This document shows, piece after piece, positions 1 to 31,013 of a DNA stretch of 31,013 bases (the stretch's first letter is position 1; every line of letters begins with the position of its first letter). This DNA is from a virus. Location: positions 1 to 31,013 of the IMG/VR virus record IMGVR_UViG_3300046009_002052. One strand, given 5' to 3'. A program made the translations under genes and the position numbers. A model generated the notes under the pieces. It was given only the letters and a program-made list of their open reading frames with translations. It was not told the origin of the DNA and ran no database searches.

Positions 1-44
1 TCTCTCACATTCCAGTTAACAATACGAATATAATAAAAAAATCT

Positions 45-52
45 TATCTTTG
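45..52 (+). promoter_or_regulatory. Plus-strand promoter -7 element, left copy
   Basis: TATCTTTG is an exact match to the Bacteroidota -7 consensus TAnnTTTG, reading rightward. No clear TTTG lies 19-21 bases upstream; the nearest is GTTAAC at 15-20, so the -33 element is weak. A strong plus-strand terminator follows within about 65 bases, which supports the orientation. The same octamer is present in the right copy. Confidence 0.45.
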
Positions 53-57
53 TGCCG

Positions 58-118
58 ATTGTTTTCAAAATTATCCGTTCATAGATTTATAGGGGGTGTA
101 ATAACCCCCTATTTTTTT
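58..118 (+). ncRNA. Candidate small RNA, left copy
   Basis: This is a predicted transcript of about 60 nt between the TAnnTTTG element at 45-52 and the hairpin-plus-T-run at 89-118. It has an AT-rich single-stranded 5' part followed by a 9-bp GC-rich terminator stem. No start codon with a meaningful reading frame is present. It lies antisense to the 3' end of the minus-strand operon that ends at 117. The right copy is identical over this stretch. The 5' end is inferred from promoter spacing only. Confidence 0.4.
89..118 (+). terminator. Intrinsic terminator, plus strand, left copy
   Basis: The stem ATAGGGGGT / ACCCCCTAT closes a six-base loop (GTAATA) and is followed by six T on the plus strand. 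Read on the minus strand the hairpin is followed by AAATC, so the U-tract orients it for rightward transcription. The T-run runs into the stop codon of the minus-strand gene ending at 117. On the minus strand the hairpin could still act as a 3'-end-stabilising stem. Confidence 0.75.
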
Positions 119-524
119 ATATCTTTTTCTTTAACTGAATACTTACTGCATTAGGTTTATAGTTTGCAACTGGCATTAATTCCCCATCATCGGTTACAAT
201 CTGCAATCCTTTTTCGTATTGCTTAAATGCATCCTGATAACTTGATTCCATACCTTTCAATTGTTCTTTGAGTTCTACATATTCAGGTATATGGTCATAG
301 GAATACCGACCTCCAACACTACCTACCTTAATTTCATACCCACGGTGTTGTTGTCCGTTGTAACGTATTGCCTCATCCATTGCAGCCTCTTTTAACGCAT
401 TTATAGCATCATTTAAGGCACTTTCTACCTCTTTTAGGTCTATATATGTATCAAATGGTGAGATATTGCCCTGTATCGCATTATACAGGGTGTTGTTGAT
501 TGTTTCAATTATATTGTTGCTCAT
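117..524 (-). CDS. Conserved phage protein of unknown function (left paralogue)
   Basis: The 135-residue protein is not recognised as a named family. It is charged and helical, with an acidic N-terminal half, a Gly/Tyr-rich segment near residues 62-76 (RGYEIKVGSVGGRYSYDH) and a basic end (LKKKI). No signal peptide, membrane segment or Cys cluster is present. It starts two bases after the stop of the ssDNA-binding-like gene, so the two are probably co-transcribed and may work together in replication or recombination. A copy about 94% identical lies at 30110-30517. The function is open. Confidence 0.85.
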   Translation of the reverse strand: MSNNIIETINNTLYNAIQGNISPFDTYIDLKEVESALNDAINALKEAAMDEAIRYNGQQHRGYEIKVGSVGGRYSYDHIPEYVELKEQLKGMESSYQDAFKQYEKGLQIVTDDGELMPVANYKPNAVSIQLKKKI

Positions 525-526
525 GG

Positions 527-1093
527 TTAGAATGGGGGAAAATCGTTAAACAAATTGTTTTCAATTTCATTGACCGCATCATTCAAGAAATTATTGGCAA
601 TGCCTCCCTTATCTGCTTTAAATAGGTTCTCCGCTTTCTTTGGTTCGGGTTTAGTTTCTGCCTTGGTTACGGGATTAACACCAGTCATCACCCATTGTTC
701 AAAAATCTGTGCCAATGGGATAATCTCATTAATCTCCATTTTGCCGTGGTTGATGTAAATATCCGTTGCAACCTTTAACACACTCATCCGTGAGATACGA
801 GCTTCCTTTTCGGGGTCGGCTGCCTGTGGTTTCCATCCACCTTTGCCCTGTTGTAAATTCATTGCAGGTTTAATCGTGTAATACAATTTGCCGTTTACAT
901 CCTTGGATGTGATGGTGTACGATGCCTCATCCCCTACCTTGAATTTGTTTTGCTCGGGTTCTTTGGACATATATTGTCCACTATCCCCATTGTCAAATAC
1001 AATTTCGAACTTATAAAAAGTTCCATACTGTTGTGAATCCCATTTGCCGTTACCACTTACTTGGGTAACTTTTGCTGATTTAATTGTTTCCAT
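527..1093 (-). CDS. Putative OB-fold single-stranded DNA-binding protein (left copy)
   Basis: The protein has 188 residues. Residues 1-75 are rich in beta-type alternation (VTQVSGNGKW, YKFEIVFDNGD, ASYTITSKDVNGKLYYTIKP), as in an OB fold. The middle is helical, followed by a Lys/Glu/Pro-rich linker and an acidic tail ending NLFNDFPPF. A flexible linker plus an acidic-hydrophobic tip is the hallmark of bacterial and phage SSBs (E. coli ends DDDIPF), where the tip recruits replication partners. I infer ssDNA binding from the fold-like N-terminus and the tip; sequence alone does not prove it. It begins one base after the stop of the upstream gene, so it belongs to the operon starting at 1313. 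Confidence 0.7.
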   Translation of the reverse strand: METIKSAKVTQVSGNGKWDSQQYGTFYKFEIVFDNGDSGQYMSKEPEQNKFKVGDEASYTITSKDVNGKLYYTIKPAMNLQQGKGGWKPQAADPEKEARISRMSVLKVATDIYINHGKMEINEIIPLAQIFEQWVMTGVNPVTKAETKPEPKKAENLFKADKGGIANNFLNDAVNEIENNLFNDFPPF

Positions 1094-1094
1094 T

Positions 1095-1313
1095 TTATTT
1101 TGAATTAATTGGTTTTTGCCATGTTAAATTTGTCCATACCCTATAATTAAGCTTGGTAAGGATCTCTATTTTCTTTTCAATTGATAATTCGTGTTTCTTG
1201 AATTTAAACTTCCAAGTTGCAATGGTGTAATAATTCTCACCCATCAACACCTCCAATTCAGTATTGGTGTACTTGGTAAATATCTCTCTTAATGCCGAAT
1301 CCGTGTCAATCAT
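1095..1313 (-). CDS. Small hypothetical protein, first gene of promoter-led operon
   Basis: The product has about 72 residues beginning MIDTDSALREIF. The frame stays open to 1364, but the added N-terminus would cross the promoter match at 1322-1353 and overlap the upstream gene, so I place the start at 1313, a few bases downstream of the -7 element. The protein is polar and helical with a Lys-rich middle (KFKFKKHELSIEKKIEIL). This could be a small helix-turn-helix-like DNA-binding fold, but no family is recognised. The ssDNA-binding-like gene follows after one base. Confidence 0.65.
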   Translation of the reverse strand: MIDTDSALREIFTKYTNTELEVLMGENYYTIATWKFKFKKHELSIEKKIEILTKLNYRVWTNLTWQKPINSK

Positions 1314-1321
1314 ATAGTTTA

Positions 1322-1353
1322 CAAATATACTTTTTATTTTTAGAATATACAAA
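1322..1353 (-). promoter_or_regulatory. Bacteroidota-type promoter for the SSB-like operon
   Basis: On the minus strand TTTG (1353-1350) is followed after exactly 20 bases by TATATTTG (1329-1322), a full match to the Bacteroidota -33/-7 consensus. The predicted start of transcription is only a few bases before the ATG at 1313. This is the best promoter in the window and marks the start of the unit 1313-117. Confidence 0.75.
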
Positions 1354-1360
1354 ATTAATC

Positions 1361-1561
1361 TCAATCAAATGTATGAAATTGATATAGGAATCCCCACCAA
1401 TGATTACCATCTTCATCCTCTACAATTCCACGGATTAATCCAGTTGGGCAATAATCCAAACCCACCCATTTCATTTCTTGAGAATCCATAGAATCAAATT
1501 TTGTATAAATGATTGATGTTCCCTTTGGCAATCCCATTGCCCTATCAATACTTAACTGCAT
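1361..1561 (-). CDS. Small hypothetical protein
   Basis: The 66-residue protein has two WW/W-rich stretches (EMKWVGLDY, NHWWGFLYQFH) and a beta-type pattern. No family is recognised. Its start overlaps the end of the preceding gene by 17 bases. An alternative start at codon 9 (MGLPKGTS), after AGGGCA, would sit just behind that stop. It is the last gene before the promoter at 1322-1353. Confidence 0.6.
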   Translation of the reverse strand: MQLSIDRAMGLPKGTSIIYTKFDSMDSQEMKWVGLDYCPTGLIRGIVEDEDGNHWWGFLYQFHTFD

Positions 1562-1733
1562 ATTTTACCTCCAATTTCTTTTTAAAATCTTTTAACGCAT
1601 CGTGTAAACTCCAATCATATATCATATACTTTTCAGAATACCCACCATCGGTTATTACATAGACATACTCCCTGATATTCTCTAACCATTCCATTTTCCA
1701 TTGTAATGAATCTTTGCGTTCGTAACGTATCAT
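1545..1733 (-). CDS. Small hypothetical protein
   Basis: The 62-residue protein is rich in Tyr and charged residues (MIRYERKDSL; C-terminal FKKKLEVKYAVKY). It has no membrane segment and no recognised domain. Its start overlaps the stop of the upstream gene by four bases, which implies translational coupling. It belongs to the block of small genes between the endolysin and the SSB-like operon. Confidence 0.65.
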   Translation of the reverse strand: MIRYERKDSLQWKMEWLENIREYVYVITDGGYSEKYMIYDWSLHDALKDFKKKLEVKYAVKY

Positions 1734-1984
1734 TTGTTACCTCCTTGAATTTTGTTTATTACGAATTTTGCACCACAATAAAAGGCAAGTCTATCATTTG
1801 CCCTGTTAGCATATTCAGAATCAGGGAATTGTAATAATCTCTCTTCTCGTATCTCCTCATCAATTGGTAATTCGATGGGTGAAAGTAAGTTAATAATTTC
1901 ATTTCCTTCTGATTCAAAAAGGTAACGATGTTTAGCAGCCATTTGAATAGCATTTTTAACTTGTTCTTCTGTGTATAGTTTCAT
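1730..1984 (-). CDS. Conserved small phage protein of unknown function
   Basis: The 84-residue protein begins MKLYTEEQVKNAIQMA. It has an acidic middle (LSPIELPIDEEI) and a C-terminal AFYCGAKFVINKIQGGNK. This pattern of N-terminal helix, IELP segment and C-terminal GAKxxxxKIQGGNK looks familiar from small proteins of Bacteroidota phages, for which I know no function. Its start overlaps the upstream stop by four bases. Confidence 0.7.
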   Translation of the reverse strand: MKLYTEEQVKNAIQMAAKHRYLFESEGNEIINLLSPIELPIDEEIREERLLQFPDSEYANRANDRLAFYCGAKFVINKIQGGNK

Positions 1985-2226
1985 GATAATAGTTTCCCCC
2001 TATACATTCTTTTGGTTTCACGATGGATGTGGTTCATCACTTGGTTGTAATTCTTTACGGGCTTGTCTTTCTCAAACTCGTAGGGTGTAGCTTCGGGCGT
2101 ATCTACATATCTCTTGCGGCTAATCTTCGCCCATAACTTGCTCAATAAAAAAGCAACTGGGAGGCTCATAGGATATAGTATTAAAAATTCTATTGGCAAC
2201 ATAATCAATATTTTACTTATTAGCAA
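1981..2226 (-). CDS. Small predicted membrane protein
   Basis: In this 81-residue protein, residues 5-32 form a strongly hydrophobic helix (ILIMLPIEFLILYP and onward), followed by a basic stretch (KISRKRY). This predicts one inner-membrane segment with a cytoplasmic C-terminal tail. Codon 9 (MLPIEF) is a possible alternative start. It overlaps its upstream neighbour by 14 bases and its downstream neighbour by four. The role is unknown; superinfection exclusion or another membrane function is only a guess. Confidence 0.65.
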   Translation of the reverse strand: MLISKILIMLPIEFLILYPMSLPVAFLLSKLWAKISRKRYVDTPEATPYEFEKDKPVKNYNQVMNHIHRETKRMYRGKLLS

Positions 2227-2440
2227 TCTTTTGTTGAACCTGCATACCCAAATTGAATAATCGGGAATGTGAAAAATAATAGTTTGAATTGTCTATGTAC
2301 ACCACATAGAAATCCCCTGAACCATTCCACCCGTAGGTAGGATCGTTCTGTACCAATTGAATGAATGATTTTTTTGGTAGTAAATCAATTAATGCAAAGG
2401 CTTCCTGTGCCGTGCATAATACTTTTATTGTTGTTTCCAT
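2213..2440 (-). CDS. Small hypothetical protein
   Basis: The 75-residue soluble protein begins METTIKVLCTAQEAF, with an aromatic centre (GDFYVVYIDNSNYYFSH). No domain is recognised. It is the first gene after a GC-rich hairpin (2457-2474) that separates it from the gene ending at 2488. The following genes overlap in a chain, so it may head a translationally coupled set. Confidence 0.65.
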   Translation of the reverse strand: METTIKVLCTAQEAFALIDLLPKKSFIQLVQNDPTYGWNGSGDFYVVYIDNSNYYFSHSRLFNLGMQVQQKIANK

Positions 2441-2456
2441 ATTCGTTTAATTTAAA

Positions 2457-2474
2457 GGGTGCAATTAAGCACCC
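2457..2474 (-). terminator. Intergenic hairpin, weak terminator or processing stem
   Basis: The perfect six-bp stem GGGTGC / GCACCC closes loop TTAATT and is followed on the minus strand by TTTAAATTAAA. The T-run is poor, so it may act as a leaky terminator or an RNA processing or stability stem between 2488-2802 and 2213-2440. Confidence 0.45.
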
Positions 2475-2487
2475 GTGATTTAGTTTA

Positions 2488-2802
2488 TTAAATTCCGTAA
2501 TACATTGAATCCTGACAACAAGAGCAGATACCTCTAAAACAATCTTGCTTTAACGCTTCTGCTTTCTCTTGTTGAAAAATAGCGTCATAAATCGCCTCAC
2601 CTTTGCGTGAATAACCATCCCAACCTCTTAACTGGTGATGCAATGGCTTAGATTGTGGCATTTTAAACCAAGATTGCTTAGGCAACCATTGTTGATACCA
2701 AAACGGGGTGCTTGAAAATTGCTGTCCTTTAAACTTGCCAAAGTTTAATACAAAATCGTTGATTGAGTTGTTTAGGTTTGTCATATTGTTTCCGTGTTCC
2801 AT
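2488..2802 (-). CDS. DUF3820-like small protein with C-terminal Cys cluster
   Basis: The product has 104 residues from this ATG. An alternative ATG at 2784 follows GGAAAC and would fit better if transcription starts near 2801. The segment LNFGKFKGQQF...WYQQWL resembles the DUF3820 signature (FGK-hydrophobic-KG...P..YL.WL), a small fold of uncertain role seen in phages and in exonuclease-associated proteins. The C-terminus carries CFRGICSCCQDS, a Cys cluster able to bind metal. It is the first gene downstream of the endolysin, preceded by its own promoter-like sequence and a pair of direct repeats. Confidence 0.6.
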   Translation of the reverse strand: MEHGNNMTNLNNSINDFVLNFGKFKGQQFSSTPFWYQQWLPKQSWFKMPQSKPLHHQLRGWDGYSRKGEAIYDAIFQQEKAEALKQDCFRGICSCCQDSMYYGI

Positions 2803-2806
2803 GGTT

Positions 2807-2837
2807 CAAATATCATATTTTATTTTGTAAAAACAAA
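2807..2837 (-). promoter_or_regulatory. Probable promoter upstream of 2488-2802
   Basis: On the minus strand TTTG (2837-2834) is followed after 19 bases by GATATTTG (2814-2807), one mismatch from TAnnTTTG. It sits in the 90-base gap after the endolysin. It would start a new transcription unit covering the small-gene block to the left. Confidence 0.55.
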
Positions 2838-2854
2838 AAAGATAGGACACTTTT

Positions 2855-2886
2855 TTTAGTGAACGTATCAAAATGTTTAGTAAACG
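2855..2886. repeat. Pair of 11-bp direct repeats, candidate operator
   Basis: TTTAGTGAACG (2855-2865) and TTTAGTAAACG (2876-2886) differ at one base and are spaced exactly 21 bases apart, two helical turns. The second copy contains a near-perfect palindrome (GTTTAGTAAAC). They lie directly upstream of the -33 element at 2834-2837, the position expected for an activator or repressor site. Confidence 0.45.
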
Positions 2887-2892
2887 AACAGA

Positions 2893-3522
2893 TTATTTAA
2901 GATTTTTCAGCATATCCACCAATTTTGGGTGGGGATATACATCAATTTTATCGTAACGTACCGAATTATGGGTATATACCCCATTTACGTTTTTTAAGGC
3001 TCGTGGCGTAACATCCCAAATATCCTGATGGTAGGTAAGGTCTATGCCGTATTTCTGCCCCCAATGCTTTAATAATGCCTCTACGGCTTCAATCTGTGCA
3101 TCGGTGTAATTGTGAAAATACTTATATCCTTTAAATGGTTTATCCAATGTGCAAACCTCATCGGCTGGTACTTCCTTGTTAACGTAATTATAGAATTTAT
3201 CACCCTTTTTTGTGAGCTGTCCCCAACAACATATCTCAATACCAATGGAAGATTTATCCAATGGAATAAATGTGCAACCATTTTTACGGAATACATCGTT
3301 GGTTAACCCAAGGTGATACCCCCAATACTGTGAACCAAACCCTTGTATAATTTCACCCTTGGAATTAATTACAACACAGGTTGCAATTTTTTTGCCTTGT
3401 GATTCCCACCACCCAAATACAGATTGGGCATTGTCATTACCTGCGGTATGGTGTAAATATACTTGTGATTTATTCTTGGGTTCGTGGAAATACCCACGGA
3501 ATGTAATTTGTTTAGTTTTCAT
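2893..3522 (-). CDS. Endolysin: N-acetylmuramoyl-L-alanine amidase (Amidase_2/PGRP fold)
   Basis: This 209-residue protein should cut the bond between N-acetylmuramic acid and L-alanine in peptidoglycan at host lysis. Motifs in order: VYLHHTAG (residues 22-28, first Zn-binding His), SSIGIEICCWG (91-101, core strand) and YTHNSVRYDKIDVYP (183-197, second Zn His at 185 and Asp 194 at the third-ligand position). No signal peptide is seen, so it needs a holin for export. Its start overlaps by 11 bases the small membrane protein gene just upstream, a classical lysis arrangement. The length suits a single-domain amidase with no separate wall-binding domain. Confidence 0.9.
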   Translation of the reverse strand: MKTKQITFRGYFHEPKNKSQVYLHHTAGNDNAQSVFGWWESQGKKIATCVVINSKGEIIQGFGSQYWGYHLGLTNDVFRKNGCTFIPLDKSSIGIEICCWGQLTKKGDKFYNYVNKEVPADEVCTLDKPFKGYKYFHNYTDAQIEAVEALLKHWGQKYGIDLTYHQDIWDVTPRALKNVNGVYTHNSVRYDKIDVYPHPKLVDMLKNLK

Positions 3523-3730
3523 TCTCGTTTTCTATTGTAAAGAAATTAGATAGGAACTTACCAACGCCACCAACAATGGCACAACCAATCATTACGGATG
3601 GATGATCCATATTAAACCCTGCAACCATTATTGATGCAGCCGCAAGGCTATCACCCAATACCCTAATACGTTTTGGGGTTGGACTAAAATAGGGTTTAAG
3701 CTTCACCCTTGACCTCTGCTTGGTTTCCAT
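3512..3730 (-). CDS. Small membrane protein, holin candidate
   Basis: The 72-residue protein has a basic N-terminus (residues 1-24, rich in Lys/Arg) and two hydrophobic stretches, about residues 25-40 (LGDSLAAASIMVAGF) and 46-62 (VMIGCAIVGGVGKFL). It ends in a polar tail NENEN. Two possible membrane helices, small size and an 11-base overlap with the endolysin start make it the most likely holin. A second candidate lies at 3809-3997. Holins are too diverse to confirm by sequence. Confidence 0.6.
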   Translation of the reverse strand: METKQRSRVKLKPYFSPTPKRIRVLGDSLAAASIMVAGFNMDHPSVMIGCAIVGGVGKFLSNFFTIENENEN

Positions 3731-3822
3731 GATTTGTGTTTGTTAATGTGCTTGGTATGCCGACCAAGTTTCCTCTTTGGCTTTTTACGAAATAGTGTTA
3801 CTGATGCCTTAACCTTTGCCAT
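3703..3822 (-). CDS. 39-residue highly basic protein
   Basis: Reading the gap gives a frame starting MAKVKASVTLFRKKPKRK and ending KPSRGQG. More than a third of residues are Lys, Arg or His. It overlaps the next gene start by 28 bases and the previous gene end by 14 bases, fitting the coupled chain of this region. Short basic proteins ending in a (Y/S)-(R/K)-GQG motif look familiar from Bacteroidota phages. Nucleic acid or membrane-surface binding is possible; the function is unknown. Confidence 0.6.
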   Translation of the reverse strand: MAKVKASVTLFRKKPKRKLGRHTKHINKHKSWKPSRGQG

Positions 3823-3997
3823 CCAATGCCTTGATTTTTTTAATCCAATAAACTATGGCAAATAAACCTGATACAATACCAACAAGTGCCAACACAAATG
3901 CGGCTACTGGTTGCCAAGTTTGGGAAAAATGTATAATTGTAGCACTTCCGCTTATTGTGGTTGCTATCGTTGCGGTGGTGTCGTTAAACTTGTTCAT
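3809..3997 (-). CDS. Small membrane protein, second holin/pinholin candidate
   Basis: The 62-residue protein has one clear membrane helix at about residues 31-51 (VAAFVLALVGIVSGLFAIVYW), then a basic tail (IKKIKALDGKG). The Thr/Ser/Ile-rich N-terminus (8-24) is weakly hydrophobic, as in signal-arrest helices of pinholins. It lies three genes before the endolysin, with overlaps of 14 bases on both sides. It could be a holin, antiholin or membrane anchor. Confidence 0.6.
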   Translation of the reverse strand: MNKFNDTTATIATTISGSATIIHFSQTWQPVAAFVLALVGIVSGLFAIVYWIKKIKALDGKG

Positions 3998-4190
3998 TGA
4001 ATGGTGTGTATTGTATTCTTTTAAGTTGCTCTAATTGGTCGTGTATTTCTACAAAATTAGAATCTTCTAAAACTTCTAATCCTACAATAAATCTACCACT
4101 CCCATCGACTACGAATAATAACTCTGATGCGTTATTTTTATACCCGTTTAATTTGTTGTATTGTTCGATATTTGGATGCAAAACTATCAT
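3984..4190 (-). CDS. Small hypothetical protein downstream of fibre gene
   Basis: The product has 68 residues from the ATG at 4190, which overlaps the stop of the fibre gene as ATGA. The longer frame to 4268 would add a hydrophobic segment lying inside the fibre gene and is less likely. The sequence (MIVLHPNIEQYNKLNGY ... QLKRIQYTPF) is soluble with a small beta-sheet pattern. Position right after a fibre gene suggests a fibre assembly helper or tip protein, but this rests on context only. Confidence 0.6.
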   Translation of the reverse strand: MIVLHPNIEQYNKLNGYKNNASELLFVVDGSGRFIVGLEVLEDSNFVEIHDQLEQLKRIQYTPFNEQV

Positions 4191-4993
4191 AATGAGGTAA
4201 TGTAAGTTGATAATGCCGAATTTAATGATGAATTTTCTGTTGCTAATGATGCTCCAGCAAATACGCAACTTATTCGAGTTGTTGTATATGAAGATGGTGA
4301 ACCATTACTATTTAGGGCATTAATAAAGATTGATACAGTCGGTACATTTCCACTAATATTTGTATTCGTTCCTACAACACCAGTCGAATTAAGATATCGG
4401 CAACCCGTTGACGCAATTCTATTGAAATGCCTTAATCCTAAATTTGATGAAGATGCGGTTAATACACCACCTACTGTTGTATTTGAATTAATTAATAATG
4501 TCGCTTCATTAGTTCCAACGGGGTAATTAAGTCCAAGAGATGCACTATTCCTACAACCTATATTAATTTTTGATCCCGATGTATCTAATCCAGAAAATGC
4601 CCAATAACCAAATGAACAATTGTTTAATGCATAATTAACGCCATTGGATGGTGTAAACGAGGTATTTACATAGCTACTTGTACCATTTCCGTTAAAGCCT
4701 TGATTTGTTGTAAATGTAGGGCTATTGATTGCAGTCATCACAACTAAACGTTTCCAATCAATTAGGGCAAAATTACTATTGCCATCGGTTGCGAACATTG
4801 CAAACGCATCTAACTTACTCCATATACCAGCAGATTTTAAATCAATTAATAACTGATTTTGCAAGGTTTGTTGCCCCGCACTTGGTAGGGTGTAACCTTG
4901 AGTGGTTGCGTAATTTAACACCGCTTGGTAGTCTGCATCAAATCCACCTGCAAATCTTTGTCGGTGTACACCTACACCAATGCCAACAAACAT
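4187..4993 (-). CDS. Putative tail fibre / receptor-binding protein
   Basis: The protein has 268 residues. Residues 18-75 form a helical region ending in a segment with LKSAGIWSKLDAFAMFAT. The rest is Ser/Thr/Asn/Gly-rich beta sequence (GFNGNGTSSYVNTSFTPS, NNCSFGYWAFSGLDTSGS), as in LamG/jelly-roll modules at the tips of phage fibres. The helix-plus-jelly-roll pattern with KLDRF-like and GYxGDGxSSYLDT-like motifs is common in phage fibre proteins. It probably binds a surface glycan. It sits two bases after the stop of the small structural gene at 4997, between head-connector genes and lysis genes. Confidence 0.65.
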   Translation of the reverse strand: MFVGIGVGVHRQRFAGGFDADYQAVLNYATTQGYTLPSAGQQTLQNQLLIDLKSAGIWSKLDAFAMFATDGNSNFALIDWKRLVVMTAINSPTFTTNQGFNGNGTSSYVNTSFTPSNGVNYALNNCSFGYWAFSGLDTSGSKINIGCRNSASLGLNYPVGTNEATLLINSNTTVGGVLTASSSNLGLRHFNRIASTGCRYLNSTGVVGTNTNISGNVPTVSIFINALNSNGSPSSYTTTRISCVFAGASLATENSSLNSALSTYITSL

Positions 4994-4996
4994 AAT

Positions 4997-5269
4997 TTAT
5001 TCGTTGTATAGGATTATTGAACCACTTGTTAGGGTAATGGATGTAATCCAATTATCATCAGGTAATGAAATAAACATACCTTGACGCAATGTTACACCTG
5101 TTAATCCCATTGTAGTCATCATTGATGTGGATGTTCTATCCAATAATGCACTTACTACACAATCGGCATTGACTACAAATCCACGAAATCTACCTGTTGT
5201 GGCTGATGTTCCTGAAACAACTCTGCATCCTGTATATCCTGCGGAGAATGATCCTGCTGCTATTGACAT
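4997..5269 (-). CDS. Small Gly/Ser/Thr-rich structural protein
   Basis: The 90-residue protein is nearly all beta-type (MSIAAGSFSAGYTG, FRGFVVNADCVVSALLD, LPDDNWITSITLTSGSIILY). It has low charge and no membrane helix. It directly precedes the fibre gene. Composition suggests a trimeric fibre-connecting, decoration or baseplate protein. No family is recognised with certainty. Confidence 0.6.
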   Translation of the reverse strand: MSIAAGSFSAGYTGCRVVSGTSATTGRFRGFVVNADCVVSALLDRTSTSMMTTMGLTGVTLRQGMFISLPDDNWITSITLTSGSIILYNE

Positions 5270-5287
5270 AATTTTATATTTTTAATT

Positions 5288-5449
5288 TTAATTTTGTTGA
5301 ACTTGTACCCCTGTAACATTGCCCACACCTTGTGCTTGTAAACTACCATCGCAACACTTACGGGAATACTTGCCATTCTTACATAGACAAGCTCTATTCC
5401 CCCCAGGCTTTGGCGAACTTCGTGATGGTGTTACCCAATGTTTACTCAT
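5288..5449 (-). CDS. 53-residue SEC-C-like zinc mini-protein
   Basis: A frame starts MSKHWVTPSRSSPKPGGN and contains CLCKNGKYSRKCCDGS. This matches the SEC-C pattern (C-x-C-G-S-G-K-x-Y-K-x-C-C), a small zinc-binding motif of SecA and other proteins. A short Gly/Gln/Val tail follows. It fills most of the gap between the spanin-like gene and the small structural gene, in the same direction. In SecA the motif binds SecB and ribosomes; the phage role is unknown. The whole protein is little more than the motif. Confidence 0.65.
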   Translation of the reverse strand: MSKHWVTPSRSSPKPGGNRACLCKNGKYSRKCCDGSLQAQGVGNVTGVQVQQN

Positions 5450-5479
5450 ATTTATAAAACGATTATTTATTGGAATGTT

Positions 5480-6001
5480 CTATTTGAATAACTTATACAA
5501 TCCAAATGCACATAATATCACACCAATCCAAAAAAACACACTATGTGCAGTTGTCCATGCTTGTTTTTTGGCATCTAATACAACCTTTGGTGGTAGGGTA
5601 ATGGTTTGTGTTATTCTTATGGTGTCGGGTTTTTGCCTTATCCATACTTTGATTTTATTGTAATGGCGTACAATCTTAACCCTAACAGAACCCGTGTCAA
5701 TTTGGATAGTGTCAATTTCCGTGGTTGTAAACGTGTCATGGAAATATATTGAATCACGCACAACAAATGTATCAATCCTAACTTTCACCTTGCACAATTC
5801 GGGTTGTTTCTTACACGCCTTTTCAATATGATATTCTGCACTACATCCCGTAATTAACAACATCAATATTAATGCCTTGGTGGTTTTTGTGAATAAATCA
5901 CATTTTACCACATTAGCAACCTTTACCTTTGCCATATACGTTTTTAATTTTTCAACCTTATTTGCCTTTGGGGCGTAGGTTTTTTTTACATTAGATTCCA
6001 T
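5480..6001 (-). CDS. Candidate unimolecular spanin (lipoprotein with C-terminal membrane helix)
   Basis: The protein has 173 residues from this ATG; an internal ATG at codon 23 (MAKVKVANVV) gives a more usual signal peptide. Residues 43-52 (ALILMLLITG) followed by Cys53 make a lipobox (I-T-G-C). Residues 54-150 are a charged periplasmic region with beta-rich VRIDTFVVRDSIYF and DTIRITQTITLPP stretches. Residues 154-172 (SVFFWIGVILCAFGLYKLF) form a C-terminal membrane helix. An outer-membrane lipid anchor plus inner-membrane helix in one chain is the definition of a u-spanin, which disrupts the outer membrane at lysis. It overlaps the connector gene by 16 bases and lies 2.5 kb before the endolysin. 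Confidence 0.6.
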   Translation of the reverse strand: MESNVKKTYAPKANKVEKLKTYMAKVKVANVVKCDLFTKTTKALILMLLITGCSAEYHIEKACKKQPELCKVKVRIDTFVVRDSIYFHDTFTTTEIDTIQIDTGSVRVKIVRHYNKIKVWIRQKPDTIRITQTITLPPKVVLDAKKQAWTTAHSVFFWIGVILCAFGLYKLFK

Positions 6002-6501
6002 CCAGTATAATTAGTTGGGTATGATGTTGGGTATTGACCTGCATTTTGGTTAGCGGTATATTCAGGGAATAACTGCGGATAGTAGCTCAAATAATCTACC
6101 AATCTTCTGCGGTAGGTATCCGCCATTGCCCGTGTACGTTCCACCAATGTACTTATTTCACCTGCATCGGGTAATTGAGTACCTTCGGGGGTATTCCTTA
6201 CAATCCCTGCATTGCTTACCTCGTATCCGTGAAACAACAATAAATCAGCCATTGAATAATGGATAAGCATCGGTTGTACATAATCGGATACCAATGTAAG
6301 GTAATTGCCTGTTAATACATTATTCTTAACATCGGTCAATATCTTACGATACAATAACGTACCCAATAATTGTTGAACCTCAATATCCTGTGCCACCTTA
6401 ATGAATGGCGTTATCTTATCAATATCAAAATTACCACTTAACTGGGTGTACTTAAATAAGTCATCCTTGGTAATCAGTAAAACATCATCGTTTGCGTACA
6501 T
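5986..6501 (-). CDS. DUF6712-like head-tail connector/adaptor
   Basis: The 171-residue protein begins MYANDDVLLITKDDLFKYTQ. It is mostly helical (DIDKITPFIKVAQDIEVQQLLG, LTLVSDYVQPMLIHYSMADLL), with a Tyr/Pro/Asn-rich C-terminus. The pattern fits DUF6712 proteins of Bacteroidota phages, generally taken as head-completion or neck adaptors because they follow the portal gene. Here too it starts three bases after the portal stop. The likely role is to sit below the portal ring. The family call is from memory of the motif. Confidence 0.65.
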   Translation of the reverse strand: MYANDDVLLITKDDLFKYTQLSGNFDIDKITPFIKVAQDIEVQQLLGTLLYRKILTDVKNNVLTGNYLTLVSDYVQPMLIHYSMADLLLFHGYEVSNAGIVRNTPEGTQLPDAGEISTLVERTRAMADTYRRRLVDYLSYYPQLFPEYTANQNAGQYPTSYPTNYTGWNLM

Positions 6502-6504
6502 GGT

Positions 6505-8346
6505 TTATTTATTTTTTAATGAGCCTCTATTTGGTAAATCGTTTGTTTTTACGGATGCTATATCCCAAGATGGTGGGTCAAATGGTACACCTGCTCTATC
6601 TGCACTTTGTGAAGATACTCTATCGTAATTGTCCACTATATCCCTCATGTTCTGTTCTTTTTCTTCCGATGTCAATGGTATGATTTTACCATTAATCTTT
6701 TTTCTTCTGTATGTCAATCTGAACCATTGGTGTTTACAATACACCCCACCCTTATACTTCCATATTGAATAGGATGATTTTCCCGATGGTGCAAATTGTC
6801 CGTTAATACCTGCATCACCCATTACATCAATATCCTCTCTACGGTATGTTACCCCCAATTTTGCATTGGCAACCATATCTTTACAAAATATGCGGCTATT
6901 ATCTTGAACACGGAATGGTGCGTATCGGTAACGAATTAAATAAATACCCTTGTCATCCTTGGATTTCTCATCAGGGTTGGCAAATCGTTTAAAAAATTCG
7001 TGGCGTGATAGGTGTTGTTCGTTGTCGGGGTCATCCACAGGGGATTCATCAATTAACTCCCATACACTTTCATCGATAATTTGACCTTTGTCTTTTAAAT
7101 ATTCAATCCATTCTTGTTCGGCTTCCTGTGTGAATTCAGGTCTATCGGCACTCAATTTAGCGTCAAAATCATACTTTTTTTTTTGAGAACTAAATCCCAT
7201 TTCTTGTTCCTTAACTTCCTCGGTAACTTCCTTGCCTGATAAATCGGTAAATTCCAAAGGCTGCAATGTTTTAAAGTACATTTCCAACGATATTCCATTG
7301 GCGTTTAATACTTTCTCTACACCCTCAATAATTAATCGTTGAAATGGTCTTATAACGATGTTATCGAATAATATAGATGCACTACGCAACTCATCGGCAT
7401 TGTTGCCTAATCCTGTATTGTCTTTAATACCCAACAACATTGGTGATACAATGCGATGGGATAACATTATCTTTTGGGTGGATTCCCTTGATAGGAATTC
7501 GTATTGATTATGAGCATCGGATAGTTGAACTGGTGTTATTTCGGTTGCCGTTTCCTTGGAATCGTTAAAGCTTATAATTGCTCTACCTGCATTGGAAGAA
7601 CCACTCCATTTGGCGTTAATTTGCCCCTCTATTGCGTTTCTTACCTCTTCGGGTGGTTGACCATTATTAAAGTTAATTAACATCGATGGTGCTAAACCAT
7701 TTTTGATGTTGTTAATATGGTAGTTGCTAATCTCACATTCTAAATCTGCCCATTGTGTACCACCCTGATAATCTACGGGTGCAAAGTAGTACGATCCTGT
7801 TGAATAGGGTTTAACCACCAATATGCATTCATTCTCATTCTCATCAAATCCGAATGACGCAAATCGTTTAGGTTGTTGACCACGTTTCAACTTTGCCCAA
7901 TCGGCACAGAAATACCATCCCTCAATTTCACCTTTATCGTTGCATCGTTCAGGGCGTAGGGTTTGAATCGGCCAATGAGATACCTTTACATAGGATTTCT
8001 TGTCCTTGGATTTAACACAATGAAAAGCATATTGCCCTAACATTTTTAAATCCAATGTAACGGCACGGATACAATCGGGTTTAATAAGCTTTTTAAATTC
8101 AATATACCCCTTTAAATTCCTATCTGATTTTACAACCTCCAAACCTAATCCATACACCAAATCTGAAATACCTTTAATGGCGGCATTGTTGGTTGGTGAA
8201 CCAAGATACAAATCAATTAAATACTGATAATAATCGTTATCCTCTCCGTATTCAACCCAATGTTTATTCTTATGCTCTACAATCGCAGGTGCGGTGTAGG
8301 ATGCAAATTGCATAAATGAGAAATTCTGTTTTATAGTGTTATCCAT
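6505..8346 (-). CDS. Portal protein with C-terminal extension domain
   Basis: In this 613-residue protein, residues 1 to about 375 carry a portal-like core: an early surface segment (KHWVEYGEDNDYYQYLIDLY), TNNAAIKGISDLVYG, beta-rich stem and clip, then SPMLLGIKDNTGLGNNADEL and the crown helix IVIRPFQRLIIEGVEKVL. Portals form the dodecameric DNA channel at one head vertex. After an acidic linker (about 375-400), residues 400-613 form an extra domain with SRIFCKDMV, YRREDI and GGVYCKHQWFRLTYRR, resembling minor head (MuF-type) proteins often fused to portals in these phages. A run of ten A at codons 388-391 (7184-7175) forms the slippery heptamer AAAAAAG. Confidence 0.8.
   Translation of the reverse strand: MDNTIKQNFSFMQFASYTAPAIVEHKNKHWVEYGEDNDYYQYLIDLYLGSPTNNAAIKGISDLVYGLGLEVVKSDRNLKGYIEFKKLIKPDCIRAVTLDLKMLGQYAFHCVKSKDKKSYVKVSHWPIQTLRPERCNDKGEIEGWYFCADWAKLKRGQQPKRFASFGFDENENECILVVKPYSTGSYYFAPVDYQGGTQWADLECEISNYHINNIKNGLAPSMLINFNNGQPPEEVRNAIEGQINAKWSGSSNAGRAIISFNDSKETATEITPVQLSDAHNQYEFLSRESTQKIMLSHRIVSPMLLGIKDNTGLGNNADELRSASILFDNIVIRPFQRLIIEGVEKVLNANGISLEMYFKTLQPLEFTDLSGKEVTEEVKEQEMGFSSQKKKYDFDAKLSADRPEFTQEAEQEWIEYLKDKGQIIDESVWELIDESPVDDPDNEQHLSRHEFFKRFANPDEKSKDDKGIYLIRYRYAPFRVQDNSRIFCKDMVANAKLGVTYRREDIDVMGDAGINGQFAPSGKSSYSIWKYKGGVYCKHQWFRLTYRRKKINGKIIPLTSEEKEQNMRDIVDNYDRVSSQSADRAGVPFDPPSWDIASVKTNDLPNRGSLKNK
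7174..7180 (-). promoter_or_regulatory. Slippery heptamer A-AAA-AAG in portal gene
   Basis: In frame, the portal gene reads CAA AAA AAA AAG TAT GAT. The heptamer A AAA AAG is the same as in E. coli dnaX. A -1 slip at Lys391 gives GTA then TGA, ending the protein at about 392 residues, just after the portal core. No obvious upstream Shine-Dalgarno stimulator or downstream stem is seen, so usage is uncertain. Confidence 0.35.
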
Positions 8347-8678
8347 TCGGGGCTTATATTACTTGTTGTATCCCAGTTCTTAAATGTCTTGTTGATGTTT
8401 GTGGATTCATCCGACCACGTTGCCAAATACTCCCACATTATTGCATCTTGATAATATACACGAATTAAACAATTATCTAAATTATGTGCAACATCTGCAA
8501 TATTTGTCAATGATGGTAAATCTAATGTAACCCGTGTGCCTTCAATTAATACATTGCTTGTACCTGATACCATAATTTTGGTATTCTTATGCCATACCTG
8601 CACAGATACACTTGCTATCCCATTGAATTCAATGAATGGGTAAAATTCAATTATGGTACTTTGTAAATTGATAACCAT
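8331..8678 (-). CDS. Hypothetical virion-region protein
   Basis: The 115-residue protein is beta-rich (SVSVQVWHKNTKIMVSG, CLIRVYYQDAIMWEYLATW), with a Thr/Ser/Asn-rich end. It lies between the tail tube and portal genes, after a terminator and a TAATTTTG promoter-like box, and overlaps the portal start by 16 bases. It is probably a small structural or head-tail joining protein. No family is recognised. Confidence 0.6.
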   Translation of the reverse strand: MVINLQSTIIEFYPFIEFNGIASVSVQVWHKNTKIMVSGTSNVLIEGTRVTLDLPSLTNIADVAHNLDNCLIRVYYQDAIMWEYLATWSDESTNINKTFKNWDTTSNISPEWITL

Positions 8679-8692
8679 CTAAATAATAAACG

Positions 8693-8700
8693 CAAAATTA
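8693..8700 (-). promoter_or_regulatory. Possible -7 element upstream of 8331-8678
   Basis: TAATTTTG on the minus strand fits TAnnTTTG and lies 15 bases before the start codon, just downstream of the terminator at 8721-8744. No TTTG is found at the -33 distance. It would restart transcription for the portal group after the terminator. Confidence 0.3.
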
Positions 8701-8720
8701 AATTATCGTTGCATATAAAG

Positions 8721-8744
8721 AAAAACCCCCACCATTGGTGAGGG
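8721..8744 (-). terminator. Intrinsic terminator after tail tube gene
   Basis: On the minus strand CCCTCACC / GGTGGGGG (eight pairs with one G-T) closes a three-base loop AAT and is followed by TTTTTCTTT. It is in the gap between the tail tube gene (stop at 8779) and the gene starting at 8678. It probably trims or reduces transcription of the portal group relative to the abundant structural genes. Confidence 0.8.
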
Positions 8745-8778
8745 TCTAACCATTCAAATATGAAAACCTTAATTGAGA

Positions 8779-9342
8779 TTAAGCAGGTACGGTGATTACT
8801 GTTAATACCTCTGAATAGGTTTCAGCATCTACGGGGGTAGGGGCTGCCTTTTCACTACCTACAAAGGTAAGGGTATTTAATCGGGCATCACCCATCTGTG
8901 TTCCCCAAGATAGTGAACCACCAGTTGAATCACATCCCTCATCTTCACCCAATAACCAAAATTGGTCATTTCTATCCCAAAGGATAATTCTCCAACGACC
9001 TTGGTTTAAAGTTTGGATGGTGTCCATATCCAAATCACCAGCATTGGGAGTTACTCCACTTGGTTTAAAAGATAGGGTAAAGGTTTGTGTGTACATAGTG
9101 TTTCCGTTATCACGGGAAACGGTTGGGGCAACTTCCAAGGTTGATAAACCTTTTAATTCCCAAAACCAACCTGTAACATTTACAGGGGTAGGAGTCGCAC
9201 CATTGTTGATTGATGTTACCAATCCACTTGCATCTTTGGTTACTACGTTTGAAAAAACATAGGGTACGAAAAATGCACCACGAATACCACCCACGAATTG
9301 TTTACATGGTTCGTATCTATTAGCTAATGTATTACAAGACAT
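8779..9342 (-). CDS. Putative major tail tube protein
   Basis: The 187-residue protein begins MSCNTLANRYEPCKQFVGG. It is a beta-rich protein with YTQTFTLSFKP, GRWRIILWDRNDQFWLLGE and a late LSWGTQMGDARLNTLTFVG. This layout, with repeated long strands and a LLGxxxG motif, fits the tail tube proteins of long non-contractile tails, which stack as hexameric rings around the tape measure. The position directly after the capsid gene, each gene followed by its own terminator, suits a highly expressed virion component. The identification rests on fold-like pattern and context. Confidence 0.6.
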   Translation of the reverse strand: MSCNTLANRYEPCKQFVGGIRGAFFVPYVFSNVVTKDASGLVTSINNGATPTPVNVTGWFWELKGLSTLEVAPTVSRDNGNTMYTQTFTLSFKPSGVTPNAGDLDMDTIQTLNQGRWRIILWDRNDQFWLLGEDEGCDSTGGSLSWGTQMGDARLNTLTFVGSEKAAPTPVDAETYSEVLTVITVPA

Positions 9343-9366
9343 TTCTATTTTTATTTATTTGTGTTT

Positions 9367-9400
9367 AAAAAAAAGGGGAGGGGCTTGTGTTTCCCTCCCC
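9367..9400 (-). terminator. Strong intrinsic terminator after capsid gene
   Basis: On the minus strand GGGGAGGG / CCCTCCCC, a perfect eight-bp all-G/C stem with a ten-base loop, is followed by eight T. It lies 29 bases after the capsid stop. Such a terminator just behind the major capsid gene commonly gives an abundant short capsid transcript with limited read-through. Confidence 0.85.
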
Positions 9401-9428
9401 CATTATTCAATCTCTATTTCCTAATGAA

Positions 9429-10352
9429 TTAAGAAATATTTAAAACAACTTGTTGAGTTGGGTTAGTAGCAATCAAACCACCTGTGAAACGCATGATGAT
9501 ACGCACGTTCTGTGAACCATCAATATCGCTCATGTCGATAAATTTCACTTCGTTGTAATCACTCAATAAACCTGTACCAAAGTGTAGGTCTGATTTCAAT
9601 CCCAATACACAATCAGAATCGTTAAGTCCTGGACACATAGTAACAGGAATACCTTGGAAATTCATTGGCTTCTCACCAACATAGAATTGGAAATTGTAGT
9701 TACCTGCTGACAATGCGGCTTGGTAAGCTTTCATTGTGGTAGGGCCTACATAGAACTGATATCCCTCTTTACCATACAATGCGGATGGAGATGCATCCAA
9801 CATTGCCTGTAAACGGGCAACAACGTTTGCACCACTTGTAACACCAGTTGCAGTTACTGTGATAGCGGAGTTATCCAATAGGTAACCAACCATTCCCTCA
9901 TCAGCAGTACCATTATAGAACAAGGTAGTTTTCCAAATACCTAATTCAACGGCTTGTGCTACTTCTGCCGCAGTTTGTGCCAATGCGAACTCTTCAAAAG
10001 TAGCGGGTAATTTCTCAAATGCAGAGAATCCTGCTTGTGCAGCTTCCCATGTAGTACGCAATTGATTCTTACACAATTGTAAGTTCACTTGCTTTTCTAC
10101 GGTGGTTAAAACGTATTCGCCCAAAGTTACGCTTGATGAATCTGTGAAATCACAAGTTGCATCGGCAATAACGATGGAATTTTGGTAGTTACGAATCACC
10201 TCTTTGTAAGGAACATTGGGGTGAACGGTAATCAATTCTTTTGCAAGGGTATCACCCGACAAAAGAGCGGCCGCAATGTACTTATTTGCGAACAAACCTG
10301 CATAGGTGTTCGGGTTAATAGTTGGGCCGCTAAATGCAAATTTATTTCTCAT
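9429..10352 (-). CDS. Major capsid protein
   Basis: The 307-residue protein begins MRNKFAFSGPTINPNTYAG. It follows a scaffold-like gene and an XkdF-like protease and is followed by a strong terminator, the normal head-module order. Internal segments fit an HK97-type shell protein: a long helix region (EEFALAQTAAEVAQAVELGIWKTT, about 121-144), P-domain-like KEGYQFYVGPTTMKAYQAAL and GIPVTMCPGLNDSD, and late strands NVRIIMRFTGGLIATNP. Codon use is more GC-rich and regular than in neighbouring genes, as expected for high expression. Confidence is high from context, moderate from motif. Confidence 0.8.
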   Translation of the reverse strand: MRNKFAFSGPTINPNTYAGLFANKYIAAALLSGDTLAKELITVHPNVPYKEVIRNYQNSIVIADATCDFTDSSSVTLGEYVLTTVEKQVNLQLCKNQLRTTWEAAQAGFSAFEKLPATFEEFALAQTAAEVAQAVELGIWKTTLFYNGTADEGMVGYLLDNSAITVTATGVTSGANVVARLQAMLDASPSALYGKEGYQFYVGPTTMKAYQAALSAGNYNFQFYVGEKPMNFQGIPVTMCPGLNDSDCVLGLKSDLHFGTGLLSDYNEVKFIDMSDIDGSQNVRIIMRFTGGLIATNPTQQVVLNIS

Positions 10353-10377
10353 TTTTATTTAGTGTGTTTTTAATGTT

Positions 10378-11016
10378 TTAAAATAATGAATCAAATACTC
10401 TATCCTTGATAGAAACTTCACGCTTTGCACCAATCTTGAATTTCAATTCTGTTTTGGTTTCGGCTTCAGGGCTAAACGATGCATGGGGTGCAGGTGTTTC
10501 CGCTAATTGCTTTTTTAACTCTTCATTTTCAGCAGATAACTTGATGTTTTCGGCTTTTAATGAATCGTTGCTTAATTCAATTGCAGATAAACGGGCTTCG
10601 ATTTTAGAGAAATAAGATTCCTCCATTTCGGTTTTAGATTTCACAACCTTTTTAGGCATTGAATCTTTACCCATCATTCCTGTTTCTTCTTTTTCAATCA
10701 TGTCTTTGGCTTCAACTTCTTCAACTACCTCTTCGGTAACTTCTTCTTTTTCAGTTGATACCTCAACAATTACACCTTTTTCATCGGTTTCAATCTTTGA
10801 ACCATCTTCAAGAACGTACTCGCCCATAGGTACGGGAATGTTGCCCTCTTCGGTTACAATGAATACAGGTTCGCCAATTGCAAAGTTTTCACTATCCAAT
10901 ATTACTTCCCCATCCATTGTTTTCTTTTGAGCCATTTCCACTTCAATAGTGGCATCGGCTTTACCCAAACCAAGTACATCAAGTACACGATTCAAGGTAT
11001 CTTTTGCGTTGCTCAT
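10378..11016 (-). CDS. Putative capsid scaffold protein
   Basis: The 212-residue, strongly acidic protein has a Val/Glu-rich middle (about residues 90-110), a Met/Lys/Glu stretch, then a coiled coil at about 132-172 (SKIEARLSAIELSNDSLKA, LSAENEELKKQLAE). It ends in a basic tail (KREVSIKDRVFDSLF). Acidic centre, coiled coil and basic C-terminal helix that touches the capsid protein are typical of phage scaffolds. It lies directly upstream of the capsid gene and downstream of the protease, which would remove it during maturation. Confidence 0.7.
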   Translation of the reverse strand: MSNAKDTLNRVLDVLGLGKADATIEVEMAQKKTMDGEVILDSENFAIGEPVFIVTEEGNIPVPMGEYVLEDGSKIETDEKGVIVEVSTEKEEVTEEVVEEVEAKDMIEKEETGMMGKDSMPKKVVKSKTEMEESYFSKIEARLSAIELSNDSLKAENIKLSAENEELKKQLAETPAPHASFSPEAETKTELKFKIGAKREVSIKDRVFDSLF

Positions 11017-11052
11017 ATTAGTTATACGATTAATTTGTTTTGTGTTGTATTT

Positions 11053-11406
11053 TTATAGCGATTTTAACTTGGTAAGCATATCTAAAATTTCTTTTTGTTT
11101 TTCAAATGCTTTTCTAAAATCTGCGAATTCTTTTGATGATTCAAAACTCAATCCCAGTTCTTTATACTTTGAAGATAATTCATCTTTGACCTTGCTTAAA
11201 TCAATGGTTTCATTTAAGTATTTTTTGATTTCATTTTCAATTCCTCGTGCTTTGTTTTTAATTTCATTGTAATCATTTAAGATTACATCTTGTGATAAAA
11301 TAGCACGTGATTTTAATTTTTTAAAATCATCGATTAATGCCATTTCAACCTTTACACCTTGGGTGGCATCCATAAATTTATGGAATGATGTTTTGTTATT
11401 TTCCAT
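11053..11406 (-). CDS. Helical coiled-coil protein of head module
   Basis: The 117-residue protein is almost entirely helical and Lys/Glu-rich (LIDDFKKLKSRAILSQ, EIKNKARGIENEIKKYLNE, KAFEKQKEILDMLTKL). It overlaps the protease end by 11 bases and precedes the scaffold gene. The DNA is clearly more AT-rich than the flanking genes. It may be a second scaffold component or scaffold-binding protein; no family is recognised. Confidence 0.6.
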   Translation of the reverse strand: MENNKTSFHKFMDATQGVKVEMALIDDFKKLKSRAILSQDVILNDYNEIKNKARGIENEIKKYLNETIDLSKVKDELSSKYKELGLSFESSKEFADFRKAFEKQKEILDMLTKLKSL

Positions 11407-12007
11407 TTATATATTCTTTTAAAATGTTTACTATTTTGTCCAATTTATCTTGTTCGGTTTCTACTTTGCTCATTTCGGTTGGCATGGATTTATCGGCAAA
11501 AAATCCTTCGATACTAAACCCTTTTACCTTACCAGTTTTTACAAAATCGTTCCAAATTTCATCGTTCACAATCTTCATTGCAACGTACCATGTACCTACG
11601 GGATCGTTGAAACCATACGCAACGGATTTATCATTTACATCATCCACCTTTAACCAAGTTTCAACCACAATTGCCCCATCCACGCCAAATTGGTGTTCAA
11701 TGGTTGTTTTGGCTTGGTTGCCACGCATCATGTACAATTGGGATGCTTTTTCTATGGTTGCCTTGGAAAAGTAAACGTAGAATTCCTCCTCTTTGCCATT
11801 CAATTCTTGATGGCGATAAATTGGCTTGTTGGGAATTAATGCAGGGCCTAACAACACACGTTTTTCCGAATCCATTGTTTTAAACTCGAATTTTTGTTTG
11901 TTTAGGGCAATAAAATTGGATTCAATCGCAGGTGCTTCCACGATGGAAATTGCCTCAATGCCTGTGGCTAATTGTTGCTCATCCAATACTAATTCAACGA
12001 TTCTCAT
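11396..12007 (-). CDS. XkdF-like prohead protease
   Basis: The 203-residue protein contains YRHQELNGKEEEFYVYFS, KTTIEHQFGVDGAIVVETW (about 100-118), DPVGTWYVAMKIVND (about 136-150) and GKVKGFSIEGFFADK (158-172). This order matches the XkdF domain (phage-type putative serine protease); the H in IEHQ and the S in GFSIEG sit where a protease His/Ser pair would be expected. It would cleave scaffold and capsid tails during head maturation. Gene order (protease, scaffold, capsid) supports this. Confidence 0.75.
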   Translation of the reverse strand: MRIVELVLDEQQLATGIEAISIVEAPAIESNFIALNKQKFEFKTMDSEKRVLLGPALIPNKPIYRHQELNGKEEEFYVYFSKATIEKASQLYMMRGNQAKTTIEHQFGVDGAIVVETWLKVDDVNDKSVAYGFNDPVGTWYVAMKIVNDEIWNDFVKTGKVKGFSIEGFFADKSMPTEMSKVETEQDKLDKIVNILKEYINGK

Positions 12008-12022
12008 TTTTTATCAAACGTA

Positions 12023-13897
12023 TTATTTACCCAATGTTGCATTTTGGCTTATATGCCTATCCAATGATTGTTGTGATGTCATATCCTGACCTACGGCATA
12101 GGCTTTAATTGGTTTACGCATTACCCCACCAAACGCCTGTGCTAATTGTGCATTGTTGCCTATCTGTCCGCCAACGATTCCCACACTTGGGGCAAATGAT
12201 GGAGTGGGTACGGATGCAGATGCATCACCACCACCGCCACCACCAAACTCGGATGGTGGATCGGGTAATTTAGTCATTGCAATTTGTCTAACCTGTGCCA
12301 ACCCCGATGCAATAACCCCAGCGGCCAATATAGGGCCTATCGTTCCACCCTCTGCAATTGCCTTGGATGCACCTACATAAGTATTGATAATTGCCTGTCC
12401 AACGGCTAATGATTTACCCCACTTGGATTCTGCACCTACCAAATCAATTACACCTCCCAATGCTTGTGATACTGCATCTAATGTTTGTGCCTCTGCTTTC
12501 TTTTTATTTTCCGCAGTTTGATTATCGGATTCTTGTTTAAATTTATTACTTGCTTTGTAATTTGCTAATAATTGTGCCTCTAATGCGGTGGTGTCTTTAC
12601 CTGCATCCTTTGCCGCTTGTATTTGGTTTTGGATTCTATCTGCCTCTAACTTAAATAATTCCTCTTGTAATTTCTTTTCATCAGTAATTGTGCGTTCAAT
12701 TTCCAATTGCTTTTTTTGATACTGCAAATCAATAAACGCCTGTTCATCGGCTGCGGCTTTGTCTTGGAATGCCTTTACTTCATCATTGCGTTTTTTCTCA
12801 CCATCAACGGCAATCTGTGTTAATTTTAATTGATGTTGTTCATCCAGTTCCTGAATTAACCGATTTTTTTCTTGTTTGGTGTATTTACCACGTTCAATTT
12901 CACGCTTGGCATTTTCTAAATCTATTTCCGCTTGTTTTACTGCTCTACGTTCCTCACCTTGTATTGATGCAATAATATTCTGTTGCTCTAATTCACGGAT
13001 TTTATCACTTGCCGCTTTACGCTCTTCGGCATATTCCTTTGCTTTGTCTGCACGTTCTTTTGCCGATGCTTTTTCCTCGGAATCTAATTTCTTTTGTTCA
13101 CGATTAAATAACCTACGCTTTGCCGCTAAATCTGTTTCCGCATTTGCTACATCAATAACCGCTTGACTTACTTTCTTTTTTGATTCTTCGGTTTCACCAT
13201 TTAATTTTTGGTCTAATTGTGCAGCCTTTAACCTATCTTTTGCATATTTTAATTCTTTGGTTGCTAAATCCGTTTCGGAATCGGCAACTTGTTTTAATGC
13301 CTTTCTTCGTTCCTGTAATGTAGCATTGGTATCGGATAGTAATTCTCTTGCCTCGGCTAATGTTTTATTTTGTTGAGCTCTTGATTCTGCTAATTGTAAT
13401 TCAACATCATCTAAATCTTGTTGAATTTTAGCAAGGTTTGCACCCTGTTCCGCAGCATCACTAAATAATGATGTTACTAATTCCAATCCTTTAGCAAGCC
13501 CACCCACTAATGTTGCGGCAAGTTTGGATACTGCTTGTATCAATGGATTAATTACCGCACTAAATGCAGATGTAAGTTGTTCCAATGAATCCATGCCCTC
13601 ATCCGTCTGCTTTAATGCAGCTCGTAAGGTCATAAATATTCCAACTAATCCCGTTAGCACCGCACCTAATGGGTTGGTAACTAATGCCATCATTGATTTA
13701 CCTAAACCACCTAATGAACTTGCCACATTGCCAATAGGGCCTGGCATTGATTCAAACTTCTCCGATAAATTTCCTAATTTATCCGATGATTTTTCTACGG
13801 CTTGTTTTGTGGCTTTGCCTAAATTATTAATTGCATTGGTAGCCGTATCAACGCCACCTGTATCAACTTTTATCGAATATTTGATATCTTCCGCCAT
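12023..13897 (-). CDS. Tail tape measure protein
   Basis: In this 624-residue protein, the N-terminus (MAEDIKYSIKVDTGG...) leads to two hydrophobic Gly-rich regions (about 62-95, SSLGGLGKSMMALVTNPLG onward; about 112-145). Residues 150-475 are a long Lys/Glu/Ala/Gln coiled coil. A second hydrophobic section follows at about 480-545 (ALGGVIDLVGAE, LAVGQAIINTYVGAS), then a Gly run and flexible end. Hydrophobic segments around a coiled coil mark tape measures, which set tail length and leave with the DNA. At 0.15 nm per residue the tail would be about 94 nm. The start is inside the 3' end of a small gene, overlapping by 28 bases. Confidence 0.85.
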   Translation of the reverse strand: MAEDIKYSIKVDTGGVDTATNAINNLGKATKQAVEKSSDKLGNLSEKFESMPGPIGNVASSLGGLGKSMMALVTNPLGAVLTGLVGIFMTLRAALKQTDEGMDSLEQLTSAFSAVINPLIQAVSKLAATLVGGLAKGLELVTSLFSDAAEQGANLAKIQQDLDDVELQLAESRAQQNKTLAEARELLSDTNATLQERRKALKQVADSETDLATKELKYAKDRLKAAQLDQKLNGETEESKKKVSQAVIDVANAETDLAAKRRLFNREQKKLDSEEKASAKERADKAKEYAEERKAASDKIRELEQQNIIASIQGEERRAVKQAEIDLENAKREIERGKYTKQEKNRLIQELDEQHQLKLTQIAVDGEKKRNDEVKAFQDKAAADEQAFIDLQYQKKQLEIERTITDEKKLQEELFKLEADRIQNQIQAAKDAGKDTTALEAQLLANYKASNKFKQESDNQTAENKKKAEAQTLDAVSQALGGVIDLVGAESKWGKSLAVGQAIINTYVGASKAIAEGGTIGPILAAGVIASGLAQVRQIAMTKLPDPPSEFGGGGGGDASASVPTPSFAPSVGIVGGQIGNNAQLAQAFGGVMRKPIKAYAVGQDMTSQQSLDRHISQNATLGK

Positions 13898-14037
13898 GAG
13901 TAGTATTCCCTTTTAATTACTTTCCAAAATTGTTTGTATGATGTGATGTATTGATTTCCACCTTTGGCAACTTCCACGGCATCGGATATCCCATACCACT
14001 TTTGAGAAATTGCCAGTTGTATGATTAAATTTATCAT
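13870..14037 (-). CDS. 55-residue small protein between tail and tape measure genes
   Basis: The frame starts MINLIIQLAISQKWYGIS at an ATGA overlap with the upstream stop and runs 28 bases into the tape measure gene. It has an amphipathic N-terminal helix and an aromatic-basic end (YKQFWKVIKREYYSWRK). It fills the only gap in the tail module, so a real gene is likely. Tail assembly helper is a guess from position. Confidence 0.6.
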   Translation of the reverse strand: MINLIIQLAISQKWYGISDAVEVAKGGNQYITSYKQFWKVIKREYYSWRKISNIR

Positions 14038-16691
14038 TGTAGCTCTACTATTAAACGCACATTATGAATAGTGATGGAGTGATTTTGATTATCGATGTCA
14101 TAAAATGCCACTTGAACCTTTTGTTCTGCACCTAAATTTAACATCGTTGTAATGGTCTCACTCCCATTTGCATGGTAACTTGTTGTAAATGCTAATGTCT
14201 TGACACCATCTACATATATAGCAAATCCAAGATGTCTATTTCCACCTTGCTGGTGAGATATAATTGCAGTTAATCTAAATTGCCCCCCGTATTCGTCATA
14301 AATCCAACTATCTACCAAGGAACACACCATGCGTTCTTGCCCCATCAATTCATATCCCTCAAACCCAATAAATACAGGGTCATCCCCAATGGTTGCCGTT
14401 GCAACAGGGGTATCATTGTAGGCAGTCATAACGGTACGCCTGAACCTATTAAACAATTGGTTGGTAATCACTTTCATACCACCCACGTTTTGGTCATTGT
14501 AGGTTGTCTGTTGTGGTATTCCTGTATAGTTTAACGCATCCCATGGGCGTGAATTTGTCAATTGTCTTCCTACAATACCATTCCCAATTAATGTTGCCCC
14601 ACGGCTTGGGTCGGTTGTGCCATCTGTCCACTCCGCAGTATTCCCATCGGAATCCAATGTAATGGTGGTAACATCATTGTAAGTTATAAATTCAATTACG
14701 GCACGTTCATTTAAAATATCATAATCAATTTTTTGAATTCGGTAGTAATTACCTGATACCGCAATAATATCGTTAAGCTTTAAATTTAACCATTCCCCTA
14801 CTGGAATAACTGCATTCATCGTTACTAATCGGGATTTAGTAGAATAATATCGGGATAGGTAATTTTCATAATACAATTTAAACAATGTATTCAATGCCAT
14901 ATCACCTGCCAACACATTTTCAAGGCCATACGCCAACGAATAACTTGTTTTTGATACAGGACTATCCGAATAAGGTGAAACGATTGCTAAACTTGTGTAT
15001 TGCGTTCCGTTGAAATAGTAAGAATAATTTACCGCATCATACCCAGCATAAAAAAACATAGTTAATGGGTGTTGAACGGGTTTATTATCTTTATCCAACA
15101 TAACAGGAATCTGTAAATCGGTTATGTTTACCACATTCCCCACATCATTAACCTCACGCATTACCGATGGTACGGAAATGTTAAAAATGGTTTCAATTAT
15201 AAATTCATCCCGTGCAAAATCAACCGCAGGGCTAAAATCAATTATCCCAAACTTTCGGTTAAACTTGGATATGATTTCCTGATTTGCTAAATCCAATCCC
15301 TCGGCATGGCTCATTATTATTGCCTTGGGTATATCCATTTTTTGATGGGATATTTCATCAATATCAATGTATCGTGTCCAATCCTTGTCATCCCCTATAC
15401 CATACCAATCCTCTATGTTGTGTAATTCAAATGATGTATCCCCAACGGGTACTAATATAGAATTTGTCATCTGCATAAATGACCGCACAAAATCAACCAC
15501 TTTGGTTGTGGGCATCACCCATTTCAAATCAAGTGTTGTGGTATTTAATGAATATGGTACTTGTACAATTTTAAACTTTGCCCCTGTAAATACACCACCA
15601 TATGCCCATACTAAACCAATACTTAATTTATCATTTTGGTTTAATTTAATTGTATAGGGTATTGTATTTACTCCCGTTCCTGTGATAAAAAAAGTTGTAT
15701 CAATCGGGTTGCCATTTACCACAGGAGATATATAAACCTTTTGCCCATACAATCCACTTGGGGCATAGGAAACAATATTAATCTCAAACTCAATTACAAA
15801 TGTTCCGTTAAATGGTACTGTGTATTCGTATGTAGATGTACTATACAACGATAATGGGTCGGATACAACGGTATTGAATTGAATCGGTTTAAATGTCTGT
15901 GTTGCTAATGCAGTATTTGGGATTGTGGTTGTGCCTCGTGTAACTTCAATCTTGGCATCATCATTATCATAATTCTGTACAGGCCCTGCAACACCCATTG
16001 GTGCAACATACCAATTATCAAACTCGGGTCGGTCTAATAATGTACCTCCCAACGTATAATTGATATTGGCAAAGCACAATTCCAACATTTTTTTGATTCG
16101 TATCATTGGGCGTAGGTCGTTTATCTGCACCCCTCCGACATCGTTCCGTGCTATGTTGTTTACAATTTGGAATGATCGGGAATAAGTGAACCCAACGTGC
16201 CAATCCACAATCGGCCATATTACATCCCCACTTAATAGATTTTGTTGCCAACTATTGGTGATATTGGTTGCATTTACAACGTGTTCTAACTCACTCCAAT
16301 CAACATCAATCAACGTATCTTCCCCGAATAGGGCAAAGGCGTTTTTTGCCTGTCCGTAAAATATAATATCATATTGCCGTGCAAGTCCATTGGCATACTT
16401 CACCCCACTCAATTCCACGCATCCAACGAATACTGGCAATCCGTGAATAAAAATGGTTGCATCCAATTTCAGGTATGCGTTCCAATTCCCTAATACAATA
16501 TTCTCCTCAAAGTAGTTTGAAAATACCTCATCATTGGTTGGTGAACTTGGGATAGTAAATTGTTGGGTAAAATCTGTCCGTGCCTGTGATAGGTCGCTTA
16601 CATCCTTAACTTGTCGGGTTAACTTTACAACCTCATCTTGGAATAAATCAATTGGTTGACCTGCAATGGTCATCGAAAACCTAACATTCAT
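14034..16691 (-). CDS. Large tail tip/baseplate protein
   Basis: The 885-residue protein begins MNVRFSMTIAGQPIDLFQDEV and has a segment ARTDFTQQFTIPSSPTNDEVF. Early residues (about 80-200) show the mixed-strand pattern of tail-associated (Tal/gp27-like) hub domains. The centre has WMPTTKVVDFVRSFMQMTNS and a long Tyr/Asn-rich region with SRYYSTKSRLVTMNAVIPVG. The C-terminal 150 residues form a Gly/Thr/Asn beta-sandwich resembling a carbohydrate-binding tip (AIISHQQGGNRHLGFAIYVDG). It probably forms the tail tip hub and touches the host surface. The one-base overlap with the upstream tail gene supports a shared module. The exact family is uncertain. Confidence 0.65.
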   Translation of the reverse strand: MNVRFSMTIAGQPIDLFQDEVVKLTRQVKDVSDLSQARTDFTQQFTIPSSPTNDEVFSNYFEENIVLGNWNAYLKLDATIFIHGLPVFVGCVELSGVKYANGLARQYDIIFYGQAKNAFALFGEDTLIDVDWSELEHVVNATNITNSWQQNLLSGDVIWPIVDWHVGFTYSRSFQIVNNIARNDVGGVQINDLRPMIRIKKMLELCFANINYTLGGTLLDRPEFDNWYVAPMGVAGPVQNYDNDDAKIEVTRGTTTIPNTALATQTFKPIQFNTVVSDPLSLYSTSTYEYTVPFNGTFVIEFEINIVSYAPSGLYGQKVYISPVVNGNPIDTTFFITGTGVNTIPYTIKLNQNDKLSIGLVWAYGGVFTGAKFKIVQVPYSLNTTTLDLKWVMPTTKVVDFVRSFMQMTNSILVPVGDTSFELHNIEDWYGIGDDKDWTRYIDIDEISHQKMDIPKAIIMSHAEGLDLANQEIISKFNRKFGIIDFSPAVDFARDEFIIETIFNISVPSVMREVNDVGNVVNITDLQIPVMLDKDNKPVQHPLTMFFYAGYDAVNYSYYFNGTQYTSLAIVSPYSDSPVSKTSYSLAYGLENVLAGDMALNTLFKLYYENYLSRYYSTKSRLVTMNAVIPVGEWLNLKLNDIIAVSGNYYRIQKIDYDILNERAVIEFITYNDVTTITLDSDGNTAEWTDGTTDPSRGATLIGNGIVGRQLTNSRPWDALNYTGIPQQTTYNDQNVGGMKVITNQLFNRFRRTVMTAYNDTPVATATIGDDPVFIGFEGYELMGQERMVCSLVDSWIYDEYGGQFRLTAIISHQQGGNRHLGFAIYVDGVKTLAFTTSYHANGSETITTMLNLGAEQKVQVAFYDIDNQNHSITIHNVRLIVELQ

Positions 16692-17800
16692 TATCTTACG
16701 ATTTTATTGATTAATGGCTGGTTGTATTCTATGGTTAACGTGTACTGAATCAATTTATCGTTAATTCGGGTTAATCGATTAAATGTTGAATCCACTATCC
16801 GTGCCGAATATGCTATATTATTCTCATCAATCAATAGATTATCCGATGCGAATAGTTGCTGAATAATATCATTATAAGCTTCGGGTATGTAGTCGGTATT
16901 CACCACCATCGTTGTGGTTGCATTGGTTAGGAAATTCTGTGTTTGATGAACCCCGTATGTCCACGCATTCGCCATATTCTGTGATAGGAATATTGGTTTT
17001 TGATACGTTTCACGCTCATAGTTAAATACCTTTTTTGATAGGGCATTAAATACCATTGTATCATATACCCCGTAATTATTCAGGTAATGGATGGTAACAC
17101 TTCCGTATTTATTTTGACATTGGTAATCGATGTTATACACCTGTGTACCACCTGAATAAGCAAATGTTATTGTGGTGTCCGATGCAACCCCTGCGGCCGC
17201 CAATAATTGCACCACATCAATCCCCTGTATATAATTGGATGATGATGTAACCGCCACGGGTGTAACCGATGTACTGCCAATGGTTATGGAGGTAATTAGA
17301 TTGGCATCATACCACACATAATAACTTGGGGTTTGTGCCGTTATGTAAAATGTAGTTTTGTCGGTAAATACCCGTTGCGTTCCATAACTATGGTTAAACC
17401 CATCAAAAGTGTATGACCACCCATTGGTTGCTAATCTAATAGACGAACTAACGTAAGAACCCGAACCCGTTGCCCATACCCCTTTTGTCTTAACTCCAAA
17501 ATAACAAGCTCCGCCCGTTACGTTTGGTTTGTATGTGCCAACATCCAAGAAATCCTCGGTTAACGCTTGGTTGACTAATTTATGAATGTCAATCCACGCA
17601 CGATTACCTGCAAAAGTATCGGCATCTCGTGTAATTGAATAATTTGGAGTTGCTGGGAACGATGCAGAACCATTCCAAACATAAACATCAAATAGGTAGT
17701 AAAACCCTGTTTTATTGTAGTCGGTGTCATAAGCTTGGTATATTATTGGAGACATTGCCCCCATATTGCCCGTTGGTTGTACTTCAAATGTTAGCGACAT
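16691..17800 (-). CDS. Tail protein, Dit-like candidate
   Basis: The 369-residue protein begins MSLTFEVQPTGNMGAMSPI. It is beta-rich with many Tyr/Thr/Ser (YYLFDVYVWNGSASFPATP, IDIHKLVNQAL, YNIDYQCQNKYGSVTIHYLN) and ends YTLTIEYNQPLINKIVR. It lies between a gp10-like neck gene and the large tail tip gene, where distal tail proteins usually sit. Assignment as Dit is from order and fold pattern only. Confidence 0.5.
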   Translation of the reverse strand: MSLTFEVQPTGNMGAMSPIIYQAYDTDYNKTGFYYLFDVYVWNGSASFPATPNYSITRDADTFAGNRAWIDIHKLVNQALTEDFLDVGTYKPNVTGGACYFGVKTKGVWATGSGSYVSSSIRLATNGWSYTFDGFNHSYGTQRVFTDKTTFYITAQTPSYYVWYDANLITSITIGSTSVTPVAVTSSSNYIQGIDVVQLLAAAGVASDTTITFAYSGGTQVYNIDYQCQNKYGSVTIHYLNNYGVYDTMVFNALSKKVFNYERETYQKPIFLSQNMANAWTYGVHQTQNFLTNATTTMVVNTDYIPEAYNDIIQQLFASDNLLIDENNIAYSARIVDSTFNRLTRINDKLIQYTLTIEYNQPLINKIVR

Positions 17801-18359
17801 AATTTTGAATATCTTTTTTTACTGCCTCTGTTAAGGCATTTTTAAATTTAAAATTGGTGGATACCGTTGCCTTTTTAATAAAATCAAAAGGTTCTATCCC
17901 AAAGTGTTTTATTTTTCTGTTCATCATAAATCCCATTGCCTTTTTATTGGCACGGGTATTTTTTAGGAATTGTCCTGATTCGGGATCTCTTGGTCTTAAC
18001 CGCTTATTCATTATCCACTCATCCATTGCACGGGGTGGAATACCTTTACCGCCTTTGAACTTTCCCCAAGGTTGCCGACCTCTACGGATTGCCTCACCAT
18101 ACCAATCCATTGTTATACCAAATTCCATCCCATCCACAAATGGTTTAATTGAACGCACCAAATTACCCGATGCAACATAATTTGCCTTTACCTTTTGTTT
18201 GGTTACATTGACGGGCTGCCAATCACTACCAACCTTTTCCCACTTCGCACGAATTGCAGTACGGGTGTGTTTTGCCTCTAATTCCAATCGTGCCTGTGAG
18301 GCATAGAAATTAGCCATCTGTTGGGCAACTTGCTCGGTATTGGTGTACTTAATTGCCAT
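17784..18359 (-). CDS. HK97 gp10-like tail completion protein
   Basis: The product has 191 residues from the ATG at 18359, which shares one base with the upstream stop (TAATG). The frame extends three codons further to 18368. It is a basic protein with an N-terminal helix (VAQQMANFYASQARLELEA), VASGNLVRSIKP, MDWYGEAIRRGRQP and a Lys-rich end (MNRKIKHFG, VSTNFKFKNALTEAVKK). The SGxLxxSI and W/Y-x-x-x-I/V-x-x-G pattern matches phage gp10-like/neck proteins that join heads to tails. Confidence 0.6.
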   Translation of the reverse strand: MAIKYTNTEQVAQQMANFYASQARLELEAKHTRTAIRAKWEKVGSDWQPVNVTKQKVKANYVASGNLVRSIKPFVDGMEFGITMDWYGEAIRRGRQPWGKFKGGKGIPPRAMDEWIMNKRLRPRDPESGQFLKNTRANKKAMGFMMNRKIKHFGIEPFDFIKKATVSTNFKFKNALTEAVKKDIQNYVANI

Positions 18360-18850
18360 TAGTAACAAGTCCCATCAGTTACCCAAGGGTTTTGTAATTC
18401 GATTGTAATTGATACATTGTATCCAGTCAATACATCCTGTCCACCCTCGGTAAATGGGGTGAATGCAATCGGTCTAATCCATTGTATTTGGCTGAAATAT
18501 TCCTTTTCCTTGGCATACACCAATCGTGAAAATTCAACGTATAGATTTTGTAAAATATGGGCATAGTTTTGATTCTCGGTGTAACCTATCTCACTATATA
18601 CATCCACCAAATCTTGTTGCTCATTTTCACCTTTCAAATAGTTTGTTATATCGGCAATCAGGATATTAAAATTAAATTGCTCGGTTACATCGGTGAGGGA
18701 TGCATTTTGCATTGTAACGTGCAATAATGGATATACTGTGATAGCTTTCAACGAATGCTCATCCAATGTTCCGTGGCTATAATTCCATCCTAATTCATCG
18801 GCTATTTCCTTGAATATTTGGAATGCAGTTCCTATGTGGTTATTGTTCAT
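18359..18850 (-). CDS. Putative tail terminator/neck protein
   Basis: The 163-residue protein begins MNNNHIGTAFQIFKEIADEL and ends YNVSITIELQNPWVTDGTCY. The mix of an N-terminal helix, central strands (HVTMQNASLTDVTEQFNFNILI), a helix (NYAHILQNLYVEFSRLVYA) and a final strand suits tail terminator or tail completion folds. It overlaps the preceding gene by 11 bases. No motif fixes the function. Confidence 0.5.
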   Translation of the reverse strand: MNNNHIGTAFQIFKEIADELGWNYSHGTLDEHSLKAITVYPLLHVTMQNASLTDVTEQFNFNILIADITNYLKGENEQQDLVDVYSEIGYTENQNYAHILQNLYVEFSRLVYAKEKEYFSQIQWIRPIAFTPFTEGGQDVLTGYNVSITIELQNPWVTDGTCY

Positions 18851-19592
18851 CGGTTTTTATTAAATGATTTTTGGATTGCTTGTTTTTCCAAGTCCGCCAT
18901 GTCGCTTTTGTAACAACCCCAAAGGAGGGTTTTTGAAATGGGGTATTTTGTAACAATGTCAACTCGTGTAATATCTCCCTCACATAACCAGTGGACAAAG
19001 CTAAACCATCCCCACTTTTGTTGAATACCGTATTCGGAATCTGTACCCTCGGATTCGTTTCCAAGAACTTCAGGATAGAGTTGAGTAAGTCTGCTCCGAT
19101 AGTCCAAAAAAAAACCATCGCACCATAGGCAACCCCTGATGGTATCATTTTAAATTCGTCATTTATCTTGCCATTGTACGATTCAATATCGTATCTACCA
19201 CCCTGCCCCTCAATTGTAATGGGTCTGTATAGTACCGATAATGTCTTATACATATCCCCTGCCTTGTTGTAATTTTCTATGTCGATAAATTCCCCTGTGG
19301 TTAAATCATCCATATTGGGTACAAACCCGTATTTAATTCCGTTCAATTCAAACTTGGATTCAAACTTTGGCTTTTCGGATAATGCCTTAACTAAAATGGC
19401 TGCAACTTTATTCAGTACATCCATAGGCATTGCCTTTACTTCCTTGATTGAGATGTTACAGAAAATTGAAACTGCCTGAATTGTCTTATCAAACTCATCC
19501 AAATCCTTTGGCAACTGCTCGTATTCTTGCATACGAACCAATGGAATGTCATTCAAACAGGATGGTACTGATAGGGTTTGTGTGGTCATCAT
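18840..19592 (-). CDS. Tail assembly chaperone-like protein, unshifted form
   Basis: The 250-residue protein has an acidic-helical N-terminal domain (about 1-90, DLDEFDKTIQAVSIFCNIS, VLNKVAAILVKALSE), then NGIKYGFVPNMDDLTTGEFIDIE (about 104-126), a hydrophobic stretch GVAYGAMVFFWTIGADLLN (153-171) and an end with NKSGDGLALSTGYVREIL. A run of nine T (19114-19106) codes for Val-Phe-Phe-Trp at about 160-163. Two-frame genes with a slippery run at this point of a tail operon are normally tail assembly chaperones, which hold the tape measure. It overlaps the next gene start by 11 bases. Confidence 0.65.
   Translation of the reverse strand: MMTTQTLSVPSCLNDIPLVRMQEYEQLPKDLDEFDKTIQAVSIFCNISIKEVKAMPMDVLNKVAAILVKALSEKPKFESKFELNGIKYGFVPNMDDLTTGEFIDIENYNKAGDMYKTLSVLYRPITIEGQGGRYDIESYNGKINDEFKMIPSGVAYGAMVFFWTIGADLLNSILKFLETNPRVQIPNTVFNKSGDGLALSTGYVREILHELTLLQNTPFQKPSFGVVTKATWRTWKNKQSKNHLIKTDEQ
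18847..19592 (-). CDS. Tail assembly chaperone-like protein, -1 frameshift form
   Basis: A -1 slip on U UUU UUU (19113-19107) joins the first 162 residues of the main frame to an 86-residue second frame (19107-18847), giving about 248 residues. The second frame has protein-like features: LDYRSRLTQLYPEVLGNE, QQKWGWFSFVHWLCEGDITR and KSDMADLEKQAIQKSF. It has no convincing start codon of its own (the frame begins at TTG) and ends seven bases before the main-frame stop. The shifted and unshifted products are nearly equal in length with different C-termini, unlike lambda G/GT where the shift adds a domain. Confidence 0.55.
19107..19113 (-). promoter_or_regulatory. Slippery heptamer U-UUU-UUU for -1 frameshift
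   Basis: In frame the gene reads GTT TTT TTT TGG, a nine-T run at 19114-19106. The X-XXY-YYZ heptamer T-TTT-TTT lies in the right phase, and a -1 slip enters an 86-codon open frame. This is the classical geometry for tail chaperone frameshifting. Confidence 0.55.
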
Positions 19593-19618
19593 ATTATTAA
19601 CGATTGAATTTGTAATTG

Positions 19619-20776
19619 TTAGCGAACATCGTATTGTCCATAATTCTTTTTAAGTCCTAATGTTTCCATTTCGTGATACCTGAATGCATCAATGGCGTGA
19701 TCAACACCAATGGGAATGGGTAATTGTTTACCATCCTTGCCTTTGTCCCAACAATACCCACGTAATTCTTTTATTAAGTTGGTTGAATCCTTTGTAATTA
19801 AATATTCCTGTGATTGCATAACCTGTATTCCATAGTTGATTGAATCCTTGCCCTTGGTAACGGGTTTAATCTGTATCCCAAACCTGCGTATTTCCTCAAT
19901 GGATTTAGGTTCGGCACTATCGGCATATATCGGAACTCCTTTGGGTAGCACCTTGGCAATATCGGTGTTAAGCATACCAGTACGGTAACAAAGCTCATTA
20001 ACAATACGTTGGTTGTTGTATTGGTATATTTCTACAATTGCAGTTGGGTCAACAGAATAACCAAAGTCCAATCCGCAGCCAATTAATCGTGCCTCCGTTG
20101 GTATGGTGTCTATTGTTTTGTAGTTGCTGAATATTACACCCTCTAAATTACCTATTTGACCTAATCCATATACCGCCCACCAATTACGCCAATACTCACT
20201 TGTTTCGGCTTTATCACGGGCTTTCTCTATTTCCCGAACCAATGATTCATCCAATGCCTCATTGTCTTTGTAGGTCAGTACAATCATTTCGGAATCTGCA
20301 TCCGCAATCAATTCCGTATCCACCCAAAATTCAGTAACTGGATTGTAATCCAAATAAATAAACTTCCGTGTACGGATTGCCATTTGGTAATATGATTCCC
20401 ATTCTATGTTGTTGCACTCATTGACAAATAACACATCACGCCTTGCACCCCGTAACTTGTCGGGTTGGTCGGCACTAAAAAACTCAATAAACGATTCATT
20501 GCTAAATGTGTAGGTTAGGGATGATTTATTCCATTGGGAATCCCTAAACATTCCAACCATCTGCATAATTTTAAGAAAATCACGGATAGCACCACGCCTT
20601 AAATGTGGTATTGATTCCGCTACAATGCTTATCTCTTGCCTTGGGTTCTGTACTGCATAGGTTATAAGCATAGGAATAATTGAGAACGTCTTGCTTGAAC
20701 TTGTACCGCCCCTAACTATTCGCACCCGTTTCCGTAATGCTGCTATCTTATTTTGTGCCGTTGTCTTTTGCAACAT
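19619..20776 (-). CDS. terL: Terminase large subunit (Terminase_3 type)
   Basis: This 385-residue protein is the motor and nuclease for DNA packaging. The ATPase half has Walker A-like GGTSSSKT (23-30), an adenine-side segment RIVRG before it and Walker B DVLFVNE (114-120) with catalytic Glu120. A coupling motif-like IYLDYNP follows (140-146). The nuclease half has GLDFGYSVDPTAIV (235-248, Asp237), PIYADSAEPKSIEEI (282-296, Asp286) and IGVDHAIDAFRY (356-367, Asp359/Asp363), the three RNase H-fold metal sites. Length is a little short for the family (usually 400-450). It overlaps the small-terminase candidate by 29 bases. Confidence 0.92.
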   Translation of the reverse strand: MLQKTTAQNKIAALRKRVRIVRGGTSSSKTFSIIPMLITYAVQNPRQEISIVAESIPHLRRGAIRDFLKIMQMVGMFRDSQWNKSSLTYTFSNESFIEFFSADQPDKLRGARRDVLFVNECNNIEWESYYQMAIRTRKFIYLDYNPVTEFWVDTELIADADSEMIVLTYKDNEALDESLVREIEKARDKAETSEYWRNWWAVYGLGQIGNLEGVIFSNYKTIDTIPTEARLIGCGLDFGYSVDPTAIVEIYQYNNQRIVNELCYRTGMLNTDIAKVLPKGVPIYADSAEPKSIEEIRRFGIQIKPVTKGKDSINYGIQVMQSQEYLITKDSTNLIKELRGYCWDKGKDGKQLPIPIGVDHAIDAFRYHEMETLGLKKNYGQYDVR

Positions 20777-21086
20777 CCAAATTTATTCCATTAAATATTG
20801 GTGTTTCTGTATTAACATCAATCTGTTGTGTAGGCATTCCAAAGCCTGAATCCATTAATTGCTTATACGCATTGACATCACCTTTCCTTGCCTTGTGTAT
20901 CATTGCCAAGGTTATTAAATCCTCTTGGGATAGTTTTTCTAATTCTCCCGTGATGGGGTTTTTGGATTCTTGCATTACCTCTAACCACTTACGGGCTATG
21001 GTGCTACGATTCTTACTCCCTTTGGGTCTGCCATTAGGATTGCCACTTTCACCAGGTACGAACGGGATTAAATCTTCTTTGCTCAT
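20748..21086 (-). CDS. DUF5681-type protein, terminase small subunit candidate
   Basis: The 112-residue protein carries GESGNPNGRPKGSKNRSTI (13-31), the DUF5681 signature, often found in proteins encoded just before terminase large subunits. Helices follow (IARKWLEVMQE, LSQEDLITLAMIHKARKGDVNAYKQL). The basic NPNGRPKG loop is thought to bind DNA. The direct overlap with the large terminase supports a packaging role as small terminase. An adjacent gene at 21113 carries a related motif. Confidence 0.7.
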   Translation of the reverse strand: MSKEDLIPFVPGESGNPNGRPKGSKNRSTIARKWLEVMQESKNPITGELEKLSQEDLITLAMIHKARKGDVNAYKQLMDSGFGMPTQQIDVNTETPIFNGINLDVAKDNGTK

Positions 21087-21112
21087 TCTGTTTTTGTTCT
21101 GTTTTTAACCGA

Positions 21113-21655
21113 CTAAAATTGTATTTGCAATTGCTTGATATTATTGCTTCCAAATTTGTTAACCAAATCCATTGAGGTGTTTATTGAGTTAATAAATTCA
21201 TCCAAATCATCGTTCTTGTAAAACCATTCCACTCCATACATTGGGTTGTTCTTTATGTTTTGTTTGCGAAAATAATGATGCAATGTTTTTTCAAACACCC
21301 CTGCATTTTTAATGACTTTCAAAATCTTTGAACTTGGGGCGTAAGATTGTATTTGTTTTAATCGTGTGCTAACACTTTTTGATACTCCAATCTTAATTCC
21401 AAAATCGCTTTCAATAAAATACAAATTTGTTACAACATCGGATATATAATTAACCGATGCATCCGACATTGAGATTTCGTATAATTGGTACATCAATCGT
21501 TTTGTGTAATCGTTTAATTCCCCATTGTGTATATGAATAATGTCTTTAATCAACTTTCGTAATTGAGTTAATTTATTTTTTGCACCTTTCGGTTTCCCAT
21601 TAGGATTTCTTACTTCACCTTTCTGTGGTGGTATTATGTTTTCAGGGTTTGGCAT
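21113..21655 (-). CDS. Fusion of DUF5681-like motif with T5orf172 (GIY-YIG superfamily) domain
   Basis: In this 180-residue protein, residues 1-35 repeat the motif of the next gene (GEVRNPNGKPKGAKNKLTQL). Residues about 80-150 match the T5orf172/Mug113 pattern: NLYFIESDFGIKIGVSKS, RLKQIQSYAPSSKILKV, FEKTLHHYFRKQ and GVEWFYKNDD. This family belongs to the GIY-YIG nuclease superfamily. The gene is visibly more AT-rich than the terminase genes. A nuclease fused to a terminase-type DNA-binding motif beside the terminase could be a homing endonuclease or a packaging-linked nicking enzyme. Activity is not proven. Confidence 0.7.
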   Translation of the reverse strand: MPNPENIIPPQKGEVRNPNGKPKGAKNKLTQLRKLIKDIIHIHNGELNDYTKRLMYQLYEISMSDASVNYISDVVTNLYFIESDFGIKIGVSKSVSTRLKQIQSYAPSSKILKVIKNAGVFEKTLHHYFRKQNIKNNPMYGVEWFYKNDDLDEFINSINTSMDLVNKFGSNNIKQLQIQF

Positions 21656-21671
21656 AACATCAAATTATTTT

Positions 21672-21851
21672 TCAAATCATTTCACGCTTAACTTCATATT
21701 CTTTAACCAATTGTAAATCTCCATCATCATGTTTAATGTATTCAAAACACATTTTCTTTTTCCCCACTTTTCGGATTTTATAATCAGTTGATCCAAATTG
21801 CATCCCCGCCATGATTGGAAACCATTGGTATTTCTTTACTATGTTACTCAT
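21672..21851 (-). CDS. Small hypothetical protein
   Basis: The product has 59 residues from the ATG at 21851 (MSNIVKKYQWFP), which follows the upstream stop. The frame extends six codons to a TTG at 21869 inside the upstream gene, which I consider less likely. The sequence is basic with a small beta pattern (GSTDYKIRKVGKKKMCFEYIK). No family is recognised. Confidence 0.6.
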   Translation of the reverse strand: MSNIVKKYQWFPIMAGMQFGSTDYKIRKVGKKKMCFEYIKHDDGDLQLVKEYEVKREMI

Positions 21852-21855
21852 ATAA

Positions 21856-22074
21856 TTATAACTTTTCAATTTCTTGTTTTACCTGTTTGTAAAATTCCCA
21901 CGTTTTAAAATTTATTTCGGGGTCAATTACAGAAATTACTTCATCAACCGAAATCAATGCACATTTTTTTGCTATTCTAGTACATAGAATTTCATTACCG
22001 CAGTCTGTATCTTCAGTCATTAATATAATTCTATATTGATTTACTAAGTTATCGGCTTTTTCTTGTGGTGTCAT
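21856..22074 (-). CDS. Conserved small protein of unknown function
   Basis: The 72-residue protein begins MTPQEKADNLVNQYRIIL, contains CGNEILCTRIAKKCALISVDEVI (about 25-47) and ends WEFYKQVKQEIEKL. The KKCALISVDEVI core with a C-terminal KQEIEKL helix looks familiar from many small proteins of Bacteroidota phages, none with a known function. It follows the glycosyltransferase gene by eight bases. Confidence 0.7.
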   Translation of the reverse strand: MTPQEKADNLVNQYRIILMTEDTDCGNEILCTRIAKKCALISVDEVISVIDPEINFKTWEFYKQVKQEIEKL

Positions 22075-22082
22075 AGTTTTGA

Positions 22083-22898
22083 TTAATTGATTAATTTTTT
22101 AACAAAATATTCCAACGTACTTTGATTTGTGTAATCATATCCATTCGCACCCATCGGAATAACATTGGGGCATGGTTGGTATGATTCCAATAATCTTGGT
22201 ACTTTCAATTGCTCTGCGATTGCATAGGTGGAGGATTGATTTCCAATATATAACTTACATGATTTAACCAGCATTGCCATTTGTAGGGCATCATCAATTA
22301 ACATCCGTTTGGGTTGCCAATGGTTACGAGCTACAAATTCATCATATTCCTGATCTAATCCCACGAATATCACATTGTAATTTTGGAGGAACGAATAATT
22401 CATGTGCCTATTTCTATACCGACTACTAAAATTAATTACAATGGAATCATTGAATTGTGGGAATGTCTGTTCAACAAATAATGCAGGTTGTGTTAAATCG
22501 GTTGCAAGTTCGGGATACACTTGAAAATGTGAACGCCTCAAATCACCACACGCTAAATTTAAACCGATGTTCCTGAATTGGTCAAAATTATAATCTACAA
22601 TCCTTGAATCATGGATTGATACTTGCGAAATGTAGGGTTGTGCCTTTAACAATGGTTTGATGTAGGCATACATATCACTATTCATGCAATACCTACCACT
22701 TGGGTGGTTTGGAACACCATTGGATAATTTAAACCCAACGTAAAAATGCACAGGTTCACCGATTGCCTGAACTGCAGATAGGGAATATATTAAATCCCCA
22801 AGGTGTCCCGATTGTAATACTGTTTTCAATTTCATAGGTTGTTCATCATCGGCAATGGTTGCCTTCTCAATCTGTAACCGCTTTAATTCGTTGTTCAT
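22083..22898 (-). CDS. Glycosyltransferase, GT9/heptosyltransferase-like
   Basis: The protein has 271 residues from this ATG, which overlaps the preceding gene by 32 bases; codon 22 (MKLKTVLQSGHLGD) is an alternative start. It shows a GT-B pattern: SGHLGDLIYSLSAVQAIG (30-47) resembles the GDhhhshPhhxxL start of heptosyltransferase-type enzymes, and CKLYIGNQSSTYAIAEQLKVP (about 216-236) resembles their nucleotide-sugar-binding GxxSGxxHlAaalgxP segment. It could transfer a sugar to phage DNA, virion protein or a host surface glycan. It pairs with a second glycosyltransferase immediately upstream. Confidence 0.65.
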   Translation of the reverse strand: MNNELKRLQIEKATIADDEQPMKLKTVLQSGHLGDLIYSLSAVQAIGEPVHFYVGFKLSNGVPNHPSGRYCMNSDMYAYIKPLLKAQPYISQVSIHDSRIVDYNFDQFRNIGLNLACGDLRRSHFQVYPELATDLTQPALFVEQTFPQFNDSIVINFSSRYRNRHMNYSFLQNYNVIFVGLDQEYDEFVARNHWQPKRMLIDDALQMAMLVKSCKLYIGNQSSTYAIAEQLKVPRLLESYQPCPNVIPMGANGYDYTNQSTLEYFVKKLIN

Positions 22899-23868
22899 TT
22901 ACTCTGTATAAATTGTGGTGTTCTTTACAATACTGGTAATTGGCTTCACCTAACTCCTTTAATAACGCTTTATCGGCTAAATATTTATCCAATATACTCC
23001 AATCGTTATTCTCTACAAAAATCACACCTTTATTATTCCTATGGTTGGTGTATGGTTCAACGGCACTCACAAAGATGGGTAACCGATATGCCGCAGCTTC
23101 AATAATCTTCAATTCCGATTTATACTTATTGAACGATGTCTTTTCTAATGGTGCAATAACGGCATCCATAAATGCGTAATACTTACCATAGTTTAATACA
23201 TTGACACCCTCACCAATATAGAACCAATTAGGGCGTTCTTTTTCCCCCGTAATGTAATACTCCATCATCTGTGATATTCGTTCCATTGGTGCATACCCAG
23301 CCAATAGGAAATTACATTGGTTGCGTTTTAATACATGGGATAATTGATTCTCTAATAACTTGACATCATACAAGTGAGATGAGCCTGTAACATAACCTAT
23401 GGTAAATGGATGGGCTGCCTTGGCGTTCCATTGTGGTTCTTCCAAATCCAATGCGTTGTGTGCGATGTAAACATTTGGGTTGATTTCTTTTGTTTTCTCT
23501 GCCAATTGGGGCGTGGTAACAATTACTGCATCGGCTCTTTTGATACAATCCATTACCCCATCCTTTGCCTTTTTTTTGTATGAGGAATAGGCAGGGTTAT
23601 GTTTTGGTATAATCCAATGGTCATCATTATCGACTATAAACTTAACACCGTACTTTTTACAATCCGATATAATTTTGGTATTGAATCGCAGGTAACGTGA
23701 TATTACAATTGCATCGTAATCCTGAACCTTTACCGCTTCAATTTCGGGCTTGGTGATGGCAAAGGTTACATCCAATTGTTGATGGAATCGAATCATTGCC
23801 CATGGCATTGCCAACCGATGGTAGGTAACGGCACTCATGCCATCCATTATGACTAATACTTTACTCAT
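22867..23868 (-). CDS. Glycosyltransferase, GT4-like (GT-B fold)
   Basis: The 333-residue protein has N-terminal Rossmann-like MSKVLVIMDGMSAVTYHRLA and FIVDNDDHWIIP (about 77-88). ADAVIVTTPQLAEKT (112-126) is the usual link between half-domains. The C-terminal half starts FTIGYVTGSSHLYD and contains KSELKIIEAAAYRLPIFVS (about 266-284), the E-x7-E-like donor-binding region of family 4 enzymes. It lies after the DUF551-like gene, overlapping it by eight bases. The acceptor is unknown; candidates are a modified DNA base or surface glycan. Confidence 0.75.
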   Translation of the reverse strand: MSKVLVIMDGMSAVTYHRLAMPWAMIRFHQQLDVTFAITKPEIEAVKVQDYDAIVISRYLRFNTKIISDCKKYGVKFIVDNDDHWIIPKHNPAYSSYKKKAKDGVMDCIKRADAVIVTTPQLAEKTKEINPNVYIAHNALDLEEPQWNAKAAHPFTIGYVTGSSHLYDVKLLENQLSHVLKRNQCNFLLAGYAPMERISQMMEYYITGEKERPNWFYIGEGVNVLNYGKYYAFMDAVIAPLEKTSFNKYKSELKIIEAAAYRLPIFVSAVEPYTNHRNNKGVIFVENNDWSILDKYLADKALLKELGEANYQYCKEHHNLYRVNEQRIKAVTD

Positions 23869-24061
23869 GTGGCGTTATTGGAATATACATCCACCATTCA
23901 ATGTTCTGTATGTGTTCCTCTGTATGGTAATCAAACCAATCATCCCCATCATAATATGCAATGAATTTATCATCGTGAATGGTACTAACCAATACAGGAA
24001 TCCCCTCCGATGGTAATTGTGTTGTAACGTGTCTATATGCTTTGCTCATAGGGTTGTCCAT
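23861..24061 (-). CDS. DUF551-like small protein
   Basis: The product has 66 residues from this ATG (codon 5, MSKAYRHV, is an alternative start at 24049). The pattern TTQLPSEGIPVLVSTIHDDKF, AYYDGDDW and a final EWWMYIP fits DUF551, a small phage protein family of unknown role whose members end in W-W-x-x-L/I-P. It overlaps the methyltransferase end by 29 bases. Confidence 0.6.
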   Translation of the reverse strand: MDNPMSKAYRHVTTQLPSEGIPVLVSTIHDDKFIAYYDGDDWFDYHTEEHIQNIEWWMYIPITPHE

Positions 24062-25280
24062 TTCTTTTTATTACAATAGTCGGGTCAAGTTTCCGCATTC
24101 TGTCAATAATCACTTGGCAATATTTCGGGTCAAGTTCCATGCCATAGCATTTGCGTTTAAGTTGATGTGATGCTACCATTGTTGAACCGCTGCCCGTGAA
24201 TGGTTCAAAAATTAAGTTATACCAATCATTTAATTTAATTGCTTTACTTGGTAATTCAATAGGGAAACACGCCTTATGATTGTCTTGTTGTGAATTAGTA
24301 TTGCTAACTTCCCAATGATTGCTATAAACAGAATTTAAGCCGAGCATTTCTCCATTTGTTGAAAACACATATATTGGTTCCCAATCTCGCATTAATGAAC
24401 CCTTAAATGGAATAGTGGATGATTTCTTCCAACAAATTTGTTCAATTAAAAATTCTAAATGATTTTGTATTTGCTGGATATATTCAAATCTACTATTAGC
24501 ATTATAACTTACGTTCCAAAATATATGACCATTAGTAAATAAAAAACAATTATTCAAAACTGATTCTGCAAAATTAACATAATCTGAACTTTTTAAATTA
24601 TCAGAATATCCATCAGAATACAATTTGACGCTTTTCTTTTTATTAAATATATCTCCTTGACCTGCTTTTGTATTTGCGTTATATGGTGGTGATGTAAAAA
24701 CCATATCCGCTTTTTGTCCATCCATCAACTTGGCAACCGCATCACTATCCGTACTATCACCACACAACAAACGATGCTCACCTATCTCAAATAAATCCCC
24801 CAACACAATATCGGTTTCAATTTGCTCGGGCATTTCATAGTCATCCTCAACGGCATCTACCTCCAATGCATCATCCTCAAAATCCAAAGGCAAATCCAAT
24901 CCCCAGTGGGCTAACTCTTCCACATCCCAATCGTTTGCCAATGCGTCCCAATCATGCTCACCAAATCCAACATTGTCTTTGATAGTGTACGCTTTCAATT
25001 TATCGATGGGCGTATCTTGGGGCAATATCTTACATGGTACTTCCTTAATTCCCAATTCCAAACACGCATTCAAACGCATATTTCCAGCAATAACAATCAA
25101 CTCCCCATTATAATCCACGGCAATAACCTCCCTCAATTCCAACATTTCAGGATCATCCTTAATGGATTGTTTTAATTGCACGAATTTGTGATCCTTACAA
25201 AACCTTGGGTTCTTGGGTAAACCCTCAATTTGCCCCTTGTTGTTTACCAACTTGGTTATGTGTACTAATTCCTGTTTCAT
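24033..25280 (-). CDS. ParB-domain DNA methyltransferase
   Basis: In this 415-residue protein, residues 1-110 form a ParB/Srx-type N-terminal domain (KNPRFCKD, IVIAGNMRLNACLELG). An acidic linker follows (about 132-156). The methyltransferase is of the beta class order: catalytic TSPPYN (196-201) first, AdoMet-binding FEPFTGSGSTMVA (358-370) later, then GMELDPKYC (380-388). It would methylate adenine N6 or cytosine N4; TSPPY occurs in both. The part coding for about residues 200-350 is much more AT-rich than both flanks, suggesting exchange of the target-recognition region. A likely role is protection from host restriction or marking of phage DNA. Confidence 0.85.
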   Translation of the reverse strand: MKQELVHITKLVNNKGQIEGLPKNPRFCKDHKFVQLKQSIKDDPEMLELREVIAVDYNGELIVIAGNMRLNACLELGIKEVPCKILPQDTPIDKLKAYTIKDNVGFGEHDWDALANDWDVEELAHWGLDLPLDFEDDALEVDAVEDDYEMPEQIETDIVLGDLFEIGEHRLLCGDSTDSDAVAKLMDGQKADMVFTSPPYNANTKAGQGDIFNKKKSVKLYSDGYSDNLKSSDYVNFAESVLNNCFLFTNGHIFWNVSYNANSRFEYIQQIQNHLEFLIEQICWKKSSTIPFKGSLMRDWEPIYVFSTNGEMLGLNSVYSNHWEVSNTNSQQDNHKACFPIELPSKAIKLNDWYNLIFEPFTGSGSTMVASHQLKRKCYGMELDPKYCQVIIDRMRKLDPTIVIKRNGQPYEQSI

Positions 25281-25404
25281 ATTCTTTTACTTTTAATTGT
25301 GCCTCTTGTTTTGTATCGTATAAACCACGCCTTAACCCCTTATACCACACCGCAAAATACCATCTATCACACCAATACGATTTTGTTATAATTGGTTTCT
25401 CCAT
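25225..25404 (-). CDS. 59-residue protein overlapping methyltransferase start
   Basis: The frame starts MEKPIITKSYWCDRWYFAVW right after the upstream stop and overlaps the methyltransferase gene by 56 bases. The Trp/Tyr-rich strands followed by GLYDTKQEAQLKVKEY resemble the short three-strand-plus-helix folds at the N-terminus of some integrase or AP2-like DNA-binding proteins. It fills the only gap here. The 3' part uses bases that also code for methyltransferase residues 1-18. Confidence 0.55.
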   Translation of the reverse strand: MEKPIITKSYWCDRWYFAVWYKGLRRGLYDTKQEAQLKVKEYETGISTHNQVGKQQGAN

Positions 25405-25405
25405 T

Positions 25406-25795
25406 CTATTGGTAGGTATCCCAAATGTAATTTAGGTGATTAATCATTTCTTGCCATGCCTTGGGATTGCAATGGCAGGGATGGTATATCTTTTTACGCT
25501 GAAATAAACGGGTGTACATCTGTGCAATGTGATTGGTTTCATCAGGCATTATCTCCGTGCTATTCTTATCCCTGAATGTAGTCCACCAATTGTACTCCTC
25601 CTCCGTCATACATAGGGGTTGCCTCCGTGGGAATAATGCATTTAACTTATTCTTACGTTCATCGCATCCGCAGTCCTCACCTGCCACAAATTTAACTACC
25701 TCTTTAATCCCAGTCGCTTTCGTGAACTTCTCCACTGAATCCCCCAATCCTTGCGATGGTTTCTTGGTCTGCTTTCTGTTGTATGTATTGCTCAT
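25406..25795 (-). CDS. Conserved Cys-rich phage protein of unknown function
   Basis: The 129-residue protein has a basic N-terminus (KQTKKPSQ), then GLGDSVEKFTKATGIKEVVK (about 16-35), EDCGCDERKNKLNALFP (40-56), LCMTEEEYNWWTTF and a late HPCHCNPKAWQEMI. The Cys pairs C-G-C and C-H-C could bind a metal. The GLGD-VEK-TKATGIKxVVK and DCGCDERKxKLN signature looks familiar as a conserved gene of Bacteroidota phages, role unknown. Its first 31 codons overlap the end of the sigma-like gene in another frame. Confidence 0.75.
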   Translation of the reverse strand: MSNTYNRKQTKKPSQGLGDSVEKFTKATGIKEVVKFVAGEDCGCDERKNKLNALFPRRQPLCMTEEEYNWWTTFRDKNSTEIMPDETNHIAQMYTRLFQRKKIYHPCHCNPKAWQEMINHLNYIWDTYQ

Positions 25796-26294
25796 ATAAT
25801 TCTTTTGAATGGTTTTTAATGTGTTGTTTTGCGTTTTTTAAGGTGTTATAAACCGATGTAACTGTTATGCCTGTACGTTTCTCAATTTGCCGTAAACTAT
25901 GCCCATAGACAAAATACAATTCCAAAATCATTTGGTCATATTCATGCATCGTGTCAATTACCTCCTTAATCCGTGCCATCAATTGTTGATACCTGTATTC
26001 GGATTCTTCGGGAGATTCTATTGGGTTAAATTGTGCCTCATGGTCATATACCTTGTTCTCTGCACGATATACGTTAATAACTGCCGATTGTAGAATTTTA
26101 AAAATGTAAAATGTATTCACACCACCTGATGGTGTTTCCAATCGTTGCAATGAACCCTCTGTTTCCTGTATTTCCGCTAATTTTAAATACATATTCTGAA
26201 CACAATCGTCAATATCCCCCCACCTTGCACCAAGGTAATTAGCCATTTTTCTCCATTTGACCTCATCCTTTGCTATAATTTCAAGGGTTAACAC
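25704..26294 (-). CDS. Sigma-70-like RNA polymerase factor
   Basis: The product has 196 residues from a GTG start; the next ATG is codon 17 and would cut into the first helix. WGDIDDCVQNMYLKLAEIQ (about 25-43) resembles region 2 of ECF-type sigma factors. YDQMILELYFVYGHSLRQIE and KRTGITVTSVYNTLKNAKQH (about 118-158) form a region 4 helix-turn-helix. It would bind host RNA polymerase and direct it to late phage promoters, which may explain why few later genes have host-type promoters. The last 92 bases overlap the next gene. Confidence 0.75.
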   Translation of the reverse strand: MLTLEIIAKDEVKWRKMANYLGARWGDIDDCVQNMYLKLAEIQETEGSLQRLETPSGGVNTFYIFKILQSAVINVYRAENKVYDHEAQFNPIESPEESEYRYQQLMARIKEVIDTMHEYDQMILELYFVYGHSLRQIEKRTGITVTSVYNTLKNAKQHIKNHSKELYEQYIQQKADQETIARIGGFSGEVHESDWD

Positions 26295-26302
26295 CTTTTT
26301 TG

Positions 26303-26324
26303 ATTTTGCAAAATAACAAAAATA
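26303..26324 (-). promoter_or_regulatory. Promoter box and palindrome before sigma-like gene
   Basis: On the minus strand TATTTTTG (26324-26317) fits TAnnTTTG, without a good -33 element. Two bases further on is a perfect 12-bp palindrome ATTTTGCAAAAT (26314-26303), sitting at the predicted transcription start, nine bases before the GTG codon. This is a good position for a repressor site. Confidence 0.35.
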
Positions 26325-26331
26325 ATCGGAA

Positions 26332-26892
26332 TTAAAATAATTGCAGTATATTATTATTTAGTTCAATTTTCCAAAGGTTAATATCATTTGACGCTTTAAA
26401 TCCAACATGATTGATTTTACCTTTTTCCCATGTTGCATAATTTGTAAAACCAAGGGACTTCCAAAATTTATTAGAATCCAAATCAACACGGCAACGCAAT
26501 GTAAAACCAATTCTATGAAATTTAATGCAGAATTGTTTACAAACATCTAATAAGGCAGTTCCATAATGCAAACGCCTTGCATCATTTCTAACACATATTT
26601 GTTGAATTTTGGCGTAACGATATGCCCCTTTGGCTGGTGTTATTAGTACATATCCAACGGCATCATTATTTGCCTCACAAATCAATACAACAAAATTACG
26701 TTCTCCTCCAAAAACATACCTTTCCCATATAGTTTTTTGAATAAATCCAACTGCATTAGAATTTTCCTTTTGCAGTTTATCAATCAATGGCATATCCTTA
26801 ATTGTTGATGTTCGCACGGAAATATCTTTAATTGTATCATTATATAATACATTAATTAAACCAGTTGAACAATCAAATTCACCTAAATTCAT
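26332..26892 (-). CDS. GNAT-family acetyltransferase
   Basis: The 186-residue protein has GNAT order: N-terminal helix region (TIKDMPLIDKLQKENSNAVG), strand ERNFVVLICEANNDAVGYVL (84-86 region), the acetyl-CoA segment KIQQICVRNDARRLHYGTAL (about 93-112, R-R-x-x-Y-G-T in place of Q/R-x-x-G-x-G/A) and the C-terminal DLDSNKFWKSLGF (about 137-149). GNAT-fold enzymes of phages acetylate host proteins or, as in phage Mu Mom, modify DNA. The gene is AT-rich compared with neighbours and looks like a recent insertion. The substrate is unknown. Confidence 0.75.
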   Translation of the reverse strand: MNLGEFDCSTGLINVLYNDTIKDISVRTSTIKDMPLIDKLQKENSNAVGFIQKTIWERYVFGGERNFVVLICEANNDAVGYVLITPAKGAYRYAKIQQICVRNDARRLHYGTALLDVCKQFCIKFHRIGFTLRCRVDLDSNKFWKSLGFTNYATWEKGKINHVGFKASNDINLWKIELNNNILQLF

Positions 26893-27230
26893 TTCAAATA
26901 TTCCGTTACTATTGTTCTAAATTCTTCAAACGAATGTGCAATGGTGTATTTATAACCAAAGAACTCCGCTTTTTGTTGGAAATACTTTTGATTATCCGAT
27001 TGTTTGCCCTTATCCGTTTTCATCTCAATCCATAATCCGTGGTATCCGTGATGTGGGTACATTAGGAATAAATCGGCAACACCTGACATCTGTCCCTCCG
27101 CTTTCATTATTTTAGCGGTTATTGCTGAACGCTTACCACCATTAGGAATTGAAAACAATACCATATCAGGGTGTTCGTACCTAAACCATCTAACACAATG
27201 AATTTGGAGGGAAGATTCTAAATGCCTCAT
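26889..27230 (-). CDS. VRR-NUC domain nuclease
   Basis: The 113-residue protein is a single VRR-NUC domain of the PD-(D/E)xK superfamily. It shows LESSLQIHCVRWFR (4-17), FSIPNGGKR (26-34), GVADLFLM (50-57, catalytic Asp53), GLWIEMKTDKGKQS (65-78, Glu69-x-Lys71) and QKYFQQKAEFFGYK. Stand-alone phage VRR-NUC proteins are thought to act as structure-specific (Holliday junction-type) nucleases in replication and packaging. It begins at an ATGA overlap with the small membrane gene upstream. Confidence 0.88.
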   Translation of the reverse strand: MRHLESSLQIHCVRWFRYEHPDMVLFSIPNGGKRSAITAKIMKAEGQMSGVADLFLMYPHHGYHGLWIEMKTDKGKQSDNQKYFQQKAEFFGYKYTIAHSFEEFRTIVTEYLK

Positions 27231-27352
27231 TTTTTGTAATATCTAACCAAGCTTCTAATTAAATCAATTAATAAGTACAGGAATACGAATACAACAAACC
27301 CACCCAGTACGAAAATTAAGAGGTAGTCCAACATAAATTTAAGGATTGTCAT
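27227..27352 (-). CDS. 41-residue single-pass membrane protein
   Basis: The frame starts MTILKFMLDYLLIFVLGG. Residues 10-33 form a membrane helix (YLLIFVLGGFVVFVFLYLL...) followed by a basic tail (RSLVRYYKK). It is linked by ATGA to the VRR-NUC gene downstream and overlaps the upstream small gene by 14 bases. The coupled overlaps on both sides strongly support a real gene. The function is unknown. Confidence 0.65.
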   Translation of the reverse strand: MTILKFMLDYLLIFVLGGFVVFVFLYLLIDLIRSLVRYYKK

Positions 27353-27503
27353 TGTTCAATTCTTTAATGTGTTTAAAAATCTTGTCCAATAATTCTAATA
27401 GATACTTTTGATTGTAATAGATTAAATTGGAATTAGTGTCGGTTTTAGTTTCGCCATCCTCGATGACAACTTCCGTGTTTTTGTGTTTAACGATTATTTT
27501 CAT
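27339..27503 (-). CDS. 54-residue hypothetical protein
   Basis: The frame starts MKIIVKHKNTEVVIEDGE at an ATGA overlap with the gene ending at 27500. It has an N-terminal pair of strands, then a helix (NQKYLLELLDKIFKHIKEL). It is probably a small regulatory or replication-associated protein; nothing more can be said. Confidence 0.6.
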   Translation of the reverse strand: MKIIVKHKNTEVVIEDGETKTDTNSNLIYYNQKYLLELLDKIFKHIKELNNDNP

Positions 27504-27739
27504 AATAAAATCTCCTTAATTCTGTTTATCTCATACAATATTTCCTCCCGTGTAATTTCGGGATGTGCATTGATAATATCGGTTAAAATACCAAGGTACT
27601 TAATCACCTGCATTTCATCATCCATTGCATACCTGTTGGCGTGGTCAATAATTTCCTGTGCATCAATAAAACAAGTTGATTCAGGCGAACACGATTGTAT
27701 TTCCTGAACCCAATCAATTAATGTGTTTATTGCCGTCAT
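27500..27739 (-). CDS. Small hypothetical protein
   Basis: The product has 79 residues from the ATG at 27739, chosen because GGGAGG lies nine bases upstream, one of the few Shine-Dalgarno sites in the window. The ATG at 27754 would place this site inside the coding part. The protein is acidic and helical (MTAINTLIDWVQEIQSCS, VIKYLGILTDIINAH, EEILYEINRIKEILL). No family is recognised. Confidence 0.65.
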   Translation of the reverse strand: MTAINTLIDWVQEIQSCSPESTCFIDAQEIIDHANRYAMDDEMQVIKYLGILTDIINAHPEITREEILYEINRIKEILL

Positions 27740-27741
27740 TG

Positions 27742-28077
27742 TTATACCTCCCATGTTCTTACTTCATCCCTAACTTCCGTTTCCTTGCGTTGGCGTTTTT
27801 CCCATAAATACCCACGCAATTCAGGGTAATCCTGTTGTAACTTTCGTGATGCCCGTGTAATTACCTCCAATTTACCCAAGTTACCAGCGGCAAGATGGTT
27901 TAAAAATTCCTCACCTGTAATGTACTGCACGGGTTCGGGGCAATAGAAATGGAAATACTTTGCCAATAATTGGTTGTTGGAATCCCGTGTTTCAGGAAAT
28001 CGGGTTAAAATGTCTCTTACCTTGTCGACCACTCGTGGTGAAAAGTAACTTGATGTGATTGTTTCTACTTTTAACAT
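27742..28077 (-). CDS. Conserved hypothetical phage protein
   Basis: The 111-residue protein contains VRDILTRFPETRDSNNQLLA (about 20-39), FLNHLAAGNLGKLEVITRAS (58-77), RKLQQDYPELRGYLWEKR (78-95) and a charged end. The RxxRKLQxxxPELRGxxW segment with a preceding RDSNxxL motif is widespread in small proteins of replication regions of siphoviruses. I know no function. It follows the 224-residue gene by five bases. Confidence 0.65.
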   Translation of the reverse strand: MLKVETITSSYFSPRVVDKVRDILTRFPETRDSNNQLLAKYFHFYCPEPVQYITGEEFLNHLAAGNLGKLEVITRASRKLQQDYPELRGYLWEKRQRKETEVRDEVRTWEV

Positions 28078-28082
28078 ATCGT

Positions 28083-28757
28083 TTAAATATTGTGTTTTGT
28101 GTTAATATAAATTGCAAATTTAGCCGCCCCCTCTAATGTCTTATCCTGTTTGTTCTTATCGGCTACCAAAGTCAATGTTTCGTATATTGTTTTGGCGTAT
28201 GGGTTGCGATTCAAACCTTTTAAATGCTGGATGTATTTTTGTTCATAATTGGATACCCAATCCATCATTTGGTACACCTCGCCTTGGTCAAAATTATCTT
28301 CTACCAATCCACGTTCTACCAATCCCTTAAAAACAATGTTCATTACCATCAATGATAACATTTCCATTTTCTTATTATGCCATACCTCCACCCATGTTAC
28401 TGTGCATCGTGATACGTTATTTTGAAAGGTCTTTTCCATTTCATCGGGTGATGGTAATTTGGGCGTGTATTCACGCTTTACTTCATATCGTTTTACGTTT
28501 TGATGATTTTCACTTAAATATTCATTTATCACATAAAATAAAAAATTGGCTGCAAATGTCTGTGGTGCTTTGCCCCCATTCTCTACATATTTGGTAAATG
28601 ATTTTTCCAACAATGCCTCTTCATACATCCCATATTTATTTAAAATCATTGGGTAAAACAATGGAATCGCATCATCATCATATCGCATACCAGTAAGAAT
28701 GCAAAATCTTTTAATGTGTAATGCTAACTGTTTTTCGTTAATGTCCTTGATAAACAT
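28083..28757 (-). CDS. Hypothetical protein of the replication region
   Basis: The 224-residue protein is all-helical with no recognised motif: FIKDINEKQLALHIKRFC, PLFYPMILNKYGMYEEALLE, MLSLMVMNIVFKGLVERG, SNYEQKYIQHLKGLNRNPYA. It follows the DUF1376/DnaD-like initiator by 11 bases. The position suggests a helicase loader or primosome partner, but this is inference from context. Confidence 0.6.
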   Translation of the reverse strand: MFIKDINEKQLALHIKRFCILTGMRYDDDAIPLFYPMILNKYGMYEEALLEKSFTKYVENGGKAPQTFAANFLFYVINEYLSENHQNVKRYEVKREYTPKLPSPDEMEKTFQNNVSRCTVTWVEVWHNKKMEMLSLMVMNIVFKGLVERGLVEDNFDQGEVYQMMDWVSNYEQKYIQHLKGLNRNPYAKTIYETLTLVADKNKQDKTLEGAAKFAIYINTKHNI

Positions 28758-28768
28758 ATTTTCAAATA

Positions 28769-29587
28769 TTATTGATTTTCAGGTAATTGTAAAGTGTTTC
28801 TTTGTAAATGGTCAATTCTTTTAGTTTCCTCTTCAATAGCTCGGTTTAAATCATCAATCAACGGGTTTCTACTCTGTATTTCATCCTTAAATCTTTTCTT
28901 ATTTAGGTAAGTTGAAAAATGCGGAATGTATTTAGGATCATCATATTTATGAGCTTTAATGTATTTTGGTAGATGATTTCCTATTTCGTGGATTTCAGCA
29001 ATGGTTAACTTATCCCAAGCCTTTTTCGCATCTGCTTTGCCTTCCTTTCGCAAATACGATTTCCAAGCAAATTCAAATAAATCGTCTTTACTATATTCCT
29101 TACCTGAAATCATCAGGGTTTTAGGTGTTTTATCTTTTTTTGGTTTTTCGCCTAATAGTATTAATTTATTTAAATTATCATCTATATTTATATTTACATC
29201 TTCATCTTCATTTTCATTTTCATTTTCCATATGTTCATCATATGTTTTAGATGTGTTTAACATATGTTTTTCTTCTTCTATTTCTTTAACTTCTTGATTA
29301 TCTTTCTTTTGTCTGTTTTTACGCCTTGAATCAGAATAGTTTTTCCGTTTTTCAACTTCATCAAATAATCGTTGGTTGCGAAATTTTCCATCAATTTTGT
29401 CAAACTTGGAATAAATATCTTCATCATATGTATTACATATGAATAACATATCTTTTTCAGTTAAATCACCTTTTTGGTGTTGCATACATAACAATCGTAT
29501 GTACTTACCCACTTGATCGTGAGTCATTGTCATTGTACCTGTTAAAAAATCACTTGTGTAAAACAGGAATGCTGGGTCTTTGCTCAT
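28769..29587 (-). CDS. DUF1376/DnaD-like replication initiation protein
   Basis: The product has 272 residues from the ATG at 29587. The N-terminus (MSKDPAFLFYTSDFLTGTM, then TMTHDQVGKYIRLLCMQHQ) is the winged-helix pattern of DUF1376/YdaU-type phage replication proteins. A Lys/Glu linker follows, then an Asn/Glu/Asp low-complexity stretch (about 120-140, built on a repeated six-base unit) and a C-terminal helical domain (LFEFAWKSYLRKEGKADAKK, PKYIPHFSTYLNKKRF) resembling DnaD-type helicase-loading regions. The frame stays open to 29653, but that part is a terminator hairpin and poly-U tract, so I exclude it. It is preceded by an unusual leader. Confidence 0.8.
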   Translation of the reverse strand: MSKDPAFLFYTSDFLTGTMTMTHDQVGKYIRLLCMQHQKGDLTEKDMLFICNTYDEDIYSKFDKIDGKFRNQRLFDEVEKRKNYSDSRRKNRQKKDNQEVKEIEEEKHMLNTSKTYDEHMENENENEDEDVNINIDDNLNKLILLGEKPKKDKTPKTLMISGKEYSKDDLFEFAWKSYLRKEGKADAKKAWDKLTIAEIHEIGNHLPKYIKAHKYDDPKYIPHFSTYLNKKRFKDEIQSRNPLIDDLNRAIEEETKRIDHLQRNTLQLPENQ

Positions 29588-29598
29588 TTTTTTTGCAT

Positions 29599-29651
29599 AA
29601 AAAAAGCCCATCGAATCTGCGGTAGTGAGAGTACACGCAAACCCAACGGGC
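29599..29651 (-). terminator. Strand-specific leader terminator/attenuator hairpin
   Basis: On the minus strand GCCCGTTGGGTTTGCG (29651-29636) pairs over all 16 positions with CGCAGATTCGATGGGC (29621-29606): 11 Watson-Crick and five G-U pairs, with a 14-base loop. Seven T follow (29605-29599). On the plus strand the same five positions are A-C mismatches, so the structure is made by minus-strand RNA. It ends 12 bases before the start codon of the replication gene, as in transcriptional attenuation. Confidence 0.8.
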
Positions 29652-29669
29652 AATAATCTTTTAACTTTC

Positions 29670-29686
29670 GGAATCTCTCACATTCC
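29670..29686 (-). promoter_or_regulatory. Small leader hairpin with loop complementary to the attenuator loop
   Basis: On the minus strand GGAAT-GTGAGAG-ATTCC forms a five-bp stem with a seven-base loop. All seven loop bases (GUGAGAG) are complementary to CUCUCAC in the loop of the attenuator (29625-29631). This allows a kissing-loop contact or a competing fold in the same RNA. Confidence 0.5.
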
Positions 29687-29697
29687 AGTTAACAATA

Positions 29698-29729
29698 CGA
29701 ATATAATAAAAAAATCTTATCTTTGTCAA
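29698..29729 (-). promoter_or_regulatory. Candidate minus-strand promoter for replication gene
   Basis: TTGACA (29729-29724) lies 18 bases before TATATTCG (29705-29698), one mismatch from TAnnTTTG; counted from the TTG, the spacing is 21, as in Bacteroidota promoters. The left copy has GGCACA at the first site. It overlaps the oppositely directed promoter at 29718-29725, so the two could exclude each other. Confidence 0.35.
29718..29725 (+). promoter_or_regulatory. Plus-strand promoter -7 element, right copy
   Basis: TATCTTTG is an exact TAnnTTTG match directed rightward, identical to 45-52. The three bases that differ between the copies (29727-29729) come just after this element, in the spacer before the predicted start of transcription. 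Confidence 0.45.
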
Positions 29730-29730
29730 G

Positions 29731-29791
29731 ATTGTTTTCAAAATTATCCGTTCATAGATTTATAGGGGGTGTAATAACCCCCTATTTTTTT
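29731..29791 (+). ncRNA. Candidate small RNA, right copy
   Basis: This has the same predicted transcript of about 60 nt as 58-118, ending in the terminator at 29762-29791. It is antisense to the intergenic RNA between the SSB-like operon and the replication gene. Such a counter-transcript upstream of a replication initiator is reminiscent of plasmid copy-number control RNAs. Existence of the RNA is inferred from promoter match, terminator and conservation. Confidence 0.42.
29762..29791 (+). terminator. Intrinsic terminator, plus strand, right copy
   Basis: The stem ATAGGGGGT / ACCCCCTAT with loop GTAATA is followed by T residues on the plus strand, identical to 89-118. The T-run includes the first bases of the stop codon (complement) of the 107-residue gene. 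Confidence 0.75.
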
Positions 29792-30113
29792 AAAGCTTCT
29801 TTGCGTTCTTTTCTGCTAACTTGATTCGTTTAAATTCCTCAAAGTTTGGTAATTTTTTACCATTGTCTTTTGATTCACCTGGTATCAATTCACGCAAATG
29901 TGATAATTCCCATTCCAACAAATCTTCTCGTTTACACCAATGATTAACTTTTCTTGTTTCCTCCGCTTCATAGCGTTTAAAAATATCAATTAAAGTTAAA
30001 ATTGGTATAGATACACTCATTGAATCATTCTCGTTTTCATTTAATGCCAATATGCTTAATAACATACCCTCGGATATCAAATGAATTTCTTTTGGATCAA
30101 CTATATTTTTCAT
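29790..30113 (-). CDS. 107-residue hypothetical protein present only in right repeat copy
   Basis: The protein begins MKNIVDPKEIHLISEG. It has a hydrophobic helix (MLLSILALNENEN), ILTLIDIFKRYEAEETRK and a basic C-terminus (FEEFKRIKLAEKNAKKL). No family is recognised. It is linked to the upstream gene by an ATGA overlap, and its stop codon lies in the T-run of the plus-strand terminator. The left repeat copy lacks the gene cleanly between the same two neighbours, so this is an insertion/deletion between strains or paralogous blocks. Confidence 0.7.
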   Translation of the reverse strand: MKNIVDPKEIHLISEGMLLSILALNENENDSMSVSIPILTLIDIFKRYEAEETRKVNHWCKREDLLEWELSHLRELIPGESKDNGKKLPNFEEFKRIKLAEKNAKKL

Positions 30114-30517
30114 AACTTTTTCTTCAATTGAATACTAACTGCATTAGGTTTATAATTGGCAACTGGCATCAATTCACCATCATCGGTTACAATCTGCAAT
30201 CCTTTTTCGTATTGCTTAAATGCATCCTGATAATTACCCTCCATCTCTTTTAATTGTTCTTTTAATTGGATGTATTCAGGTATGTGGTCATAGGAATACC
30301 GACCTCCTACACTACCTACCTTTATCTCATACCCACGGTGTTGTTGTCCGTTGTAACGTATTGCCTCATCCATTGCAGCCTCTTTTAACGCATTTATAGC
30401 GTCATTTAAGGCATTTTCTACCTCTTTGAGGTCTATGTATGTATCAAATGGCGAGATATTGCCCTGTATCGCATTATACAGGGTTGTGTTGATTGTTTCA
30501 ATTATATTGTTGCTCAT
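30110..30517 (-). CDS. Conserved phage protein of unknown function (right paralogue)
   Basis: The product has 135 residues from the ATG at 30517, two bases after the upstream stop, the same arrangement as 117-524. It is about 94% identical to that protein; changes are mild (for example Val-Glu to Ile-Gln and Gly to Glu in the middle helix). The pattern of mostly conservative changes shows both copies are under selection as protein. The frame stays open to 30526, but that start would overlap the SSB-like gene. Confidence 0.8.
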   Translation of the reverse strand: MSNNIIETINTTLYNAIQGNISPFDTYIDLKEVENALNDAINALKEAAMDEAIRYNGQQHRGYEIKVGSVGGRYSYDHIPEYIQLKEQLKEMEGNYQDAFKQYEKGLQIVTDDGELMPVANYKPNAVSIQLKKKL

Positions 30518-30519
30518 AA

Positions 30520-31013
30520 TTACCAAGGAATATCGTTTGACAAATCGTTGGTGATTTCATCCACCGCATCATTTAAAAAATTGTTTTCGATGCCTCCCTT
30601 TTCTGCTTTGAAAAGATTTTCGGGTTTCTTGGGTTCTGCTTTCTTGGTTGCAGGATTGTTTCCAGTCATTACCCATTGTTCAAAAATCTGTGCTAATGGT
30701 ATAATTTCATTAATCTCCATTTTGCCGTGGTTAATGTAAATATCCGTTGCAACCTTTAACACACTCATCCGTGAGATACGAGCTTCCTTTTCGGGGTCGG
30801 CAGGTTGTGGCTTCCATCCACCTTTGCCCTGTTGTAAATTCATTGCAGGTTTAATTGTGTAGTACAATTTGCCGTTTACATCCTTACTGGTGATGGTGTA
30901 CGATGCCTCATCCCCTACCTTGAATTTAGTTTGTTCAGGTTCTTTACTCATGTACTGCCCTGAATCCCCATTCTCAAATACAATTTCGAACTTATAAAAA
31001 GTTCCATACTGTT
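30520..31013 (-). CDS. Putative ssDNA-binding protein (right copy, 5' end cut by window)
   Basis: At least 163 residues are encoded and the N-terminus lies beyond the window. The frame is open to the last complete codon at 31011, reading QYGTFYKFEIVFENGDSG, which aligns with residues 22 onward of the left copy. It has the same body as 527-1093, but a shorter linker and a different acidic tip ending TNDLSNDIPW, even closer to the SSB end DDDIPF. This supports functional conservation of the tip. Confidence 0.75.
   Translation of the reverse strand, partial: QYGTFYKFEIVFENGDSGQYMSKEPEQTKFKVGDEASYTITSKDVNGKLYYTIKPAMNLQQGKGGWKPQPADPEKEARISRMSVLKVATDIYINHGKMEINEIIPLAQIFEQWVMTGNNPATKKAEPKKPENLFKAEKGGIENNFLNDAVDEITNDLSNDIPW

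Follow-up and report, generated by a model that had tools for sequence, protein, structure and literature searches.

Leader RNAs with covarying complementary hairpin loops precede unrelated replication genes of Bacteroidota phages

The stretch of viral DNA analyzed here (31,013 nt; hereafter the window) is a 31-kb record of a tailed-phage contig whose two ends overlap as two strain variants, positions 1–1032 matching the last 1.3 kb (29674–31013) with 88% identity. This overlap indicates that the window phage probably has a circularly permuted genome of about 29.7 kb, nearly all of which is covered by the record. One of the two overlapping ends lacks the 107-aa ORF found at 29790–30113. The phage encodes an ordinary large terminase. 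Neither an integrase nor a repressor was found among the window proteins searched, and classical lysogenic immunity is therefore not expected. The protein encoded at 25704–26294 carries a sigma-70 region 4 domain (Sigma70_r4_2) and is possibly a phage transcription factor for promoters of the kind described below. The replication gene (28769–29587, minus strand) encodes a DUF1376/DnaD-like protein that matches phrog_9327 (E = 3e-16), annotated in PHROG as a primosomal / replication initiation protein, and that has no Pfam match at E 0.001. Its start codon lies at 29587 (MSKDPAF...), and most relatives use the same start.

Upstream of this gene, the minus strand carries the elements of a compact leader. 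A Bacteroidota-type promoter, recognizable from its sequence at 29698–29729 (−33 TTG at 29729–29727; −7 element TATATTCG at 29705–29698), is followed by a first hairpin, H1 (29661–29692), which folds into an outer helix, UUAACU/AGUUAA, and an inner helix, GGAAU/AUUCC, and has the core UGGAAU[GUGAGAG]AUUCCG. An A/U-rich spacer (29652–29660), evident in sequence and alignment, separates H1 from a second hairpin, H2 (29606–29651), which comprises a 16-bp stem, a one-base bulge, and a 3-bp apical stem, GUA/UAC. The H1 loop, GUGAGAG (29675–29681), is complementary at all seven positions to the H2 loop, CUCUCAC (29625–29631), and folding together with covariation identifies the two as kissing partners. 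Seven U residues (29599–29605) follow H2, which is predicted to be an intrinsic-terminator stem, and this U-tract would form the 3′ end of a short leader RNA. The leader RNA measures about 95 nt overall, and the minimum free energy (MFE) of the window copy is −34.3 kcal/mol, compared with −22.2 (sd 3.3) for dinucleotide shuffles (z = −3.67; 0/200). At the other contig end (1–87), the minus strand repeats the promoter and the 5′ portion of the leader with 97% identity; this copy runs out with the contig after the H1 loop. Upstream of the complete copy's promoter lies an inverted repeat, AGGGGGTTATTACACCCCCT, with T/A-rich flanks (29764–29783), which may act as a terminator and so insulate the promoter of the leader.

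A preliminary description of this locus had reported a fully paired 16-bp stem with five G-U pairs followed by seven U; folding and a string search confirmed it, the pairs being contiguous. The complementarity of GUGAGAG and CUCUCAC, also reported there, extends over all seven bases, but the 14-base loop in which it had been placed is in fact tighter, the three apical base pairs leaving exactly CUCUCAC. Nor does the U-tract directly precede the start codon of the replication gene, as had been supposed: the AUG at 29598 opens a four-codon ORF, AUG CAA AAA AAA UGA (29584–29598, minus strand), and the gene itself begins at 29587. The warning that an N-terminal extension from the TTG at 29653 is an annotation trap proved sound, as the resulting 294-aa reading crosses H2. 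The stop codon of the micro-ORF overlaps the start codon of the gene (AUGA), apparently also in L208, an arrangement that would suit translational coupling. Micro-ORFs of the form AUG CAA (AAA)n UGA recur right after the U-run in the window and at L208, L054, L087, and L097.

The same kind of leader sits before replication genes of many Bacteroidota viruses. Among protein relatives of the replication gene in viral contigs, a leader of the same layout lies directly before the gene, or in other relatives before a small gene or an endonuclease-like gene located ahead of it, and the letters of the two loops change in step. Where the leader directly precedes the gene, the end of H2 lies about 4–23 nt from the start codon. 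Across elements, the complementary loops are 6–9 nt long. Of 72 elements, 67 have a TAnnTT[TCG]G box in the 60 nt preceding H1, compared with 9% of random places, and in all 73 elements the longest U-run within 12 nt after H2 is 4–8 long, although in some members it is only 4 long and preceded by extra bases. The layout of an intrinsic terminator, a G+C-rich stem with an immediate U-run and then the gene, is found in the window and in its relatives.

Since requiring complementarity in a scan would make the argument circular, three less biased tests were used. When leaders were folded first and their loops compared second, 39 of 90 distinct leaders matched their own partner loop over at least 6 nt, compared with 2.7% of cross pairs; in a promoter-anchored version, 48 of 106 distinct leaders matched, compared with 3.1%. 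Both versions undercount members because the loop often shrinks from 7 nt to 3 nt in the MFE structure, which makes selection by the H2 scaffold alone, blind to the loops, the cleaner test. Leaders selected in this way had a perfect 7–8-nt match in 40 of 41 distinct cases, with 11 loop sequences represented, and the single nonmatching leader is without the rest of the layout. The strict motif gave 0 matches in 271,752 bases of dinucleotide-shuffled loci. A scaffold pattern relaxed to two mismatches was discarded, its match rate being about that of the reversed control and six of its best places holding no credible element.

Covariation was assessed in a MAFFT alignment of 19 window-type leaders drawn from those already matching, in which 133 of 133 kissing cells are Watson-Crick paired and five of the seven loop–loop positions have double compensatory changes. 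Cells with double changes number 26, compared with 6.0 in shuffles, and the loop–loop covariation score is 0.596, compared with 0.186 in shuffles and reached by 0 of 500 of them; when the loop alignment was slid, only 29–66% of cells paired. The inner helix of H1 is paired in 97.9% of cells, with double changes at all five pairs, and the H2 stem in 85.4%, with double changes at eight pairs. The stems covary via G-C/G-U exchanges, which are typical of RNA. A covariance model built without the pseudoknot retrieves subfamilies outside its training set, namely L007 (E = 1e-7), L409 (5e-9), L150 (1e-5), L208 (5e-5), and L001 (6e-4), and the leaders are thus, at least in part, one RNA family. The most divergent alleles (e.g., L389, L335, and L432) score at the borderline, and layout and position suggest their common descent with the others.

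These results bear on three further points of the preliminary description. It had judged the loop match to exceed chance, and relatives indeed retain the match with other letters; it had called for compensatory changes in relatives, and the loops there vary heavily, yet are compensated rather than broken. Its proposal of an attenuator or riboregulator fits the RNA layout and the compensated loop pairing, while termination and switching are predicted features. What it missed is that the element is a widespread, exchangeable module with many alleles, common to unrelated replication genes, which points beyond a purely cis-acting attenuator.

Window-type leaders precede four unrelated kinds of replication gene, DUF1376-like, DUF6291, HTH_36, and Lin1244_N, and a DnaB-like helicase or primase gene is often next. 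As a forward test, regions upstream of DUF6291 genes in named phages were inspected. Isolates of Lillamyvirus, Muminvirus, and Hattifnattvirus carry the element with GUGAGACG/CGUCUCAC, Elemovirus carries it with UGAGAGC/GCUCUCA, and two further cultured phages, Flavobacterium phage 11b and Olleya phage Harreka_1, carry it with CGGGCAGG/CCUGCCCG and GUGGUGG/CCACCAC, respectively. Cellulophaga phages phi13:2 and phi19:3 (L486 and L496) have a complementary pair, CUCUCACAA/UUGUGAGAG, without a clear first hairpin; their loop duplex is that of the window with the sides swapped (CUCUCAC/GUGAGAG). The element is absent from one faecal phage and from all three DUF6291 phages of gammaproteobacteria that served as negative controls (two Vibrio, one Aeromonas). 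Where a Lillamyvirus-type phage has a NUMOD4-HNH endonuclease gene, a second element lies directly before that gene (at 1110–1200 in L482, and in the same place in several others) with the allele GUCGUCG/CGACGAC, so that two alleles are present in one genome. In L250, a contig in a Clostridia MAG, an element with GUCGCAGU/ACUGCGAC lies 534 nt ahead of a DUF1376-like gene; either mis-binning or a wider host range could account for this. A covariance-model search of 395 bacterial genomes, with 10 candidates per genome scored, returned nothing, which is weak evidence on bacterial chromosomes. The Rfam check that the preliminary description had suggested likewise gave no lead, Rfam 15 having 0 matches at the gathering score, C4 antisense RNA included, in the window and nine further carrier loci. 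Searches of the open-access PMC literature found no account of the element, subscription papers and preprints lying outside their scope.

In all, about 35 loop alleles were found, and cross-pairing between them is low, at least 6 nt of pairing being shared in 10 of 1332 ordered allele pairs. Their exchange is apparent among ten contigs that have a small gene and a DUF1376-like gene in common. On both sides, the flanks of L291 and L292–L294 are about 98% identical, but the RNA between them is a different one over the stretch that begins immediately behind the −7 box and reaches the U-run. L295 combines the RNA of L292 with an upstream flank of the L296–L300 type, and L296–L300 have identical RNAs despite differing flanks. 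Genes at least 97% identical are preceded by different kissing sequences in 45 of 101 pairs (the pairs being nonindependent), and RNA identity is about 0.78 between alleles, a value overstated because gaps were ignored, compared with 0.98 within them. One allele is shared by all cultured Lillamyvirus-type phages examined, and likewise one by all four elemo phages. By these sequence comparisons, the RNA is a module that has been moved as a cassette between phages. Such exchange is evidence of recombination, not by itself of selection. A third, seqC-like copy of the loop was rejected as a general feature, since, among 32 alleles, one had its own 6-mer again downstream (2.6 expected) and none had the anti-loop there (0.4 expected). 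The H1 loop is repeated right after the U-run as UUCGCAGC in L438, L441, L414, L423, and L428 and as UGCGGG in L421, giving H2 a choice of two partners. This repeat is confined to a few leaders of the NUMOD4 type, a group located before an endonuclease-like gene.

Transcription attenuation is the simplest reading of a leader whose promoter lies only a few bases ahead of H1 and whose strong second hairpin, with its U-run, comes before the gene. The loops are among its most changeable parts, cassettes are swapped wholesale between otherwise near-identical phages, and one allele stays intact across different neighbors and even across different replication genes, which favors control in trans over control in cis alone and resembles the specificity loci of plasmid copy-control RNAs and P4. 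We therefore favor, with about even confidence, transcription attenuation combined with kissing in trans by the terminated leader RNA, giving allele-specific control of replication. Transcription would begin just upstream of H1 and would mostly end at H2 and its U-run, without reaching the replication operon's first gene; the product would be a free RNA of about 90–95 nt that has two complementary loops. Kissing between the H1 and H2 loops could occur in cis during synthesis and in trans between a finished and a nascent leader, and would set how frequently polymerase stops. As phage copies and leader RNA build up, expression of the replication genes would fall; H2, adjoining the start codon, may also hinder ribosomes. 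Because the loops would decide which RNAs recognize each other, alleles would act as compatibility groups, and a phage with another loop pair could escape the RNA of a related phage in the same cell. Such escape may have diversified the cassette and promoted its exchange, and would amount to selection for orthogonal loops.

The main rival is an attenuator confined to cis, in which H1, the first hairpin to fold, uses its loop to capture that of H2 as the latter emerges in the same molecule. The resulting pseudoknot would modulate the terminator, or how readily ribosomes reach the start codon adjacent to H2, and alleles would drift by paired changes and spread by ordinary recombination. The leader anatomy fits this account, as do the proximity of H2 to the start codon in directly preceding leaders (about 4–23 nt) and the constant presence of both partners in one molecule; since an intramolecular kiss is possible, trans action is unnecessary to explain the covariation. 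However, an element acting only on itself has no reason to have about 35 alleles, and neither the replacement of whole cassettes between genes 97–100% identical nor the persistence of a single allele unchanged across diverged flanks is explained. Moreover, once the outer helix of H1 has formed, a spacer of 9 nt seems short for kissing within one molecule. We regard this account as possible but rather doubtful.

Two other readings give the RNA a different task. It could be a standalone small RNA that oligomerizes, in principle like phi29 pRNA, with the gene merely downstream. Two mutually complementary loops within one short RNA of predicted termination, and covariation resembling that of interlocking loops, speak for this, but the element always heads a replication operon or an endonuclease gene and is untied to packaging genes, the window phage has an ordinary large terminase, and the loops differ between very close relatives, so that we consider oligomerization improbable. 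Alternatively, the leader could mark an origin, its transcript priming replication or regulating priming like ColE1 RNA II. Its position before a replication initiator and its ColE1-like 7-nt loops suit this role, which is nonetheless made very improbable by the occurrence of an element with another allele before the NUMOD4-HNH endonuclease gene of the same genomes, no hybrid-forming tract having been noted. That the hairpins arose by chance around an ordinary terminator can be dismissed, common as terminator-like hairpins before genes are, because the loop–loop covariation (133/133 cells; 0/500 shuffles), the loop-blind retrieval, and the shuffle controls contradict it.

Bacteroidota phages are abundant in waters and the gut, and to our knowledge little is known of how their replication is controlled. 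The leader, present in culturable phages and before unrelated replication genes, with highly variable but perfectly compensated loop pairs, offers a direct handle on the timing of replication in these phages and on whether related ones exclude each other. The set of alleles also provides a natural collection of kissing loops that are presumably orthogonal. More tentatively, and with somewhat less than even confidence, we propose that the leaders are a new class of phage RNA in which dozens of mutually exclusive loop alleles would provide self/non-self recognition among co-infecting Bacteroidota phages, including seemingly strictly lytic ones, and control the onset of replication or copy number, the cassette moving between unrelated replication modules much as immunity or incompatibility regions do.

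The closest parallels are found among RNA-based systems of phages and plasmids. In P4, a leader-derived RNA halts transcription of the phage's own replication genes, and this CI RNA pairs with complementary stretches (seqA/seqB/seqC) of the replication-operon leader from which it comes (PMC4825925). Complementary segments inside a replication-operon leader are also what we find here. However, the P4 RNA arises by processing of the leader and has one target upstream and another downstream. The kissing leader, in contrast, has two hairpins with one loop pair, H2 itself being the predicted intrinsic terminator, and exists in many alleles; moreover, no lysogeny genes were found among the window proteins searched. 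We know of no sequence relation between the two RNAs. In ColE1, loop–loop contacts start RNA pairing, and loop sequence sets compatibility, changed loops creating new compatible origins (PMC9458437). The fully complementary loops of about 7 nt in RNA I/RNA II have their counterpart here, but the ColE1 partners come from opposite strands and control a primer, whereas here both loops and the U-run lie on one sense strand and the leader precedes a protein-coding replication operon. The plasmids pT181 and pIP501 attenuate transcription of their rep genes by antisense RNA, following a copy-number logic that depends on a leader terminator. A terminator in the leader of a replication initiator is likewise predicted here, but no separate antisense gene is evident, the complementarity lying inside the sense leader. 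IsrK of Gifsy-1 resembles the proposed scheme in that one phage promoter yields a short terminated RNA and a read-through mRNA, the short RNA acting on the long one in trans; it differs in activating the translation of its target and in having no described kissing-loop alleles. The phi29 pRNA is likewise a short phage RNA with complementary loops, the right loop of one molecule joining the left loop of the next, but its role is in packaging and its fold and position are different. By analogy, the kissing leader would work like P4 CI RNA or the ColE1 loops while being a member of neither group. The principle of controlling replication genes by RNA loop–loop contacts is already known from plasmids and P4; what appears new is the architecture, in which both partners lie in one sense leader, the terminator loop serves as a partner, and dozens of alleles are distributed over unrelated replication modules.
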